Source: Microlunatus elymi (GTDB lineage Bacteria > Actinomycetota > Actinomycetes > Propionibacteriales > Propionibacteriaceae). From it: DNA of 64,000 nt. The DNA is taken from NCBI RefSeq assembly GCF_007362775.1, contig NZ_CP041692.1:806001-870000 (forward strand). The letters are read 5' to 3'. Positions within the stretch are counted from its first letter, which is position 1. The number at the start of each line of letters is the position of its first letter. The notes beneath the pieces were generated by a model. The model was given only the letters and a program-made list of their open reading frames with translations, was not told the DNA's origin and made no database searches. The position numbers and the translations under genes were made by a program. Positions 1 through 64,000 of this stretch are shown piece by piece.

Positions 1-1010
1 CCGGGCGCCAACTCGGCCCGCGTGAACCGGGCCGTCAGATAGGCGCCGCCGAAGACGCCGATCGTCTTGCCGAGCACCAGGCCGGCCACTACGCCGATCG
101 CCAGCGGCTCGTGCACCAGCTGGGCCAGCACCCTCGGGCTGAGCGAGACGCCGGCCGACAGCAAGGCGAACAGCGGCACCGCGACCGCGCTGGAGACCGG
201 CCGCCAGACGTGCTCCCAGCGCTCCACCGGCGGGTGATCCTCCCGAAGGCCCGAACGGGTCACCAGACCGATCGCCACGCCGGCGATGGTCGCGTGCACT
301 CCGCTCTGCAACGTGCAGACCCAGGCCAGCACACCGAGCGGCAGGAAGATCCACCAGCGGTCGATGCGCCGCCGCTGCAACAACCACCACAGCAGGACAC
401 AGCCGGCCGCGCCCAGCAGCCAGCCGAGCCGGATGGTGTCGGTGAAGACGGTCGCGATCACGGCGATGGTGCCGAGGTCGTCGACGATCGCCAGGGTCAG
501 CAGAAACGCCCGCAGGCTGGCCGGCAGTCCCCGGCCGACCACGCCGAGGATGGCCAACGCGAAGGCGATGTCGGTGGCCATTGGAATCGCCCAGCCTTCG
601 GGCCGTCCGCCGCGGGCGGGCAGATTGATCAGCAGAAAGACGACCGCCGGCATCACCATCCCGCAGACCGCCGCGACGATCGGCACCAGCGCGTCGGCCG
701 GACGCGACAGCGAGCCGACCGTCAGCTCCCGTTTGAGCTCGAGCCCGGCGACGAAGAAGAAGATCGCCAGCAGCCCGTCGGATGCCCAGTGCTCCAGGGA
801 CAGCGGCCCCAGCCGCACGTCGCGGACCAGGTCGTACGAAGCATGGTCGAGATTGGCCCAGATCAGGGCGACGGCGGCGGCCACCAGCATCAGTACGCCG
901 CCGAACGTTTCGTCCCGCAGGATCTCGGCGATCGTCCGGCGGTCGGGTCCGGCGCCGAAGATCATTCGGCGTCCGGCGGCAGGATCGGAATTGGAATCGG
1001 AGTCGGTCAC
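1..1010 (-). CDS. nhaA: Na+/H+ antiporter NhaA, C-terminal part cut by the window edge
   Basis: Inner-membrane antiporter exchanging sodium for protons in pH and sodium homeostasis. The reading frame runs off the left edge, so only about 336 N-terminal residues are present. Family hallmarks are visible: FFFVAGLELKREL, the PMATDIAFALAIL segment, and LTLAIVDDL with the paired aspartates used for ion transport. GLVLGKTIGVFGGAYL lies near the edge. I chose the GTG at 1010 because GGAAGG sits about 5 nt upstream; an ATG at 965 would give a shorter N-terminus. The family is clear; only the start is uncertain. Confidence 0.93.
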   Translation of the reverse strand, partial: MTDSDSNSDPAAGRRMIFGAGPDRRTIAEILRDETFGGVLMLVAAAVALIWANLDHASYDLVRDVRLGPLSLEHWASDGLLAIFFFVAGLELKRELTVGSLSRPADALVPIVAAVCGMVMPAVVFLLINLPARGGRPEGWAIPMATDIAFALAILGVVGRGLPASLRAFLLTLAIVDDLGTIAVIATVFTDTIRLGWLLGAAGCVLLWWLLQRRRIDRWWIFLPLGVLAWVCTLQSGVHATIAGVAIGLVTRSGLREDHPPVERWEHVWRPVSSAVAVPLFALLSAGVSLSPRVLAQLVHEPLAIGVVAGLVLGKTIGVFGGAYLTARFTRAELAP

Positions 1011-1130
1011 GGGGCCCTTCCGGGGTCGACAGCACACGTTCTGCCGACCAGACTTCCCGGCGCTCCACCGGTCAGCCTATCGGTACCACCCGCCATTCCT
1101 CCGCGACCGAGTCCGGAGCGCCCCGTCAGT

Positions 1131-1724
1131 TCAGCGCCAGTCGCCCGGCTTCGGAGGCTGCTGACCGGGTTGGCCGACCTGCGGCGGGCCGACCTGGGGA
1201 GGGGGCACCTGCGGCGAGTAGCCGTGAACCCCCGGCTGCGGTCCCGAGGGTTGCGGTGCCGGGCCCGAGGGTTGCGGTGCCGGACCCGAGGGCTGCGGAG
1301 CCGGTTGGCCCTGCCCGGGACGCGCCTGCTGCGGCGCGGCCGGACGATGACCCGACTGTACGGCCTGCTGGATCGACTGCGTGGTCGCTCCGGCTTCGCC
1401 GTCAGCGAGCGGCCGGACGACCACCGCGGTGCCGTAGGCGCAGATCTCGGTGAAGTTCTGGCCGATGTCACCGGTGTCGAACCGCATCCCGATGATCGCG
1501 TTCGCGCCGCGCTGCTGCGCATCCGCCCACATCCGGTTCATCACTTCGTTGCGGCTCTCGTACACGAGCTTGGTGTATTCGGTGACTTCGCCTCCTCCGA
1601 TGGCCCGGAAGCCGGCGACGAAGTTGGCACCGATGTTGGCCGCGCGGACGGTCATGCCCATCACTTCGCCGAGGACCGCCTCGATCCCGTACCCGGCCAC
1701 CTCGTTGGTGGTGACGATGATCAT
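1131..1724 (-). CDS. YbjQ/UPF0145-family protein with Pro/Gln-rich tail
   Basis: 197 aa. Residues 1 to about 108 match the YbjQ family (UPF0145, sometimes called a heavy-metal-binding domain): it begins MIIVTTNEVAGY and contains IGANFVAG, ESRNEVMNRM and GANAIIGMRFD. The biochemical role of the family is not settled. The remaining 90 residues are low-complexity Pro/Gln/Gly with a tandem heptad, PQPSGPA, repeated about three times and then a P-P-Q-V-G run, which suggests a disordered extension. The start lies 4 nt after the acsA stop and its SD (GAGGA) overlaps that stop, so the two genes are probably co-transcribed and translationally coupled. Confidence 0.85.
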   Translation of the reverse strand: MIIVTTNEVAGYGIEAVLGEVMGMTVRAANIGANFVAGFRAIGGGEVTEYTKLVYESRNEVMNRMWADAQQRGANAIIGMRFDTGDIGQNFTEICAYGTAVVVRPLADGEAGATTQSIQQAVQSGHRPAAPQQARPGQGQPAPQPSGPAPQPSGPAPQPSGPQPGVHGYSPQVPPPQVGPPQVGQPGQQPPKPGDWR

Positions 1725-1728
1725 CTTC

Positions 1729-3687
1729 TCAGTCCTCGCTCGGAGCGGTGGCCAGGTTGGTCTTGATCAGGTCCATCACCGTCGAGTCCTGCAGAGTGGT
1801 GACGTCGCCGAGCTCGCGGTTCTCGGCGATGTCACGCAGCAGCCGCCGCATGATCTTGCCCGAACGCGTCTTCGGCAGCTCCTCCACGATCATGATCTGC
1901 CGCGGCCGGGCGATCGGACCGATCTCGTTCGCCACGTGCTGACGCAGCTCCTTCACCACGTCCGCTCCGCCGTCGCCCGCCTCGGACCGCAGGATCACGA
2001 ACGCCACGATCGCCTGCCCGGTGGTCTCGTCGGTCGCCCCGACCACCGCGGCCTCGGCGACCTTCTCGTGCGACACCAGCGCCGACTCGATCTCGGTGGT
2101 CGACATCCGGTGCCCGGACACGTTCATCACGTCATCGACCCGGCCGAGCAGCCACAGATCACCGTCGGCGTCCTTCTTCGCGCCGTCGCCGGCGAAGTAG
2201 AGACCGTCGAACCGGGACCAGTACGTGCTGACGTAGCGTTCGTCGTCACCCCACAACGTACGCAGCATGGCCGGCCACGGCTTGGTGATCACCAGGTAGC
2301 CGCCCTCGCCGTTGCCGACCGGATGGCCCTCGTCGTTGACCACGTCAATGCTGACCCCGGGGAACGGAGTCATCGCGGCACCCGGCTTGCCGGACGTGAC
2401 CCCGGGCATCGGCGTGATCATGTGCATGCCGGTCTCGGTCTGCCACCAGGTGTCGACCACCGGGGTGCGGTTGCCACCGATGTTCTCCCGATACCAGACG
2501 TAGGCCTCGGGGTTGATCGGCTCGCCGACCGAGCCGAGCACCCGCAGGCTGGACAGGTCGAACTTGGCCGGGATGCCGGCGCCCCACTTCATGAAGGTGC
2601 GGATCGCGGTGGGCGCGCAGTAGAGGATGGACACCTTGTACTTCTGGATGATCTCCCACCAGCGGCCCTGATGCGGGGTCTCCGGCGTGCCCTCGTACAT
2701 CACGCTGGTGGTGCCGTTCACCAGCGGCCCGTAGACCAGGTACGAATGCCCGGTGACCCAGCCGATGTCGGCCGCGGTCCAGAAGACGTCGGTCTCCGGC
2801 TTCAGGTCGAACGTCGCCCAATGGGTGTACGCGGTGCCGACCAGGTAGCCACCGGTGGTGTGCAGGATGCCCTTCGGCTTCCCGGTGCTGCCGGAGGTGT
2901 ACATGATGTAGAGCGGATGCTCGGCCGGGAAGTTCTCCGGCGTGTGCTCGGCGGACTGTTTGCCGACGAAGTCGCCCCACCACAGGTCCCGGCCCTCGGC
3001 CATCTCGACATCCTGGCCGGTCCGCTTGACCACCAGCACGTTGCGGACCTCCGGGCACTGCTGCAGCGCCTGATCGACGGCCGGCTTCAGCGAGGACGCC
3101 TTGCCCTTGCGGTAGCCGCCGTCGGCGGTGATCACCACCTCGCAGCCGCAGTCGGTGATCCGGCTGGCCAGCGCGTCGGCGGAGAACCCGCCGAAGACAA
3201 CCGTGTGCGGTGCACCGATCCGGGCGCAGGCCAGCATCGCGATCGCGGCCTCCGGGATCATCGGCATGTAGATGGCCACCCGGTCACCGGTTTTCACGCC
3301 GAGTTCGAGCAGCGCGTTGGCCGCCTTCTTCACCTCGGTGGTGAGTTCGGCGTAGGTGATGTCGCGGCTGTCGCCCGGCTCGCCCTCGAAGTGGAACGCC
3401 ACTCGGTCGCCGTTTCCGGCTTCGACATGCCGATCGCACGCGTTGTAGGCCGCGTTCAGGGTGCCGTCGGCGAACCACGTGGCGAACGGCGGGTTGCTCC
3501 AGTCCAGGGTCTGGGTCGGCTTGCTTCCCCAGGTCAGCAGGTCGGCGCGCTCGGCCCAGAACGCCTCCGGGTCGGCATTCGCCTCGTCGTAGGTCGCCTG
3601 GGTGATGTTGGCGTCGGCGGCGAGATCCGCCGGCGGTGGAAACCGCCGATCCTCGGAGAGCAGATTTTCCAGGGTCTCGTCACTCAC
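1729..3687 (-). CDS. acsA: acetyl-CoA synthetase (AMP-forming)
   Basis: 652 aa, the usual length for Acs. It converts acetate, ATP and CoA to acetyl-CoA, AMP and pyrophosphate in the cytosol. The adenylation loop [11 protein letters not shown] is present, as are WWQTETGMH (acyl-adenylate region), [10 protein letters not shown] and the C-terminal [11 protein letters not shown]. In that last motif the lysine near residue 611 is the catalytic lysine that is reversibly acetylated in this family. The frame is open further upstream, but GTG at 3687 has a perfect AAGGAGG 6 nt before it and gives the canonical N-terminus. The pyrophosphate product could be used by the pyrophosphatase encoded at 23.8 kb (inference). 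Confidence 0.96.
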
Positions 3688-3757
3688 AACACGCCTCCTT
3701 GGGTGAACACGATTCGCGGGCGACAGCCTAGTGACCGTTGTCGGCCCCTGTCCGGGG

Positions 3758-3856
3758 CGGGTCGCGACCCGAAGTGGTAAGAATGTCGGAGCAGATGGCC
3801 CGCACCCCCTCGAAACGGGCCGTTGCGGCAATCTGCTCCGACATCTTTACCGCTTC
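3758..3856. repeat. compound palindrome between acsA and the RND gene
   Basis: Two 26-nt arms (3771-3796 and 3831-3856) are inverted copies with 3 mismatches. Each contains ATGTCGGAGCAGAT. The 34-nt loop holds a second inverted pair, GGCCCG/CGGGCC. A perfect 14-nt palindrome, CGGGTCGCGACCCG, abuts the left arm at 3758-3771, and GCCCC/GGGGC lies just before it. The block sits between divergently transcribed genes, so it may be an operator complex, a structured RNA or a palindromic mobile repeat. No coding capacity was recognised in 3688-4015. Confidence 0.8.
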
Positions 3857-4015
3857 GACGGTCCTACTCGGGGAATCCCCTGATGTCTGAGTTGGCTTCG
3901 TCAGTAACACTTAGCCGGGCGCGGATACGGTGTTGTATTCCGAGCTGCCCGCTGGACCCGCCGATGTCTGTCCACCGGGAGACCGTGACCGCGAAGCTTC
4001 TGGGGTTGAATTCAC

Positions 4016-7000
4016 ATGGGACGTCTGGCCAATCTGAGCCTGCGCAATCGCGCCCTGATCGCATTGGTCACGATCTTCGTGATGATCTTCGGCGCGATCA
4101 CCGCCGGCCAGCTCAAGCAGGAACTGATCCCGTCGATCAGCGTGCCGACCGCGGTCATCACCACCACCTACACCGGCGCCGCGCCGCAGGTGGTCGACCA
4201 GCGGGTCAGCACTCCGATCGAGCAGGCCGTCGGCGGAGTGTCCGGCATCGACACCGTCACCTCGACCTCGTCCACCGGCATGTCCCAGGTCATCGTCAAC
4301 ATGCAGTACGGCACCAACATGACCGCCGCGCAGCAGGACCTGGAGGCCGCGGTCAGCCGGATCAAGTCGACCCTGCCCGACGACGTCGACACCCAGGTCA
4401 GCACCGGCAGCATCGACGACTTCCCGGTCATCCAACTCAGCGTCACCAACAAGTCCGGTGACGAGGGCAAGCTCGCCGACCAGCTGAACGACATCGCCGT
4501 ACCGGACCTGCAGAAGATCGACGGCGTTCGTGCCGTCACCGTCTCCGGCGCACCGGATCCACGGATCCAGGTCGATCTTGATCTGGACAAGCTGCAGGCC
4601 AAGGGGCTGACCACCACCGATGTCAGCCAGACCTTGCAGAGCAGCGGAATCGTCAGCTCCGCCGGCAGCATCGACTCCGGCGACAAGACGCTGTCGGTGA
4701 ACGTGGGTCAGCGGCTGACCTCGGCCAAGGACGTACGCGATCTTCAGATGCTGAGCCCGTCCGGCAAGACGGTCACCATCGGCGAGGTCGCCACCGTCAC
4801 GCAGACCGATGCGCCCGCCACCTCGATCTCCCGCACCAACGGCAAACCCAGCCTGACGCTGTCGATCACCAAGACTCCCGAGGGCAACACCGTCGATGTC
4901 AGCAACGGCGTCAACGACGCCTTGCCCGGGCTGGCGGACAAGCTCGGCGACGGCGTCCAGTTCCACACCGTCTTCGATCAGGCTCCGTTCATCACCCAGT
5001 CGATCGACGACCTGCTCACCGAGGGCGGGCTCGGTCTGGCGATGGCGATCGTGGTGATCTTGATCTTCCTGATGTCCGGCACCTCGACCCTGGTCACCGC
5101 GATCTCCATCCCGGTGTCGGTGTTGATCACCTTGATCGGTCTGCGGGTCTCCGGTTATTCGTTGAACATCCTGACGCTGGGTGCCTTGACGATCGCGGTC
5201 GGCCGGATCGTGGACGACTCGATCGTGGTGATCGAGAACATCAAACGCCACCTGTCCTACGGCGAACCGAAGCTGAAGGCGATCACCACCGCGGTCCGGG
5301 AGGTGGCGACCGCGATCACCGCAGCCACCATCACCACGGTGGCGGTGTTCCTGCCGATCACCCTGGTCGGCGGCCAGGTCGGCGAGCTGTTCCGCCCGTT
5401 CGGGTTGACCGTGGCGATCGCGTTGCTGGCTTCGCTGCTGGTGGCGTTGACCATCGTGCCGGTGCTGGCGTACTGGATCCTGCGGACGCCGAAGAGGAAG
5501 GTCGATCCCGAACACGTACGGGAGACGGCCGAGGCCAAGGAGCGGCGCAACCTGCTGCAGCGCGGCTACGTGCCGATCATCAAGTCCGCCACCAAGCATC
5601 CGCTGGTCACGGTGTTGATCGCGTTGCTGGTGATGGGCGGTACCGGGTTGCTGGCCGGCCAGTTGAAGACCGACTTCCTGGGCAGCAGCGGGCAGAACAC
5701 GCTCACCGTGACCCAAGAGTTCGCCCCGGCACTGAGCATGGACACCAAGAGCAAGAAGGCGGCCAAGGTCGAGGACGCGATCGAGGGCGTCGACGGTGTG
5801 GAGACCGTGCAGACCACCATCGGTGGCGGCGGATTCGCCGGTTTCGGCGGCGGTCAGGACTCGGCGTCGTTCACGGTCACCACCAACGCCGATGATGATC
5901 AAGATCGGATCCAACGTGACGTCTCCGACAGGATCAACAAGCTCAGCGACGTCGGCGATGTGACGGTCAGCAGCAGCGCCGGCTTCGGCACCAGCTCCGA
6001 TGTCGAGGTCGACGTGACCGCACCGGACAGCCAGCGGCTGAATCAGGCGACCCAGCAGGTGCTGGACCGGATGAAGAAGATCTCCGGTGTCACCAACGTC
6101 AGCTCCTCGCTGACCGCAGCACAGCCGATCGTGCAGGTCGACATCGACCCGATCAAGGCCGCCAAGCACGGACTCACCACCAGCCAGGTCACGCAGACCC
6201 TGCAGGGTGTGCTGTCCCCGGCGAAGATGGGCAGCATCGAGACCAGCGGTGACGACGAGGACGTGGTCCTGAAGGTGGCCGATCCGCCGGTCGGGCTGAA
6301 GGAACTGAAGAACCTCAAGATCACCGTTCCTGCCTCGGCGGCGGCCGGTGCGTCCGCCGGCTCCGCCGGGGCTTCCGGCTCGGGAGCTGCTTCGGGTCAG
6401 ACCGGTGCTTCGGGTCAGACCGGCGCCTCCGGTCAGGCCGGAACTTCGGGCGGCGCAAGTGGGCAGGGTGGGCAGTCCGCGACGCAGACCGCCGCGCCCG
6501 AGCAGATCAAGCTGTCCGCGGTGGCCGACATCAGCCAGACCGAGGTGCCCCCGACGATCACCCGCAAGGACGGACAGCAGAGCGCGACGGTGTCGCTGAC
6601 CCCGACCGGCGACAATCTGAGCACGGTCAACTCGGACGTCACCAAGGCACTGGACGAGCTGCAGTTGCCGTCCGGCGCGCAGACCGAATTGGGCGGCGTC
6701 AGCTCCGACCAGTCGGACGCGTTCACCCAACTGGGATTGGCTTTGCTGGTCGCGATCGCCATCGTGTACGTGGTCATGGTCGCCACCTTCAAGAGCCTGG
6801 TGCAGCCGTTGATCTTGCTGGTGTCGATCCCGTTCGCGGCGGTCGGCGCACTGCTGGCGTTGGTGATCACCGACACCCCGCTCGGCGTACCGTCCTTGAT
6901 CGGGTTGTTGATGTTGGTCGGCATCGTGGTCACCAACGCGATCGTGTTGATCGACCTGGTGAACCACTATCGAGCCGCCGGGGCGTCGGTGAACGACGCG

Positions 7001-7477
7001 TTGATCGACGGTGCCCGGCGACGGCTGCGGCCGATCCTGATGACGGCGATCGCGACGATCTTCGCGCTGATCCCGATGGCGCTCGGCGTCACCGGCGGCG
7101 GCGTGTTCATCTCGCAGCCGTTGGCCATTGTGGTGATCGGCGGCCTGGTGTCCTCGACCGTGCTGACGTTGATCTTGGTGCCGGTGCTCTACCGACTGGT
7201 CGAAGGTCGGCGGGAGAAGAAGGCGCTACGCCGGGAGAGCGAACGCGAGGCGCACGAGGCCGAGGTGGCGTCGCAGCGGGCAGCGGAGATCCGGGCAGCC
7301 GAGGAAGCCGAAGCCGCCAAGGCCGCCGAGCAGGAAGCCGCCCGGCAGGCAGCAGAAGAGGCTCGCCGGGCCGAGGAGGAAGCTGCCCGGCAGGCCGAGG
7401 AAGAGGCCGCTCGGCGAGCCGTGGAGGAACAGCAGCGGGCTAACGGAGGACTGCTCCGTAGGTGGCTGCGACGCTGA
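4016..7477 (+). CDS. RND (AcrB/HAE1-type) efflux transporter
   Basis: 1153 aa membrane exporter driven by proton influx. N-terminal transmembrane helix at about 14-31, a periplasmic-type porter domain, a bundle of helices from about 338 to 490, a second porter repeat, and a second bundle ending near 1065. The proton-relay aspartate pair is present (VGRIVDDSIVV, D400/D401), as in AcrB. Two features differ from standard AcrB. One is a Gly/Ser/Ala linker at about 770-820 with repeated ASGQTG. The other is a charged Ala/Glu/Arg tail of about 85 residues, probably coiled coil, in the cytoplasm. No membrane-fusion or outer-membrane partner is nearby, as expected for a monoderm SwrC/YerP-like pump. 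The substrate cannot be read from sequence. Confidence 0.9.
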   Translation: MGRLANLSLRNRALIALVTIFVMIFGAITAGQLKQELIPSISVPTAVITTTYTGAAPQVVDQRVSTPIEQAVGGVSGIDTVTSTSSTGMSQVIVNMQYGTNMTAAQQDLEAAVSRIKSTLPDDVDTQVSTGSIDDFPVIQLSVTNKSGDEGKLADQLNDIAVPDLQKIDGVRAVTVSGAPDPRIQVDLDLDKLQAKGLTTTDVSQTLQSSGIVSSAGSIDSGDKTLSVNVGQRLTSAKDVRDLQMLSPSGKTVTIGEVATVTQTDAPATSISRTNGKPSLTLSITKTPEGNTVDVSNGVNDALPGLADKLGDGVQFHTVFDQAPFITQSIDDLLTEGGLGLAMAIVVILIFLMSGTSTLVTAISIPVSVLITLIGLRVSGYSLNILTLGALTIAVGRIVDDSIVVIENIKRHLSYGEPKLKAITTAVREVATAITAATITTVAVFLPITLVGGQVGELFRPFGLTVAIALLASLLVALTIVPVLAYWILRTPKRKVDPEHVRETAEAKERRNLLQRGYVPIIKSATKHPLVTVLIALLVMGGTGLLAGQLKTDFLGSSGQNTLTVTQEFAPALSMDTKSKKAAKVEDAIEGVDGVETVQTTIGGGGFAGFGGGQDSASFTVTTNADDDQDRIQRDVSDRINKLSDVGDVTVSSSAGFGTSSDVEVDVTAPDSQRLNQATQQVLDRMKKISGVTNVSSSLTAAQPIVQVDIDPIKAAKHGLTTSQVTQTLQGVLSPAKMGSIETSGDDEDVVLKVADPPVGLKELKNLKITVPASAAAGASAGSAGASGSGAASGQTGASGQTGASGQAGTSGGASGQGGQSATQTAAPEQIKLSAVADISQTEVPPTITRKDGQQSATVSLTPTGDNLSTVNSDVTKALDELQLPSGAQTELGGVSSDQSDAFTQLGLALLVAIAIVYVVMVATFKSLVQPLILLVSIPFAAVGALLALVITDTPLGVPSLIGLLMLVGIVVTNAIVLIDLVNHYRAAGASVNDALIDGARRRLRPILMTAIATIFALIPMALGVTGGGVFISQPLAIVVIGGLVSSTVLTLILVPVLYRLVEGRREKKALRRESEREAHEAEVASQRAAEIRAAEEAEAAKAAEQEAARQAAEEARRAEEEAARQAEEEAARRAVEEQQRANGGLLRRWLRR

Positions 7478-8045
7478 TCGCACCGGCAAGATCAACTTGA
7501 GTATTGCCCAGCTGGGCGGCGGAAAGGTCGATGCCGTCCAGCTTGGCCCCGATCAGGCTGGCGTCGATCAGCCGGGTGTTGCGCAGGTTGGCGAAGGCCA
7601 GGTTGCAGTCGTCCAACCGGGCGCCACTCAGATCGGACTCGGACAGATCGGCGTCGCGCAGATCAACACCGGAGAAGTCGATCTTGGTCAGATCGCCGCC
7701 GCGGATCACCACGCCCTGCCACAAGCCGCCCTTGATGGTGATCGGATGGAACTCGCAGTCGACGAAGGTGGAGCCGGACAACTTGCAGCCGTCCAGGGTT
7801 GCGGAGAAGAACGAATCCCGGGCGAAGGTGCAGCCGATGAACGCGGTCTCGCGATGTTCGGAGACGTTGAAGGCGCAGTTGGCGAACCTGCAGTCGTCGA
7901 AGATCACGTTGCGGGTGCGGACCTCGGTGAAGTCCACCCGGCTGAATCTGACACTGCTGAATCGCGTGCCGGCCAGCTCGTTGCCGTACCAATCCTCGTC
8001 GACTATGTCCTCATCGACGACGTCCTCGTCGCTGCGCTCGTCCAT
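7440..8045 (-). CDS. pentapeptide-repeat protein
   Basis: 201 aa. After an acidic N-terminus (DEDVVDEDIVDED), most of the protein is built of A(D/N)LXX-type pentapeptides, for example the run from DFSGVDLRDADL to SGARLDDCNL. Such runs predict a right-handed quadrilateral beta-helix. The central part has looser F-x-x-C repeats. Some relatives mimic DNA and protect gyrase (Qnr, MfpA), but nothing here proves that role. It converges with the RND gene and the two coding regions overlap by 38 bp. The methyltransferase gene is 55 bp upstream on the same strand and may share its transcript. Confidence 0.88.
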   Translation of the reverse strand: MDERSDEDVVDEDIVDEDWYGNELAGTRFSSVRFSRVDFTEVRTRNVIFDDCRFANCAFNVSEHRETAFIGCTFARDSFFSATLDGCKLSGSTFVDCEFHPITIKGGLWQGVVIRGGDLTKIDFSGVDLRDADLSESDLSGARLDDCNLAFANLRNTRLIDASLIGAKLDGIDLSAAQLGNTQVDLAGAISVAATYGAVLR

Positions 8046-8100
8046 GCCGGCACTGTACGGCGTACCTCCGACAGCGCAGGTCGGCCGGACTCGTACTCGC

Positions 8101-8865
8101 TCAGAAGCCGAGCGGAATCTCCAACGCCTCGTCGTCCTCGACGCCGCTCGGCACCAACTCGCTGTGATCGACCCGGGCTCGCCAACACGAAGCCTGGAAC
8201 GGCAACAGCAGCGGTTCGGGAGATCGGGCGTAGGAGTCGTACAACCCGCCGACCTCGTTCAGCAGCCGATCGCGATCCGCCTCGGCCAGCTGTGCGGTCA
8301 CCGGGCGCCGACGAACCATCTGCAACAGGCCGTCCCGGTTGATCGGCACCCAGTTGCGGAAGTCCTTGCGCTCCAGGTCGGTGAAGTACGGGCCGTCGGC
8401 GATCGCGCTCACGGAATCCTGACCGAAGTCGCCCCGCATCGCTTCTGGATCGACGAACTGGAGGATCCGGGCGAGCTTCTTCACCCACGGCACCGTGTCG
8501 TCGCGCGTGTTGTAGACGGCGACCAACCGGCCACCGGGCCGGAGCACGCGGGCCATCTCCGCGCCGACCAGGCCGGGCGCGAAGCGGTGCAGGGATTCCG
8601 CGGAGCTCACCACGTCGAACTGCTGGTCGGCAAAGGGCAGCGCCTCGGCCTGCGCCGAGGTGTGCAGTCCGTTCGGGATCAGGGTGGCAATGCGTGCGAT
8701 CTTCTTCGCAGACCGGTCCAGGCAGTAGACCTGATGCCCGGCGGCCGCCATCATCCTGGCCAGCCTGCCGCGATCCGAACCGAGGTCGAGCACCCGTAGC
8801 GGCGTCTCACCGAGCATCCAGGTGATCGCCGCCTCCGGGAACGCGGTCCGTCGGGGTTCAGGCAT
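8101..8865 (-). CDS. class I SAM-dependent methyltransferase
   Basis: 254 aa. Residues around 22-120 carry the Rossmann-type SAM-binding fold: VLDLGSDRGRLARM (motif I), an acidic residue in YCLDRS (motif II), AEALPFADQQFDVVSSAES and RVLRPGGRLVAVYN. This is the Methyltransf_11/UbiE-like layout. The C-terminal half is probably a substrate-recognition region and gives no clue to the acceptor. It is transcribed away from the Fic-like gene and toward the pentapeptide-repeat gene. The ATG at 8865 opens the frame in the expected place for the family. Confidence 0.88.
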   Translation of the reverse strand: MPEPRRTAFPEAAITWMLGETPLRVLDLGSDRGRLARMMAAAGHQVYCLDRSAKKIARIATLIPNGLHTSAQAEALPFADQQFDVVSSAESLHRFAPGLVGAEMARVLRPGGRLVAVYNTRDDTVPWVKKLARILQFVDPEAMRGDFGQDSVSAIADGPYFTDLERKDFRNWVPINRDGLLQMVRRRPVTAQLAEADRDRLLNEVGGLYDSYARSPEPLLLPFQASCWRARVDHSELVPSGVEDDEALEIPLGF

Positions 8866-8997
8866 GGGGCGATCCTAATGGTCCCGGTCGGTCTGCCGGC
8901 CCCGACCATGCTGACTCGACCGCGGTACGTCGTGCGGCCGCCGCACCTGCCAGCATGGCTGCGCACGGGCGCTGGTCAGCTACGGAGGAGGCAGGAC

Positions 8998-9744
8998 ATG
9001 GCATCGGTTCCGGCGGATCCGCTGGCCGAGTTGGCGCGGCTGGAAGGTGTGCCGTCGGCGCTTGCTGCCGCGCGCGACACGGTCGATGCCGTGCTGCGTG
9101 ATCGCGGGCGTCGCCGGCTGAGTCCGGAGCAGACTGCGTCCGCGTTGTTGGCGGCCGCTCGGGCGAGTGCGGCCCTGGAAGTTGATCATGAACAGCGTGA
9201 TTGGCTGCCCGGGACGATGCGGCTGTATGTCGAGGTGCCCGACCTCGCCAGGTTGATCCGGGTCGCTCCGGGCCAGGCGATCGCGCGGGCGCACGCCCTG
9301 CTCGGCCGGGGTGTGCTCGAGGACGATCAGCTCGGCCGGGTGCGTGCCGAAGATGATCTTGGTACGCGGCTGGCGTCGCTGCAGCAGACCCTGTCGGCGA
9401 AGACCGAAGCGCCGGTGATCGTGGTCGCCGGCATCGCTCACGCCGAGTTGCTCACGTTGGCTCCTTTTGTTGCCGGTAACGGAATCGTGGCTCGCGCAGT
9501 GGAGCACCTGGTGTTGATCTCGGGCGAGGTCGATCCTGCCGCGGTGATCGTTCCGGAGGCCGCGCATCGGGCGCTGGAGCGGGACTATCGCTGGGCATTG
9601 GAGCGCTATCGAACCGGCACGGCTGCCGGTGTACGGGATTGGTTGCTGCATGTGGCTGCCGCGGTGTCGAAGGGTGCGGAGTTGTCCGGGCTGAGCCCGG
9701 CCGGTCGCCGGCCGGCGCCACGATCGGGGCCATCCGGACGCTGA
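8998..9744 (+). CDS. degenerate Fic-like domain protein
   Basis: 248 aa. Related proteins are commonly found next to tad loci in actinobacteria. Residues around 60-185 resemble a Fic fold. The segment APFVAGNGIVARAV aligns with the Fic signature H-x-F-x-(D/E)-G-N-G-R-x-x-R, but the catalytic His is Ala and the first Arg is Ile. AMPylation activity is therefore unlikely, and a structural or regulatory role is a guess. ATG 8998 is preceded by GGAGGAGG at good spacing. It lies upstream of the ssd-tad operon with an 850-bp gap between. Confidence 0.6.
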   Translation: MASVPADPLAELARLEGVPSALAAARDTVDAVLRDRGRRRLSPEQTASALLAAARASAALEVDHEQRDWLPGTMRLYVEVPDLARLIRVAPGQAIARAHALLGRGVLEDDQLGRVRAEDDLGTRLASLQQTLSAKTEAPVIVVAGIAHAELLTLAPFVAGNGIVARAVEHLVLISGEVDPAAVIVPEAAHRALERDYRWALERYRTGTAAGVRDWLLHVAAAVSKGAELSGLSPAGRRPAPRSGPSGR

Positions 9745-9904
9745 ACCGAACGCGTACCCCGGGAAGTCTGTTCGGTCAGGTGGATTCGGCGCCTGTCCGG
9801 GAGTGTCCGAATCGCCTTGCTGGTAAGGAGATTCGGTCAGGCTGCGCATCTCGGCGGGCTGGTTGAGCCGCCGGCGCGAGATGCCGCCTCGTAATCGGAG
9901 CCTG

Positions 9905-9926
9905 GCCCCGGCCGAGGAGCCGGGGC
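9905..9926 (+). other. perfect stem-loop GCCCCGGC/GCCGGGGC
   Basis: An 8-bp perfect stem with a 6-nt loop, downstream of the Fic-like gene. No U-tract follows, so it is either a factor-dependent terminator element or part of a longer RNA structure. Confidence 0.5.
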
Positions 9927-10020
9927 GGCACGATGCGGTTGTCGAAATTGTGGTGTGTCCAGGAGTCGGTCCCGCGGGAAGGGCGGCAAGCCCTCATCGT
10001 CGACGGTGATGGACGCGCGA

Positions 10021-10049
10021 CGCGGCGCCCACACCTGACGGGTGGGCGC
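10021..10049 (+). other. perfect 10-bp stem-loop CGGCGCCCAC/GTGGGCGCCG
   Basis: A 10-bp perfect stem with a 9-nt loop (10031-10039), about 550 bp before the ssd start. No T-run follows. It could be part of a regulatory RNA or an attenuator in the tad leader. Confidence 0.5.
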
Positions 10050-10479
10050 CGGTCTACGCACTACATCCAAGCGACCAAGCGTGCACACATGATGTTGGCC
10101 CAGGCAAGCCTGGATCGCAACTGCCCTCTACGGATGGGTGATCACCGCGTGGGTACTTGGACTGTGCGTGAGAATTGCTGCTGATCTTCGCGTCGACTGC
10201 CGGGGACCTACTCCGGGTCCAGATCTCGGGTCTCGACGCTGTGCCTTCGTCCCGGCGGACTGGCACGAAACCTAACAATGGCGACGATCCCGTCCTGCAC
10301 TCGGTGCGAGATCATTCAGTTCTTCTCTGGCTCTCTTTCTACCCCCTCGGCGACGGTTTGAGAAGACCTGCGCGCAAAAGATCTGGCCCCGATCTCGTTC
10401 CACGACGGCGTCGAGCCGGATGAAGTTGATCATGAAACCAATCGGCAACCGTTCCGCTGTGGCAGGTCGTCGTGAGCAG

Positions 10480-10516
10480 TTATCCACAATTCGAGGCGCA
10501 TCGTTGGTTATCCACA
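10480..10516 (+). promoter_or_regulatory. two exact DnaA-box-like sites upstream of ssd
   Basis: TTATCCACA occurs exactly at 10480-10488 and again at 10508-10516, in the same orientation, 28 bp apart. This equals the classical DnaA-box consensus. They lie about 80-120 bp upstream of the ssd start, where they could affect the promoter or titrate DnaA. No dnaA, dnaN or AT-rich unwinding region is nearby, so this is not oriC. Confidence 0.6.
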
Positions 10517-10597
10517 GATTCGTCCGCAGGGCGGCCACCTTCGAGGCAAAAGTCGCAATGTGAAGGTATGCGGGCAGACAAGGGTGAGGGACACGCA

Positions 10598-11713
10598 GTG
10601 CGGGCTCGGCGTGCCGGGGTCACGGTGAGCGCCGCCGAATCGGCCCGGTCGCCGGCACAGCAACCGGGGCCGTTGGTGGTGACGGCCGATCTGGAACTGC
10701 TCGACAACGTCCTGGCTGCGGCTGCGGCCGCCGGGGTAGAGCCGACGGTGACGGCCGAGCCAGGATCGATCCGTCCGCTGTGGTCGGCGGCACCGTTGGT
10801 GGTGATCGGCGCGGATCGAGCCGGTCAGGTTGCCGAGCTGGTGCTGCCGCATCGGACCGAGGTGTTCGTCGCGGGTGTCGACGACGACGTCGCTGGGCTG
10901 GCGCGCTGGTCCGCGCCGCTGGGAGCTGCGGTGGTCGGGCTGCCGCAGGGCGCCGGTCTGCTGACGGCGGCCATCGCCGACGCGACCGGCCGTCCCAGCG
11001 GCAGCGGTCGCGTGGTGGTCGTCGTCGGCGGCTCCGGCGGGGTCGGAGGATCCTCGGTCGCGGCCGCGCTGGCGGTCGGCGCGGCCGACCGAGGACTCTC
11101 CACCATGCTGGTCGACCTGGACCGGTTCGGCGGCGGGATCGACCTGCTGGTCGGTGCCGAGTCGGTGGCCGGCTGGCGCTGGCCGCGATTGAGCGGAGCC
11201 GAGGGGCACCTCGGCGACCTGACCGGACACCTGCCGCGGGTAGCGGGCATCGACGTGCTCTCGGTTGCCCGGGAGGGTGAGCTCGGGCTCGCACCCGGCC
11301 CGGTGAAGTCGGTGTTGTTGTCGGCGACCCGCAGCCATCGCCTGGTGGTTGTCGACCTGCCGCGGGGCCAGGATCCGGTCGCGGCCGAGGCGTTGCGCCG
11401 GGCCGCTCTGACCCTGGTGGTCGCCGGTGCCGACGTCCGCGGTATCGCCGCCGCACAGCAACTGCTCCGGGAGTTGCGGGGCACGACGGCCGAACTCGGC
11501 GTGGTGGTCCGCCGCCCGCGTGGCGGCGGCATCGGCGCCCAGTTGGTTGCCGACGCGTTGCAGCTGCCGCTGGCGGGTGTGGTCGGTGAAGACGCCTCGA
11601 TCCGTCACGGTGCCGAGCGCGGCGACCCTCCGGGCAGGGCGACGCGCAGTCCGCTGGGCAAGCTCAGCCGGCGTTTGCTGGATCGGCTCGACTTCCGGGA
11701 TCTGGCGGCGTGA
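10598..11713 (+). CDS. Ssd/CpaE-like P-loop ATPase of the Tad pilus locus
   Basis: 371 aa. MinD/ParA-like ATPase domain: VVVVVGGSGGVGGSSVA is a deviant Walker A in which the usual lysine is not evident, followed by TMLVDLDRFGGGIDLLVG. The N-terminal part (about 25-130) is a receiver-like domain, as in CpaE/TadZ. Actinobacterial orthologues are annotated septum-site-determining protein; TadZ proteins position the pilus secretion machine at the membrane. GTG 10598 was chosen because GAGGG precedes it at good spacing; an in-frame ATG at 10568 is possible. The stop overlaps the tadA start by GTGA. Confidence 0.85.
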   Translation: MRARRAGVTVSAAESARSPAQQPGPLVVTADLELLDNVLAAAAAAGVEPTVTAEPGSIRPLWSAAPLVVIGADRAGQVAELVLPHRTEVFVAGVDDDVAGLARWSAPLGAAVVGLPQGAGLLTAAIADATGRPSGSGRVVVVVGGSGGVGGSSVAAALAVGAADRGLSTMLVDLDRFGGGIDLLVGAESVAGWRWPRLSGAEGHLGDLTGHLPRVAGIDVLSVAREGELGLAPGPVKSVLLSATRSHRLVVVDLPRGQDPVAAEALRRAALTLVVAGADVRGIAAAQQLLRELRGTTAELGVVVRRPRGGGIGAQLVADALQLPLAGVVGEDASIRHGAERGDPPGRATRSPLGKLSRRLLDRLDFRDLAA

Positions 11714-12864
11714 CCGGCGCGGTCGATCTGGATCCGATCCGGGCGAAGCTGGCAACTCTGGGCCGTGTGCACACCTCGGCGGACGTGGCCGAGGCGATGC
11801 GCGCCGAGGGTCTGCTGGTCAGTGACGCGAGCCTGCTGGAGACGGTGGCGGCGATCCGTCGGGACAGCGTGGGCGCCGGCCGGCTCGATCCGCTGCTGCA
11901 GCTGGACGGTGTGACCGACGTGCTGGTGAACGGTCCGCACGCGGTCTACGTGGACCGCGGCCACGGTCTGCAGCCGGCTGGGGTCGCCTTCGAGTCCGAT
12001 GCCGAGGTTCGCAAGCTGGCACAGAGGTTGGCGGCATCGGTCGGCAGGCGACTGGATGAGGCGTCCCCGTTTGTCGATGCCCGGCTGGCCGACGGGACCA
12101 GGGTGCACGCGATTCTCAGCACACTCGCCGATCCGGGCACCTGCATCAGTCTGCGGGTGCCGGCTCGGCGCAGCTTTTCCTTGCAGGACATGGTTGATTC
12201 GGGTTCGTTGCCGCCGGCGGGGGCGCAGTTGCTGACCGAGATGATCAAGGTCAAGGCCGCGTTCATGATCAGCGGCGGGACCGGTTCGGGCAAGACCACC
12301 CTGCTGGCCGCGTTGCTGGCGTTGGTGCCGGCGAGCGAGCGGTTGGTGATCGTCGAGGACTCCCGTGAGCTGGCGCCGGATCATCCGCACGTGATCAGAC
12401 TGGAGGGTCGCCCGGGCAATGCGGAGTTGACCGGCGCGGTCACGTTGACCGATCTGGTTCGCCAGGCGCTGCGGATGCGGCCCGATCGGTTGATCGTCGG
12501 CGAGGTGCGCGGTGCGGAGATCTGTGACCTGCTCGCGGCCATGAACACCGGCCACGAGGGTGGCTGCGGCACGGTGCACGCGAACTCGGCCGGCGACGTA
12601 CCGGCCCGGTTGGAGGCACTGGCCGCGATCGGCGGGATGGGCCGCGAGGCGTTGCATGCGCAGGTGGCGGCCGCGTTGGATGTCGTCGTACACATCACCC
12701 GGATGTCGTCCGGACGCCGGCGGATTGCTCAGATCCACGTCCTGGAAAGAGATCTGCGTACCGGGTTGGTGCACACTGCGCCGGCGCTGACCTTCGACGA
12801 GCGGGACCGTGCGATCGCCGGGCCGGGGGCGCGCAGGCTCGAAGAATTGCTGTCCCGATCATGA
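11710..12864 (+). CDS. tadA: TadA/CpaF-type pilus assembly ATPase
   Basis: 384 aa secretion ATPase that would power Flp/Tad pilus assembly at the cytoplasmic face of the membrane. Walker A GGTGSGKTT at 189-197, Asp box around VEDSREL (215-221), Walker B RLIVGEVRG (260-268) and His box GHEGGCGTVHA (281-291) are intact. The N-terminal domain includes LDPLLQLDGVTDVLVNGP, typical of CpaF. The GTG start overlaps the ssd stop by 4 nt, and its own stop overlaps the tadB start (ATGA). A decayed inverted copy of its first codons lies at about 14.6 kb. Confidence 0.93.
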   Translation: MTGAVDLDPIRAKLATLGRVHTSADVAEAMRAEGLLVSDASLLETVAAIRRDSVGAGRLDPLLQLDGVTDVLVNGPHAVYVDRGHGLQPAGVAFESDAEVRKLAQRLAASVGRRLDEASPFVDARLADGTRVHAILSTLADPGTCISLRVPARRSFSLQDMVDSGSLPPAGAQLLTEMIKVKAAFMISGGTGSGKTTLLAALLALVPASERLVIVEDSRELAPDHPHVIRLEGRPGNAELTGAVTLTDLVRQALRMRPDRLIVGEVRGAEICDLLAAMNTGHEGGCGTVHANSAGDVPARLEALAAIGGMGREALHAQVAAALDVVVHITRMSSGRRRIAQIHVLERDLRTGLVHTAPALTFDERDRAIAGPGARRLEELLSRS

Positions 12865-13679
12865 CCGGGATCGCGGTGCTGCTGGCGGGATTCACGGCCT
12901 GGCTGCTGATCGGTCCTGCACCAGCACGGACGATGCGACAGCGACTTGCACCGGTTTCGGAGCAGCTCGGCAAGGCAACGTCGTCACGATCCGCGCTCGA
13001 CCTCACGCCGTTCCTCGTCCTGCTGTCAGGTCCGGTTCTGGCGGCGGTTCTCTTTGGTGTGCAGGGATTCTGGCTGAGTCTGCCGGCGGTGATCATCGCC
13101 GGCACGGTCGTGATCACCACTCGGCGTGCGTTACGGCGACGGCGTGCGGCGGCGCGCCGACGTGAAGTGGCACAGGCCTGCTCGGTGCTGGCCGCTCAAG
13201 TCCGGGTGGGCCAGGTGCCGTTGGCCGCGTTACGTTCGGCGGCCGACGACTGCGCGATTCTGCGGCCGGCGGTAGCTGCAGCGGATCTGGGTGGAGACGT
13301 GGCGGCCGGCTGGCGTGCGCAGGCAGCCGAACCCGGACAAGCGGGATTGGCGGACCTCGCGCGTGCCTGGAGCCTGTCGATCTCCAGCGGGGCTGGGATG
13401 GCACAGGCGCTGGACGACGTCGCCGAGGGTCTGGCGGAGGACGAGTCGTTGGGGCTGGTGATCAACAGCGAGGCAGCGGCGCCGCGCGCGAGCGGCAAGG
13501 TGATGGCCGTACTGCCGCTGGTCGGCATCGGTCTGGGCTATCTGATCGGAGGAGATCCGATGGGATTCCTGACCGGATCGCCGTGGGGATGGGCATGCCT
13601 GATCGGCGGCTCGATCTTCGTGGCCGCCGGCGTGCTTTGGATGGAGGGCGTCGCGGACCACGCGGCGGTGGGAGGTTGA
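12861..13679 (+). CDS. tadB: TadB-like inner-membrane pilus assembly protein
   Basis: 272 aa type II secretion F-domain protein. Membrane helices lie near the N-terminus (about 1-20), at about 53-95 and in two segments at the C-terminus (about 215-262). The central cytosolic domain contains LARAWSLSISSGAGMAQALDDVAEGL, the F-domain signature. TadB and TadC are thought to form the membrane platform above the TadA ATPase. It is coupled to tadA by an ATGA overlap, and tadC begins 1 nt after its stop. Confidence 0.88.
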   Translation: MTGIAVLLAGFTAWLLIGPAPARTMRQRLAPVSEQLGKATSSRSALDLTPFLVLLSGPVLAAVLFGVQGFWLSLPAVIIAGTVVITTRRALRRRRAAARRREVAQACSVLAAQVRVGQVPLAALRSAADDCAILRPAVAAADLGGDVAAGWRAQAAEPGQAGLADLARAWSLSISSGAGMAQALDDVAEGLAEDESLGLVINSEAAAPRASGKVMAVLPLVGIGLGYLIGGDPMGFLTGSPWGWACLIGGSIFVAAGVLWMEGVADHAAVGG

Positions 13680-13680
13680 C

Positions 13681-14487
13681 ATGGGGCCACAAGCAGAGTT
13701 GGTGTTCGCGGTGATCTTGGTCGGGCTCGCGGCTGCCGGGTTGGTCGGCAGCCCTCCGGAGCAGGTCCGACGGATCAGCCGCCAGGGCGGACGCTTCTCG
13801 CTGGCGCCCACGGTGTCCGTGCCGACCCCGCTGGTCCGGCTCGGTGAGTTGATCAAGGCCAGGCCGGAGGCGCCGCCGGCCAGGCAACGGTACGTAGCCG
13901 GACTGGTCGCCGCAGGGGTCGTCCCGGTGCTGTTGCGGATGTTCCTGCCGGACCTGGGTTCGTCGGTGTGGCTGACGGCGCCGCCGGTGGCGGCTGCCAT
14001 GATCATCTTCCTCGGCAAGGTCGAACGGCCGGCGGCGCGGCGACGACGTGAACGGATGATCGAGGAACTGCCGCACATCCTGGAGTTGATGGCGGCGGCG
14101 ATGAGCGCAGGTCTGCCGTTGCGGGCTGCCGTTCGCGAGGTGGCGGCGGTGTCGGACGGGCCGCTGGCCGAAGACCTGGCGGAAGTGGTGAAGAATGTTG
14201 ATCTTGGTCGGGCCGAGTCGGAGGCGTGGCGTGGCCTGCGTACGCATCCGACACTGGGCCGGGTCAGTATCGACCTCGCGCGCTCCGTCGATTCAGGCAC
14301 GATGGTGGTCGCGACCTTGCGGAGGTATGCCCAGACGGCCAGACGTGATCGCCGTGGGGTGCTGGAGGCCCGGGCGAAGACGGTCGGCGTGAAGTCGGTG
14401 CCACCACTGATGGTCTGCTTCGTGCCCGCCTTCTTCCTGGTCTGCGTGATCCCGTCGGTCGTCACCGCACTCCAGCACGCCCTCTGA
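13681..14487 (+). CDS. tadC: TadC-like inner-membrane pilus assembly protein
   Basis: 268 aa. Second F-domain membrane protein: MIEELPHILELMAAAMSAGLPLRAAVREVA is the conserved cytosolic motif, with helices at the N-terminus, at about 60-115 and at the extreme C-terminus (FVPAFFLVCVIPSVV). GGGAGG sits before the ATG. It is the last gene of the ssd-tadABC block. The pilin genes that normally follow directly are displaced by about 2.2 kb. Confidence 0.88.
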   Translation: MGPQAELVFAVILVGLAAAGLVGSPPEQVRRISRQGGRFSLAPTVSVPTPLVRLGELIKARPEAPPARQRYVAGLVAAGVVPVLLRMFLPDLGSSVWLTAPPVAAAMIIFLGKVERPAARRRRERMIEELPHILELMAAAMSAGLPLRAAVREVAAVSDGPLAEDLAEVVKNVDLGRAESEAWRGLRTHPTLGRVSIDLARSVDSGTMVVATLRRYAQTARRDRRGVLEARAKTVGVKSVPPLMVCFVPAFFLVCVIPSVVTALQHAL

Positions 14488-14577
14488 CCGAACACGGTTG
14501 CCTGCGGTGCGGCATGGTGATCGCCATCAACGCTCCGGCGCAAGATTCCGATCAAGCCGTGGTTGAGCAGGCGCCAC

Positions 14578-14756
14578 GTGTGGACGCGCCCGAGCCTGGC
14601 CGCTTTCGCGTGGACCGGATCCCGATCGACCGCACTCATGCCCCAGATCCCGCATTGCGGAAGTCGCCGCCGGTGCAGACCAGCACCCGTTCGTCCGGAG
14701 CCGAGTGGATCCCGGACGTCGAACGAGCTTGCCCACGGGAGTGCGCCTGTCGCCCC
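14578..14756 (-). pseudogene. degenerate inverted copy of the ssd 3' end and tadA 5' end
   Basis: On the minus strand, 14639 downward reads MSAVDRDPVHAKAARLGRVHT, against VTGAVDLDPIRAKLATLGRVHT at the tadA start. Just before it on the same strand, GGGCGACAGGCGCACTCCCG then TGGGCAAGCTCG resembles the ssd 3' end (GGGCGACGCGCAGTCCGCTG then GGGCAAGCTCAG), followed by GACTTCCG and GGGATCTGG in the same order as in ssd. Both sides of the junction are thus present in the right order but damaged by small insertions and substitutions. This is an inference from aligning the two segments by eye. Confidence 0.6.
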
Positions 14757-15272
14757 AGTGTGAGTCCGCCGGCCCTCTCGGAGGCTGACCCTGCGAAATG
14801 AGCCGATCCGGCTCAGAGTTCTGAGCCCGTCGCGCGACCGGCAGGCATGTCGCGGCCCAACCCACTCAGCTTGTCGAGGATGGCCCGTCAGATTCGGCCC
14901 GTTTGTGCGCGCCTCGAGTTGATCAACGGACGGCGAGCGCTACTGGGCCATGCGAGTTGCGGGCGAAGTCGCGCGTTTGCGCTGTCAACGCGCGCGGCGC
15001 GCGGGCACGCACCTCGCGGCGTTCGGCTCGGTCGCATTTCGCCCGGTAGCCCTTCCGTCGCCGTCCTCCGCGCGGTGACCGGAGCGTCGCCGTGCGACGA
15101 CACGCCCGCAGCCGGGCATCGCCAAAGCGTGCTCACCACCACCGAACCCTCAACCTTCGGATGGCGAATTAGTAGCGACGCTCTGCCAGCTCGGGCCTGT
15201 CCCGGCGATCACCGCGATCACGCCGCGGCACCCGCCTCCACACCGTTGGTGCCTGGAAAGGACCGCGGCGGG

Positions 15273-15328
15273 ATTGCAGGAGGTTCCGGCCGTTTCGTGC
15301 CGGCTGTGGGTGCGCACCCTCCTGCAAT
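15273..15328. repeat. inverted repeat ATTGCAGGAGG with GC-rich loop
   Basis: Perfect 11-nt arms at 15273-15283 and 15318-15328. The loop contains a second pairing, CCGGC/GCCGG. It lies between the two gene remnants in the tad spacer. Confidence 0.6.
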
Positions 15329-15431
15329 TTGCTCGTTGGGCCCCTCCAGAAAGCCTGAGCCGGCCGTGGGAGTGGGCACCAGAGTGGACTTTTCGGTGCC
15401 GGAGGCCTTGGAGAACTGGGAAACGCGACCT

Positions 15432-15720
15432 CTACGGGAACGATCGCCGCAACGCCGCCACCATCCAGTCCATGTTCTCGGTGCCGCTGGTCATCGACAC
15501 CCGGGCACCGGAGGAGATCGCGTACCACTCGACCGGGACCTGCAGTTCCTCGGCCAGATCGAGGGCGGCGATCACCCGGCTGCACTCGGCCTGCGACAGC
15601 GCACCCAGCGACTTGGTCGGGTCACCGCACAGCACCACCGGGTGATGCCCTGCGGATGCAGCTCGGTCGGCGTGGAGCAGACAACAGCCGGTCGAAGCGA
15701 GCCGATGAACCGGGTCGGCC
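15432..15720 (-). pseudogene. fragment of an acyl-CoA carboxylase carboxyltransferase gene
   Basis: The minus strand from 15653 to 15432 reads VVLCGDPTKSLGALSQAECS, then RVIAALDLAEELQVPVEWYA, then SGTENMDWMVAALRR, then a stop. This is the conserved core of the fused actinobacterial AccA/AccD-type carboxyltransferase. Immediately upstream in another frame, TPTELHPQGITR is the expected preceding segment, so a one-base frameshift separates the pieces. Only about 90 residues of a protein many hundreds long remain, with no start and a premature end. It is a relic, not a gene. Confidence 0.75.
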
Positions 15721-16432
15721 GAGTGCGGGGTAGTTGATCTTGGTTGTGGTGAGCCCGACGATTGTGGCGACCGGGCGAGAGCGCGGTTCGCGAGAATCCT
15801 GCATCCCAGGAATCGGCTCGCCGTCGCCGCGCACCTGGATCCCACCGGTCCCGACAGGTCGACGACCCGGAGGGGTGAACGGCAGCGACGGCGGGCCGTA
15901 GGTCGGCAGTACCGAGCCGAGGCATCTGCCGACGGCCGAGTCCAATGTTCGCGATGGCCCGACGCCGGCCACAGGTGTGGGATCGGCGCGATCGTTCTAC
16001 GTGGCAAGAGTTCGTCGGCGACGGTCGTCGGGCGGGTGTGCACATCCGAAACTCATCAGTCCTTGAGACCAAGACACAGCGCGCTTGTGCGCAGCGAGGC
16101 TCCGCTCTTGCTGCGCCCCCACTCCCGGCGGTCCGGTTGCATCCCAGTCTCGAACGGTCGGTCGTACCAACTGTCCGCGGACCCTGCTTGCCCGGGCACT
16201 CCGCTGCCCATCTCATTGAGACCATGAATTCCGCGCCCGGCCACGATCGGCTCGCCGGCATGGCTCATTCCTTTGCAGGATGCCGAGCGGCGGCAGATTT
16301 CGAGTGGGCCCGATGGACTGGACCGCTGGCGTCATGGCTTGCCGGCTACGGCCGGATCCGACGTCACGGCCGACTGTGCGCGGCACAGTCGTTGGCTCAG
16401 TGTGCAGGTCACGCCGATGTGGGCTCGGGCCG

Positions 16433-16480
16433 AAGATCATGTCGGCCCAAGATCATGTCGGCCCAAGATCATCTCAGCCC
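16433..16480. repeat. 16-bp tandem triplicate AAGATCATGTCGGCCC
   Basis: Three adjoining copies at 16433-16448, 16449-16464 and 16465-16480. The third differs at two positions (CTCA for GTCG). Non-coding. Confidence 0.85.
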
Positions 16481-16585
16481 CTTGACCGGCAGCGCATCCG
16501 ACACCGGTCGACCTCCGTGGGGAACCGATGAGGGTTCCTAACCGCCCGGTTTGCAAGGCTCGGTCCACGCGATTCCCAAGCTCCG

Positions 16586-16644
16586 TCATCCACAGAAATG
16601 TCCGTTATCCACAAGGAAAAACGTAGTTCGAAGCGCTGTCCACA
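16586..16644 (+). promoter_or_regulatory. cluster of three DnaA-box-like sites before the pilin gene
   Basis: TCATCCACA (16586-16594), exact TTATCCACA (16605-16613) and CTGTCCACA (16636-16644), all in one orientation, lie about 90-150 bp upstream of the small pilin gene. The first and third differ by one base from TTATCCACA or TTGTCCACA. Confidence 0.55.
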
Positions 16645-16733
16645 GGGGTGAACACTTCGTCCCAAAAAGTCACAAGCTTCAGATGTAAGGCAGGCACGGC
16701 ATCACCGGATGCCATCTACACAGAGGAGCTGAC

Positions 16734-17039
16734 ATGTCGGAGTACGTGGTCGAGATCGCGCCGGTCGACACCGGGGCATCGGTCTCAGATCAGAGCAACA
16801 GCAAGCGGGCGGCGCGGCAGGCTGGCCCGGTTGCGTGGTTCACCACGATGCTGGGATTCGTGCTGTCGCCGCCGCGGGCAAATGAGCGCGGCATGGTGAC
16901 CGTCGAGTTCATCTTCGGCGTCCTGATCGCGATCGCCATCGTCACTGTTGTGGTCACCGCCCTGGGCCAGAAGGAACTGGCCACTTTCTTCCTCGGCGTC
17001 CTGAAGAAGCTGGTGAGCTTGATCTTCAAAGGCATTTGA
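16734..17039 (+). CDS. small Flp/TadE-like pilin (DUF4244-type position)
   Basis: 101 aa. A hydrophilic leader of about 53 residues ends in NERG, followed by MVTVEFIFGVLIAIAIVTVV. The Gly before the cleavage point and the Glu at +5 of the hydrophobic segment match class III prepilin processing. After the helix come only about 25 residues, so the product would be a very small pilin. The SD GAGGAG is well placed. In actinobacterial tad loci this position is usually held by a DUF4244 pilin, which makes it the likely major pilin here (inference). Confidence 0.75.
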   Translation: MSEYVVEIAPVDTGASVSDQSNSKRAARQAGPVAWFTTMLGFVLSPPRANERGMVTVEFIFGVLIAIAIVTVVVTALGQKELATFFLGVLKKLVSLIFKGI

Positions 17040-17165
17040 TCACCGAGGCCAGGAGTGGGACGTCTCCCCTACGTCCCAGGGCGTCACTGAAACCGATCGC
17101 GATGACCTGGGACGCCGGCAACTGCTGACAAGCGCTGCCGGCGTCCCACGCCAAGGAGGAGCGGC

Positions 17166-17693
17166 GTGAACAAGTTGATGATGAGCCGGCAGACGGCCCG
17201 CGATTCTGATCAAGCTGGTTGCCAACGTCGGGCTGACTGGACTTGTGTACGGACTGGACGGAATGGGGCTCAACCGGGACGGGGTTGTGGTCGGCATGTG
17301 CCTGGTCGGGAAGCGCGAGGTGCCGGCCGTCAAACTCGACCCGTACCACGTTGGGATCCGGACCGGGGCATGGTCACGGTCGAGCTGGTGTTCGGAATGA
17401 TGATCGTGACAATGATGCTGGCGCTGTTCGGCTGGGCGGTCTCGTTGTTCGGCCTGCAGGCCATGTGCATCGATTCCGCAAGTGACATCGCGCGGCAAGC
17501 GGCTCGCGGCGACCAGGCTGCGGTCGATCGCGAGAAAGCCTCCGCACCGAAGGGATCCGTGATCGACATCGACGCGAGTGGGGGTGAGGTCCGCGTTGTC
17601 GTGAAGGTCAGGTCCCAACCGCTGCAGCTTGTTCCGGGGATCACCCTGCAGGGGTCTGCAACGGCAGCCAAGGAACCGGGGAAGTCCCAATGA
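17166..17693 (+). CDS. TadE-like minor pilin with unusually long leader
   Basis: 175 aa. The prepilin motif DRG|MVTVELVFGMMIVTMMLALF at about residue 66-86 has the +5 Glu, and then a globular C-terminus rich in beta strands follows (DASGGEVRVVVKVRSQPLQL). The roughly 66-residue basic, Cys-containing leader is much longer than normal for TadE and looks atypical. A frame shifted by one base over the same DNA (about 17200-17370) reads more protein-like, so the 5' part may be frameshifted. GTG 17166 has AAGGAGGAG upstream. Confidence 0.7.
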   Translation: MNKLMMSRQTARDSDQAGCQRRADWTCVRTGRNGAQPGRGCGRHVPGREARGAGRQTRPVPRWDPDRGMVTVELVFGMMIVTMMLALFGWAVSLFGLQAMCIDSASDIARQAARGDQAAVDREKASAPKGSVIDIDASGGEVRVVVKVRSQPLQLVPGITLQGSATAAKEPGKSQ

Positions 17694-17799
17694 TCATGGT
17701 CGTCGGCCAGGCTCAGTTCAACGACACATGGCCATCGGTGACGGCGCGAGCATTCCGCGGGCGAGGGGTATCGGTTCGCCAGAGAGGCAGGAGATCCAG

Positions 17800-18180
17800 A
17801 TGATCAAGGTTGTTGGCGCGGCTGGCCGGGATGACCGGGGCAGCGGGACGATCATGCTGATGTCCGTGGTGATCTTCATGATGCTCATCGCCAGCGGATT
17901 CAGCGTCGTCGGCAGCTACATCGTGGCCAGTCACAAGGCCCGGGCAGCCGTCGATCTCGCCGCGTTGGCCGGAGCTGCTGCTTTCGGGTCCGGGCAGGAC
18001 GGCTGCACCAGTGCGGAGACGTACGCGACGAAGAACGATCATCGCGTGACTGACTGCTCTGTTGTCGGCGACCCGTCCGACTTTCTGCTGACAGTCCGGG
18101 TTGCGGTCCCGGCGCCGATCAAGCTCCCCGGTCTCCCCGACGAGGTCACCGCAGAAGCGAACGCCGGCCCGGTGCGATGA
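17800..18180 (+). CDS. TadG-like protein of the helicase/secretion neighbourhood
   Basis: 126 aa. Begins with a short basic leader, then GSGTIMLMSVVIFMMLIASGF (membrane helix about 15-40) and AVDLAALAGAAAF with a paired-cysteine C-terminal domain. This is the pattern of the TadE-like family that sits next to the DEAD-box helicase in many actinobacterial tad loci. ATG 17800 follows AGGAG; upstream in-frame starts would invade tadE and have no SD. It probably forms a minor pilin or a membrane-anchored assembly component. Confidence 0.75.
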   Translation: MIKVVGAAGRDDRGSGTIMLMSVVIFMMLIASGFSVVGSYIVASHKARAAVDLAALAGAAAFGSGQDGCTSAETYATKNDHRVTDCSVVGDPSDFLLTVRVAVPAPIKLPGLPDEVTAEANAGPVR

Positions 18181-19119
18181 CGGAAGTTAGTTCATGACTC
18201 GGAATGCTGATCTTGGACCCGCATTCGGTGAGGCACTCGAACGGGAGTCGGTTGTCCTTACTGCGCCCGGATCGACTCGCCCACAGGCCTCGGTTGTCAC
18301 CCGCTACGAGTGGTCGGCTGTACCGGCAACTGCAGGTCTGGTTTCGTCCTGCGACGAACATGCGGACACTCAGGAGTGCGCACGAGTCGCTTCCTGCGGC
18401 CCGGGCGCCGACGAAGAAGCGGACATGTTGATCATGAGCCGTAGTCGACGGCGGGACCAACTTCCGCCGAGTGCGCCGAGGTGTGGAGTTGATCTTGAAT
18501 CGGACTTGATCATGAAGTGCCGTCGTCGCCGCGTTCGCCACCCGATGCGAAGACGTCGCGTTCGGACGCGAGAGACATCAGGTTCGGGCGCGATGATCTC
18601 ACCGCTGCAAAGCGTCCTCCCTCGCGGACGGCGCAAGACGTCGGGATGGCGGGTCGGTCAGGCGGCTCGCCACCCCGCGTCATCGCGGTCTGGCGGAGAA
18701 GGGCGCCTCGGTCCGCGCATCCGCGGCTCGACGCCTCGCACTCGAGATCGATGGGATCGGCGTCCTGCTCGCCGAGTTGTCGCCGTAGTCGCTGCGGGCC
18801 GTTGGCCAGGGTCTGGCCCGCTGCGGGGAGAAGCACCCAACACCGGCAATAGGCTCGGCGATCAACGCCGACGAGGCACTACCGCTGGTAGCTGTGTCCC
18901 GGTCACCCGTTCTGGGACTGGATGTCGCAGCGCAATCGGCGGATCCGCAGAATGCGTCAACGGTCCAGCTCGGATGCCGGTGGCTCACACGCGAGCTCGA
19001 GCGGTTCTCGTGATCTGCTGCGGGTTTGGTGAAGTTATCCACAGCCAGGGCGATGGATAGCCCGTTTCTGTTTAGACTCTGTCCCCACTCAGGTCGATCA
19101 AAGGTGAAAGGCGATGTGG
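18181..19119. other. intergenic stretch without recognisable gene
   Basis: About 940 bp between the pilus genes and the lipoprotein. Frames on both strands are Arg/Ser/Ala-rich with no domain features. It contains two TTGATCATG words (18428 and 18506) and one TTATCCACA at 19035-19043. A promoter for the lipoprotein gene is likely near its right end. Confidence 0.5.
19035..19043 (+). promoter_or_regulatory. DnaA-box-like TTATCCACA
   Basis: Exact consensus nonamer, single copy, about 75 bp upstream of the lipoprotein gene. Confidence 0.4.
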
Positions 19120-19743
19120 ATGTCGGCACGACGAGCCGCCGCTGCGTTGGCTGTGGCCGCGCTGGTGCTGTGCGGCCTGGCCGGGTGCGGCGGTGGAGAC
19201 GACGACTCCGTTTCCATCCCATCGACAGGCGGGCCGCCAAAAACGGGTGCTTCATCGCAGACACCTGCGGCGAGTTCCACAGCGACTTCCGACCGGACTG
19301 CCCAGGTTGCAGACGCACAGCGGAGCTATGTGAAGTTTGAGACGGCATTCACGGATGCAGGCCGGAGCGCTCCGACCGGGAAGCCGCCGGAATCGCTACT
19401 CGCCCTCGTAGACCCTGATGGGCCCATGCCTGATTGGCTCAAGCAGTCGTTCGAGGGATCGAAGCGAGTTGGAGCCAGAATCGTTGGTGGGCGGGTCGTT
19501 GTGACGACGGGGCCGGAAGTAGAGCGACACCCGGAGCAACCCGGGGTTGTTCAGTTTAAGGCCTGTAACGACTCGCGAACGTTGCAGGCTGAGAATCGCG
19601 GCAAGCCGTCATCTCGGATCGATTGGCAGTTGCTGCGAGTCGAGATGCGCGCAACTGGCGGGGATCAGGACGCAAACCCATCGGCATGGAGAGTCCATTC
19701 GATGGACCAGATAAGTGTGGATGAGCCATGCACCATCGGTTAG
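19120..19743 (+). CDS. hypothetical lipoprotein
   Basis: 207 aa. Basic n-region (MSARRAAA), hydrophobic stretch and lipobox LAGC at about residues 20-23, then a Ser/Thr/Pro-rich disordered linker and a compact domain of about 130 residues that I do not recognise. It should be lipid-anchored on the outer face of the membrane. Start 19120 is preferred over the in-frame ATG at 19114 because GAAAGG is then 8 nt upstream. Its 3' end overlaps the next gene by 16 bp, so the two exported proteins are probably made together. The position between pilus genes and helicase hints at a surface role (inference). Confidence 0.7.
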   Translation: MSARRAAAALAVAALVLCGLAGCGGGDDDSVSIPSTGGPPKTGASSQTPAASSTATSDRTAQVADAQRSYVKFETAFTDAGRSAPTGKPPESLLALVDPDGPMPDWLKQSFEGSKRVGARIVGGRVVVTTGPEVERHPEQPGVVQFKACNDSRTLQAENRGKPSSRIDWQLLRVEMRATGGDQDANPSAWRVHSMDQISVDEPCTIG

Positions 19744-20711
19744 GGGCATTGCGAGCGACAGCTGCAGTTGTTGCGGCTGGACTTGCGGTCTGCTTGGTCA
19801 CTCTCGCCGCGTCCGCCGATACGAGCATGACGCTTACGGATACGAACTCTGGCGGAACCTACGACGCGGGCGCAGGCAAAACGACACCGAGCGCGACGGC
19901 GATCACGCCTGAGGATCAGAAGTCGTCGTCCAATCCACCAGCTGCCCAGCACAACGGCTCGACATCGCAGGGGTCGAACGAGAATCGGCCGACCGGTCCG
20001 TCGTTAGCCGAGTTGGTCAGTCGGTGGAAGTCGGTTGAGGGTAGGGATGATCTGGCCGCGGAGTTGGCGGCAGGGCAGGCGTTGTTTGATGCCGTGGGCT
20101 GTGGGGTGCGTTATTCGCCGACCTCGGAGTGTGTCAGCGCGCTGCCGGAGGCGCCGTCGGGCCAGGCAGCCGGCGGCGGGGGGCAGGTGAAGCCGAAGTT
20201 GACGGCTGAGCAGGCGTATCAGCAGGTGAAGGCGTCGTTGTCGTTCGATGCTCCGGCGCCGGGGGTGGGGCCGGATCACTCGAACAACCACTTGCGCAGT
20301 GAGGTGACCGGCAAACCACTGGATTCGGTGGTCGGGTATCCGTTGTGGTTCTGGGCGGTCGGCGGCGACCAGAAGGCCAAGCAGGTCAGCAAGTCTTTGG
20401 CTGGGATGAAGGTCGCGTTGTCGTTGCGGCCGGCGGGATTGACTGTCGACGCCGGTGACGGGACGCGGTTCACCTGCTCGTCGATGGGGACGCCGTGGCG
20501 GCGTGGGATGAAGCCGGCGACGCCGTCACCAACCTGCGGGCACATCTACCAAAAGGTGGGGACGTACCGGGTGTCGATGACGACTCGGTGGTCGGTGCAT
20601 TACGAAGTCGACGACGGTTCGGGTACCGCGTTGTCCGGTGACGAGGTCGTGAGCGGTACGCGGAGCCGGTTGCTGCGGATCGGCGAATTGCAGGTCGTCG
20701 TCGACGGTTGA
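19728..20711 (+). CDS. secreted protein of unknown function
   Basis: 327 aa. Signal peptide at about 1-30 ending in ASA|DT, a low-complexity linker to about residue 90, and then a conserved-looking region: VGYPLWFWAVGG, DAGDGTRFTCSSMGTPWRRGMKP, SPTCGHIYQKVGTYRVSMTTRW. This C-terminal pattern, with a D-x-G-D-G turn, paired Cys and a terminal TY-V-TT-W strand, is seen in many exported actinobacterial proteins and resembles a PKD-type beta domain. No enzymatic residues are evident. Translation is coupled to the upstream lipoprotein gene by overlap. Confidence 0.75.
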   Translation: MHHRLGALRATAAVVAAGLAVCLVTLAASADTSMTLTDTNSGGTYDAGAGKTTPSATAITPEDQKSSSNPPAAQHNGSTSQGSNENRPTGPSLAELVSRWKSVEGRDDLAAELAAGQALFDAVGCGVRYSPTSECVSALPEAPSGQAAGGGGQVKPKLTAEQAYQQVKASLSFDAPAPGVGPDHSNNHLRSEVTGKPLDSVVGYPLWFWAVGGDQKAKQVSKSLAGMKVALSLRPAGLTVDAGDGTRFTCSSMGTPWRRGMKPATPSPTCGHIYQKVGTYRVSMTTRWSVHYEVDDGSGTALSGDEVVSGTRSRLLRIGELQVVVDG

Positions 20712-20785
20712 GCGCAGCTACAGCTGAACGTTGCCGAGCCGGCCAGCACTTCTTGGCCCGCGGACGCATCGTCCGGCGAGCTCGA

Positions 20786-23425
20786 TCAGTCGATCAGCAG
20801 TGCCTCGAGCAGCCAGATCGCGGCCTGCTTGTCCAGCATCTGATTGGCGTTCCCGCACTTCGGCGACACCACGCAGGACGGGCATCCGGCGGTGCATTCG
20901 CAGGACCTCAGCCGATCCAGCGTTGCCTGCCACCACTCCTCGGCGACTCGATATCCGCGCTCGGCGAATCCTGCGCCGCCCGGATGGCCGTCGTGCACGA
21001 ACACGGTCAGCTCACCGGTGTCGGGATGCAAGATCGTCGACAGTCCGCCGATGTCCCAACGGTCGCACGGGGCGAACATCGGCAGCAGGCCGATCGCGGT
21101 GTGCTCGGCGGCATGCGCGGCCGACCCGAGTTGTATCGCAGACAGGTCGAGCGCTGTCGGCGCCAACGTCCACCAGACCGCCTTTGTACCCAATCTGCGT
21201 TCGGGCATCTCCAACGGCGTCTCATCCCACACGTCACCGGTGATCTCGTCCCGCCGCAGATAGCCGGTCACCTGCGAGAACACGTCGACGTCGCCGAGAT
21301 GCAGCACGCCGCTGCCGAACGGTCGACTGCGTTGTTCCTCGACCACCTCGATGTCGTGGCTCCCGCGGGGCTGGGTGTAGTAACCGGGCTTCGCCGGCCG
21401 GACCAACGCTTCACACGCATCATGATCAAGTTCGTCCACCAGATAGCTGTCGCCCTGATGCAGATACACGGCTCCTGGATGCACCGTTCCGTCCGCCGCC
21501 GCCTGATCGACAGTTCCCAGTACGCGGCCGCTGTCGAGTTCGACGATCTCGATCACCGGGCCACCCGATCCGCGCAGATCGATCGCGTCTACCGCACGCT
21601 CCGGTCGGGGCCAGAACCAGCCACCCGGCCGCTTGCGCACCACACCCTGGGCCTCCAGTCGCGGCAGGGTTTCGATCATGGTCGGCCCGAACCACAGCTC
21701 GTCCTTGATCGTCAGCGGCAGCTCCTGGGCTGCCGCTGCCAGATGTGGGCCGAGCACGTACGGATTGTCAGCGTGCAGCACCGTCTGCTCGACCGGCTGA
21801 TCGAACAACAGCTCCGGATGATCGAAGTAGTACGCGTCCAGTGGGTTGTTGGCGGCGATCAAGATCACCTCGGCGTCGCGACCGGTTCGCCCGGCCCGTC
21901 CGGCCTGCTGCCAGAGCGCCGATCGGGTGCCCGGAAAGCCGCTGATGATCACCGCGTCGAGGCCGGCGACGTCGACACCGAGCTCCAATGCGTTCGTCGC
22001 CGCCAATCCGCGCAACGAGCCGTCCTGCAGGGCCGCCTCCAATGCGCGCCGGTCGGCCGCGAGGTAGCCGCTGCGGTAGGAGTCGATGCGCGAGGGGCGT
22101 GAGCGGTTCGCGACGTGTCGGAGGTCGTCGGGCCGTTCGACCGATCGGTACGAGTCGCAGTCCTTCGACGAACTCTGCTCCGTCGTGGCCGAGTTGTCGT
22201 CGGCCGGTCCGGTCGATGAGGACGCTGTGCGGTCCTTCGACAAGCTCAGGACCCTTGTCTTCGGACCGTCGTCGGACTTGCCGGTCGTCGGGTGCATGTC
22301 GGGGTCCTCCGACGACTTCGGGGCGCGCGTGGCCGGTTCGTCGGCGGATGATTCCGTCGATGGGCTCGCCTCGCGGTCCTTCGACAGGCTCAGGACTCTT
22401 GTAGTCGGCTCGTCGGACAAGGTGGTTGGCGGCTCGTCGGACAGTGCTGGGGTCAGGACGAGGTCTTGGGCGCGGACGGCTACCAACTCGGCCATCCGGC
22501 GGGAGGGGATGAAGGCGACGGTCTGCAGGCCGGCGTTGACCAGGCCGGCCAGCAGTTCGGTGGCGTCGTCGGTGGGGTGGCCGTCGGGTTGCCACATGAT
22601 CATCTCGACCGCGCCGTGCGGTGACGCGTCATGATCAACAACGCTGACCTCGTCGGCCGCGCAACCGATCAACTCGGCGGCCATCCGGTCCGCGCCGGTC
22701 ACGGTCGCCGACGCCAGGATGAAGGTCGGCATCGAACCGTGGGCCGCGCACAGCCGCCGCAGCCGCCGGACCACCTGCGCGACGTGACTGCCGAACACCC
22801 CGCGGTAACGATGCGCCTCGTCGATCACCACGTACCGCACGCCGGCCAGGAACGACGACCAACGGCCGTGATTCGGCAGCATCGCGTGATGCAGGAAGTC
22901 CGGATTCGTCAACACGTACGCGGCATGCTGGCGTGCCCAGTCGCGTTCAGCCGTCTCGGCGTCGCCGTCGACGGCGGCCACCCGCCAACTCGGCAGCCCG
23001 AACCCGTTGGCGACTCGAAGTTGATCATGAGCCAACGCCTTGGTCGGGGCGAGATAGAGGGCGGTGTGCGGCCGCTTCGGCGCCAGCAGGGTGTCCCTCA
23101 ACTCGGCGCGCGGCCCCACCGGTCGCCGCGCCGTCGCCGCCGGACCGCCGTACGTCGCGGCCATCACCGGCATCAGATAACCCAGCGTCTTGCCCGAAGC
23201 GGTGCCGGTGGTGATCGCGACCTGCGACCCGCCGTAGGCCGCGTCGGCGGCCTGCACCTGGTGCAGCCACGGTGCGTCGATGCCGCGTCCTCGGATCGCC
23301 GCCAACACCTCGGTCGGCAGCCAGTCCGGCCACGGCGCGAACTCGGCCGACCGCTCACCGAAGCGGCGCCGCAAACGCACCCTCTCGGGGTCCTGCAGCA
23401 CCCCCGGCGCCTCGGCCGTCGTCAT
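20786..23425 (-). CDS. DEAD/DEAH-box helicase with C-terminal DUF1998 domain (YprA/MrfA-like)
   Basis: 879 aa superfamily 2 ATPase. Motif I TGTASGKTLGY, motif Ia YLAPTKALAHDQ, DEAH box VIDEAHRY, motif III ILASATVT, motif VI QQAGRAGRTGR. The C-terminal region has the cysteine cluster CECTAGCPSCVV...KCG typical of DUF1998; MrfA relatives act in DNA repair. Between the two RecA domains is an atypical insert of about 110 Ser/Thr/Asp-rich residues (roughly 22.08-22.45 kb) that includes two VLSLSKDR copies encoded by palindromic repeats. ATG 23425 fits the family N-terminus, although no strong SD is visible. The gene converges on the tad locus. Confidence 0.92.
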   Translation of the reverse strand: MTTAEAPGVLQDPERVRLRRRFGERSAEFAPWPDWLPTEVLAAIRGRGIDAPWLHQVQAADAAYGGSQVAITTGTASGKTLGYLMPVMAATYGGPAATARRPVGPRAELRDTLLAPKRPHTALYLAPTKALAHDQLRVANGFGLPSWRVAAVDGDAETAERDWARQHAAYVLTNPDFLHHAMLPNHGRWSSFLAGVRYVVIDEAHRYRGVFGSHVAQVVRRLRRLCAAHGSMPTFILASATVTGADRMAAELIGCAADEVSVVDHDASPHGAVEMIMWQPDGHPTDDATELLAGLVNAGLQTVAFIPSRRMAELVAVRAQDLVLTPALSDEPPTTLSDEPTTRVLSLSKDREASPSTESSADEPATRAPKSSEDPDMHPTTGKSDDGPKTRVLSLSKDRTASSSTGPADDNSATTEQSSSKDCDSYRSVERPDDLRHVANRSRPSRIDSYRSGYLAADRRALEAALQDGSLRGLAATNALELGVDVAGLDAVIISGFPGTRSALWQQAGRAGRTGRDAEVILIAANNPLDAYYFDHPELLFDQPVEQTVLHADNPYVLGPHLAAAAQELPLTIKDELWFGPTMIETLPRLEAQGVVRKRPGGWFWPRPERAVDAIDLRGSGGPVIEIVELDSGRVLGTVDQAAADGTVHPGAVYLHQGDSYLVDELDHDACEALVRPAKPGYYTQPRGSHDIEVVEEQRSRPFGSGVLHLGDVDVFSQVTGYLRRDEITGDVWDETPLEMPERRLGTKAVWWTLAPTALDLSAIQLGSAAHAAEHTAIGLLPMFAPCDRWDIGGLSTILHPDTGELTVFVHDGHPGGAGFAERGYRVAEEWWQATLDRLRSCECTAGCPSCVVSPKCGNANQMLDKQAAIWLLEALLID
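22159..22397. repeat. palindromic repeat copies inside the helicase gene
   Basis: GGTCCTTCGACAAGCTCAGG followed by ACC at 22231-22253, a close copy GGTCCTTCGACAGGCTCAGG followed by ACT at 22375-22397, and a decayed copy starting AGTCCTTCGACGAACTC at 22159. The outer bases form GGTCCT/AGGACC. This resembles a short intergenic repeat known from many bacterial genomes, recognised here from memory. Here it is read in frame as VLSLSKDR. Confidence 0.75.
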
Positions 23426-23785
23426 CACCACGGCACCAGTCTGAGCCCACCGTCCGACATTTCGCAGCGGGTCCGGCGCGAGCACTCCGACCCCGCGAAC
23501 ACAATCGCCCGCGCAAACGCCCGGATCGCCGCTCAACGGAGGATTTTCGGCAATCAGCGGGGGATTCTGTTCGCGGCGCGTCGGGTAACCGCCAACCTGA
23601 GCCCGGACCCAGCGACGGAGCCCGCCTCGGCCGGAGCGAACCCGGCTGAACTCGCGAAGCCGCGCCAATGTGACCCGCGTCATGCGGGCGTCGGTACCTC
23701 GCCGTTAGACTCCCGGCAAGCTGCGCGCAACGGCGCGTCGTGGAGTAATTCTCTCGAGCTTCCCGCAGCAACAGGAGTGCACTGT

Positions 23786-26224
23786 ATGTACGTTCCTACG
23801 GCCCTTGAGGTGACGTTGTCCGCAGGCAACCTCACCGTCGCCGCAGTCGTCGCGGCCATCGCGCTGATCGCGCTGGCCATGGCCCTCGTCTTCCGCAGAC
23901 AAGTGTTGGCGGCCGGCGAAGGCACCCAGAACATGCAAAATATCGCGCTCGGCGTCCAGGAGGGCGCCGCGGCTTATCTCGGCCGGCAGTTCAAGACGCT
24001 CGGCGGTTTCGCGGCCGCGGCGTTCCTGCTGCTGCTGGCACTGCCTGCGCACACCGACACCGGCGCCTCCCAGGTGCTGCTGCGGATCGCGCGGTCGATC
24101 GCGTTCATCGTCGGCGCCTTCTTCTCCGCCATGATCGGCTATCTGGGCATGTGGCTGGCCGTCCGTGCCAACGTACGAGTTGCTGCCGCGGCCCGCGACG
24201 AGGGCCGCGACCCGGCCATGCGAATCGCGTTCCGTACCGGCGCGCACGTCGGCATGTCCACCGTCGGCCTCGGCCTGCTCGGCGCCTCCGTGGTGGTGTT
24301 GATCTTCCGCAGCGACGCACCGACGATCCTGGAGGGCTTCGGCTTCGGCGCGGCCATGCTCGCCATGTTCATGCGGGTCGGCGGCGGCATCTTCACCAAG
24401 GCCGCCGACGTCGGCGCCGACCTTGTCGGCAAGGTCGAGCAGAACATCCCCGAGGACGACCCGCGCAACGCAGCAACCATCGCCGACAACGTCGGCGACA
24501 ACGTCGGCGACTGCGCCGGCATGGCGGCCGACCTGTTCGAGTCGTACGCGGTGATGCTGGTCGCGAGTTTGATCTTGGGCAAGGCCGCCTTCGGCGAAGC
24601 CGGCTTGATCTTCCCGTTGATCGTGCCGGCGATCGGCGTGATCACCGCGATCATCGGCATCTTCCTGACGCGGCCCCGGCCGACCGAGAGCGGCCTCCGT
24701 ACGATCAACCGGTCCTTCTATCTGTCCGCGCTGATCTCTGCGGTCTTCGTCGCCATCGCCTCCTTCATCTACCTGCCGTCGAAGTTCGCCGACCTCCACC
24801 TGCCGGCCGGCACCGTCTTCCACGGCCCGATCGACGATCCGCGGATCGTCGCCCTGCTGTCGGTGATCACCGGCATCGTGCTGGCCGTGGTGATCTTGTC
24901 GCTGACCGGCTACTACACCGGCACCGAGGATCGGCCGACCAAGGATGTCGCCAAGACGTCGCTGACCGGCGCCGCGACGGTGATCCTGTCCGGCATCTCG
25001 CTCGGCCTGTCGTCGGCCGTCTACACCGGTCTGGTGATCGCCGCCGCCGTCTTCGTCGCCTTCCTGATCGGTGGCTCCGGCATCGTGGCGCTGTTCTGCA
25101 TCGCCTTGGCCGGTTGCGGTCTGCTCACCACTGTCGGCGTGATCGTGGCGATGGACACCTTCGGCCCGGTCTCCGACAACGCTCAGGGCATCGCCGAGAT
25201 GTCCGGTGACGTCGAGGGTGACGGCGCCCAGATCCTGACCGAGCTGGACGCGGTCGGCAACACCACCAAGGCGATCACCAAGGGCATCGCGATCGCGACC
25301 GCGGTGCTGGCCGCGACGGCGTTGTTCGGTTCCTACACCGACGCGATCCGCGGCGTGCTGGCCGAGGCGTACACCAAGTTCACCGCCGATGCGGTGGTCT
25401 ATGCGCCGCCGACACTGGTCGGCATCATTGCCGGCGCCTCCGTGGTGTTCCTGTTCTCCGGGCTGGCGATCAGCGCGGTCGGCCGAGCCGCCGGCGCCGT
25501 GGTGTACGAGGTACGCCGCCAGTTCCGTGAGATCACCGGAATCATGGACGGCACCGGCAAGCCGGAGTACGGCAAGGTTGTCGACATCTGCACCCGGGAT
25601 TCGCTCCGCGAGCTGGCGACGCCGGGTCTGCTGGCGATCATGGCCCCGATCGCGGTCGGCTTCGGTCTCGGTGCGCCGGCGCTGGCCGGCTACCTGGCCG
25701 GTGCGATCGCGGCCGGCACCATGATGGCGGTCTTCCTGGCCAACTCCGGTGGCGCCTGGGACAACGCGAAGAAGATCGTCGAGGACGGCCACTTCGGCGG
25801 CAAGGGTTCGCCGGCCCACGAGGCGACCGTGATCGGCGACACCGTCGGCGACCCGTTCAAGGACACCGCCGGTCCTGCCATCAACCCGCTGATCAAGGTG
25901 ATGAACCTGGTCGCCGTGTTGATCGCCCCGGCCGTGGTGGCGATGTCGCCGCTGAGCGATTCGGCCAACCCGCTGCGGTACGTGATCGCGCTGGTCGCCT
26001 TCGCGATCGTGGTGATCGTGGTGGTGATCAGCACCCGTCGCCGGGTCGGCATTGCCGAGGACGAGGAGTCCGCGGAGTCCAGTGACCGCAGCGGCGGCTC
26101 CGACACCGGTGCGGGCAGTCCGGGGGCGGGCGCTTCCGGCACCGACCGTGCCGCCACCGGGGCGGGAACCGGGTCGTCCGATGCCACCAACTCGCCGGAG
26201 TTCGCTGTGGATAAGTCTGACTAG
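23786..26224 (+). CDS. hppA: membrane-bound proton-pumping pyrophosphatase, K+-independent type
   Basis: 812 aa integral membrane pump that hydrolyses pyrophosphate and moves protons across the cytoplasmic membrane. Substrate motifs are intact: GGGIFTKAADVGADLVGKVE, EDDPRNAATIADNVGDNVGD, and the C-terminal acidic motif VIGDTVGDPFKDTAGPA. The signature GNTTKAITKG has Lys and Thr at the positions that mark K+-independent enzymes. The tail of about 50 residues is Ser/Gly-rich. AGGAG precedes ATG 23786; the open frame extends far upstream but overlaps the divergent helicase. Pyrophosphate from acsA, topA-linked nucleotide metabolism and other reactions could feed it (inference). Confidence 0.95.
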   Translation: MYVPTALEVTLSAGNLTVAAVVAAIALIALAMALVFRRQVLAAGEGTQNMQNIALGVQEGAAAYLGRQFKTLGGFAAAAFLLLLALPAHTDTGASQVLLRIARSIAFIVGAFFSAMIGYLGMWLAVRANVRVAAAARDEGRDPAMRIAFRTGAHVGMSTVGLGLLGASVVVLIFRSDAPTILEGFGFGAAMLAMFMRVGGGIFTKAADVGADLVGKVEQNIPEDDPRNAATIADNVGDNVGDCAGMAADLFESYAVMLVASLILGKAAFGEAGLIFPLIVPAIGVITAIIGIFLTRPRPTESGLRTINRSFYLSALISAVFVAIASFIYLPSKFADLHLPAGTVFHGPIDDPRIVALLSVITGIVLAVVILSLTGYYTGTEDRPTKDVAKTSLTGAATVILSGISLGLSSAVYTGLVIAAAVFVAFLIGGSGIVALFCIALAGCGLLTTVGVIVAMDTFGPVSDNAQGIAEMSGDVEGDGAQILTELDAVGNTTKAITKGIAIATAVLAATALFGSYTDAIRGVLAEAYTKFTADAVVYAPPTLVGIIAGASVVFLFSGLAISAVGRAAGAVVYEVRRQFREITGIMDGTGKPEYGKVVDICTRDSLRELATPGLLAIMAPIAVGFGLGAPALAGYLAGAIAAGTMMAVFLANSGGAWDNAKKIVEDGHFGGKGSPAHEATVIGDTVGDPFKDTAGPAINPLIKVMNLVAVLIAPAVVAMSPLSDSANPLRYVIALVAFAIVVIVVVISTRRRVGIAEDEESAESSDRSGGSDTGAGSPGAGASGTDRAATGAGTGSSDATNSPEFAVDKSD

Positions 26225-26254
26225 GTTTTGGGCCGGGCTGCGAGAATCGGCCGC

Positions 26255-27430
26255 ATGAGCGCGCCCCAGCAGCCGCCCCGCGGCCCGGCCCCGTACGGTC
26301 AACCCGGTCCGGGCAGCCAGCCCGGACCGAACGGGCAACCCGGGATGCCGAACCCGAATCCGTACGGTCAACCAGCGCCCGCCCCGCACCAGGGCTGGCC
26401 GAACCCGTATCAGCCCGGCCCCTACGCCCAGCCGATGCCGTACGGGATGTATCCGCCGGATCCGAGGTGGAGGCCGAGCCCGCTACCGATCGAATCGGTC
26501 GAGTATCAGCAGCTGTTGCGCGGTCCGCGGTACCGCGGCTGGCGTCCGGTGCTGGCCCTGCTCCTGTGCCTGGTCTTCGCACTCGGCGCGCAGGTCGTGC
26601 TCGGCATCATCCTGGCGGTGATCGTGATCGCGGCCGGCGGCGACCTGAATTCCCTGCTGGACACGCTGTCGTCGAAGTCGATGGGGCCGCTGGCCTTCGG
26701 CTATGTGATTGCGGGCTTGATCAGCCTGATCCCGTCGGCGATGTTCGCCAACTGGATCGTGCACGGGATCCGGCCACGGTTCCTGTCCTCGGTGGCCGGC
26801 GGGTTTCGCTGGGGATGGCTGCTGCGCTGCTTGATGATCACGGTGCCGCTGTTCGTGATCTACCTCGGGCTGCAGTTCCTGGTCGGCTGGGACTACGGTC
26901 CGCGGCCGCAGCACTGGGGAGTGTTGTTGATCATGGTGGTGATCGCCATCCCGTTCCAGTCGGCCGGCGAGGAGTACGCCTTCCGCGGTTTCATCCTGCA
27001 GAACGTCGGTGCCTGGTTCCGCAACCCGAAGGTCGGTCTGGTGGTGGCGATGGTGCCGTCGATCGTGCTGTTCGCCTTGGCCCACGGCAGTTTCGACCCC
27101 TGGACCTTCCTTGATCTGGCGATCTTCGCGGCCTCGTCCTGCATCCTGGTGTGGCGCACCGGTGGCCTGGAGGCCTCGATCGCGTTGCACGCGACCAACA
27201 ACGTCGCGATCATGATCGCCACCTTGTTGTTCGGTGGTTGGGCTGCTGCCTTCGTCAGTTCCGACACCCACAGCAGTCCGCTGGCGCCGCTGGTCACCCT
27301 GGTGGTGAACGGGGTCGCGGTGGTGTTGATCTTGTGGATGGCCAAGCGGCGTCGGCTGCAGCGCACCTACCAACCGCTGCCGGCACAGCAGCCGGCGCCG
27401 ATGATCATGCAGCAGCCGGCCGGTTACTGA
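26255..27430 (+). CDS. CPBP-family intramembrane glutamic endopeptidase
   Basis: 391 aa. An 80-residue Pro/Gly/Gln/Tyr-rich cytosolic N-terminus is followed by a CAAX-protease-like membrane domain. The motifs are SAGEEYAFRG (E239, E240, R244), FALAH (H277) and HATNN (H312, N316), matching EExxxR, FxxxH and HxxxN. Several transmembrane helices span about 98-365. Bacterial relatives act in membrane protein processing or self-immunity; the substrate here is unknown. ATG 26255 lies 30 nt after hppA, so read-through transcription is plausible. It overlaps the convergent DUF2236 gene by 26 bp. Confidence 0.88.
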   Translation: MSAPQQPPRGPAPYGQPGPGSQPGPNGQPGMPNPNPYGQPAPAPHQGWPNPYQPGPYAQPMPYGMYPPDPRWRPSPLPIESVEYQQLLRGPRYRGWRPVLALLLCLVFALGAQVVLGIILAVIVIAAGGDLNSLLDTLSSKSMGPLAFGYVIAGLISLIPSAMFANWIVHGIRPRFLSSVAGGFRWGWLLRCLMITVPLFVIYLGLQFLVGWDYGPRPQHWGVLLIMVVIAIPFQSAGEEYAFRGFILQNVGAWFRNPKVGLVVAMVPSIVLFALAHGSFDPWTFLDLAIFAASSCILVWRTGGLEASIALHATNNVAIMIATLLFGGWAAAFVSSDTHSSPLAPLVTLVVNGVAVVLILWMAKRRRLQRTYQPLPAQQPAPMIMQQPAGY

Positions 27431-28301
27431 AGGTCACCGCGAACCCGCGATCCAGCGACGCCAGCAGCGTCCTGGCGACCGGCCGCAACAGGGCCCGATC
27501 CATGATCGGCAACGACGGGAGTCCCAACTCCTGCCGGACCCAGGGCGGCAGCGACGCGATCGCACCGGCCGCGAGCAACCGATAGCCGGCTCGTACGGCG
27601 CCGGTCAGGGGCGGGTGCCAGAGCAACAGGCTGGTGGCAGCGCGGGCCTGTCCGCCGCCGCGCAACTCGGGCCGGAAGGAATCGAACTGCCGCCGAAGTT
27701 GATCAACATTGCGCGGCGGCTCCAGGACACCGAGGGCGGTGCCGACCCGAGCAAGATCGGCAACGTAGAGGTCCGCGTCGCGTGCGCCGAGCGACTGATG
27801 CCCGTACAGCCGGTGCGCGGTCAGGAAGCTCTCCGCCTCGGCCACGTGCACCCAGCCCAACAGGTGCGGATCCGAAGCCCGGTAGGGATCTCCGGCAGGT
27901 GTCACCCCGGATACATGATCATGAATCCGGCGGACCCGGGCGATCGCATCGAGAGCCTGATGGCACGAGCCGAAGGTGGTGATCGCGATGAACGCGGCGG
28001 TCCGCTGCAACCGCCCCCACGGGTCGCTGTGATAGCCGGAGTGTTCCTCGACGGCCTGCATCGCGACCGGATGCAGAGATTGCACCAGCAGCGCCCGGAT
28101 GCCGCCGATCAGCATCGCGATGTCGCCGTGTACCAGCCGAACCGGCGAGTCAGCCGGATACCACGGCTCGCCCGAGTCGCCCGCCCGCAGCGCGCCGAAC
28201 GCCGACTGTGGATCATTGGCACCGAGCACGCCGGTCACCGCATGCGCCATCCGGACCCGGATCCGGTCCAGCGGCAGCACCTCAAGCGGCCATCCAGTCA
28301 T
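27405..28301 (-). CDS. DUF2236 / MpaB-like oxygenase-family protein
   Basis: 298 aa. Contains LVHGDIAMLIGGIRALLVQSLHP and EEHSGYHSDPWGRLQRTAAF, typical of DUF2236 proteins (latex-clearing protein and MpaB relatives), which bind haem through conserved His and Arg residues; HP, H-D-H and W-V-H-V-A-E motifs are visible. Function in this organism is unknown. ATG 28301 is the likely start, although GAGGG sits close to it, and an upstream in-frame GTG is possible. It is divergent from the iron importer operon and convergent with the CPBP gene. Confidence 0.85.
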   Translation of the reverse strand: MTGWPLEVLPLDRIRVRMAHAVTGVLGANDPQSAFGALRAGDSGEPWYPADSPVRLVHGDIAMLIGGIRALLVQSLHPVAMQAVEEHSGYHSDPWGRLQRTAAFIAITTFGSCHQALDAIARVRRIHDHVSGVTPAGDPYRASDPHLLGWVHVAEAESFLTAHRLYGHQSLGARDADLYVADLARVGTALGVLEPPRNVDQLRRQFDSFRPELRGGGQARAATSLLLWHPPLTGAVRAGYRLLAAGAIASLPPWVRQELGLPSLPIMDRALLRPVARTLLASLDRGFAVTFSNRPAAA

Positions 28302-28463
28302 GACCCTCAGGCTAATCCGGCGGCACCGCTTAACAACCACCCCTGGGTGGGGTGCTGGACCGGCCTCAACGCCGAGCCGCCGCAGTGTGGTGTGATTCTT
28401 GGTGTGATTATCGTCATGTCCGGCTTGCCAATTTGCGCGCTGCGCTTGGGGTGATCGACCGGA

Positions 28464-28482
28464 TGAAGTTAGGCTCACCTTA
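28464..28482 (+). promoter_or_regulatory. IdeR/DtxR-type iron box overlapping the fepD-like start
   Basis: TGAAGTTAGGCTCACCTTA matches 15 of 19 positions of the iron-box consensus TTAGGTTAGGCTAACCTAA, including the central TTAGGCT and ACCT. Its last base is the A of the ATG start of the importer operon. Iron-loaded IdeR/DtxR bound here would block transcription start. Confidence 0.75.
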
Positions 28483-29606
28483 TGACCACTGCGACCGTCG
28501 CGTCCGCGCGCCCGGACGGCGCCTCGCGGACGGTCGTATCGCCGCAGCGGCGGAAGGCGGCTCGGATGGTGCCCGGGTTGATCGCCTGCGCTGCCGCCCT
28601 GGTCGTGCTGTCGGTGCTCAGCATGGCCGTCGGTGCGCGCACCATCTCCCCCTCGGTGGTCGTGCAGACCTTGGGCGACTTCAACATCTTCCACGCGATC
28701 GGCGCGCACGACGTGATGGCCGGACTGCCGCAGCGGTATGCCGATGACACCGATCGGCTGGTGATCTTAACGTTGCGCCTGCCGCGCACCCTGCTGGGTC
28801 TGATGGTCGGTGCTGCCCTCGGGCTGGCCGGCTGCGTGATGCAGGGCGTCACCCGCAACCCGCTGGCCGATCCCGGCATCCTCGGCGTCAACGCCGGTGC
28901 CGCGCTGTGCGTGGTGCTGGCGATCACGTTCTTCGGGGCGAGCAGCCCTGGCGGCTATGTCTGGTTCGCCTTCGTCGGTGCTGCCGTTGCCGCCGTGATC
29001 GTGTACGGGATCGCAGCTCTCGGACGCGACGGCGCTACCCCGGTGAAACTGGCGTTGGCCGGGGCCGCGATGTCGGCTGCCTTCGCCGCCGTCACGCAGG
29101 CCTTCCTGCTGCTGAATCAGAGCACCTTCGATCAGATGCGGTTCTGGCAGGTCGGCGCGCTGGCCGGTCGTGATCTTGATCAGGTCGGCCAGTTGGCCCC
29201 GTTCCTGCTGATCGGCTGTGTCGCGGCGCTCTTCCTCGGTCGCACGCTGAACACGCTCTCGCTCGGTGACGACGTCGCCCGCGGACTGGGCGCGCATGTC
29301 GGTCTCTCTCGGGGGTTGTCGGCCGCGGTCGTGGTGCTGTTGTGCGGTGCGGCCACCGCCGCAGCAGGTCCGATCGGCTTCGTCGGCCTGACCATCCCGC
29401 ATGTCGCGCGGATGATCACCGGCCCGAACTATCGCTGGACGCTGCCCTACTCGATGCTGCTGGCGCCGATCCTGCTGCTCGGCGCCGACATCGTCGGCCG
29501 GGTGATCGCCCGACCCGGCGAGGTACAAGTTGCCATTGTGACTGCGGTGATCGGCGCGCCGGTCTTCATCGCGCTGGTCCGTCGCAAGAAGTTGGCCGAG
29601 CTGTGA
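28482..29606 (+). CDS. iron-siderophore ABC transporter permease (FecCD family, FepD-like)
   Basis: 374 aa with about 9-10 predicted membrane helices from residue 30 on. Family motifs: RLPRTLLGLMVGAALGLAGC, QGVTRNPLADPGILGVNAGA and the coupling region GAATAAAGPIGFVGLTIPHVAR. It imports ferric siderophore with the partner permease and ATPase that follow. No SD precedes the ATG, and the iron box abuts it, which suggests a leaderless transcript (inference). Its stop overlaps the next start (GTGA). Confidence 0.92.
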   Translation: MTTATVASARPDGASRTVVSPQRRKAARMVPGLIACAAALVVLSVLSMAVGARTISPSVVVQTLGDFNIFHAIGAHDVMAGLPQRYADDTDRLVILTLRLPRTLLGLMVGAALGLAGCVMQGVTRNPLADPGILGVNAGAALCVVLAITFFGASSPGGYVWFAFVGAAVAAVIVYGIAALGRDGATPVKLALAGAAMSAAFAAVTQAFLLLNQSTFDQMRFWQVGALAGRDLDQVGQLAPFLLIGCVAALFLGRTLNTLSLGDDVARGLGAHVGLSRGLSAAVVVLLCGAATAAAGPIGFVGLTIPHVARMITGPNYRWTLPYSMLLAPILLLGADIVGRVIARPGEVQVAIVTAVIGAPVFIALVRRKKLAEL

Positions 29607-30655
29607 CCGCCACGCTGCCGCACCTCGATCTTGACCTGCAGCCGGTCCGGACCGTACGCCGGCGGTTGCGGCGGCGTACCTTGATCGTCTGTGCCGGTTT
29701 GCTGGCCGCGTTGTTGATCATCTTCTGTGCCGCCATGGTCGTCGGCGATTTCCCGCTCAGCTTGAAGGAGCTGTTCTTCGCGCTCACCGGCCGCGGTTCC
29801 GCGACGACCAACTTCATCGTGTACGACCTTCGGTTGCCCCGAGCGGTGACCGGGATGGTGGTCGGGCTGTGCTTCGGGATCTCCGGCGCGATCTTCCAAG
29901 CCATGATCAGAAATCCGCTGGCCACCCCGGACATCATCGGCGTCAGCTCCGGCGCCAGCGCGGCGGCTGTGTTCGCGATATTGACTCTCGGGCTGACCGG
30001 GGTGGCGGTGTCGGCCTTCGCCTTCGGCGGCGCCCTGGTGATCGCGATGTTGATCTACCTGCTGGCCTACCGCGGCGGGATGTCGGGCTACCGCTTCGTA
30101 CTGATCGGCATCGGCCTGGCCGCGGTGATGAGCGCGCTGATCGAGTATCAGATGACCAGGGTTGCGGTCGAGGATGCGCAGACGGCGCTGGTCTGGTTGA
30201 CCGGCAGCCTTGCCGGCTCGTCGACCTCCGGCATGCTCACCCTCTCGGCGCTCGCCGTGGTGATCATTCCGGTGACCTTGATCGCAGGCCGTTGGCTGGG
30301 TGGCCTGCAACTCGGCGACGACACCGCGTCCTCGATCGGCGTTGCAGTACAGCGGTCCCGGCTGTTGTTGATCTTGCTCGGGGTTGCACTGGCCGCCATC
30401 GCGACCGCCGCGGCCGGGCCGATCGGGTTCGTCGCGTTCGTGTCCGGTCCGATCGCGCGGCGGCTGACCGGTGGTACCGGCAGCGCGCTGACCCCGGCCG
30501 GACTGGTCGGCGCGTTGGTGGTCGGAGTCGCCGACTTCGCCGGCCAGCACCTGCTGCCCGTCCAGCTGCCGGTCGGCATCCTCACCGCCGTGATCGGCGC
30601 TCCCTATTTGATCTTCCTGTTGATCAGGTCGAACCGACTCGGCGTCGGAGGTTAG
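29603..30655 (+). CDS. iron-siderophore ABC transporter permease (FecCD family, FepG-like)
   Basis: 350 aa. Second FecCD permease of the pair: RLPRAVTGMVVGLCFGISGA, QAMIRNPLATPDIIGVSSGA, and a coupling segment ATAAAGPIGFVAFVSGPIARR. The N-terminal 25 residues are basic and cytosolic. Start GTG 29603 overlaps the upstream stop by 4 nt, indicating coupled translation and a heterodimeric channel with the FepD-like protein. No substrate-binding lipoprotein lies in this operon. Confidence 0.92.
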   Translation: MTATLPHLDLDLQPVRTVRRRLRRRTLIVCAGLLAALLIIFCAAMVVGDFPLSLKELFFALTGRGSATTNFIVYDLRLPRAVTGMVVGLCFGISGAIFQAMIRNPLATPDIIGVSSGASAAAVFAILTLGLTGVAVSAFAFGGALVIAMLIYLLAYRGGMSGYRFVLIGIGLAAVMSALIEYQMTRVAVEDAQTALVWLTGSLAGSSTSGMLTLSALAVVIIPVTLIAGRWLGGLQLGDDTASSIGVAVQRSRLLLILLGVALAAIATAAAGPIGFVAFVSGPIARRLTGGTGSALTPAGLVGALVVGVADFAGQHLLPVQLPVGILTAVIGAPYLIFLLIRSNRLGVGG

Positions 30656-30662
30656 GACCACC

Positions 30663-31535
30663 ATGACGATGACCAAGCAACCGGTCGAGCTGCCGCAACC
30701 GGGGATCGCGGGCGAGACCCGGCCGGTGACACCGCGACGGCTGCAGACGAACAACGTCAGCCTCGGCTACGGCGGCCGGCAGATCGTGTCCGACCTTTCG
30801 CTGCAGGTGCCAACCGGGCAGGTGTCGGTGATCATCGGTGCCAACGGCTGCGGCAAGTCCACCCTGCTGCGCGGGATGGCACGGCTGCTGACCCCGGCCG
30901 GCGGCGCGGTGCTGCTGGACGGCAAGAACGTACATTCCATGCCCAGCAAGGAAGTCGCCAAGATCATGGGGCTGCTGCCGCAGTCGCCGAACGCACCCGA
31001 GGGCATCACCGTTGCCGACCTGGTCGGTCGCGGCCGTTACCCCCACCAAGGCTGGTTCCGGCAGTGGACCGCCGACGACGATCGTGCCGTCACCGCGGCG
31101 CTGATCGCGACCGACACCCTCGCGCTGGCCGATCGGCCGATCGACGAGATGAGCGGCGGGCAGCGGCAGCGGGTGTGGATCGCGATGGCGCTGGCGCAGG
31201 AGACCGATGTGCTGCTGCTGGACGAACCCACCACGTTCCTTGACCTTGCACATCAGCTCGAGGTGCTCGACCTGCTGACCGATCTGAATCGCCGTCGGGG
31301 CACGACCATCGTGGTGGTGATGCACGATCTCAACCTGGCGTGTCGGTACGCGGATCATCTGGTTGCGATGTGCGACGGTCAGGTGATCTCCAGCGGTACG
31401 CCGCGCGAAGTGATCACCGCCGAGTTGATGCGCGACGTGTTCGGGCTGTCCGCCACCGTGATCGACGACCCCGTCTCCCACACCCCGACCATCATCCCGA
31501 TCGGCCGCCACCACTGCGACGACCTCACCCCCTGA
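30663..31535 (+). CDS. iron-siderophore ABC transporter ATPase (FepC-like)
   Basis: 290 aa cytosolic ATPase. Walker A GANGCGKST, signature MSGGQRQRVWIAMAL, Walker B VLLLDEPTTFLD, and switch His in VVVMHDLN. It begins 7 nt after the FepG-like stop, completing the importer operon controlled by the iron box. The C-terminal extension ends in a His-containing run (IGRHHCDD). Downstream is a repeat-rich spacer. Confidence 0.94.
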   Translation: MTMTKQPVELPQPGIAGETRPVTPRRLQTNNVSLGYGGRQIVSDLSLQVPTGQVSVIIGANGCGKSTLLRGMARLLTPAGGAVLLDGKNVHSMPSKEVAKIMGLLPQSPNAPEGITVADLVGRGRYPHQGWFRQWTADDDRAVTAALIATDTLALADRPIDEMSGGQRQRVWIAMALAQETDVLLLDEPTTFLDLAHQLEVLDLLTDLNRRRGTTIVVVMHDLNLACRYADHLVAMCDGQVISSGTPREVITAELMRDVFGLSATVIDDPVSHTPTIIPIGRHHCDDLTP

Positions 31536-31566
31536 GCGCCGCCTCCCCGTACCCCCTCGCCACGCG

Positions 31567-31702
31567 CCCACCCAAAGTCGTGACGACGCGAGTTGTGGTG
31601 GTTCCGGGGGTGTCGGCCGAGTCCAGAAGTCGTGACAACGCGACTTTGGGTGGCCGAGTCGGCGCATTTCCCAGCCCGAACTCAAGTTGTCGCGACTTTG
31701 GT
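31567..31702. repeat. three copies of the AAGTCG-GACAACGCGACTT palindromic repeat family
   Basis: Copy 1 around 31567-31600 (CCACCCAAAGTCGTGACGAC then GCGAG), copy 2 at about 31627-31652 (AAGTCGTGACAACGCGACTT then TGGGTGG) and copy 3 at about 31679-31705 in a variant form (CAAGTTGTCGCGACTTTGG). Copy 1 starts CCACCCAAAGTCG and copy 2 ends CGACTTTGGGTGG, so together they form an inverted pair. The same core makes the 52-bp tandem array at 47.6 kb. Confidence 0.75.
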
Positions 31703-31742
31703 CGGGGCGTCCCTGGGGTCGGTGGAGGGACGTTGGGTTCGT

Positions 31743-31775
31743 CGGGTCGCCCGGTCGCCCGGTCGCCCGGTCGGC
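31743..31775. repeat. 8-bp microsatellite CGGTCGCC
   Basis: GGTCGCCC-type octamer repeated about 3.5 times in tandem, in non-coding DNA. Confidence 0.8.
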
Positions 31776-31931
31776 CTGGGCGTCGCAATCGCAGGAGGTC
31801 GTGCACCCATATGCGCGCCCGGAAAGCCCGTACCTCCTTGGATAGTTCCTGGATTTTCGCGACGTGCTGTGCCGTGAGGTGCCAGCGAACTGAGCGCTCG
31901 GATAGAACCGCGGCCACCGACCGCCGAGTCG

Positions 31932-31950
31932 CACTACGATCTGGGTAGGA
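31932..31950 (+). promoter_or_regulatory. BlaI-type operator upstream of blaI
   Basis: CACTAC-N7-GTAGGA, the same layout as the two better copies TACTAC-N7-GTAGTA at the PAP2 promoter, with two mismatches. It is centred about 65 bp before the blaI start, which suits autorepression. Confidence 0.55.
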
Positions 31951-32006
31951 GACGTCCGGCTGCTTGTGTGCAGGCAGCAGCAAAGCCAACCGGTGGAGGA
32001 GCTGAG

Positions 32007-32378
32007 GTGCGGTCACGACGCCGATCCCGCGGCGGCCTGGAAGAGGCGGTCGTGGAGGTGCTCAGCAAGGCCAAGCGGCCGATGACCACGGCCGAGGTGC
32101 GCGAAGCGCTCGGCGGGGACCTCGCCTACACCACCGTGATGACCGTACTTGCCCGGCTGCACGGCAAGTCCGCGGTGACCCGTCAGGCCGAGGGCCGCGG
32201 CTATGCGTACGCAGCGATCCGCGACCCGGCCGAGCGGACCGCTCGTCGGATGCAGCATCTGCTCGCCGGCGATGCCGACTCGGCGACCGTGCTGACCCGG
32301 TTCGTCGACAACCTGAGCCCCGCCGACGAAGCAACTCTGCGCGCCCTGCTCGAGGTCGATCGGCCCTCCGCACCATGA
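32007..32378 (+). CDS. BlaI/MecI-family transcriptional repressor
   Basis: 123 aa winged-helix repressor. LEEAVVEVLSKAKRPMTTAEVREAL, TTVMTVLARLHGKSAVTRQ and GRGYAYAAI match the DNA-binding domain; the short C-terminal helices would dimerise. In this family a membrane metalloprotease triggers repressor cleavage when cell-wall stress is sensed. GTG 32007 has GGAGG upstream. The next gene but one is such a protease, reached through a short repeat-encoded frame that overlaps this stop by ATGA. Confidence 0.92.
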   Translation: MRSRRRSRGGLEEAVVEVLSKAKRPMTTAEVREALGGDLAYTTVMTVLARLHGKSAVTRQAEGRGYAYAAIRDPAERTARRMQHLLAGDADSATVLTRFVDNLSPADEATLRALLEVDRPSAP

Positions 32379-32477
32379 TCGCGCCCCGCACGATGTTCAC
32401 GCCCCGCACGATGTTCACGCCCCGCACCATGTTCACGCCCCGCACCATGTTCACGCCCCGCACCATGTTCACGCCCG
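32371..32477. repeat. 18-bp minisatellite CACCATGTTCACGCCCCG, six units
   Basis: Units at 32371, 32389, 32407, 32425, 32443 and 32461. The first differs (ATGATCGCG for ATGTTCACG) and the last lacks one C. Units 2 and 3 have CACG where 4-6 have CACC. It fills the whole gap between blaI and the M56 gene. Confidence 0.95.
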
Positions 32478-32482
32478 CATGA
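32375..32482 (+). CDS. 35-codon repeat-encoded frame bridging blaI and the M56 gene
   Basis: ATG 32375 overlaps the blaI stop (ATGA). The frame reads MIAPRT, then MFTPRT four times, then MFTPA, and stops at TGA 32480-32482, which overlaps the M56 ATG at 32479 (again ATGA). Each 18-bp unit equals six codons, so unit number does not change frame; the missing C in the last unit creates the stop. It may be a translational bridge or a chance by-product. No SD is seen within it, and a stable product is doubtful. Confidence 0.4.
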   Translation: MIAPRTMFTPRTMFTPRTMFTPRTMFTPRTMFTPA

Positions 32483-33543
32483 TGATCGCGGGCGCGGCCG
32501 CTGCCTTGCTGGCGCTGCTGGTCTTCGCCGGCGTCGCCCCGGTTCTCGGTCGCCGCATCCAGGCCTGGCAGGCGACCGGCATCCTGGTTCTGGGCAGCGT
32601 CCTGGCCGCCGGCTCGGCGATCCTGGTGCTCGGCGTACTCGCCTCCACCTGGCTCGGCGAGCTGACCTGGGTGCGGGCGATCGTGCCGTGGTCGGAGCGG
32701 ACGTTGACCCTGACCAATCCGGTTCCGGTGCAGATCGGTATGGCCAGTACGGGGATCCTGACGTTCTTCCTGCTGGCCGGTGGGTACGTGGCCGTCCGCC
32801 GGATCTGCCGCCAGGTGGCGTTGCTGCGTGCTGCTCCGACCGGCCGGGTCGGCACGGATGCCTGGGCCGGGATGCTGCCGCCCTCGTCCAGCGCCACCGA
32901 CCTGACGTCCAGGACGGAGCAGGCGGCCCTGCTCGATCGGGCGGTGTTGCTGGACGACCCGGTGCCGGACGCCTTCAGCCTGCCGAAGCCGGTCGACCGG
33001 ATCTTCCTCACCAACGCGATGGTGAACCGGTTGAATCCGGCGGAGCGGGAGATCGTGTTACTGCACGAGCGCGCCCATCTGCGCTATCACCACGGCTGGC
33101 TGCGGCTGGCTGCCCAACTCGCGGCCGATTTCGTACCGGTCCTGCGGCCCGCCGCGACGGCCGCCAGAGCAGCCACCGAACGATGGGCCGACGAGTATGC
33201 CGCCCGCCGGATCGGAGATCGCCGCGCGGTCGCGCTCGCGATCGCCCGAGTCGGTCTGCTCCATCCCTCGACTCAGTCCGACGTGCCGGCAGGTGTCCGG
33301 TCCGCGGCCGGCGACGGCGAGGTGCCCCGTCGGGTCCGAGCTCTGCTCGCACCGGCACCCGTTGCGCGTACGGGATTGGCGGGCATCCTGGTCGCCTTGC
33401 TGTTGACCGCCGGTGTCTCCAGCGCGATGGTGGCGTTGACCGGCGAGGACCTGTTCGAGGATGCGACGCCGGCGGCGCCGACCACCGTCGTCACTGTCCC
33501 CGGGGCACTGCCGCATCAGCAGGCGCACGTCCGTCAGCGGTGA
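32479..33543 (+). CDS. M56-family membrane metallopeptidase (BlaR1-like)
   Basis: 354 aa. Membrane helices at about 4-22, 33-58 and 88-108 and a C-terminal one near 300-318. The zinc protease motif LLHERAHLRYHHG gives H196-E197-H200, preceded by AFSLPKPVDRIFLTNAM as in M56 peptidases, with a downstream ERWADEYAARR that could supply the third ligand. It lacks a penicillin-binding sensor domain, having only about 35 residues after the last helix. It probably inactivates the BlaI repressor in response to an unidentified envelope signal (inference). Confidence 0.88.
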   Translation: MMIAGAAAALLALLVFAGVAPVLGRRIQAWQATGILVLGSVLAAGSAILVLGVLASTWLGELTWVRAIVPWSERTLTLTNPVPVQIGMASTGILTFFLLAGGYVAVRRICRQVALLRAAPTGRVGTDAWAGMLPPSSSATDLTSRTEQAALLDRAVLLDDPVPDAFSLPKPVDRIFLTNAMVNRLNPAEREIVLLHERAHLRYHHGWLRLAAQLAADFVPVLRPAATAARAATERWADEYAARRIGDRRAVALAIARVGLLHPSTQSDVPAGVRSAAGDGEVPRRVRALLAPAPVARTGLAGILVALLLTAGVSSAMVALTGEDLFEDATPAAPTTVVTVPGALPHQQAHVRQR

Positions 33544-33586
33544 TCCTCGCTCCATGGCCGGCGCCACCCGCGGCGACGGGCCGAGC

Positions 33587-33602
33587 CTGTGGATGTCCAC
33601 AG
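33587..33602. repeat. inverted repeat CTGTGGA-TG-TCCACAG
   Basis: Perfect 7-nt arms with 2-nt spacer just after the M56 stop. It resembles two half DnaA boxes face to face, or a short operator. Confidence 0.4.
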
Positions 33603-33614
33603 ACACAGCTCGGC

Positions 33615-33668
33615 TACTACCAAATGCGTAGTACCGTCTTCCTCGTGTCGACTACTGGCGGGGTAGTA
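33615..33668 (+). promoter_or_regulatory. tandem BlaI-type operators at the PAP2 promoter
   Basis: TACTAC-N7-GTAGTA is perfect at 33615-33633 and repeats with one mismatch (GACTAC) at 33650-33668, 35 bp apart. The same dyad, weaker, precedes blaI. The pair ends 26 bp before the PAP2 start, so repressor binding would cover the promoter. Confidence 0.65.
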
Positions 33669-33694
33669 GTGCCCTTGGGGCTGCGGTCGGTGCG

Positions 33695-34354
33695 ATGAGC
33701 GGGGACGAGTTGATCTTCGATCGCATCCAGCAGTTCCGGGCAACGACCCCGGCGCTGCATCAGCCGCTCGCCGCGTACGCGTTGTGGGGCGGGCTGGCGT
33801 TGCTGGCTTGCCTGTTGATCATCGGCTGGTGGTTCATCGCCCGCCGTGCCGACCGCCCGTACCGGGCGGTGGCGATCGCCGTGCTGACCGGTGTCGGCAG
33901 CGTCGTCGCGCTGTTGGCCAATCAGCACCTGTTGTCACCGCTGATCGCCCGTCCGCGGCCGTGCCAGGTGATCGCAGGCGTACATCCCTTGCTGGCTTGC
34001 AATTCCGACTTCTCGATGCCGAGTGATCATGCGGTGATCGCCGGCGCCCTGGCAGCCGGGATGATCTTGCTGAATCGCCGGCTGGGGGTGTTGGCAGCGG
34101 TGCTGGCGCTGCTGCTCGCCTTCAGCCGGGTGTACGTCGGAGTGCATTATCCGTCCGATGTGCTCGCCGGACTGATCTTCGGCGCCGCCGTGACGGTGAT
34201 GTTGATCTTGGTCCTGCGCGTACCGGTCGAACGGCTGGCGCGGGCTCTTCCCGCCCGGCTGGGAATCCTCGTGGCCGCCGGACCGATGCGTCGATCGGGG
34301 GACCGTTCGGCCTCAGCGATCGTCGAATCACCCGAGAGGGCGACGGATGGCTGA
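33695..34354 (+). CDS. PAP2-family lipid phosphatase
   Basis: 219 aa membrane phosphatase, likely acting on an undecaprenyl pyrophosphate or similar lipid at the outer membrane leaflet. All three catalytic motifs are present: IARPRPC (85-90), PSDHA (109-113) and SRVYVGVHYPSD (144-155, with H151 and D155). About five or six helices surround them. BlaI-type operators in its promoter tie it to the cell-wall stress pair upstream (inference). Its end overlaps the next small gene by 8 bp. Confidence 0.9.
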   Translation: MSGDELIFDRIQQFRATTPALHQPLAAYALWGGLALLACLLIIGWWFIARRADRPYRAVAIAVLTGVGSVVALLANQHLLSPLIARPRPCQVIAGVHPLLACNSDFSMPSDHAVIAGALAAGMILLNRRLGVLAAVLALLLAFSRVYVGVHYPSDVLAGLIFGAAVTVMLILVLRVPVERLARALPARLGILVAAGPMRRSGDRSASAIVESPERATDG

Positions 34355-34583
34355 CGGAGCCTGGGCAACCGACGACGTGTGGCCCGATGACGAACCGAGG
34401 CCGGTCGGCTGTCCGGAACACGGCCGCGGCTATCTCCGCCCCGCCCGTGGGACCTGGGAATGCGGCGAGGACGCGATTCTGATCAGCGGCCACGCGACCT
34501 ACCGGTGCGCGGCCTGCGGTCGGGTTTTTGATCATGACATCTCCGGCCCCGACGTGCAGTGGATCATCCAGCACGGGGCCTGA
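34347..34583 (+). CDS. small zinc-ribbon-like protein
   Basis: 78 aa, unrecognised. Cysteines and histidines are spaced like a metal site: CPEHGRGY, WECGEDAI, then YRCAACGRVFDHD with a CxxC pair. It overlaps the PAP2 gene by 8 bp and so is probably translated with it. No membrane segment or signal is present. It could be a cytosolic accessory protein, but there is no direct evidence. Confidence 0.6.
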   Translation: MADGAWATDDVWPDDEPRPVGCPEHGRGYLRPARGTWECGEDAILISGHATYRCAACGRVFDHDISGPDVQWIIQHGA

Positions 34584-34598
34584 TCGCGCCGGGCCTGA

Positions 34599-35441
34599 TC
34601 ACTCCGCGTAGCGGGCCAAGATCATCGTCGCCACCGCGGCGAGCACGAAGCCGACGGCCGCCACCGGCGCCATCCCGGGCTGCACCCGATCGCCGAAGAC
34701 GATCAGGCCGACGATCGACGGCAGCACCAACTCCACCGTGAACGAGATCGCCGTGATCGCGGTGACCGGTCCGCGCTGCAGCGCCAGGGCGAAGAACGCC
34801 ATCGCGACCACACCGCCGACGATCAGCGACCACAGCAGCGGCTGCGCCAACAACGGCCAGCCGAACCGCAACCCGCCGATCCCGCGCGCGGCCACCCCGA
34901 CAACGGCGAAACCGAGCCCGGCGGCAACCGCCAGCAGGATCCAGGAGGACCGGCCGGCCGCACCCTCGCCCTTGCCCAGCTGTTCGGACTGTCGTAACCC
35001 GATCAGGCCGACCAAGATCGGCACGATGCAGCTGATCAACACCAGCCAACCGAAGATCATCGTTGTCCGGGGCGCGGCTCCGGTACCGGCAGTGATGATC
35101 AACAACACCAGCCCGAGGCCGAGCATGGCCAGCGAACACCAGCCACGGACACCGAGCTTGGCGCCGCGCCAGGCGGCGAGCCCTGCCGTCACCCCGATGC
35201 TGGCCGTCATGATCGACTCCACCAGGAACAGCGGCAATTGCCGTGCAGCAACGACATTCGCGATGAAGGCGATGCCGTCGGCGGCCAGTCCGAGCAGGTA
35301 CGGCAGTTGCCGCACGATCGCCGCCACCGCGCCGGCGCCGGCGACTCTGGGCGCCTGCCGGGCGCCGATCGACTGCAGGACCGAACCCACCCCGTACCCG
35401 AAACAGCAGACGAAGGCAGCGATCCAACTCGCGATCAGCAC
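34599..35441 (-). CDS. DMT/EamA-like multi-helix transporter
   Basis: 280 aa with about nine or ten hydrophobic helices in two similar halves. Typical end motifs are AITAISFTVELVLPSIVGLIVFGDRV and the N-terminal GVGSVLQSIGARQAP. This layout fits the drug/metabolite transporter superfamily, more specifically the group of actinobacterial NIPA/EamA-like integral membrane proteins of unknown substrate. It converges with the zinc-ribbon gene, 15 bp apart, and is divergent from the universal stress gene. Confidence 0.75.
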   Translation of the reverse strand: MLIASWIAAFVCCFGYGVGSVLQSIGARQAPRVAGAGAVAAIVRQLPYLLGLAADGIAFIANVVAARQLPLFLVESIMTASIGVTAGLAAWRGAKLGVRGWCSLAMLGLGLVLLIITAGTGAAPRTTMIFGWLVLISCIVPILVGLIGLRQSEQLGKGEGAAGRSSWILLAVAAGLGFAVVGVAARGIGGLRFGWPLLAQPLLWSLIVGGVVAMAFFALALQRGPVTAITAISFTVELVLPSIVGLIVFGDRVQPGMAPVAAVGFVLAAVATMILARYAE

Positions 35442-35551
35442 GCTGACAGTCTGCCCGGCTCGGCGGCCGAGACTGCCGAGTCAACCTGTGAACCGCGGCC
35501 GAACCATGACATGATCGGGGCCAAACTCCCCAGTGCAAAGGATCTTGACTC

Positions 35552-36433
35552 ATGGCTGGTCGTCTGGTTGTCGGTGTGGACGGTTCGACGGGCAGCGCCC
35601 GCGCCCTGGAGTACGCGGCGGCCGAGGCAGCCCGCGGCGGGCTCGTACTGGAGATCGTGAACGCGCTCGATCTGCCGACCGATGTCGACTTCTACGGCGT
35701 AAGGCTGGCGGCGCCCGACATCGAGGCCATGCAGTCCTACGCCGAGAACCTGCTCAACTCGGCCAGGGCCAAAGTGTCCGAGCTGCATCCCGAGGTGACC
35801 TGCGAGACCCGGTACGAGATCGGCAACACCAGCAACGTCCTGATCGACGCGTCGCACGGCGCGACCGCGATGGTGCTGGGCACCCGCGGGATGGGCGCGG
35901 CAGGCCGTACCTTCCTCGGCTCGGTCAGCACCCGGCTGGCCTCCGACGCCAAGTGTCCGCTGTTCGTGATCAACGAGGATCACGACCTGCCCACCTCGGG
36001 ACCGGTCGTGGTCGGTGTGGACGACTCCGAATTCAGCATCGCCGCGCTGCGGTTCGCGATGGAGGAGGCGGAACGACGCGGGGTGGAACTGCGCGTGGTC
36101 ACGGCCTACCGGACCCCGGCGCTGGCCATCCCGGTCGATTCGGACGTGATCAACAACCTGCACAGCTCCGAGCAGGACGGCGCCGAGAAGCTGATCGCCA
36201 AGGTCGTCGCGGCCGCCCGCCAGGCCGATCCGATCAACGTCCGGATCGAGGAGGTTGCCGTCGAGGCAGCCCCCGCCGAAGCCATCCTCAGCCAGTCCGC
36301 CGACGCGCAGTTGATCGTCGTCGGTTCGCACGGCAAGGGCTGGGCCAAGCGCCTCTTCGTCGGCTCGGTCAGCCGCCACGTCCTGCACAGCGCCGAGCGC
36401 CCGGTCGCCGTCGTCAACCACCACGAGTCCTGA
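35552..36433 (+). CDS. universal stress protein with two UspA domains
   Basis: 293 aa cytosolic protein with tandem Usp domains (about 1-146 and 149-291). Both carry the ATP-binding signature G-x2-G-x9-G-(S/T): GTRGMGAAGRTFLGSVS and GSHGKGWAKRLFVGSVS. Each domain begins VVGVD. Such proteins accumulate under hypoxia, starvation and similar stress in actinobacteria. It is monocistronic and followed by a palindrome that may end its transcript. Confidence 0.93.
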   Translation: MAGRLVVGVDGSTGSARALEYAAAEAARGGLVLEIVNALDLPTDVDFYGVRLAAPDIEAMQSYAENLLNSARAKVSELHPEVTCETRYEIGNTSNVLIDASHGATAMVLGTRGMGAAGRTFLGSVSTRLASDAKCPLFVINEDHDLPTSGPVVVGVDDSEFSIAALRFAMEEAERRGVELRVVTAYRTPALAIPVDSDVINNLHSSEQDGAEKLIAKVVAAARQADPINVRIEEVAVEAAPAEAILSQSADAQLIVVGSHGKGWAKRLFVGSVSRHVLHSAERPVAVVNHHES

Positions 36434-36472
36434 CCGGCCCGGCCCCGGCCGCGGTCCCGCCCCATCATCCGC

Positions 36473-36540
36473 TTCCCGCGCACCCTCGGTGCTCCCGCGC
36501 AGGTTCCAGCTTCCGCGGGAGAGCCGGAGATGCGCGGGAA
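36473..36540. repeat. nested palindrome TTCCCGCGCA/TGCGCGGGAA
   Basis: Outer 10-nt arms at 36473-36482 and 36531-36540; inner arms CTCCCGCG and CGCGGGAG. It belongs to the same family as the palindrome at 39527-39590, sharing CCCGCGCACCC at the left, a GTTC/ATTC-centred core and TGCGCGGGAACG at the right. It may act as a terminator for the stress gene. Confidence 0.75.
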
Positions 36541-36554
36541 CGTGTGGGAGGGGC

Positions 36555-36601
36555 TTGACAATACAGCTGGCCACAGGGACTAATATTTGACCATGCGGTC
36601 A
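36555..36601 (+). promoter_or_regulatory. promoter and operator of the tetR-ABC operon
   Basis: TTGACA at 36555-36560 and TAATAT at 36581-36586 (20-bp spacer, longer than ideal). TGACCATGCGGTCA at 36588-36601 is a perfect 5-4-5 inverted repeat spanning the ATG, like many TetR-family operators. The -10 box would start the transcript at about the ATG, so the mRNA may be leaderless. Confidence 0.6.
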
Positions 36602-37195
36602 GATCAGCGTACGGAGCGGACGTTCACCGAGCGGGCGCGGCGGGCCCAGATCCTCGATGCGGCGGTCGACGTGCTGGCCGAGCGGGGCTACAACGGGGCG
36701 TCGCTGTCGGCCATCGCCGAGCGGATCGGCGTCAGCAAGGGCGTGATCTCCTACCACTTCGCCGGCAAGGACGAGTTGCTGCGCGAGGTGGTCAGCTCGG
36801 TGCTCGCCGACTCACGCGACTACATGGGCCCACGGGTGGAGTCGGCCACCTCGTACGCGGCGGCACTGCACGCTTATGTGCAGTCCAACCTCGAGTTCCT
36901 GGACCAGAATCGGCACCGGATCGTCGCGTTGATCGAAGTGGTCAACGGCACGCCGCCGGACCGACCGGCCCCGTACGGACCGGGTCATCGGAACGCGGTC
37001 AGATCGTTGACCGGGATGCTGGAGCGCGGCCAGCAGTCGGGTGAGTTCGGCAAATTCGATCCCCACTTCGTCGCGGTTGCGCTGCGCGCCGCGATCGACG
37101 CCTGTTCGGAGCTGCTGCGAGACGATCCCGAAGCGGACGTGAAGGCTTATGGGGCACAGGTGCTGGAGATCTTCGAGCGGGGCGTACGGCCGTGA
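36593..37195 (+). CDS. TetR-family transcriptional regulator
   Basis: 200 aa. The N-terminal HTH is clear: QILDAAVDVLAERGYNGASLSAIAERIGVSKGVISYHFAGKDELL. The C-terminal ligand domain is unspecific. No SD precedes ATG 36593, and the -10 box is only 6 bp upstream, consistent with a leaderless start. A dyad over the start codon suggests autorepression. Its stop overlaps the ABC ATPase start (GTGA), so it probably controls the exporter operon it heads. Confidence 0.92.
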   Translation: MRSDQRTERTFTERARRAQILDAAVDVLAERGYNGASLSAIAERIGVSKGVISYHFAGKDELLREVVSSVLADSRDYMGPRVESATSYAAALHAYVQSNLEFLDQNRHRIVALIEVVNGTPPDRPAPYGPGHRNAVRSLTGMLERGQQSGEFGKFDPHFVAVALRAAIDACSELLRDDPEADVKAYGAQVLEIFERGVRP

Positions 37196-38019
37196 ACGCA
37201 GTCGACTCGTCACTGCCACCCGTACCCGAGACGCCCGGCAAGGCCGCAGCCATAAGCGCCGCGGTCGACGCGTTGCGGATCGACGAACTTCGCAAGACGT
37301 TCGGTGACACGGTGGCGGTTGATGACGTCGACCTGTCCGTTCCGCAGGGTGCATTCTTCGGGTTGGTCGGACCCAACGGGGCCGGGAAGACGACGCTGCT
37401 GTCGATGGCGGTCGGTCTGCTGACGCCGGATCGCGGCAACGCCTGGGTGTCCGGTGCAGCCATCTGGCCGGTCGCCGGATCCGAGCAGGCCAAGGCCGCC
37501 CTGGGCGTCCTGCCGTCCGGCCTGGCCATGCCGCCTCGGCTGACCGGCGCGGAGTTGCTGCACTACCTGGGATTGCTTCGGGGGATGCGTGCCGCCGTGG
37601 TCAAGGCGCGGACCGATGAGTTGTTGGATGTGCTGGATCTACGAGCTGCCGAACGGACCCTGATCGGCGACTACTCGACCGGCATGCAGAAGAAGATCGG
37701 GTTGGCGGCTGCGCTGCTGCACGGGCCCCGGGTGCTGGTGGCCGACGAGCCGTTCGAGGCCGTCGACCCGGTGTCGGCTGCGGTGGTGCGCGCGATTCTG
37801 GACGGGTTTCTCGCTGCCGGTGGCACGGTGATCATGAGCAGCCACGTGATGGCGCTGGTCGAGCAGTTGTGTGATCACGTCGCCGTTCTCGATCACGGAC
37901 GGGTGCTGCGGGCCGGGACGTTGGACCAGGTCCGCGCCGAACTCACCTTGCAGGAAGCGTTCGCTGCCCTGGTGGGCGCGAAACCGCCGTCCCGGGGGCT
38001 GTCATGGTACGAGTCCTGA
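37192..38019 (+). CDS. ABC transporter ATP-binding protein
   Basis: 275 aa. Walker A GPNGAGKTT, signature YSTGMQKKIGLA (a Q-to-K-rich variant of LSGGQ seen in exporter ATPases), Walker B VLVADEPFEAVD and switch SSHVM. An N-terminal extension of about 25 residues precedes the domain. Translation is coupled to tetR, and the permease start lies 16 bp inside its 3' end. The substrate of the exporter is unknown. Confidence 0.92.
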   Translation: MNAVDSSLPPVPETPGKAAAISAAVDALRIDELRKTFGDTVAVDDVDLSVPQGAFFGLVGPNGAGKTTLLSMAVGLLTPDRGNAWVSGAAIWPVAGSEQAKAALGVLPSGLAMPPRLTGAELLHYLGLLRGMRAAVVKARTDELLDVLDLRAAERTLIGDYSTGMQKKIGLAAALLHGPRVLVADEPFEAVDPVSAAVVRAILDGFLAAGGTVIMSSHVMALVEQLCDHVAVLDHGRVLRAGTLDQVRAELTLQEAFAALVGAKPPSRGLSWYES

Positions 38020-39509
38020 TCGACCTGCAACGGACCATTGCGCGTCGGCAACTCGTCGGCTCGCATCCGGCGATGATGATCACGACGGTGGTGTTCGCCG
38101 CGCTGGCTGCCGTCGGGACGCTGCTGCTCGGGCTGGCCGAGAACGGCGGCCCGGCGGGCTGGGCCGATGTCGTGGCACTCAGTTCACTGCTCTGGGTCGG
38201 CGGCCGCATCGCCCAGTCCGCGATGGCCGGCGAGCCGGTTCTGCGACCGGAACTGTTCGCGGTGCTGCCGCTGCCGCGCCGGAAGCTGGCAGCCTCGTTG
38301 ATGTTGATCGGGCTGCTCGACCCTGCCAACGCCTTTCTGTTGGTGGCTTTGGGTTCGGTCGTCGTCAAGGGTGCGTCGTACGGGCCGGCCGCGGCCGTGA
38401 TCGCGGCTGTCGCCCTGGTGCTGACCGTTGTGTTGACCAGCGTGTGTGCGACGTTGGCCGCCGGACTGTTGGGGCCCGGTTCGGCCCGCGGTCGCGACCT
38501 CGGCACGCTCGTGGTCGCGGTGGCGATCAGCCTGTTGGCGATGACCGGCACCCTGTTGCCGTCGCTGCTGATCGCGTTGCGGCAGCAATCGGTCGGTTGG
38601 TTATCGCAGTTGCTGCGGGTGCTGCCGACGGGGTGGGGACCGTCGGCCGTGGTCGCGGCCGGTAACGGGAGCGTGGCCGGAGCCGTCGTTTTGTTGGTCG
38701 GCCTGTTGACGTTGATCGCCATTGCAGGTCTCGCCGGGCCCGTCGTGCTGGGTCGTCGAATGTCGGGACGACGGCCGCGGCACGGCCGCCGCGGCCGGGC
38801 ACGGTCACGGCGGTTGCTCAGCTCGAACGCGACCGCGGCGGTGATCGCGAAGGAGCTGAGGTTATGGGTTCGTGATCCCATGCGGCTGACCTGCCTGGTG
38901 ATCGCGCTGATTGTCGGCACCGGCGCCTGCGTGGTGCCGCAGCTGACCGCCGGCACCGATCTGCTGCTGCCTTATGGGGGAAGCCTGGCGGCGGTGATTG
39001 CTGCGGCCTGCGCCTGCAATCTGTACGGCAACGACGGCGCGGCCATCTGGTTGACGGTGACGGCTCCGGGTTCGGTCACGGCCGACGTGGTCGGACGTCA
39101 GCTGAGCTGGCTGATCGTGGTGGCACCGTACGCGATTGCCTCGACGGTCGTGCTGACCGCGCTCAGTGGTCAGCCGGCGAACTGGCCGTGGGCGCTCGGG
39201 CTTCTTGCCGCAGTGCTCGGCGGCGGGGTCGGACTGGCACCGCTGAGCTCGGTGATCTCGCCGCAGCCGCTCGACGCCGCCGGCGGACCGACACCCGCCT
39301 TCTCGCTGAAGGTTCACGTCGCGCTGATCGTCGCTGCGCTCACCGCGGCACCGACCCTGCTCGTCCTGCTGGCCGGTGGCGGCTGGCGGGCCGTCCCCGT
39401 CGGCGTCCTCACCGGACTCGTGTTCGCCATCGGCTGCGGTCGGCTTGCGATCGGCCGACTGAACACCCATCAGGTCGACATCCTGCAAGCTGTCATTCGC
39501 ACCACCTGA
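38004..39509 (+). CDS. ABC exporter permease
   Basis: 501 aa integral membrane protein with about 12 hydrophobic segments, two of them split by a basic loop (RRMSGRRPRHGRRGRARSRR) near residue 250. A sequence just after it, SNATAAVIAKELRLWVRDPMR, is typical of ABC-2 type permeases. It overlaps the ATPase gene by 16 bp, so both partners are coupled. The stop is followed within 20 bp by a strong palindrome. Confidence 0.85.
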   Translation: MVRVLIDLQRTIARRQLVGSHPAMMITTVVFAALAAVGTLLLGLAENGGPAGWADVVALSSLLWVGGRIAQSAMAGEPVLRPELFAVLPLPRRKLAASLMLIGLLDPANAFLLVALGSVVVKGASYGPAAAVIAAVALVLTVVLTSVCATLAAGLLGPGSARGRDLGTLVVAVAISLLAMTGTLLPSLLIALRQQSVGWLSQLLRVLPTGWGPSAVVAAGNGSVAGAVVLLVGLLTLIAIAGLAGPVVLGRRMSGRRPRHGRRGRARSRRLLSSNATAAVIAKELRLWVRDPMRLTCLVIALIVGTGACVVPQLTAGTDLLLPYGGSLAAVIAAACACNLYGNDGAAIWLTVTAPGSVTADVVGRQLSWLIVVAPYAIASTVVLTALSGQPANWPWALGLLAAVLGGGVGLAPLSSVISPQPLDAAGGPTPAFSLKVHVALIVAALTAAPTLLVLLAGGGWRAVPVGVLTGLVFAIGCGRLAIGRLNTHQVDILQAVIRTT

Positions 39510-39526
39510 CCCGCCCCGTACGCGCT

Positions 39527-39590
39527 CCCGCGCACCCACGGCCCTCCGGCGTAGATTCGAACTTGCGCGGCTGCGCCGTGGGTGCGCGGG
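39527..39590. repeat. perfect palindrome CCCGCGCACCCACGGC / GCCGTGGGTGCGCGGG
   Basis: 16-nt perfect arms at 39527-39542 and 39575-39590, with a 32-nt loop. Second member of the family seen at 36473. The two flank the tetR-ABC operon. A hairpin this strong could terminate the permease transcript. Confidence 0.85.
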
Positions 39591-39688
39591 AACGCCTGAT
39601 GCGGAACCGGGCAGGTTCGCAACCGGGCGGCGCGGCGGGCGCGGGCGCAGCGTTGGAGGTGGGCGGGCGGTCGTGGGACGATGCCGGC

Positions 39689-41191
39689 GTGCTGGCAGAT
39701 GATGATCTTGAACGGCTGCGGTCGCGATTCATCGAGGTGGACTACACCGTCGACGCGATCATGAAGTTGGTCGGCGACTCCGCGCAAGCCGCGCTCGGGC
39801 GCAACAACACCACGCCGGCTCGCCGCCGGCTCGCTGATGATCATGGTCCGGTGGCGACCCTGGCCAAGCTGTGGCCCTTGCAGGCAAGGGTTTCGTCCGA
39901 TGATCTTGACCGAGCACTACCCGGGATGCGGCAGTCACTGCTCGATACCGGGATGATCCGGATCGATCATGATCAGGTCCGCGCGCTGATCGATCTTCGC
40001 CCGTACGGCAGCGATGACGGTGCGGCCGGCTGGATCTTCTCCGATCTCACACCCGGTTTGGACGGGCCGATGACACCGGTCGCAGAGGACTTCGTGCTCG
40101 GTGTCTCGCCGGCGTCGATGACCCTGGCCGAACTGACCTTCCGCCGGCCGGTCGGGTCCGCGCTCGACCTGGGCACCGGCTGTGGAGTGCAGAGCCTGCA
40201 TCTGGCCCGGCACGCGGACAACGTCGTGGCTACCGACGTCAACCGGCGCGCGCTGGCGATGGCCCGTGCGACCATGCGGCTCAACGGCGTCGACGTCGAC
40301 CTCCGCGAGGGCAGCCTGTACGAACCGGTCGCCGACGAGGCGTTCGACCTGATCGTCACCAATCCGCCGTACGTGATGTCGCCGCCGGCCACCGACGGCC
40401 GGCTGACCTACCGCGAGGCCGGTCTGGTCGGCGACGAGTTGGTCCGCCGTGTCGTCGTCGACGGCGCGGCGCGGCTCAACCCGGGCGGCAGCCTGCAGGT
40501 GCTCGGCAACTGGGCCCAGCTGACCGGCCGGCCGTGGCAGGAACGGCTGCAGGGCTGGGTCGAGCCGACCGGCTGCGATGCGCACATCCTGCGCCGCGAG
40601 GAACTCGACCCGTACGAGTACATCGAGATCTGGCTGGCCGACGCCGGGCTGGTCGGATCGCCGGACTACCGCAGCCGGTACGAGGCCTGGTGCGACTACT
40701 TCGACCGCCTCGGGATCGAGTCGGTCGGGATGGGTTGGCTGACTCTCACCCGGGCCGAACGGGAACGTCCGGCGATCACCATCGAGGACTGGCCCTATCC
40801 GGTTGAGCAGCCGATCGGGCCGGCCTGGGCGGAGCGCCGCGACGCGGTCGAGCTGGCCCGGCGGCTGAGCGATGCCGAGCTGCTGAACCGGCGCTGGCAA
40901 CTCGCCCCCGACGTCGAGCAGGAGACGGTCGGCAGGCCGGGTGTGGCCGATCCGGAAGCTATTGTGTTGCGGCAACAGCGCGGATTCCGTCGCGCCGTAC
41001 GGGCCGGGACCGTGCTGGCCGGCGTGGCCGGCGCCTGCGACGGTGACCTGCGACTGGACCAGATCGTCGGCGGGGTGGCGACCATTCTCGACCTGGACGC
41101 ACAGATCGTGGCGGGCGAGGTGTTGACCGAGGTCCGGCAGCTGGTCGTCGACGGTCTTCTCAGGGAAAGCTCAATTCAAGACGTAGAGTGA
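39689..41191 (+). CDS. N5-glutamine/HemK-like class I methyltransferase
   Basis: 500 aa. An N-terminal helical domain of about 150 residues (starting DYTVDAIMKLVGDSA) precedes a SAM-binding domain with ALDLGTGCGVQSLHLA (motif I), ATDVNRRAL, and the catalytic DLIVTNPPYV, the NPPY motif of enzymes methylating amide or exocyclic amino nitrogens. A C-terminal domain of about 150 residues follows. Target unknown. GTG 39689 gives the usual family N-terminus with GGGACG upstream; the ATG at 39599 is an alternative. Confidence 0.85.
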   Translation: MLADDDLERLRSRFIEVDYTVDAIMKLVGDSAQAALGRNNTTPARRRLADDHGPVATLAKLWPLQARVSSDDLDRALPGMRQSLLDTGMIRIDHDQVRALIDLRPYGSDDGAAGWIFSDLTPGLDGPMTPVAEDFVLGVSPASMTLAELTFRRPVGSALDLGTGCGVQSLHLARHADNVVATDVNRRALAMARATMRLNGVDVDLREGSLYEPVADEAFDLIVTNPPYVMSPPATDGRLTYREAGLVGDELVRRVVVDGAARLNPGGSLQVLGNWAQLTGRPWQERLQGWVEPTGCDAHILRREELDPYEYIEIWLADAGLVGSPDYRSRYEAWCDYFDRLGIESVGMGWLTLTRAERERPAITIEDWPYPVEQPIGPAWAERRDAVELARRLSDAELLNRRWQLAPDVEQETVGRPGVADPEAIVLRQQRGFRRAVRAGTVLAGVAGACDGDLRLDQIVGGVATILDLDAQIVAGEVLTEVRQLVVDGLLRESSIQDVE

Positions 41192-41323
41192 CCCTCTGTG
41201 TCGCCCGGCAGGCGCACCGAAGCGGCTCTCCGAGCGCTTCGCGTATATATGGACAACATCGATCGGGCTCCCCCGGGGCGTACTCTCGGGCGCCGGCTCA
41301 GGTTTTGCAAAAGAGAGGACGCA

Positions 41324-44062
41324 GTGGCAACGAACACCGGACACCGCTTGGTGATTGTCGAGTCACCGACCAAGGTGAAGACGATCGCCGGCTATCTCGG
41401 CGACGGCTTCGTGGTCGAGTCCTCTCGCGGCCACGTCCGTGATCTGCCCACCGGTGCCTCCCAGGTGCCGGCCAAGTACAAGGGCGAGAAGTGGGCCCGC
41501 ACCGGCATCAACGTGGAGAACGGCTTCCAGCCGATCTACGTGGTCTCGCCGGACAAGAGGGCCACCATCAAGCAGCTGAAGCAGGCGTTGGACGGTGCCG
41601 ACGAGTTGCTGCTGGCCACCGACGACGACCGCGAAGGCGAGGCCATCGCCTGGCACTTGTTGGAGGAACTGAAGCCCAAGGTGCCGGTCCGCCGGATGGT
41701 CTTCCACGAGATCACCCAGGGCGCGATTCATGACGCGTTGGCCAATCCGCGGGACCTGGACATTGACAAGGTCGACGCCCAGGAGACCCGCCGGATCCTG
41801 GACCGGTTGTACGGCTATGAGGTGTCGCCGGTGCTCTGGCGCAAGGTGATGCCGCGGCTGTCCGCCGGCCGGGTGCAGTCGGTCGCCACCCGGCTGGTGG
41901 TCGACCGGGAACGCGAACGCATCGCCTTCCGCAGCGCCGGCTACTGGGACCTGGACGCCATTCTTGACGCGAGCGAGAGCTCGACCCTTGACGCGAGCGA
42001 GAGCTCGGGCGGTCAGGCCGATCCGCCCCAGTTCCCGGCTCGGCTGACCCACGTCGGCCAGGCACGGGTGGCTCAGGGCCGCGACTTCGACGATCGCGGA
42101 AACCTGAAGACCGGCTCCGACACCCTGGTGCACCTGGACCAGACCGCTGCCGAGTCGCTGGCGGTCAAGCTCCGCGAGGCCGCCTTCTCGGTGGTCAGCG
42201 TCGAGTCCCGGCCCTACACCCGCAAGCCGTATGCACCGTTCCGCACCACCACGCTGCAGCAGGAGGCCGGCCGCAAGCTCGGCTTCACCGCACAGCGGAC
42301 GATGTCGGTCGCCCAGGATCTGTACGAGGGCGGCTTCATCACCTACATGCGAACCGACTCGATCACGTTGTCCAGCTCGGCCGTGCATGCCGCCCGGGAT
42401 CAGGTGTCGCGGTTGTTCGGCGACGCCTACCTGCCCGAGGCGCCGAGAACCTATGCCAGCAAGGTGAAAGGCGCCCAGGAGGCACACGAGGCGATCCGTC
42501 CGTCCGGTGAGTCCTTCCGCACCCCGGCACAGACCGGTCTGACCGGGGACCAGTTCCGGCTCTACGACCTGATCTGGAAGCGCACCATCGCCTCCCAGAT
42601 GCGTGATGCACAAGGCAACACGGTAACGGTCAAGATCAACGCCGCACCGGCCGATGGCGATCACTGCACGTTCGTCGCCTCCGGCCGGACGATCACCTTC
42701 CACGGATTCCTCAAGGCCTACGTGGAATCCCGCGACGACGCCAGCGAGACTGATGATCAACAGACCCGGCTGCCGAATCTGACCGAGGGGCAGACGCTTC
42801 GGCCCGAGGAGGTCACCGCCTCCGGTCACGAGACGAAGCCGCCGGCCCGTTACACCGAACCGTCGCTGGTGGCCAAGCTGGAAGAGCTGAACATCGGCCG
42901 GCCGTCCACCTACGCGACCATCATCCGTACCATCACCAGCCGTGACTACGTGTTCAAGAAGGGGTCCGCGCTGGTCCCGACCTGGTTGGCGTTCGCGGTC
43001 ACTTCGCTGCTGGAGAAGCATTTCCCGCGGCTGGTCGACTACCAGTTCACCGCCGGCATGGAGGCCGAACTGGACAAGATCGCCGATGGCGATCTTGCTC
43101 GGCTGGAGGTGCTGAAGGAGTTCTACTTCGGCAAGGGTGATCAAGAAGGTCTGCACAAGCTGGTCAACGAGCTGGGCGACATCGACGCCCGAGCACTGTC
43201 GACCTTCCAGATCGGTGATCTTGATTCCGGTGTGGTCGCCCGGGTCGGTCGCTACGGCACCTACGTCGAGGACGGCGACGGCAACCGAGCCTCGGTCGCC
43301 GATGATCTTCCGCCGGACGAGCTGACAGTTGATCTTGCCAAGGAGCTGCTCAGCAAGCCGATGGGCGAAGAACATGATCTTGGTGTCGACCCGGCCAGCG
43401 GCCATCAGGTGGTGGCCAAGAACGGCCGCTTCGGCCCGTACGTGACCGAGGTGCTGGATGAGAACGCGCCCAAGGGCGCGAAGCCTCGTACCGGTTCATT
43501 GTTCAAGTCGATGAGCATCGACACGGTCACTCTTGATCAAGCCCTGCAGCTGATGAATCTGCCTCGGGTGGTCGGCGTCGCCACCGATGGCGTGGAGATC
43601 ACCGCGCAGAACGGTCGCTACGGGCCGTACCTGAAGAAGGGTACGGATTCCCGCTCGCTGACCAGTGAGGAACAGATCTTCGACATCACCCTGGACGAGG
43701 CGGAGAAGATCTACGCCCAGCCCAAGCAGCGCGGTCGGGCAGCCGCCAAACCACCGCTGAAGGAACTCGGCGACGACCCGGCCACCGGCAAGCCGATGGT
43801 GATCAAGGACGGCCGCTTCGGCCCCTACGTCACCGACGGTGAATACAACGCCACCCTGCGCCGGGACGATTCGATTGAGTCGATGTCGGCCGAACGGGCT
43901 GCCGAGTTGCTGGCGGAGAAGCGGGCCAAGGGCCCGGCGCCGAAGAAGCGGACGGCCAAGAAGTCCGCTGCCAAGAAGGCCCCGGCGAAGAAGACGGCTG
44001 CGAAGAAGACGACCGCCAAGAAGGTGACCGCGAAGAAGACGGCGGTCAAGAAGTCCTCCTGA
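41324..44062 (+). CDS. topA: DNA topoisomerase I
   Basis: 912 aa. Relaxes negative supercoils via a 5'-phosphotyrosine. TOPRIM domain VIVESPTKVKTIAGYL and TDDDREGEAIAWHL near the N-terminus; active-site Tyr at about 341 in GGFITYMRTDS. The C-terminus has repeated topoisomerase C-domains (GRFGPYVT occurs more than once) and ends in a lysine-rich KKT/KKA tail of about 45 residues, as in other actinobacteria. A duplicated LDASESS at about residues 216-229 is odd. GTG 41324 has GAGAGGA at good spacing; an AT-rich TATATAT at 41.25 kb may be part of the promoter. Confidence 0.96.
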   Translation: MATNTGHRLVIVESPTKVKTIAGYLGDGFVVESSRGHVRDLPTGASQVPAKYKGEKWARTGINVENGFQPIYVVSPDKRATIKQLKQALDGADELLLATDDDREGEAIAWHLLEELKPKVPVRRMVFHEITQGAIHDALANPRDLDIDKVDAQETRRILDRLYGYEVSPVLWRKVMPRLSAGRVQSVATRLVVDRERERIAFRSAGYWDLDAILDASESSTLDASESSGGQADPPQFPARLTHVGQARVAQGRDFDDRGNLKTGSDTLVHLDQTAAESLAVKLREAAFSVVSVESRPYTRKPYAPFRTTTLQQEAGRKLGFTAQRTMSVAQDLYEGGFITYMRTDSITLSSSAVHAARDQVSRLFGDAYLPEAPRTYASKVKGAQEAHEAIRPSGESFRTPAQTGLTGDQFRLYDLIWKRTIASQMRDAQGNTVTVKINAAPADGDHCTFVASGRTITFHGFLKAYVESRDDASETDDQQTRLPNLTEGQTLRPEEVTASGHETKPPARYTEPSLVAKLEELNIGRPSTYATIIRTITSRDYVFKKGSALVPTWLAFAVTSLLEKHFPRLVDYQFTAGMEAELDKIADGDLARLEVLKEFYFGKGDQEGLHKLVNELGDIDARALSTFQIGDLDSGVVARVGRYGTYVEDGDGNRASVADDLPPDELTVDLAKELLSKPMGEEHDLGVDPASGHQVVAKNGRFGPYVTEVLDENAPKGAKPRTGSLFKSMSIDTVTLDQALQLMNLPRVVGVATDGVEITAQNGRYGPYLKKGTDSRSLTSEEQIFDITLDEAEKIYAQPKQRGRAAAKPPLKELGDDPATGKPMVIKDGRFGPYVTDGEYNATLRRDDSIESMSAERAAELLAEKRAKGPAPKKRTAKKSAAKKAPAKKTAAKKTTAKKVTAKKTAVKKSS
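41966..42009. repeat. in-frame tandem duplication in topA
   Basis: CTTGACGCGAGCGAGAGCTC occurs twice about 24 bp apart, coding LDASESS-T-LDASESS-G. The insert lies in a loop region before the next conserved strand, so the enzyme is presumably intact. Confidence 0.75.
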
Positions 44063-44065
44063 CCG

Positions 44066-45463
44066 ATGAGCAAGATCGATCAGCGTACGCCGCTGCTCTT
44101 CGACCTGCCGTTCACCGCCGAGGTGGCCCGGCTCGACCAGCCCGAGGTCGGGCTGGCCAAGGTGATCTCGCTGGTCGGCCGGGACGCCTCGTACGCGGCC
44201 GAGGTGACGCTGCTGGATGTCGCCGATCATCGACTGATCCGCTCCGGCGTCGAGTTGGCGCACCGGGTGATCGAGGGCCGCGGCGACTGGTACCTGCGGG
44301 CTCCGCAGTGGCAGCCGTTGCTGCCGGCCGAGCGGCTCGAACCGTTCGCCCGGGGTGATCTGCCGGACGACCTGGCCGACCTGGTGCTGCCGTTTCGCCG
44401 CCGGGGTGCGCTCGGGCCGGTGGCCGCGATCAGCTATGAACGGCACAGCTTCGAATTCCGCGCGGCCGACGGAGCTGCGCTGGCACGCCTGCAGGACAGC
44501 CGGATCACCATCCGCCGTGGCGGGGTGACGACGGCGCGCTACCGCGAGGTCCGGGTCGAGCCGTTGGATCCCGGGCTGACCGGCCAGCAGCGGGACTGGC
44601 TGATCGCGGCGCTGAGCGACGCGGGCGGCACCCTGGTCGACGATTTTCCCGAGTTGGCGACCCGGTTGGGCACACCGGCCACCGGGCTCACCGACTATCC
44701 CGAACCGCGCCCGATCGAGCCCGACTCCAGCTTCGAGAGCTTCGTCGAATCGGTACTGGCGGCGAGGTTGCGGGAGCTGATGCTGGCCGACCTCGCCATC
44801 CGTACCGACAGTGTGCCGGCCACCCGGCTCGGCGAGGTCGTCGACCGGTTGCGCGGCGAGCTGAACGGACTGGCAGCCACCCTCGACCCGGAATGGCTGG
44901 CCGAGTTGGACGAGGAATTGCGCTGGCTGCTGGCCGAGTTGACCGAGGCCGAACGGGAACCGGCTCGGCTGCGTTCGTTGCTGCGGCGGGAGCGTTACCT
45001 GCGGCTGTTGGATCTGCTGGTCACCGCCGTGCGTGGTCCGAAGGTGGACGAGAACGCCGCGGAGTTGAAGGCGGGCGACATCGTCATCGGACTGCTCGAC
45101 CACAGTTGCAAGAAGCTGCTGAAGATCGCCGGTGCGCTGGGTCCGGGTGCCGGCGGTCGGGCCTGGATGACCGCAGCGGTCGCGGCCGAGGAGACCGCCA
45201 GGATCGACCGGTTGGCGGCGTTGGTGGCCGGCAAGAAGGAACGCCGGGTCGCCCGTCGGCTGCGGCCGGCGATCAAGCTGCTGCTGGCCTCGCAGACCGA
45301 CGCCGAGCTGGCCGCCGCGGCGCAGCGACAGGCTCGCTTCGCCACCGCGGCCGAGGCGTTCGAGTTGGGCCGGGACTATCAACGGCTGCGGCAACGTCAG
45401 CACGAGGCCGAACGCGACTTCCTCCGGCTGTGGCCCCGGATCGTGGCGAAGGTGCATCGGTGA
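44066..45463 (+). CDS. CYTH/CHAD-like protein between topA and tmk
   Basis: 465 aa, cytosolic. The first 190 residues resemble a CYTH (triphosphate tunnel) domain: AAEVTLLDVADHRLIRSGVELAHRV, then WYLRAP. The usual N-terminal ExExK signature is not evident. The second half is helical and Arg-rich with CHAD-like segments (AARLRELMLADL, SCKKLLKIAGALGPG, RRLRPAIKLL). CHAD domains bind polyphosphate; whether this one does is unknown. It begins 3 nt after topA and overlaps the tmk start, so the three form an operon. Confidence 0.65.
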   Translation: MSKIDQRTPLLFDLPFTAEVARLDQPEVGLAKVISLVGRDASYAAEVTLLDVADHRLIRSGVELAHRVIEGRGDWYLRAPQWQPLLPAERLEPFARGDLPDDLADLVLPFRRRGALGPVAAISYERHSFEFRAADGAALARLQDSRITIRRGGVTTARYREVRVEPLDPGLTGQQRDWLIAALSDAGGTLVDDFPELATRLGTPATGLTDYPEPRPIEPDSSFESFVESVLAARLRELMLADLAIRTDSVPATRLGEVVDRLRGELNGLAATLDPEWLAELDEELRWLLAELTEAEREPARLRSLLRRERYLRLLDLLVTAVRGPKVDENAAELKAGDIVIGLLDHSCKKLLKIAGALGPGAGGRAWMTAAVAAEETARIDRLAALVAGKKERRVARRLRPAIKLLLASQTDAELAAAAQRQARFATAAEAFELGRDYQRLRQRQHEAERDFLRLWPRIVAKVHR

Positions 45464-46083
45464 GCGCGGCCGGCCGCGGCTTGTTCGTGGTCTTCGAGGG
45501 CGGGGACGGCAGCGGCAAGAGCACCCAGACCGCGTTGCTGTGCGATTGGTTGGCGGCCACCGGCCGGAGCTACCTGAAGACGTTCGAACCCGGCGACTCG
45601 ACGGCCGGGCAGTTGATCCGCAGGATCGTGTTGGATCCGAGCACCGGGGAACTTGCCGCCAAGGCCGAAGCCCTGTTGTACGCCGCAGACAAGGCCCACC
45701 ACCTCGATGCGGTGGTCCGGCCGGCGCTGGCCCGCGGCGAGGTCGTGGTCTGCGATCGCTACGTGGATTCGATGCTGGCCTATCAGGGCGGCGGTCGTGA
45801 TCTTGATCCCGGCGAGCTGGAGACGTTGGCTCGGTGGGCCACCGATGATCTTCGTCCCGACCTGACAGTGTTGTTGGACGGCGATCCGGCCGAGTTGGTC
45901 GCGGCGATGGTGAAGAAGGACCGGATCGAAGCTGCCGGCGTCGACTTCCACCGGGCGGCCCGGGCACGCTTCCTCGCCCTGGCTGCATCCGATCCGGATC
46001 ACTATCTGGTGTTGCCGGCGCGCGAGGACCGGGAATCGATCGCCGCCGCCGTACGGGATCGGGTTGCCGCGCTGCTGCAGTAG
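45460..46083 (+). CDS. tmk: thymidylate kinase
   Basis: 207 aa. Phosphorylates dTMP to dTDP for DNA synthesis. P-loop EGGDGSGKST at about 13-22, the DRY motif in VVCDRYVDSMLAYQG, and a lid region with KKDRIEAAG. The usual EPGGT is EPGDST. GTG 45460 overlaps the previous stop by 4 nt. The topA, tmk and nearby holB genes make a DNA-replication cluster. Confidence 0.94.
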   Translation: MSAAGRGLFVVFEGGDGSGKSTQTALLCDWLAATGRSYLKTFEPGDSTAGQLIRRIVLDPSTGELAAKAEALLYAADKAHHLDAVVRPALARGEVVVCDRYVDSMLAYQGGGRDLDPGELETLARWATDDLRPDLTVLLDGDPAELVAAMVKKDRIEAAGVDFHRAARARFLALAASDPDHYLVLPAREDRESIAAAVRDRVAALLQ

Positions 46084-46089
46084 CTCACG

Positions 46090-46752
46090 TCAGCTGGTCC
46101 GGCGGGACCGGCCGAGGTCGGCGGCCAAGATCAACAACCCGACACCGAGCAGCAGACCGTGGATGATTCGTGCCTCGATCGGGGCGAAGAACTGCGGCAG
46201 GTAGCCGATCAGGCACAACCCGGCCAGCGCCAGACCCGCCCTGCTCAGCACCGAGCCGGAGCCGCGTACCAGCAAGATCATCCGCAACCCGCAGGCGGCG
46301 AGGGCGAGCAGACCGGCGGCGAAGACCGTCATCGCGACCGGGTTGTAGCGGAAGGTGTCCGCGGTCGCGATCATCGCTGCATCGTGATGATCAAGAGCGA
46401 CCTGACCGAGCGCATGCAGACCGAACGCCTCCGCGCCGTAGTACGGCAGGACCAGCACAGCGCCGGCCCAGGCGAACCGGCTCGCCCAGCGGTCGATACT
46501 GCTCAGACCCCAAGCCAGGAAGACGAAGCCGAGCATCCCCAGGCAGTGCGCGAGCAGCCATTCACCCCTGGCGTAGAGCGCGGCACCGGTCCATCCGATC
46601 TCTGAGCCCGAACCGCGCAGGATCGGGTAGGCACCGAATGCGATGGCAGCGACGGCGAGGGGGAGAGCCCGGAACCTCGAACCCGCGGCATCGGTCGACG
46701 TGGTCGGATCCGGGCGATCCGTGGTCGGACGGACGGCTGGTGTGGTGATCAT
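46090..46752 (-). CDS. hypothetical multi-pass membrane protein
   Basis: 220 aa with about six helices from residue 28 on (PLAVAAIAFGAYPIL, LGMLGFVFLAWGL, FAWAGAVLVLPYYGAEA, NPVAMTVFAAGLLALAACG and two near the end). The N-terminal 27 residues are Thr/Pro-rich. No family assigned. It is divergent from a TetR gene whose promoter region has two matching dyads, so the regulator probably represses it. Confidence 0.7.
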   Translation of the reverse strand: MITTPAVRPTTDRPDPTTSTDAAGSRFRALPLAVAAIAFGAYPILRGSGSEIGWTGAALYARGEWLLAHCLGMLGFVFLAWGLSSIDRWASRFAWAGAVLVLPYYGAEAFGLHALGQVALDHHDAAMIATADTFRYNPVAMTVFAAGLLALAACGLRMILLVRGSGSVLSRAGLALAGLCLIGYLPQFFAPIEARIIHGLLLGVGLLILAADLGRSRRTS

Positions 46753-46764
46753 GATTCCTCCTGA

Positions 46765-46829
46765 GAGCAGTGCTCACTTCTTGCTCATCAGCATGACGCC
46801 CTTCATCGCGTCGCGCAAGAGCACTGCTC
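46765..46829. promoter_or_regulatory. two TetR-type operators in the divergent promoter
   Basis: GAGCAGTGCTC at 46765-46775 and its inverse GAGCACTGCTC at 46819-46829; each is a near-palindrome (GAGCA-N-TGCTC) followed outward by CAC. They face the two divergent starts, 54 bp apart. Confidence 0.7.
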
Positions 46830-46850
46830 ACATTTGCGAGAATTGGTCGC

Positions 46851-47543
46851 ATGCCGCATGATGGGCCAATGCCAGGTCCGACACCACGACAGCTTGCTCG
46901 CGAGGAAACGCTGCGCCGGATCAAGCTGCTGGCCCTGCAGCAGTTGGCCGAGTCCGGCGCCGGTGAACTCTCGCTGCGCGCGATCGCCCGGGAGCTCAAC
47001 ATCGTCTCCAGCGCGATCTACCGCTACTTCGGCAGTCGAGACGAGTTGATCACCGCGCTGATCACCGACGCCTACAACGACCTCGCCGAGGTGTTGGAGG
47101 CCGCGGTGGTGGGGTCGCGACGATCGGCGCAGCGGCGCTGGCGGGACCTTTGCGCGGCTCTGCGGGATTGGGCGCGGGGCGAACCGCATCGCTTCGGTCT
47201 GATCTACGGCACCAGCATCCCCGGCTATCGGGCGCCACAGACCACGGTCGAACCGGCGGCGCGGGTGTTTCGGGCGTTCTGCAGATCCGTCGCGCCGGCG
47301 GTCGGCGACCAGTCCGAAGTGCACGGCCGCCAGCTCCGCGTCCAGCTGGCCGATCTGGCCGAGTTCGCGGAGTTGGACATCGACGAACCGGCCATGCTGG
47401 CCCTGTCCGCCGCCTTCGGTCAGCTGATCGGGATCGTCAGCCTCGAGCTCGGCGGACACTTCGTCGGCGTCTTCGAACCCGCCGACGACCTGTTCGCCGC
47501 GATCGTCGACCGCGAGGCCGACCACCTCGGCCTCAACTCCTGA
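46851..47543 (+). CDS. TetR-family transcriptional regulator
   Basis: 230 aa. HTH region LLALQQLAESGAGELSLRAIARELNIVSSAIYRYFGSRDELI, then a TetR C-terminal domain (WRDLCAALRDWARGEPHRFGLIYG) of the group with a C-terminal WHG-like domain. The ATG at 46851 lacks an SD; an internal ATG at 46869 is possible. Operators GAGCA-N-TGCTC lie just upstream and serve the divergent membrane-protein gene as well. Confidence 0.88.
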   Translation: MPHDGPMPGPTPRQLAREETLRRIKLLALQQLAESGAGELSLRAIARELNIVSSAIYRYFGSRDELITALITDAYNDLAEVLEAAVVGSRRSAQRRWRDLCAALRDWARGEPHRFGLIYGTSIPGYRAPQTTVEPAARVFRAFCRSVAPAVGDQSEVHGRQLRVQLADLAEFAELDIDEPAMLALSAAFGQLIGIVSLELGGHFVGVFEPADDLFAAIVDREADHLGLNS

Positions 47544-47582
47544 CCTGCCGATAGCGCACCGGCCACGCACCCGGACCACCCA

Positions 47583-47770
47583 AAGTCCGCGACAACGCGC
47601 TTCTGGTGGGTGCCGGGGTCGGTCGGATCGCTCGAAGTCGCGACAACGCGGCTTCTGGTGGGTGTCGGGGTCGGTTGGACCGCTCGAAGTCGCGACAACA
47701 CGACTTCGGGTGGGTGTCGGGGTCGGTTGGATCGCTCGAAGTCGCGACAACACGACTTCGGGTGGGCGGG
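47583..47770. repeat. 52-bp tandem array, four units
   Basis: Units start at 47583, 47635, 47687 and 47739 (last one partial). Each begins AAGTC(G)CGACAAC(A/G)CG(A/G)CTTC, continues GGTGGGTGTCGGGGTCGGTT and ends GGATCGCTCG. Units 3 and 4 are identical over their shared part; unit 1 is the most diverged. It lies between the TetR stop and holB. The core equals the repeat at 31.6 kb. Confidence 0.92.
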
Positions 47771-47809
47771 GCGTGGTCCGCTGTCGGTCGTACCGGGCAG
47801 AATCGGGGC

Positions 47810-48994
47810 ATGACGTCGGGGATTCAGCTCAGCGGGCCGACCAGCAGCTCCGCCCTGACCGGTGTCTGGTCCGACCTGGTCGGTCAGGCCGGGCCGGTGG
47901 CGACCCTGCAGCGTGCGGTCGCAGGCGGTTCCCACGCGATGAGCCACGCCTGGCTGATCACCGGCCCGCCCGGCTCCGGCCGTTCCAACGCGGCCCGCGC
48001 GTTCGCGGCGGCGCTGCAATGCCCCGATGGCGGCTGCGGCCACTGCCAGCAGTGTCGTACGGCGCTGTCCGGCGCGCATCCGGACGTCACGTTGGTGCGC
48101 ACCGAGCAGCTGTCGATCGGCGTCGACGAGGTACGAGAACTGGTTCGCCGGGCCGCGATGAGCCCGACCCTGGGACGACGCCAGGTGCTGGTGATCGAGG
48201 ACGCCGACCGGGTCACCGAGCGCGGCGCCGACGCGCTGCTGAAGAGCATCGAGGAACCGGCCGCCAAGACGGTCTGGATCCTGTGCGCGCCGACCTCCGA
48301 CGACGTGGTGGTGACGATCCGATCCCGCTGCCGGACCCTGCAACTGCACACGCCGACCGTGGCTGCGGTGGCCGGGCTGCTGCAGCAGCGCGACGGCATC
48401 GAACCGACGCTCGCCGACTACGCGGCGCGCGCCTCCCAGGGCCACATCGGCCGGGCCCGGGCGCTGGCCCGCAACCCCGAGGCGCGGGCACGCCGAGAGC
48501 AGGTGCTGAGCATTTCGGACCGGCTGAACGGACTCGGCGGCTGCCTGGAAGCAGCAGCCGACCTGGTCAAGGCCTGCTCCGACGAGGCCGAGCAGCTGAC
48601 CGGACAGCTCGACGCTCGGGAGCGGGCCGAGCTGGAGGAGGCACTCGGCTTCGGTACCAAGGGCGCCAAGCCGCGACAGACGGCGGCCGCGATGAAGGAT
48701 CTGGCCGACCAGCAGAAGGCGCGGGCCAAACGGCTGCAGCGCGACGCCATCGATCGGGCGCTGACCGAGCTGACCGCGTTCTATCGCGACGTGCTGAGCG
48801 TGCAGACCGGCAGTGGTGCCGAGCTGGTCAACCCCGAGTTGGCCGCCCGCATCGGCGACCATGCACGCCGTACCGCGCCGGAGTCGACGCTGCGCCGGAT
48901 CGACGCCCTGCTCGGCTGCCGCGAGGCGCTGGAGAACAACGTCGCTCCGCTGCTCGCCGTCGAAGCGACCCTGATCGGTCTGGAGGAGGGCTGA
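47810..48994 (+). CDS. holB: DNA polymerase III delta' subunit
   Basis: 394 aa clamp-loader subunit. N-terminal AAA+ domain: a modified Walker A GPPGSGRSN (Arg for Lys, as usual for delta', which does not need ATP hydrolysis), zinc-module cysteines C71, C76, C79 and C82, VLVIEDADRVTERGADALLKSIEEP, and SRCRTLQL. The C-terminal collar domain is helical. ATG 47810 follows the tandem repeats directly, so the array occupies the promoter or leader. Its neighbour ricT is a frequent partner in other genomes. Confidence 0.93.
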   Translation: MTSGIQLSGPTSSSALTGVWSDLVGQAGPVATLQRAVAGGSHAMSHAWLITGPPGSGRSNAARAFAAALQCPDGGCGHCQQCRTALSGAHPDVTLVRTEQLSIGVDEVRELVRRAAMSPTLGRRQVLVIEDADRVTERGADALLKSIEEPAAKTVWILCAPTSDDVVVTIRSRCRTLQLHTPTVAAVAGLLQQRDGIEPTLADYAARASQGHIGRARALARNPEARARREQVLSISDRLNGLGGCLEAAADLVKACSDEAEQLTGQLDARERAELEEALGFGTKGAKPRQTAAAMKDLADQQKARAKRLQRDAIDRALTELTAFYRDVLSVQTGSGAELVNPELAARIGDHARRTAPESTLRRIDALLGCREALENNVAPLLAVEATLIGLEEG

Positions 48995-49044
48995 TCGGCC
49001 TGGTGGAGGGCTGATTGATCCGGTGGAGGGCTGATCGAGCCGGT
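48985..49044. repeat. 20-bp tandem triplicate over the holB stop
   Basis: GGAGGGCTGATCGGCCTGGT, then GGAGGGCTGATTGATCCGGT, then GGAGGGCTGATCGAGCCGGT. The first unit contains the holB stop codon, and the others supply back-up TGAs. Confidence 0.85.
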
Positions 49045-49712
49045 GTGCGGGCGCCTCCGGTGATGGTGGTCGAGCCGGCGGACGACTCCTCGGCGAGTCT
49101 GAGCGGCGGACCAGCCGCGACGTGGCGTCCGGAAAGCGTTGGCCGTGACCTGGCCGTAACTTTTTGCTCAGGACGTACCCGTGGTGTTTCTTGAGCTTTC
49201 AACCGAATCCACGCGAAGGGCTTGGTTCTTCTTGAGGAAACCCTCGCGGAGGCCTGCGTGTCCTCGCGCGCACGTACCGTGCGCGAGCGTTTCACTGAGC
49301 CGGACTGACTTGCGTGAGCCCGGACCTGTTCTTACGGTGATGTCTGCTTCGTAGCCAAACCGTTATCAACGACGATGACGCAGAGGGTGCGGGGTGACCG
49401 GTCATGTCAGACACGTGGCCGGCACGTGCTCAGAGCGCCGGTCCTCGCCGACAGCTGAGCCGTCCGGAAGAAGAACCCGTCCAATCGGGGGGTTGCCGGA
49501 TGCCGGGAAAGTCCCGGGCGGAAAGGCGAGGGTGGGTTTGACCCGGGGGTCCAGCGTGCGGCCGATGAGCCGCCGCCGAGGGTTTGATTCACGAAGTGTG
49601 GCGTTGACGCCGGGATGGTGGGTTCACCATGCCGACGCGGACGCGACGGGCGCCTGACAGCCCGTACGTCGGCCACAACTTCTAGGTGCACGTCAGGAAA
49701 GGTACGAAGGAC
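49045..49712 (+). other. long structured leader of the rpf-like gene, possible ydaO-type riboswitch
   Basis: About 670 bp without a recognisable gene. The segment near 49345-49475 has GGGUGCGGGGUGACCGG followed by GCCGACAGCUGAGCCGUCCG, which resembles the GGUACGGAGGAACC...CCGACAGCUAACUCCGG elements of the c-di-AMP (ydaO) riboswitch. The most conserved GCUAAC is GCUGAG here, and a GGGUUAAU element was not found. A strong nested hairpin (GCCGACG/CGTCGGC with ACGGGC/GCCCGT inside, about 49630-49675) lies just before the start. In other actinobacteria this riboswitch is often upstream of rpf-like genes. Confidence 0.3.
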
Positions 49713-50450
49713 TTGTCCAACTCCAAGATCACCAAGCGGGTTCTCGGCGCTAGCGCGGCCGTTGCAGTGGCTGCCGGAATCGGCATGGCGACCTCGACCC
49801 CGGCGCACGCAGACGTCTGGGACAAGGTTGCGCAGTGTGAAAGCGGCGGCAACTGGGGCATCGACACCGGCAACGGTTTCCACGGCGGCCTGCAGTTCAC
49901 CCAGTCGACCTGGAACGCCAACGGCGGTTCGGGTAGCGCGGCCAACGCGTCGAAGAGCGAGCAGAAGCGCGTCGCTCAGAACGTGCTGAAGTCGCAGGGC
50001 CCGGGCGCATGGCCGGTCTGTGGCGCCAAGGCGGGCCTGTCCCGTTCGAACGGCTCCACCGGCAGCTACAGCTCCTCCAGCAACAGCTCGAGCAACTACA
50101 GCTCCAGCAAGAAGAGCTACAAGAGCAACTACAGCTCGAACACCACCTCGCGGAGCAGCTACCGTCCCAGCTACTCCACCAACAACAGCCAGTCGGGCAC
50201 CACCTCGACCAGCACCTACACCCCCCGGCACAGCACCGGCACCTACTCCCAGCAGTCGTCGAGCTACCAGCTCCCGAAGCACGCCTACAAGGGCACCGGC
50301 GAGTACGTAACCATCAAGTCCGGTGACTCGCTGGCCAAGATCGCCGACCAGCACAACGTCAAGGGCGGCTGGATGGCTCTGTGGAGCATCAACCACAGCA
50401 AGATCTCCAACCCGAACCTGATCCTGGCGGGCGACAAGATCGAGCTCTGA
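49713..50450 (+). CDS. resuscitation-promoting-factor-like hydrolase with LysM
   Basis: 245 aa secreted muralytic protein. Signal peptide ends STPAHA|DVWDKVAQCESGGNW, the start of the Rpf lysozyme-like domain (about 32-110) with the catalytic Glu in QCESGGNW. Then a Ser/Tyr/Asn-rich linker (about 120-200) and a C-terminal LysM that binds peptidoglycan (EYVTIKSGDSLAKIADQHN). TTG 49713 gives a normal signal-peptide n-region; an in-frame GTG at 49686 would add nine residues. Such proteins cleave cell-wall peptidoglycan to restart growth from dormancy. Confidence 0.9.
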   Translation: MSNSKITKRVLGASAAVAVAAGIGMATSTPAHADVWDKVAQCESGGNWGIDTGNGFHGGLQFTQSTWNANGGSGSAANASKSEQKRVAQNVLKSQGPGAWPVCGAKAGLSRSNGSTGSYSSSSNSSSNYSSSKKSYKSNYSSNTTSRSSYRPSYSTNNSQSGTTSTSTYTPRHSTGTYSQQSSSYQLPKHAYKGTGEYVTIKSGDSLAKIADQHNVKGGWMALWSINHSKISNPNLILAGDKIEL

Positions 50451-50487
50451 TCCCACCTCGGACCCGATCCCGAATCAAGATCACGCA

Positions 50488-50515
50488 GAGGGCGCACCCA
50501 CACGGGTGCGCCCTC
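50488..50515 (+). terminator. hairpin terminator after rpf
   Basis: Perfect 12-bp stem GAGGGCGCACCC/GGGTGCGCCCTC with loop ACAC, 37 bp after the stop. A weak TTCGCG follows instead of a T-run, as is usual in high-GC genomes. Confidence 0.8.
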
Positions 50516-50550
50516 TTCGCGCTCCCAGGCGTGCGCCGCCCTCACCCACA

Positions 50551-51130
50551 GTGCGGGAGTCGCGAGCCGTCGTCAGCTCGGATCTTCCGCGTTGTGATGG
50601 CGCCGGCTTCTTGGCGAGTGGGCCCGGTTGGGGTTCCCCCGATTGCGGAGGTTCTGGGCCGTCGTCGGCTCGGGTCGTCCGCGTTGGCATCGGGCCGCTG
50701 TTGGCGCGGGTTCTACGCGCTGGCGGGCGCGGAGGGTGCTGGCCGACTTGCGTCCGGCGTCCTCGATCGGTCCCGCGCGAGCCTGGTGCAGGAGTTGTGG
50801 GGGCCGTTGTCTGCTCGGATCTTCCGCGTTGGCATCACGCCGCCGCGCCCCGAGGTTGCTGGGAGCTGGGCGTGGGTGCTGGCCGACTTGGCGGCCGGCG
50901 TCCTCGATCGGTCCGCGCGAGCCTGGTGCGGGAGTTGTGGGCCGTCGTCGGCTCGGGTCTTCCGCGTTGTGATGGTGTCGGCTTCTTGGCGAGTGGCCCC
51001 GGTCTGGGTTCGCCCGATTGCGGAGGTTCTGGGCCGTTTGTCGGCTCCGATCTTCCGCTTTCGCATCACGGTCGCAGCGCCCCAGTGCTGGCGGGCGGTG
51101 GCCGTGGAGTGCTGGCCGATTGGAGCCCGG
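50551..51130. repeat. mosaic of long direct repeats
   Basis: A 111-bp block at 50551-50661 recurs at 50926-51036 with few changes. A second block of about 67 bp at 50736-50803 recurs at 50876-50943. A shorter element CGTCGTCGGCTCGGGTCTTC appears five times in variants near 50568, 50661, 50804, 50945 and 51037. No protein features are seen in any frame. Confidence 0.85.
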
Positions 51131-51159
51131 CGTCCTCGCGCGGCCTAAAGAGGGCTACC

Positions 51160-51168
51160 TGTGGATAA
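51160..51168 (-). promoter_or_regulatory. DnaA-box-like TTATCCACA (minus strand)
   Basis: Exact nonamer in reverse orientation, 41 bp upstream of the DUF559-like gene. Confidence 0.35.
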
Positions 51169-51208
51169 CCCTCCGGGTGGGCGGGGTCGGATGCTTCAAG
51201 GTTCGTGG

Positions 51209-52172
51209 ATGTACTCACGCATTGACCCGTCGCCCGAACTGCGACGGCTGGCCGAACTCCAGGCGGGAGTCGTGACTCGGGAGCAGGCCGTCGGACTCGG
51301 GTTCGGCGTTCGCGGCCAGCGACGCATGGTCGACCAAGGACATTGGCAGCGGCTGTCGCCAGGCATTCTGCTCACCCATGGGCTGTCGGCCGATTGGCTC
51401 GCTCTCGCCTGGGCGGGGGTGCTTCGCGGGGGCGACACGGCTCGGTTGAGCGGGCTCTCCGCGGCGTACCTGCATCGATTGATCGACGAGCCGCCGGACC
51501 GCTTCGTGATCTTGATACCGGGTGAGCAGCGACGGCAGTCGGAGCCGCCCTGGACGTTCCGCAGGGAACGACCTGGCGTTCGTCGGGCGCGCTCGGTCGG
51601 TGGCCCGCCGCGTACAACGATCGAGGACACCGTGCTCGATCTGTCCGACGGAGGCTTTCCCGAGGCCGGTCGCTCCGCTCTGGCCTGGGTGACCGATGCC
51701 GTGCAGCGCAGGCTCACGACCGTCGAGCGATTGAGCCGGGCACTGCGACAGCGGCAGCGACTGGCCGGTCGGTCGGTGCTGGCCGCGATCCTCTCCGATG
51801 TGGAGGAGGGCGCCCACTCGGTGCTTGAGCATCGCTACCTGGTACGGGTCGAACGTGCCCACGGACTTCCCCGGGGTGCGCGCCAGGTGCACGCCGAGGG
51901 CGGTCGGCGGCAACGCCTATCGTGATGTCCGCTATCGCGAGTATCGGCTGCTGGTCGAGCTGGACGGCGAGGTCGGCCACACGGGGATGGATCGATTCCG
52001 CGACTTCCGACGGGACAACGCGGCCCTGCTCGAAGGCGAAATCACCCTCCGCTACGGGCGACAGGACGTCTTCGACGAACCGTGTGCGGTTGCCCGTCAG
52101 GTTGCGGAGATGTTGGTCCGCGGAGGGTGGGGCGGCGACTTTTGGTGCTGTCCCTCGTGTCGAGCCCGCTAG
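51209..52172 (+). pseudogene. AbiEi-antitoxin-like/DUF559-type protein broken by a frameshift
   Basis: Frame 1 (ATG 51209, AAGG upstream) gives a winged-helix N-terminus (LQAGVVTREQAVGLGFG) and the middle of a protein widespread in actinobacteria, up to RVERAHGLPRGARQVHAEG, then stops at 51925. The missing C-terminal domain continues in the next frame from about 51885: NAYRDVRYREYRLLVELDGE, then ITLRYGRQDVF, and the ending CPSCRAR. One extra base near 51890-51900 explains it. The C-terminal part resembles a VSR/DUF559 nuclease fold. It is probably inactive unless the shift is programmed or a sequencing error. Confidence 0.75.
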
Positions 52173-52266
52173 CCACCAGCGCGAGGACGCCTGAGCGCGG
52201 AATCCGCGGGCCGACCACGGTCCGGCTCTTCCACGTCGCCGCGGTCCAGGGCCGTAGGGTGTCGCT

Positions 52267-53151
52267 ATGTCCCGTGTGATGGCCGTCTCCTTCGAACGGT
52301 ACGGGCGGCTCTACTACCTCGATGCCGGAGAGGCCGACTACCAGATCGGCGATCGGGTGCTGGTGCCGACCGAAGGCGGGCCCGAGGTGGCCGAGTGCGT
52401 GTGGGCGCCGGAGTGGCTGACCGAGGACTTCGGTGAGTTGCCGCGCTGTGCCGGCAAGGCGGACGACGCCGCGCTGGATCGCGATACCGCCAACAAGCGC
52501 CGCCGGGCCGAGGCCAAGCTGGTGGCCAAGAAGTTGATCAAGAAGCACGAGCTGCCGATGAAGGTGGTCGGCATCGACTACCTCGATCGCGGGACCGACT
52601 TCGACGAGTTGGTGGTGATCTATTTCACTGCGCCGCATCGGGTCGACTTTCGTACGCTGGTCAGCGACCTGGCCCGCAGTCTGCGAGCCCGCATCGACCT
52701 GCGTCAGGTCGGAGCCCGCGACGCCGCTCGGCTCACCGGAGGCATCGGCAGCTGCGGCCGGGATCTCTGCTGCGCAACGTTCCTGAAGGACTTCGAACCG
52801 GTCAGCCTGCGGCTGGCCAAGGCGCAGGACCTGCCGGCCAATCCGTTGCGGATCTCGGGCGCGTGCGGCCGGCTGATGTGCTGCCTGAAGTACGAGCATC
52901 CGCTGTACGCCGGCTTCGCTCGGACCGCGCCCAAGGTCGGATCGAAGGTGTCCACCGACGACGGCGACGGCGTCGTGGTCGCGCACCAGGTGCCGTCGGA
53001 CTCGGTGGTGGTGCGGATGCGCGATTCGGGTGCGATCACCAGCTGCGCGGTCGCCTCGATCTGCGGCTCCCGGGCGGCGTACAAACAACGCGAGCCCGAA
53101 TCCGACACCGAGGCCGAGGACCGGCGCTCGGATCGGTCCGGCGGCCAGTAG
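52267..53151 (+). CDS. ricT: RicT/PSP1 C-terminal-domain protein (YaaT-like)
   Basis: 294 aa. Contains the PSP1 C-terminal region: VVIYFTAPHRVDFRTLVSDLA, TGGIGSCGRDLCCATFLKDF and ISGACGRLMCCLKYEH. The conserved cysteines are those proposed to bind Fe-S clusters in the Bacillus RicAFT (YmcA-YlbF-YaaT) complex, which acts with RNase Y. A basic, Arg-rich segment lies near residue 80, and the C-terminus is acidic. Near holB as in many Gram-positive genomes. Confidence 0.9.
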   Translation: MSRVMAVSFERYGRLYYLDAGEADYQIGDRVLVPTEGGPEVAECVWAPEWLTEDFGELPRCAGKADDAALDRDTANKRRRAEAKLVAKKLIKKHELPMKVVGIDYLDRGTDFDELVVIYFTAPHRVDFRTLVSDLARSLRARIDLRQVGARDAARLTGGIGSCGRDLCCATFLKDFEPVSLRLAKAQDLPANPLRISGACGRLMCCLKYEHPLYAGFARTAPKVGSKVSTDDGDGVVVAHQVPSDSVVVRMRDSGAITSCAVASICGSRAAYKQREPESDTEAEDRRSDRSGGQ

Positions 53152-53160
53152 CCTCGGGGC

Positions 53161-54771
53161 GTGCACCCACGACGATCCGCGGCGGTGGCGCTGCTGATCG
53201 CATTGCTGCTCACCGCGGCCTGCACGGCGCGGCAGGCCCCGCCGAAGCATCAGACCGGCGCGGCCTCGACCGGCGCCTCCCCGTCCAGCACGGCCGTCGG
53301 GATCCCGTCAGTGACCGCCACCAAACGTCCGCTGGAGCCGATCCCGGACGTCCGGCCGAAGGGCATGCAGGATCCGCCGCCCGGCAACGGCATCAGCAGA
53401 TACACCGACCAGAAGGTGGTCTGGCGGGATTGCGCCACGAAGAAGACGCCGACCAAGCAGTGTGCGACGCTGCTGGTGCCGCTGGATTACCGGCACCCGA
53501 ACGGGCCCGCGATCACACTCGCCATCGCGCACCGGCCGGCTACCACGAAGAACTCGCTCGGGGCCCTGTTCATCAACCCGGGCGGTCCGGGCGGTTCCGG
53601 CGTCGACTACGTCGACAGCTTCGAGTCGCACGGGCTGGAGAAGTCGTACGACATCGTCGGCTGGGACCCGCGCGGGGTGGGGAAGTCGACGCCGGTGGAG
53701 TGCTTCGACTCCGCGCAGATGGAGACGTACACCGCCTTCGACTACTCGCCGGACGATCCGGCCGAGGTCAAGGCGTTGACCGCGCTGAACACCGAATTCG
53801 GTCGTGCCTGCCTGGCCAAATCCGGTGACCTGCTGGAGCACATCTCCACCGCCGACACCGTGCAGGACCTGAATCTGCTGCGGCAGCTGCTGGGACAGCG
53901 GAAGCTGACCTACTTCGGCTCGTCCTACGGCACCTCGATCGGCGCGATGTACGCGACCCGCTATCCCGACAAGGTGGGCCGGATGGTGCTGGACGGGGCG
54001 ACCAACATCGGCGGCGGCAGTGAGGTGAGTCAGACGTACGGATTCAACCGCACGCTGGGCAACTTCGCCGAATGGTGCGCGCAGAAGGATTGCCGACTCG
54101 GCAACACCAGGGCGCGGGTGCTGGACTCGATCACGGGGCTGCTGCAGCGGTTGGACCAACACCCCATCCCCGGGGGCAGACGAGACCTGACCCAGGCGCT
54201 GGCGACCAGCGGTCTGATCTACGCGCTGTATTTCCCCGCGTCCAGTTGGCCGGTGCTGCTGACGGGGTTGGAACAGGCGATCTTCAACAACGACGGCACC
54301 GCTCTGCTGACCTGGGCCGATCAGTACAACCAGCGCAATGCGGCCGGGAATTTCGGTCAGTTCAACGCGGCCTTCCCGGCGATTCGCTGTCTCGACATCA
54401 CCGATGACGGCGTCAAGGGTGCGCTGCGCGAGTGGCACCAGGTGGAGAAGAAGGCGCCGACGATCGGGCCGTTCATGGGGCCGGATCTGGGCTGCCCGAC
54501 CTGGCCGGTCAAGTCCACCGATGATCTTGCGGCCAAGATCAAATACAGCGGACGGCCGCCGGTGTTGATCTTGGGCACCACCGGCGATCCGGCCACCCCG
54601 TACGAGTATGCCGAGCACATGCATCACGAGCTGACGTCGAGCCGGTTGATCACCCTGAAGGGCAACGGTCACCTGGCCTTCGACCAGAGCAGCTGCGTAC
54701 AACGCACAGTGCTGGCCTACCTGGTCGACGGCACGATCCCCGCCGACGACAGCATCTGCACCGACAGTTGA
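53161..54771 (+). CDS. secreted alpha/beta hydrolase, tripeptidyl-aminopeptidase type
   Basis: 536 aa. Signal with lipobox LTAAC at about 17-21, a Ser/Pro linker, then an alpha/beta-hydrolase domain with cap. Oxyanion region FINPGGPGGSG, nucleophile elbow GSSYGTSIG, Asp in GTTGDPATPYEYA and His in KGNGHLAFDQSSC. This matches the SlpD/SlpE and SCO7095-like family of mycelium-associated peptidases that trim N-terminal tripeptides. It should be exported as a lipoprotein and may supply peptides to the adjacent oligopeptide-binding protein (inference). Confidence 0.9.
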   Translation: MHPRRSAAVALLIALLLTAACTARQAPPKHQTGAASTGASPSSTAVGIPSVTATKRPLEPIPDVRPKGMQDPPPGNGISRYTDQKVVWRDCATKKTPTKQCATLLVPLDYRHPNGPAITLAIAHRPATTKNSLGALFINPGGPGGSGVDYVDSFESHGLEKSYDIVGWDPRGVGKSTPVECFDSAQMETYTAFDYSPDDPAEVKALTALNTEFGRACLAKSGDLLEHISTADTVQDLNLLRQLLGQRKLTYFGSSYGTSIGAMYATRYPDKVGRMVLDGATNIGGGSEVSQTYGFNRTLGNFAEWCAQKDCRLGNTRARVLDSITGLLQRLDQHPIPGGRRDLTQALATSGLIYALYFPASSWPVLLTGLEQAIFNNDGTALLTWADQYNQRNAAGNFGQFNAAFPAIRCLDITDDGVKGALREWHQVEKKAPTIGPFMGPDLGCPTWPVKSTDDLAAKIKYSGRPPVLILGTTGDPATPYEYAEHMHHELTSSRLITLKGNGHLAFDQSSCVQRTVLAYLVDGTIPADDSICTDS

Positions 54772-54798
54772 TCACCCACAAGTGACCGTTGTGGCCGA

Positions 54799-56934
54799 TC
54801 AGGCGGTGTGGTCGTCCGGGTTCTCCCAGTAGTAGCACTCCGGATCGTAGACCGCGGGGGTCGGATGGATCCACGGGTTGACGAAGCCACCCAGCGCCAG
54901 ATTCTCCTTCCTCGGGACGTTGCGCAGATCCTTCTTGATCACCATCACCTGCGGGTAATTGGCCACGCAGCCCATGAAGAACGGACCTTCGGTGGTGTGG
55001 ATCTTGAAGATCTCCCAAATCAGCTCGGCCCGCTTCAACTCGTCCGGCTCGACCCGGGCCTGGTTGTAGAAGTCCTGCAATTTGGCCACCGGGCTGTCGG
55101 CCTCCGGCTCGACCCGTGGCGGGTGCCGCTTGTACGGGTCGACATCCAACTCCTTCTTGAGTTCCGGAGTGCCGAGCAACGAATACCAGCGGCCCTGCAG
55201 CGGCGCCCAGTGGTCGACCTGGACGGGGACGACCCAGCCGGCGTAGATCAGCGGGTGCCCGTCGCCGACCTCCCAGTTGGTGTGCGTCATCAGCTTGCCG
55301 GTGGCCCACTGATCGCCGAAACTCTGCGGCGGGATCGGGTTCTTGTCCATCCGCAGGCCGACCGCCTTCAGGTCGGCAATCAACTGATTGTCCTTGGCCG
55401 TGTGTTCGGCCGACTGATCGGCCGAGTAGTCGAGCCGGAGCTTGAGCGGCTTGCCTCCTGGCAGCTCGCGGAAGCCGTCGCCGTCGGTGTCCTTCAGTCC
55501 GAGCTCGTCCAGAATCTGCTTGGCCTTGTCCGGATCGTGTTGGACGTAGGAATCTCGCCAGTCGGTGTAGACCTTCTTGCCCTCGTCGTTGATCTGGAAT
55601 TCCTTGGCCTTGGGGCTGAGCGTGCCGGTGGTCTTGTCGCCGGTGTTGAAGTAGACGCCCTTGCGGACGCTGTCCCGGTCGAACGCGTACGAGACGGCCT
55701 GCCGGAATTTCGGTTCCCGGAACAGCTTGCGCAGGGTCGGATCGATGTAGTCGTAGTTGAAGAAGAAGATCGAGCCGGTGCCCGAACCGCTGTCCCACAG
55801 GACGATCTCGGTGCCTGCCTTCGCGGTGGAATCGCGGATCCCGGCCACGTCGGTCAGCCCGATCTGGTTGAACGATCCCTGGCAATAGTCGATCGAGCCC
55901 TGCTGGACCTGGAGTTTGCCGGACTCGGGATCGCTGATCACCGAGACCTGGATCTCGTCGATGTACGGCACTTGATCGCCGTTGGGCATGACCGCCCAGT
56001 AGTACGGATTGCGTTCCAGCACGACGCCCTTGTTGCTGTTGAAACTCTTGCAGCGATAGCCGGTCATGGTCGGGCAGTCGGGATTGCGATGCCAGTCGCA
56101 TTTGGTCGTCATGATCCCGCCGACGCTGTCCCAGTCGTCGGGAACGTTCTTCCCGTAATCGGGGTGGAACTGCTTCAGGTAGTGACTCGGCATCATCCAG
56201 ATCGGACCGTTGTCCCCGTTGGCACCGTTGGCCCAGGCCGCCAGCTTGTCGGCCGTCATCGGAGCCGGGGCGTCGAAGGTCATCGTGAGCGTGAGGTCAT
56301 CCGGGGCGCTCAGCTTCGCGATCGTGCCCTTGCCGGAGCGGGTGTCGTCGGGCGGGATCTGCGACATCTTGCCCGGCAGCACGAACTTCTCCCACCACCA
56401 CATGATGTCGCCGGTGGTCCAGGGCTCGCCGTCGGACCACTTCAGCCCCTTCCGGAAATGGAAGGTCCACTCGGTGGCGTCGTCGTTGGCTTCCCAGCTC
56501 TCGGCCAGCCCGGGACCGATGTCCTGGCCGTCGTTGAGGTAGCGGACGATCGAGTGGCCGTAGAAGAACTCCTTGTCCGAGTTGGCCTTCGCCGCACCCT
56601 GGGTCGAGACGACGTTCATGTTCAGCTGGCCGCCGTACTTGCCCGGCTTCGCCCAGCGGTGCGGGATCACGTACGGGTTCTCCGGCAGCCGTTCGGCGAC
56701 CGGGGGCAGGCCCTTGCCGTCCAGGGAGGGGGCCTGCTGGTACGCATTCGGCTTCGGCAGCGGCTTGGTGGCCGATCCCTTCGCGCCGGAGCCGCTGCCG
56801 CCGCCGGTCTGGTCGGTGGGCTTGTCGTTGCCGGTACAGGCGCTGAGTGCTGCACCGCCGGCCACGGCCGCGGCCGCATACAGGAACCCTCGGCGCGTCA
56901 TCGAGGAGAGTGTGGGCTGGTGGGAAGCGGTCAT
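54799..56934 (-). CDS. ABC-transporter solute-binding lipoprotein (SBP_bac_5, oligopeptide type)
   Basis: 711 aa, long for the family. Twin-arginine-type signal TRRGFLYAAAAVAGGAALSAC with a lipobox cysteine near residue 33, a Gly/Ser linker and then the large extracytoplasmic domain: ESWEANDDATEWTFHFRKGLKWSDGEPWT, KFRQAVSYAFDRDSV and the C-terminal LIWEIFKIHTTEGPFFMG. It would capture peptides or similar solutes for an importer whose permeases are not in this window. An internal ATG (12 residues later) could be the start. It faces the hydrolase gene, 27 bp apart. Confidence 0.88.
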   Translation of the reverse strand: MTASHQPTLSSMTRRGFLYAAAAVAGGAALSACTGNDKPTDQTGGGSGSGAKGSATKPLPKPNAYQQAPSLDGKGLPPVAERLPENPYVIPHRWAKPGKYGGQLNMNVVSTQGAAKANSDKEFFYGHSIVRYLNDGQDIGPGLAESWEANDDATEWTFHFRKGLKWSDGEPWTTGDIMWWWEKFVLPGKMSQIPPDDTRSGKGTIAKLSAPDDLTLTMTFDAPAPMTADKLAAWANGANGDNGPIWMMPSHYLKQFHPDYGKNVPDDWDSVGGIMTTKCDWHRNPDCPTMTGYRCKSFNSNKGVVLERNPYYWAVMPNGDQVPYIDEIQVSVISDPESGKLQVQQGSIDYCQGSFNQIGLTDVAGIRDSTAKAGTEIVLWDSGSGTGSIFFFNYDYIDPTLRKLFREPKFRQAVSYAFDRDSVRKGVYFNTGDKTTGTLSPKAKEFQINDEGKKVYTDWRDSYVQHDPDKAKQILDELGLKDTDGDGFRELPGGKPLKLRLDYSADQSAEHTAKDNQLIADLKAVGLRMDKNPIPPQSFGDQWATGKLMTHTNWEVGDGHPLIYAGWVVPVQVDHWAPLQGRWYSLLGTPELKKELDVDPYKRHPPRVEPEADSPVAKLQDFYNQARVEPDELKRAELIWEIFKIHTTEGPFFMGCVANYPQVMVIKKDLRNVPRKENLALGGFVNPWIHPTPAVYDPECYYWENPDDHTA

Positions 56935-57135
56935 CGTCGATCCTTCCGGTCAATCGAGGCACAGGTATCCGGGACACTAACGGCGTGGCGATCGGCCGAC
57001 GTGTGCGAGGTGACGCGTTTCCATTGGCTGAGACGGCGCTCAGGAAGTCGGTCGCCGCTCGCGCGATTTCTGCGCGAGGCTCGGCCATCGCTATAGTTGG
57101 CTGCCGCTGACCGTGCGAATACGCGCGGCGAGCGC

Positions 57136-57211
57136 GCCACCTTAGCTCAGTCGGTAGAGCGATTCACTCGTAATGAATAGGTCGTCGGTTCGATTCCGAC
57201 AGGTGGCTCCA
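57136..57211 (+). tRNA. tRNA-Thr (CGT)
   Basis: Cloverleaf is complete: acceptor GCCACCT/AGGTGGC, D-loop AGCTCAGTCGGTAGAGC, anticodon stem ATTCA/TGAAT with loop CTCGTAA (anticodon CGT), T-arm GTCGG-TTCGATT-CCGAC and an encoded CCA. The integrase gene of the adjacent element points toward its 3' end, the usual attachment site. Confidence 0.96.
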
Positions 57212-57319
57212 TCCCGAAATCCCTCTGACCTGCGGGAACGCCGAACCAGCGGCCAGGTCGAGGGGTCCGAGGGGCCCCAGCCACTGCGATTCAGGGCCGA
57301 AGAGTGACTAACTGCGTGA

Positions 57320-58498
57320 CTAGGCACCCTCGCCACCTTTGCTCTCCGGCAGCGGAAAAAGCGTGTCCATCATGGTTGCCCCGGTCTGAATCACCGGTCG
57401 CAGATGATGCCGATAGACCAGCTCGGTCGTCTTGGTGTCCTTGTGCCCGACCAGGTCAGCAATCGCCTCCAGGGTCAGCCCGGAGTCCGACAGCAACGAC
57501 ACGAAGGAGTGCCGCATCTCTCGCGGCGTCCACTCCTCTGGAACAACACCCGGAACCTTCTGCAACGCCAGCCGGAAATCCCGGATCACGTTGTTGGCGT
57601 TCATCACCGTTCCGGCAGAGGTAGCGAACACCAGCCCGGAATCCGCCCAACTCGTCGCCTTCAGCCGGGCCTCGGCCTGCCGCGCCTTGTGCTCCTTCAA
57701 CACCATCACCGCCAGAGCAGGTAATGCGAGCGTCCGCCGAGACGTCCTGGTCTTCGTATCGCCGCCGGCCCGGACCGATCGCCAGACCTCGACCAGTGGC
57801 GGGTCCTCGTCCAGGTGGACATGCTCCCAACGCAACGCCCGCATCTCCTCCGTCCGAGCACCGGTCAGCAGCGACACCGCGATATAACAGTGCATCCGAT
57901 CGCCCCGCGTGAACGTGAGCACGGCCTCGGCCTGCTTCAACGTCAACGACTTGGACCTCCGACCGACCCGGCCACGAGGCGTCCGACACAGATCCACCAC
58001 GTTCCGCTCGACGTAGCCCCGCTTCATCGCCCGAGTGATCGCCGAACTCAGACACCACTTCACCAACCGCAACGTGCTCGACGCGAGCTCAACGGCCAGA
58101 CCCGCCAGCCACTCGTCCACCTCCTCCGGGCGCAGCTCGCGCACCTTGCGACCGCCAAGGTTCGGCACCACATGCCTGGCACACAAGCTCCGATACCGCG
58201 TCACCGTGGTCGGATCGGCATCGCCCTGACCATGATCAAGCCAATCCTCGACGGCCTGCCCGACCCGATAATGCTCCGAACCACGCACCAGCCCGAACCG
58301 GTAATCCCGCACCCGCTTATCCAGCGCCCGCAGCGCCGCAGCCTCGCTCCGACCCGACGCCTTACGGACAATGCGCTTGCCACGGCCGTCGTAGCCGACC
58401 GTCTTCTCGGCGATCCAACGTTGCCGCTGCTCACTCCAAGAGACGCCGCCCTCACCCGGCCGTCGCCGTCGTCGGTGACCACCACCCTGATCACTCAT
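57320..58498 (-). CDS. int: tyrosine recombinase integrase of the AICE
   Basis: 392 aa. N-terminal arm and core-binding domains (YDGRGKRIVRKASGRSEAAA; TTVTRYRSLCARHVVPNLG), then the catalytic domain with Arg in LLTGARTEEMRALRW, EMRHSFVSLL, LVGHKDTKTT and the nucleophile Y362 in ELVYRH. It would integrate the element at the tRNA-Thr gene. ATG 58498 overlaps the excisionase stop (ATGA). The gene ends about 110 bp from the tRNA. Confidence 0.94.
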   Translation of the reverse strand: MSDQGGGHRRRRRPGEGGVSWSEQRQRWIAEKTVGYDGRGKRIVRKASGRSEAAALRALDKRVRDYRFGLVRGSEHYRVGQAVEDWLDHGQGDADPTTVTRYRSLCARHVVPNLGGRKVRELRPEEVDEWLAGLAVELASSTLRLVKWCLSSAITRAMKRGYVERNVVDLCRTPRGRVGRRSKSLTLKQAEAVLTFTRGDRMHCYIAVSLLTGARTEEMRALRWEHVHLDEDPPLVEVWRSVRAGGDTKTRTSRRTLALPALAVMVLKEHKARQAEARLKATSWADSGLVFATSAGTVMNANNVIRDFRLALQKVPGVVPEEWTPREMRHSFVSLLSDSGLTLEAIADLVGHKDTKTTELVYRHHLRPVIQTGATMMDTLFPLPESKGGEGA

Positions 58499-58695
58499 GC
58501 CGCATCCAGACTGGCAACCCACTCCGCCAGTGCGTCGACCGGAACCCTCCGACGGTTGCCGATCTTGACCGTCCGCAACTGCCCCGACCGGATCAGCTCG
58601 TAGATCGCACACTTACTGAGTCGGAGCGCTTCGGCGGCCTCATTCACGTTGTACAACACCGGAATCACCGTCCGCGCTACTTCACGATCACTCAT
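58495..58695 (-). CDS. xis: HTH excisionase-like protein
   Basis: 66 aa MerR-like winged helix: YNVNEAAEALRLSKCAIYELIRSGQLRTVKIGNRRRVPVDALAEWV. Such proteins bend DNA at the att sites and direct the integrase to excision. The ATG at 58695 shares a base with the stop of the rep gene (TGATG), with GAGAGGAG 8 nt upstream; a GTG at 58704 is an alternative. It sits directly before int, as in pSAM2-like elements. Confidence 0.85.
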   Translation of the reverse strand: MSDREVARTVIPVLYNVNEAAEALRLSKCAIYELIRSGQLRTVKIGNRRRVPVDALAEWVASLDAA

Positions 58696-60236
58696 CACAC
58701 CCACTCCTCTCCGTCAGCTAGTTGATCTTGAAATTTGTTGATCTTGGACGCCCGCCATTGGTCGTACTCCCGCGCCCTCGCGGCCGCCGCCAGCGCCAAC
58801 GCCTCATCGCCGGCATTCGGCCAACCGGTGCCCTGGAACCGCCATTCACCGACGACCAGGGTCGTGTCCTCGTCCTCGGCGAGCAGTCGGGCTTCAAGAT
58901 CACGAACATCTAGCGGATTGCCGGTGCGGCGGGCTTCGGCGGCCAATTGTTGGAAGCGGTGTCGGGCTCGGCGGAGTGCGCCGAGGGTGACCGAGTACCG
59001 GCGCGACTTGCTGGAGAAATGCCCGCGAAAGCCGAGCATGTGCGCCCACTTGCCGAGCAGCCGGTAGGGGGAGTGGACATGATCATTTCGACGGCCGCGG
59101 TCGGCCAGATCCCGGGCGGTTCGGGCGAGCCGGTCCAGATGTGGCCGTAACCGTTGATCATCTTCGCGCAGGCTGCTGGCGTCCTTGGTGGCGTACTTGG
59201 CCAGGTACCCGGCGACCTGCTCGGCGGTCAGCGCGCCGGTTGGGTCATCGGTTCGTGACCCGGCACGGACCACTCGGACGTCGATTTGGTTGCCCCAGGC
59301 CAGTCGGCGCGGTTGATCATTGTCGTCGACAGCGGGGGCGGTGTAGGTGACGGATCGAGCGGCCTGGTCGACCAGGGCCGCGAGTTGATCACCCAACAGC
59401 GGAGAAGGCGATCCCGGCCCGTCCGGTCCGTCGATCCGGATCAGGGCGTGGAAGTGGACCAGGCCGCGGGCCTGGTACTCGGCGACCTTCGCGAACTGCA
59501 CCGACGCGACCCGTTTCAGGTGTCGCTCACTCACTTGCAGTTCGGCCGCGACGGCGCGACGAAGCGCGATCGTGGTGCGCCGCCAGAGTTCGGGTGCCCA
59601 CCATTGCCAGACGACCGCCGAAGTCCAGTCGTAGCAATCGGCACACAACGGTGTGCCAACGATCGGATCATCATGATCATGGACGGCCATGCAGCCGATC
59701 CGGCGTCCATGATCACAAACCTTGACCCGATCTCGCGGCCGACAACGTGCCCCCGACTTCTGTCCGTTCTTGCCGTGTGATCCGTGGACGTGTCCGAACG
59801 ACGGGGCAGTCAGGGTGACGAACAGGAGTGGGTTGTCTGCCACGGTTTCGGGAACGGTTTTGCCGCCGGCCACGCCGGATTTGATCATGGCGAACGTGTC
59901 GCGGGCGTAGGTGCGTGAGCACGATGGGCACACGTCGGCGCGCCGGTTCCCGCACGCCCGATACAACACCCCCAACGGCGCATCGGTCGAGGAGAACGAC
60001 GACAACACCTCACCGGTCGCCGTATCGATCGTGGTCGAGCTGCCCGTTAGCCGGATCGGGTGCGCGCAGTAGCCAACCCCGGCAGCGGTCTGGGCGAACG
60101 CATCATGGGATTTGTCGACCAGTCGAGCCAGGATGCCCGCTTCGGCGGCCGGCGACAGGTTCGCCAGGTCCAGCGGGACGTCCTCGCTGAAGCCCGGAAA
60201 CTCCCGGACCGTGGGCTCGCTCGTCATCGTGGTCAT
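58695..60236 (-). CDS. RepSA-like replication initiator
   Basis: 513 aa. Family marks: a zinc cluster near CGNRRADVCPSCSRTYARD, LLFVTLTAPSFGHVH, the HUH motif in ARGLVHFHALIRIDG, VAGYLAKYATK, and an HxxYRLLGKWAHMLGFRGHF block. RepSA proteins of pSAM2-type elements start rolling-circle replication through a nicking tyrosine after excision. ATG 60236 overlaps the WhiB stop (ATGA). Confidence 0.88.
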   Translation of the reverse strand: MTTMTSEPTVREFPGFSEDVPLDLANLSPAAEAGILARLVDKSHDAFAQTAAGVGYCAHPIRLTGSSTTIDTATGEVLSSFSSTDAPLGVLYRACGNRRADVCPSCSRTYARDTFAMIKSGVAGGKTVPETVADNPLLFVTLTAPSFGHVHGSHGKNGQKSGARCRPRDRVKVCDHGRRIGCMAVHDHDDPIVGTPLCADCYDWTSAVVWQWWAPELWRRTTIALRRAVAAELQVSERHLKRVASVQFAKVAEYQARGLVHFHALIRIDGPDGPGSPSPLLGDQLAALVDQAARSVTYTAPAVDDNDQPRRLAWGNQIDVRVVRAGSRTDDPTGALTAEQVAGYLAKYATKDASSLREDDQRLRPHLDRLARTARDLADRGRRNDHVHSPYRLLGKWAHMLGFRGHFSSKSRRYSVTLGALRRARHRFQQLAAEARRTGNPLDVRDLEARLLAEDEDTTLVVGEWRFQGTGWPNAGDEALALAAAARAREYDQWRASKINKFQDQLADGEEWV

Positions 60237-60475
60237 GCCGCTTGACCGTCAGCGGTGTCGTCGAGGTGTTGCCAGGCACCGGCCCAGAAACCACCGGTCA
60301 CCTCGGCCTCCTGGACGTAGTCGCGGCAGGCGTCGATCACCGGGCAGCCAGCGCAGGTCCGGATCATCTGATCCAGGTCGGCCTGGTCGAGCGAATGACC
60401 ACGCCGCGCCCCGATCCACGGCAGCCCGGGCCGATCAACACAGGCGGCCTCATTGGTCCATCCGAGCCCGGTCAT
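60233..60475 (-). CDS. WhiB-family [4Fe-4S] regulator carried by the element
   Basis: 80 aa. Cysteines C12, C41, C44 and C50 give the WhiB pattern C-X28-C-X2-C-X5-C, followed by a GGFWAGAW turn in place of the common G(V/I)WGG. WhiB proteins bind an iron-sulfur cluster and work with the primary sigma factor. The start used is ATG 60475, which overlaps the previous stop (ATGA). Carriage between rep and a transfer ATPase suggests element-specific or host-modulating control (inference). Confidence 0.82.
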   Translation of the reverse strand: MTGLGWTNEAACVDRPGLPWIGARRGHSLDQADLDQMIRTCAGCPVIDACRDYVQEAEVTGGFWAGAWQHLDDTADGQAA

Positions 60476-61449
60476 TGCGTGCTCCGGTACCGGCGGCGGA
60501 CCTTGTTGCGCTGCATTCGCTGCCACAGATCATCTCGACCGGCCTCGTACAGATACCGCTCCAGGGCCGGGGCCTGGAGCCGGTCGATGGCCGCGGCCAG
60601 GGTCAGATCGGGATCGAGGTCGAGCAGATCCTCGACCTGCAGGGCCCACCACTGCCGAGTACGGACACTGCGGTGTCTGGTCAGACGATCGAGCAGGTCG
60701 CAGCGGCCCGCCTGACGCAGGCCATTGCGCACCGTCCTCGGTGCCCGGCCGAAACGGGTCGCTACCCGGGCAACCGTCCAGCCCGGATCGGCGTCCAGCA
60801 AATGCTCAACCACCACAGCCCACTGATCCGCCGTTCGCGGAGGCTCGATCAGCATCCGGTAGCTCTGCGATGCGACGCTGGCCTGCGGATATTCCGCGTT
60901 CACCGGTCGTGCGTTGGGGTCGTCGATCCCGTCACCCGACCACACACACGGCAGCGGCCACGCCAACCCAGCCGCACGATTCCGCGCCCAGGTCGCACCC
61001 ATCGACGCCGGTGGTGCAGGTTGTTGGGTGAGTTGTTCGTACAGGCTGCTCAGCCGATCCCGAGTGGCAACCCGGATCACGCGGGATCGCCCGGCCAGGG
61101 TCGGCCACAGGATCCCGTCGGGAAGTTCAGCCATCTTCGCGATCGACTTCACCGACCAGCCCAACGCCACAAGAGCCCGGAGCCGGCGCATGGTGCCGAT
61201 CGGATTGACCCAACCGGACTGTTCGGGGCCGATCAACTCCGGCTCGACCGCCAGCAGACGACCGGCGGTGTCCTGCCTCACCCGCTCGGATGGGCCGCGG
61301 CCATGGACGCCGACCAGCAGGGCAGTGATCGTGTTCGTGGCCAGCCCGGACCTGCGCCCGATCTGCGGCTTGGTCAATCCCGCCGCCAACAGTCGCTCGA
61401 CATGGGCACGGACCGGTGCCGGGTCCACCCACACCGTGCGCCCGGTCAT
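60472..61449 (-). CDS. multi-HTH DNA-binding protein of the AICE
   Basis: 325 aa, no named family. Two or more helix-turn-helix stretches are visible: LLAAGLTKPQIGRRSGLATNTITALL and RVATRFGRAPRTVRNGLRQAG, with a middle segment RLRALVALGWSVKSIAKMAEL that looks like a third. The linker contains LAWPLPCVWSGDGIDDP, a motif seen in actinophage- and plasmid-type HTH proteins. Overlaps neighbours by ATGA at both ends, so it is part of the transfer-replication operon. Confidence 0.65.
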   Translation of the reverse strand: MTGRTVWVDPAPVRAHVERLLAAGLTKPQIGRRSGLATNTITALLVGVHGRGPSERVRQDTAGRLLAVEPELIGPEQSGWVNPIGTMRRLRALVALGWSVKSIAKMAELPDGILWPTLAGRSRVIRVATRDRLSSLYEQLTQQPAPPASMGATWARNRAAGLAWPLPCVWSGDGIDDPNARPVNAEYPQASVASQSYRMLIEPPRTADQWAVVVEHLLDADPGWTVARVATRFGRAPRTVRNGLRQAGRCDLLDRLTRHRSVRTRQWWALQVEDLLDLDPDLTLAAAIDRLQAPALERYLYEAGRDDLWQRMQRNKVRRRYRSTQ

Positions 61450-62891
61450 GCCGCACCCGCCTTCGGTGTCCGGACACGCCGGGACCGTTCCCGTTGCCGG
61501 TCGACCGGTTCCGTCGGGGTGATCAGGACCGCCTGCACGCCTGTCCGAAACCGGGTCGCGACCTGGCGGATCTGATCGTCGGACCAGTAGTCGGCCCGGA
61601 CGCGATCGGTGCTGCCAGTGTCCTCGACCAACCAGCCCACACCCGGCGTCGCCGGACTGATCCGATGCGCCGGGGCGAGCTTGGCCATGCCATCGCCAAG
61701 CACCATCGAGGTTTCCTCGCCCGACCGCAGCCGCAGCGCGACAGTTTGGGTGAACAGCCCGCGCATGCCCACGATTTCCTTGCGCGGGTCCTGGACGAAG
61801 GCGACCACGACGACGCCCAGGGCGCGGCCCTGAGTCAAGATCCGTGCCAGCAGTCGGTCGGCTTCCTTCTTCACCTCCGCCGGGGCGTAGGCGGTCAACG
61901 CGGCCAGCTCGTCGATCACCAACACGTGCAGCGGATCACTCGGCGCCGGTCGGTGTTGCCGAGTCCGGCCGGCCATCGCCTGGCCGCGTTGCTCAGTCAC
62001 CTCGGCCAACGTGGCCAGCACCCGCACCGCCTCATCGGCCGTCCGGGCGAACGCGGAGAACAGGTGGCGGCCGGTGGCCAGCTCGACGCCGGCCTTCAAG
62101 TCCACGCCCCACAACCGAACCAGGTCGGCATGCACAGCCGGAGCCAGGCCACAGCAGATGCCCCACAGCACCGAACCCTTGCCCGATCCCGAAGCGCCGA
62201 CACACAGGGTGTGGCGTCCAGTGATCGGCAATAGCCAATCCCTGCCCGCCTGCGTCCGGCCCAGGCGAACCGTGTCCACCACCAGGCCGTCGGGTTCGGT
62301 TCCGATCGTCGGCGTGATCAACACGTCCCGCATGATCAACTCGATCGCCACCGTCGATCCCGACACCGGCCAACACCGGACCGCGACAGCATCGAAGATC
62401 GAGCCGATCCGTTCCGCGCCGGCCTCCAACTCCGTCACCGTCTGACCCGACCGGGCCCGGATGATCAACTCCATCGCATGACTGGTCGTCCGAACCCTGG
62501 CCAGTCGGGGACAGCGCCACGATTCGGTGATCATCCGCTCACCGGTCAGCGATCGACGCTCCACCCTCCGCCGCTCGGCCAGGTGCGCGTCGCGACAGAC
62601 CGCCTCCCACCGCGAGGTGATCACACGCCGCCACCGAAGCCGCCGCCACGGTCCAGCCGCCAACCGCTCGAACGATCGAGGAGATGCCGCAACCCACGTC
62701 GCGCCGACCAGGCCAGGCGACACACCAACCGCGACCACCACGGCGACCAAGATCAACTCCTGGCTCAGCCACCAGACCGTGACCGCTGTCAGCAACAGCA
62801 AGGCGAGCCAGCACTTGGCCCGAAGCAGCCAACGGCCCAGCCACCGCAACCCCCGAGCCGCGGTGGCTGAACCGACAGTGCTGCCAGTCAT
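61446..62891 (-). CDS. FtsK/SpoIIIE-like DNA transfer ATPase (TraB/TraSA-type)
   Basis: 481 aa. Two N-terminal membrane helices (about 27-46 and 47-66), then a RecA-like motor: Walker A GASGSGKGS (232-240) and Walker B LHVLVIDELAAL (321-332, D327 and E328). In pSAM2-like elements this single protein moves double-stranded DNA between mycelial cells. ATG 62891 overlaps the preceding small gene's stop. Confidence 0.9.
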   Translation of the reverse strand: MTGSTVGSATAARGLRWLGRWLLRAKCWLALLLLTAVTVWWLSQELILVAVVVAVGVSPGLVGATWVAASPRSFERLAAGPWRRLRWRRVITSRWEAVCRDAHLAERRRVERRSLTGERMITESWRCPRLARVRTTSHAMELIIRARSGQTVTELEAGAERIGSIFDAVAVRCWPVSGSTVAIELIMRDVLITPTIGTEPDGLVVDTVRLGRTQAGRDWLLPITGRHTLCVGASGSGKGSVLWGICCGLAPAVHADLVRLWGVDLKAGVELATGRHLFSAFARTADEAVRVLATLAEVTEQRGQAMAGRTRQHRPAPSDPLHVLVIDELAALTAYAPAEVKKEADRLLARILTQGRALGVVVVAFVQDPRKEIVGMRGLFTQTVALRLRSGEETSMVLGDGMAKLAPAHRISPATPGVGWLVEDTGSTDRVRADYWSDDQIRQVATRFRTGVQAVLITPTEPVDRQRERSRRVRTPKAGAA

Positions 62892-63211
62892 GACGCCGCC
62901 AACTCCACCGGGCCGGCGTTCACATGGATGTTCGCTGTCGCCAGCAGCAGATCCGGCACCACCTCAACCACACGCCGCGGGGCCAAGATCGGTGCACCCC
63001 AGAACTGGCCGCCGCAGCTGCACGACCAGGAATCGGCGCTGAAATCGACCCGATGCCCACCGCCTTCCAGCCGCCGGACAGGGCCGACCTGCGAGCACCA
63101 GCGGCACAACACCACGCCGCCAGCGAAGAAGTCGAACCAATGCGCCGAAGCACTCCGCCCGCCGTACCCGCAAAGATCACACCAATACAGCGTCAACTGT
63201 GCGGTGCTCAT
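62888..63211 (-). CDS. small zinc-ribbon-like protein of the AICE
   Basis: 107 aa, unknown. Three CxxC-type pairs (WCDLCG, LCRWC and SCSCGG) suggest one or two metal sites, then VVEVVPDLLLATANIHV. ATG 63211 shares a base with the previous stop (TGATG); a GTG at 63214 is possible. Confidence 0.6.
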   Translation of the reverse strand: MSTAQLTLYWCDLCGYGGRSASAHWFDFFAGGVVLCRWCSQVGPVRRLEGGGHRVDFSADSWSCSCGGQFWGAPILAPRRVVEVVPDLLLATANIHVNAGPVELAAS

Positions 63212-63675
63212 CACGCCGCCCGAGAACCAGAGCCGCCGCTGGCCGACCCACCAGGCTTCTTCGCCTCACCCGGCGCCATGATGTCCTCGGCCTTGAACGA
63301 CCACGCCACCCGCGCACGATCGCGACCCTCACGATCCTTCCCACCGCCGTAATCCACCCACGCCAACGCCGTCAACCCGACGAACTCCACCGGCCGCCAA
63401 GGAGTCCCGGTCGGATTCTCCGGCGGCGTCGGCTGCACCCTCGCTGCCAACTTCACCGTCACCGCCGTATCCCGCTTGCCCGCCTCATCGTCGGCGTCCA
63501 GGACCGTGACCTGCCACAACGGCAGGCCAGTGTCCTTGTCGAGTTGTTGCGGACGTGACCCGTCCTGTCGCTGCGGTGCGGTGAAATCAGCCACCGCCTC
63601 AACCGAGCCCTTCATGTACGCGCCCATCGGGAACACATCACCGTGAGCGACCTTGAACCGCTTCTGCAACGCCAT
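63211..63675 (-). CDS. conserved AICE protein of unknown function
   Basis: 154 aa, first gene of the element operon. VTVLDADDEAGKRDTAVTVKLAARVQP and WRPVEFVGLTALAWVD recur in proteins that start the rep-tra operons of actinobacterial plasmids; the fold could be a small beta barrel. The C-terminus is Gly/Ser-rich. ATG 63675 has GGAAGGG 9 nt upstream. Paired operators lie immediately before it. Confidence 0.6.
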   Translation of the reverse strand: MALQKRFKVAHGDVFPMGAYMKGSVEAVADFTAPQRQDGSRPQQLDKDTGLPLWQVTVLDADDEAGKRDTAVTVKLAARVQPTPPENPTGTPWRPVEFVGLTALAWVDYGGGKDREGRDRARVAWSFKAEDIMAPGEAKKPGGSASGGSGSRAA

Positions 63676-63699
63676 CGTCTTGCCCTTCCACTCGCTGAA

Positions 63700-63747
63700 T
63701 ACAGCACTAACGCTGTACACGCTATACAGCACTCGTGCTGTAGTCAA
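63700..63747 (-). promoter_or_regulatory. AICE operon promoter with paired operators
   Basis: TACAGC-N6-GCTGTA is perfect at 63700-63717 and at 63725-63742, 25 bp apart. On the minus strand TTGACT (63742-63747) is a plausible -35 and TATAGC lies within the second dyad. A repressor such as a KorSA-like GntR protein, not seen in this window, would silence the element. Confidence 0.7.
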
Positions 63748-63829
63748 TGGCTTCGTCGATTCAACTGTGATGTGTCGCGGCCAAGCAGAGAGGGGCCAAA
63801 TTAGGGGCCAGTTGGAGGTGACCGCCGGT

Positions 63830-64000
63830 ATGGTTCCCGCCATGTCTCGCCTTTGGTTCGACACGGAGTTCATTGACGACGGCCGGCGGATCGAGCTGCT
63901 GTCGATCGGGGTGGTTCGCGATGACGGCGCGACGTACTACGCCGAGCCGATCGAAGCGGACCGCGAGGCGGTCAATCCCTGGGTGCGCGAGAACGTGTTG
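63830..64000 (+). CDS. 3'-5' exoribonuclease (Rv2179c-like), N-terminal part
   Basis: About 57 residues before the right edge. LWFDTEFIDDGRRIELLSIGVV has the DEDDh-type first motif (D-x-E) seen in Rv2179c-like exoribonucleases, followed by DDGATYYAEP. ATG 63830 has GGAGGT about 9-10 nt upstream; the in-frame ATG at 63842 would give the more usual family N-terminus. It may be host or element encoded. Confidence 0.8.
   Translation, partial: MVPAMSRLWFDTEFIDDGRRIELLSIGVVRDDGATYYAEPIEADREAVNPWVRENVL

Follow-up and report, generated by a model that had tools for sequence, protein, structure and literature searches.

The 100 nt that separate the stop codon of a blaI-like repressor gene from the start of a downstream metalloprotease gene (hereafter M56) in Microlunatus elymi consist almost wholly of an 18-bp minisatellite. 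A small open reading frame within this array overlaps both of its neighbors by 4 nt (Table 1). We favor the view, with a probability of roughly 0.55, that this is a tolerated and mostly neutral minisatellite that was born in a gene overlap and whose ORF relays ribosomes by termination-reinitiation. Positions are those of the window, that is, the whole 64,000-nt stretch of DNA that was analysed.

Table 1. Features of the blaI-M56 junction, with positions in the window.
Feature	Position	Strand	Basis
blaI-like repressor gene, stop TGA 32376-32378	32007..32378	+	Pfam Penicillinase_R E 9.9e-20 (ORF from 31968)
Copy 1, CTCCGCACCATGATCGCG, ancestral in appearance: end of blaI together with the presumed former M56 start	32366..32383	+	15/18 bases match unit
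18-bp minisatellite, consensus CCGCACCATGTTCACGCC	32368..32476	+	TRF score 190; 30 shuffles, max 88
35-codon ORF MIAPRT(MFTPRT)4MFTPA-stop, candidate ribosome relay	32375..32482	+	Translation; 4-nt overlaps with blaI stop and M56 start
M48/M56-type metalloprotease gene, 354 aa, HERAH motif	32479..33543	+	Pfam M48 E 6.6e-8; ATG 32479 and 32482

The sequence-only reading that preceded this work had described a six-unit array filling the gap between the two genes, in agreement with the 6.1 copies (95% matches) that TRF reported at this site. The array is beyond chance: the best score in the 30 dinucleotide shuffles of the window fell far short of that of the real array, and across all of them a single array scored at least 80. 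The units are, in order, ATGATCGCGCCCCGCACG, ATGTTCACGCCCCGCACG, three copies of ATGTTCACGCCCCGCACC and a final unit shortened to ATGTTCACGCCCGC. The only difference in unit length is in this last unit, which carries CCC (32474-32476) while the others carry CCCC, so the loss of one C had been read correctly. One sequence had also been said to recur at both ends of the array, and ATGATCGCG is indeed present at 32375-32383 and again at 32482-32490.

The array ORF begins at ATG 32375 and runs for 35 codons to TGA 32480-32482. Its start codon and the blaI stop together form ATGA, a 4-nt overlap, and the array frame therefore does open on the blaI stop as claimed. Its other end had been placed on the ATGA of the M56 start. 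The TGA does overlap ATG 32479 by 4 nt (ATGA), but the protease gene has two candidate start codons rather than one, and the second, ATG 32482, is overlapped by 1 nt (TGATG); both are in the M56 frame. Overlapping stop and start codons, a feature of termination-reinitiation pairs, are found at both ends of the ORF. The array had further been said to read as MFTPRT units; four units do so, but the array ORF opens with MIAPRT and closes with a truncated MFTPA. No Shine-Dalgarno-like bases precede the array ORF start or either M56 start, and a Pfam search with the 35-aa array peptide gave no match at E 1.

The array has no stop codon in any of the three forward frames, nor in two of the three reverse frames, so the open frame of the ORF is no evidence of coding. 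The internal units differ from one another by a single ACG-to-ACC change, which is silent when read as MFTPRT and would count as weak evidence for that frame. Changes in unit number would keep the frame, as had been pointed out for the 18-bp unit, but this is a mere consequence of a stop-free unit of that length. Given 18-bp units and an ancestral ATGA overlap, three phases are possible: the array is fused to M56, it ends on ATGA (the present state) or it runs past the M56 gene to 33698. With three phases available, the prior chance that such an array shows the double ATGA is about one in three.

The product of the upstream gene has a Penicillinase_R domain above the Pfam cut-off, and its only NCBIfam match was CopY_TcrY, far below the cut-off of that model. 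The probable start of blaI is GTG 32007, which lies behind GGAGGAG Shine-Dalgarno-like bases; alternative starts were 31968 from the ORF tool and 32052 from a crude codon-usage gene caller. The protease, with HERAH as its HExxH motif, scored 33 bits against Pfam M48 (cut-off 20.3) and 28.6 bits against Pfam M56 (E 1e-6, below the cut-off of 31), and it gave no NCBIfam match at E 0.001. The arrangement had been called unusual for a BlaI/BlaR1 pair, but this name does not fit. BlaR1 sensor-transducers carry an extracellular penicillin-binding sensor domain, and no such domain was found among the Pfam matches of the protease at E 0.001. With no sensor domain found in the protease, the two genes do not make up a typical BlaI/BlaR1 pair. 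A sigma-70 consensus scan, which does not extend to other promoter types, found no promoter-like or terminator-like sites in 31540-32600, and Rfam gave nothing at E 1 within 31500-32600. Upstream of blaI, CACTACGATCTGGGTAGG at 31932-31949 has CTAC...GTAG arms, which makes it a possible BlaI operator.

The array unit looks like an amplified copy of the blaI-M56 junction. While CTCCGCACCATGATCGCG shares 15 of its 18 bases with the unit, the best match elsewhere outside the array, on the + strand of the window, has 13. When the whole genome (5.12 Mb) was searched with the unit, 22 matches were obtained; the five with 0-1 mismatch all lie inside the array, and those with 3 mismatches comprise the junction copy and 16 places elsewhere, as compared to 3 matches for a reversed control pattern. 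An earlier suggestion that the array came from a duplicated M56 start thus appears right in deriving it from the junction, but the matching copy spans the blaI end plus the M56 start and not the latter alone. The protease N-terminus, MIAG..., is similar to that of relatives starting at the overlap, and MIAG from ATG 32482 looks like the old M56 start.

To identify related junctions, we used matches to the M56 protein at E 0.001, which were found in 14 of 57 near relatives, 52 of 391 genomes of the order and 151 of 394 genomes of the class; these counts include the window's own genome and overlap one another. A named genome collection yielded five M56 loci, and a plasmid collection yielded four Streptomyces records, each a partial query match at 66-73% identity. 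No close M56 relative was found among near relatives, order and class, where the best partial identity to another genome was 50-51%. Only the best M56 matches were made into loci, and the 77 loci outside the own genome gave 74 distinct M56 ORFs. A same-strand blaI adjoins 71 of these ORFs; the other 3 have none.

The commonest state of these 71 pairs is the 4-nt ATGA/GTGA overlap (37 pairs), and 31 pairs have a gap of 0-20 nt. The remainder are one 1-nt overlap, one other overlap and one longer gap, in a locus (L051) whose start is uncertain. Among the 37 pairs with the 4-nt overlap, a simple pattern detects Shine-Dalgarno-like bases in 18 and none in 19. In many relatives the M56 ORF can have its start directly at the blaI stop, giving a short N-terminus and no extension. 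An array spanning the blaI stop occurred in 0/71 pairs (TRF score at least 50, from -60 to +160 of the stop). As the junction copy matches the unit closely, overlaps are common in relatives and arrays are absent from them, the array appears to have expanded locally, within a gene overlap present in the ancestor. The nearest approach to such an array is in L123, where a weak 18-bp repeat (2.3 copies, score 52) extends from just past the stop across the M56 start; in L112 a repeat lies inside the blaI 3' tail, and L116, L122 and L128 have weak repeats deeper inside M56. Separately, L039 has an 18-bp repeat of 3.0 copies (1055-1105) in its blaI 3' tail, shortly before an intact M56 ATGA overlap.

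These data suggest a possible course of events. The ancestral state would have been a blaI-M56 junction with a 4-nt ATGA overlap; because 31/71 relatives have short gaps, this overlap is not universal and we only infer it for the ancestor. A local tandem duplication would then have taken in some 18 bp, from the end of blaI to the start of M56, and slippage may have expanded it to six units. With the blaI stop retained in the first copy and the M56 start in the downstream flank, both proteins would have remained intact. Because the last unit is short by one C, the array is read in another frame than M56, and the ORF therefore ends on the M56 start.

It is plausible that the array ORF couples the two genes. 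Ribosomes ending blaI would probably reinitiate at ATG 32375, translate 35 codons and then reinitiate at ATG 32479 or ATG 32482, and blaI-M56 coupling would thus survive an insertion that otherwise weakens it. In test pairs from E. coli and H. volcanii, a stop-start spacing of about 20-38 nt nearly abolishes reinitiation, which is depicted as happening locally, at the stop codon (PMC10666635, in the part available). Given this steep drop with distance, 100 nt without a relay should weaken coupling. Work cited in the accessible portion of PMC12548453 found spacing up to +25 nt without reduced coupling and little effect of distance. A relay from an upstream ORF (uORF) via AUGA onto a gene without a Shine-Dalgarno sequence was shown for uPPE2-PPE2 (PMC11260477, excerpted text). 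The uPPE2 case also gave a minor product by stop-codon suppression and frameshift (same excerpt), and the relay proposed here therefore need not be pure reinitiation.

We counted 49 arrays with a TRF score of at least 80 in 844 kb of the own genome (the window and 39 further stretches; a 40th was dropped because it overlapped the window). By our reading, the blaI-M56 array alone lies flush with the stop and the start of an apparently intact co-directional pair. Using gene calls from a crude codon-usage caller, called start codons were spanned by 0/49 arrays (5.51 expected) and 19 of the 49 were wholly within genes (35.5 expected). A preference of arrays for gene ends was considered, as 6 of the 25 arrays in the first sample and the window span a stop codon (expected 2.61, p 0.029), but it was not upheld by a second, independent sample (3 of 24, expected 2.70, p 0.53) or in total (9/49, expected 5.28, p 0.069).

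Other repeats were recorded as well. By eye, the first copy of three own-genome arrays (L066 7821-7918, L071 11170-11278 and L090 12997-13051) is a gene 3' end, with the stop codon in the units. We rejected L083 16139-16219 as a second junction array: it suggests one LuxR-like gene in two frames, split by duplications. At this locus (15461-16659), a regulator that is LuxR-like from its translation is apparently split by a 21-bp array and an adjoining duplication. Within the window, a 16-bp array of 3.3 copies, GGCCCAAGATCATGTC, lies outside called genes at 16428-16480. A dispersed palindromic repeat, AAGTCGCGACAACRCGACTT, occurs at 31575-31698 and 47635-47758 of the window in either orientation and often at a spacing of 51-52 bp. 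The own genome has it at 59 places with up to 3 mismatches (1 for a reversed control) in about 21 clusters, one of them directly upstream of blaI. With up to 2 mismatches it was found in 2 of 40 genomes, the own one (54) and one of the same genus, G012 (19).

With 49 arrays in 844 kb, it could be argued that this is simply one more neutral minisatellite, that its ORF is without a role and that M56 is initiated independently in a weakly structured array or is expressed less than formerly. The RNA of the array is less structured than that of shuffles (z +3.28), which makes independent initiation of M56 possible, and with every forward frame open a coding signal is absent. On the other hand, neither ATG 32479 nor ATG 32482 has Shine-Dalgarno-like bases, and in 70 of the 71 relatives' pairs the genes overlap or are at most 20 nt apart, which suggests that closeness matters. 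As for local accessibility, two sites in the array are at the 97th-99th percentile, and the M56 start, at the 80th, is not unusually open. We regard a role-free array as a tentative and somewhat unlikely explanation. Another possibility is that the missing C reflects a sequencing error or an indel private to the strain, and that the usual allele encodes an in-frame N-terminal extension of M56. This would fit the fact that CCC in place of CCCC is the sole unit-length difference and that the frames are one base apart. However, it is improbable, as the genome is a single contig with an estimated completeness of 100% and many relatives' M56 ORFs can start at the overlap without any extension.

The sequence-only reading had also proposed that unit number tunes how many ribosomes reach the protease. 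As a selected device, the array would vary in unit number among cells or strains and set the amount of protease made per repressor; its 18-bp units preserve the frame and are near-identical and thus able to slip. In M. tuberculosis strains, moreover, a longer repeat tract before fpg1 generally goes with more mRNA (PMC2734929, available part). That effect acts on mRNA, however, and the array is absent from all 71 relatives' pairs. Neither a strain nor a close relative with a different number of units was found among near relatives, order and class. Tuning does not follow from a relay either, because a longer ORF should leave the number of ribosomes that finish it unchanged: an extra unit only adds six codons, and reinitiation is local (PMC10666635, in the part available). 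Tuning by unit number is unsupported, and we hold selected tuning to be very improbable. The same low standing applies to a fuller version, in which a minisatellite born in the 4-nt overlap is a self-made relay, its two overlaps stand in series and its slippage governs the ratio of protease to repressor; MIRU-like coupling ORFs would then have a way to arise that needs no mobile element. The most likely explanation remains a mostly neutral array whose ORF passes ribosomes on.

A junction-born relay was not found in the open-access literature searched, which gave MIRU and VNTR work, but parts of the layout are known in kind. MIRU target sites go by the name of DTGA, and at some MIRU loci the number of units differs between strains. 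MIRUs are described as apparently mobile repeats whose ORF is coupled to a gene through -4 spacing, an arrangement likely to limit the damage done by insertion (PMC12548453, in its accessible portion). Some of these actinobacterial elements stand in tandem between the regulatory genes senX3 and regX3, in a region reported to have promoter activity (PMC4213456, partial text), and they occupy 41 places in H37Rv (PMC2734929, available part). The array resembles MIRUs in that its small ORF overlaps the neighboring genes at -4 (ATGA 32375-32378 and 32479-32482). In contrast to MIRUs, which according to these partial texts are 40-100 bp long, seemingly mobile and present at many places, it has an 18-bp unit, occurs in a single spot and is similar to the junction it lies in; it is not part of an interspersed family, its 0-1-mismatch copies being confined to the array.

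The uPPE2-PPE2 pair of M. tuberculosis is similar in having an out-of-frame uORF that ends on AUGA with a gene lacking a Shine-Dalgarno sequence, but its uORF has a Shine-Dalgarno sequence of its own and sits behind a riboswitch, and its coupling was measured (PMC11260477, excerpted text). The blaI-M56 relay, on the other hand, is putative, and its ORF is made of repeat units lying between two genes. Ordinary 4-nt overlapping pairs have the commonest spacing (PMC10666635, in the part available) and represent the presumed ancestral state of the junction, whereas blaI-M56 has two overlaps in series around a 100-nt repeat. VNTR3239 between rnc and fpg1 of M. tuberculosis is likewise an intergenic repeat, in a place where the genes are a few to tens of bases apart in other mycobacteria. 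It differs in that its repeats are complex (37, 26, 18 and 16 bp), begin 40 bp past the stop and have their effect on mRNA (both from the available part of PMC2734929). Read from its letters only, the blaI-M56 junction is a tidy anecdote in a minisatellite-rich genome. It is also a clear example, if only one, of a repeat that looks like its own overlapping junction and was probably derived from it with both overlaps kept, and it offers a natural test of chained reinitiation. If the ORF is translated, coupling can outlast insertion, and MIRU-like relay ORFs could come into being with no transposition involved.
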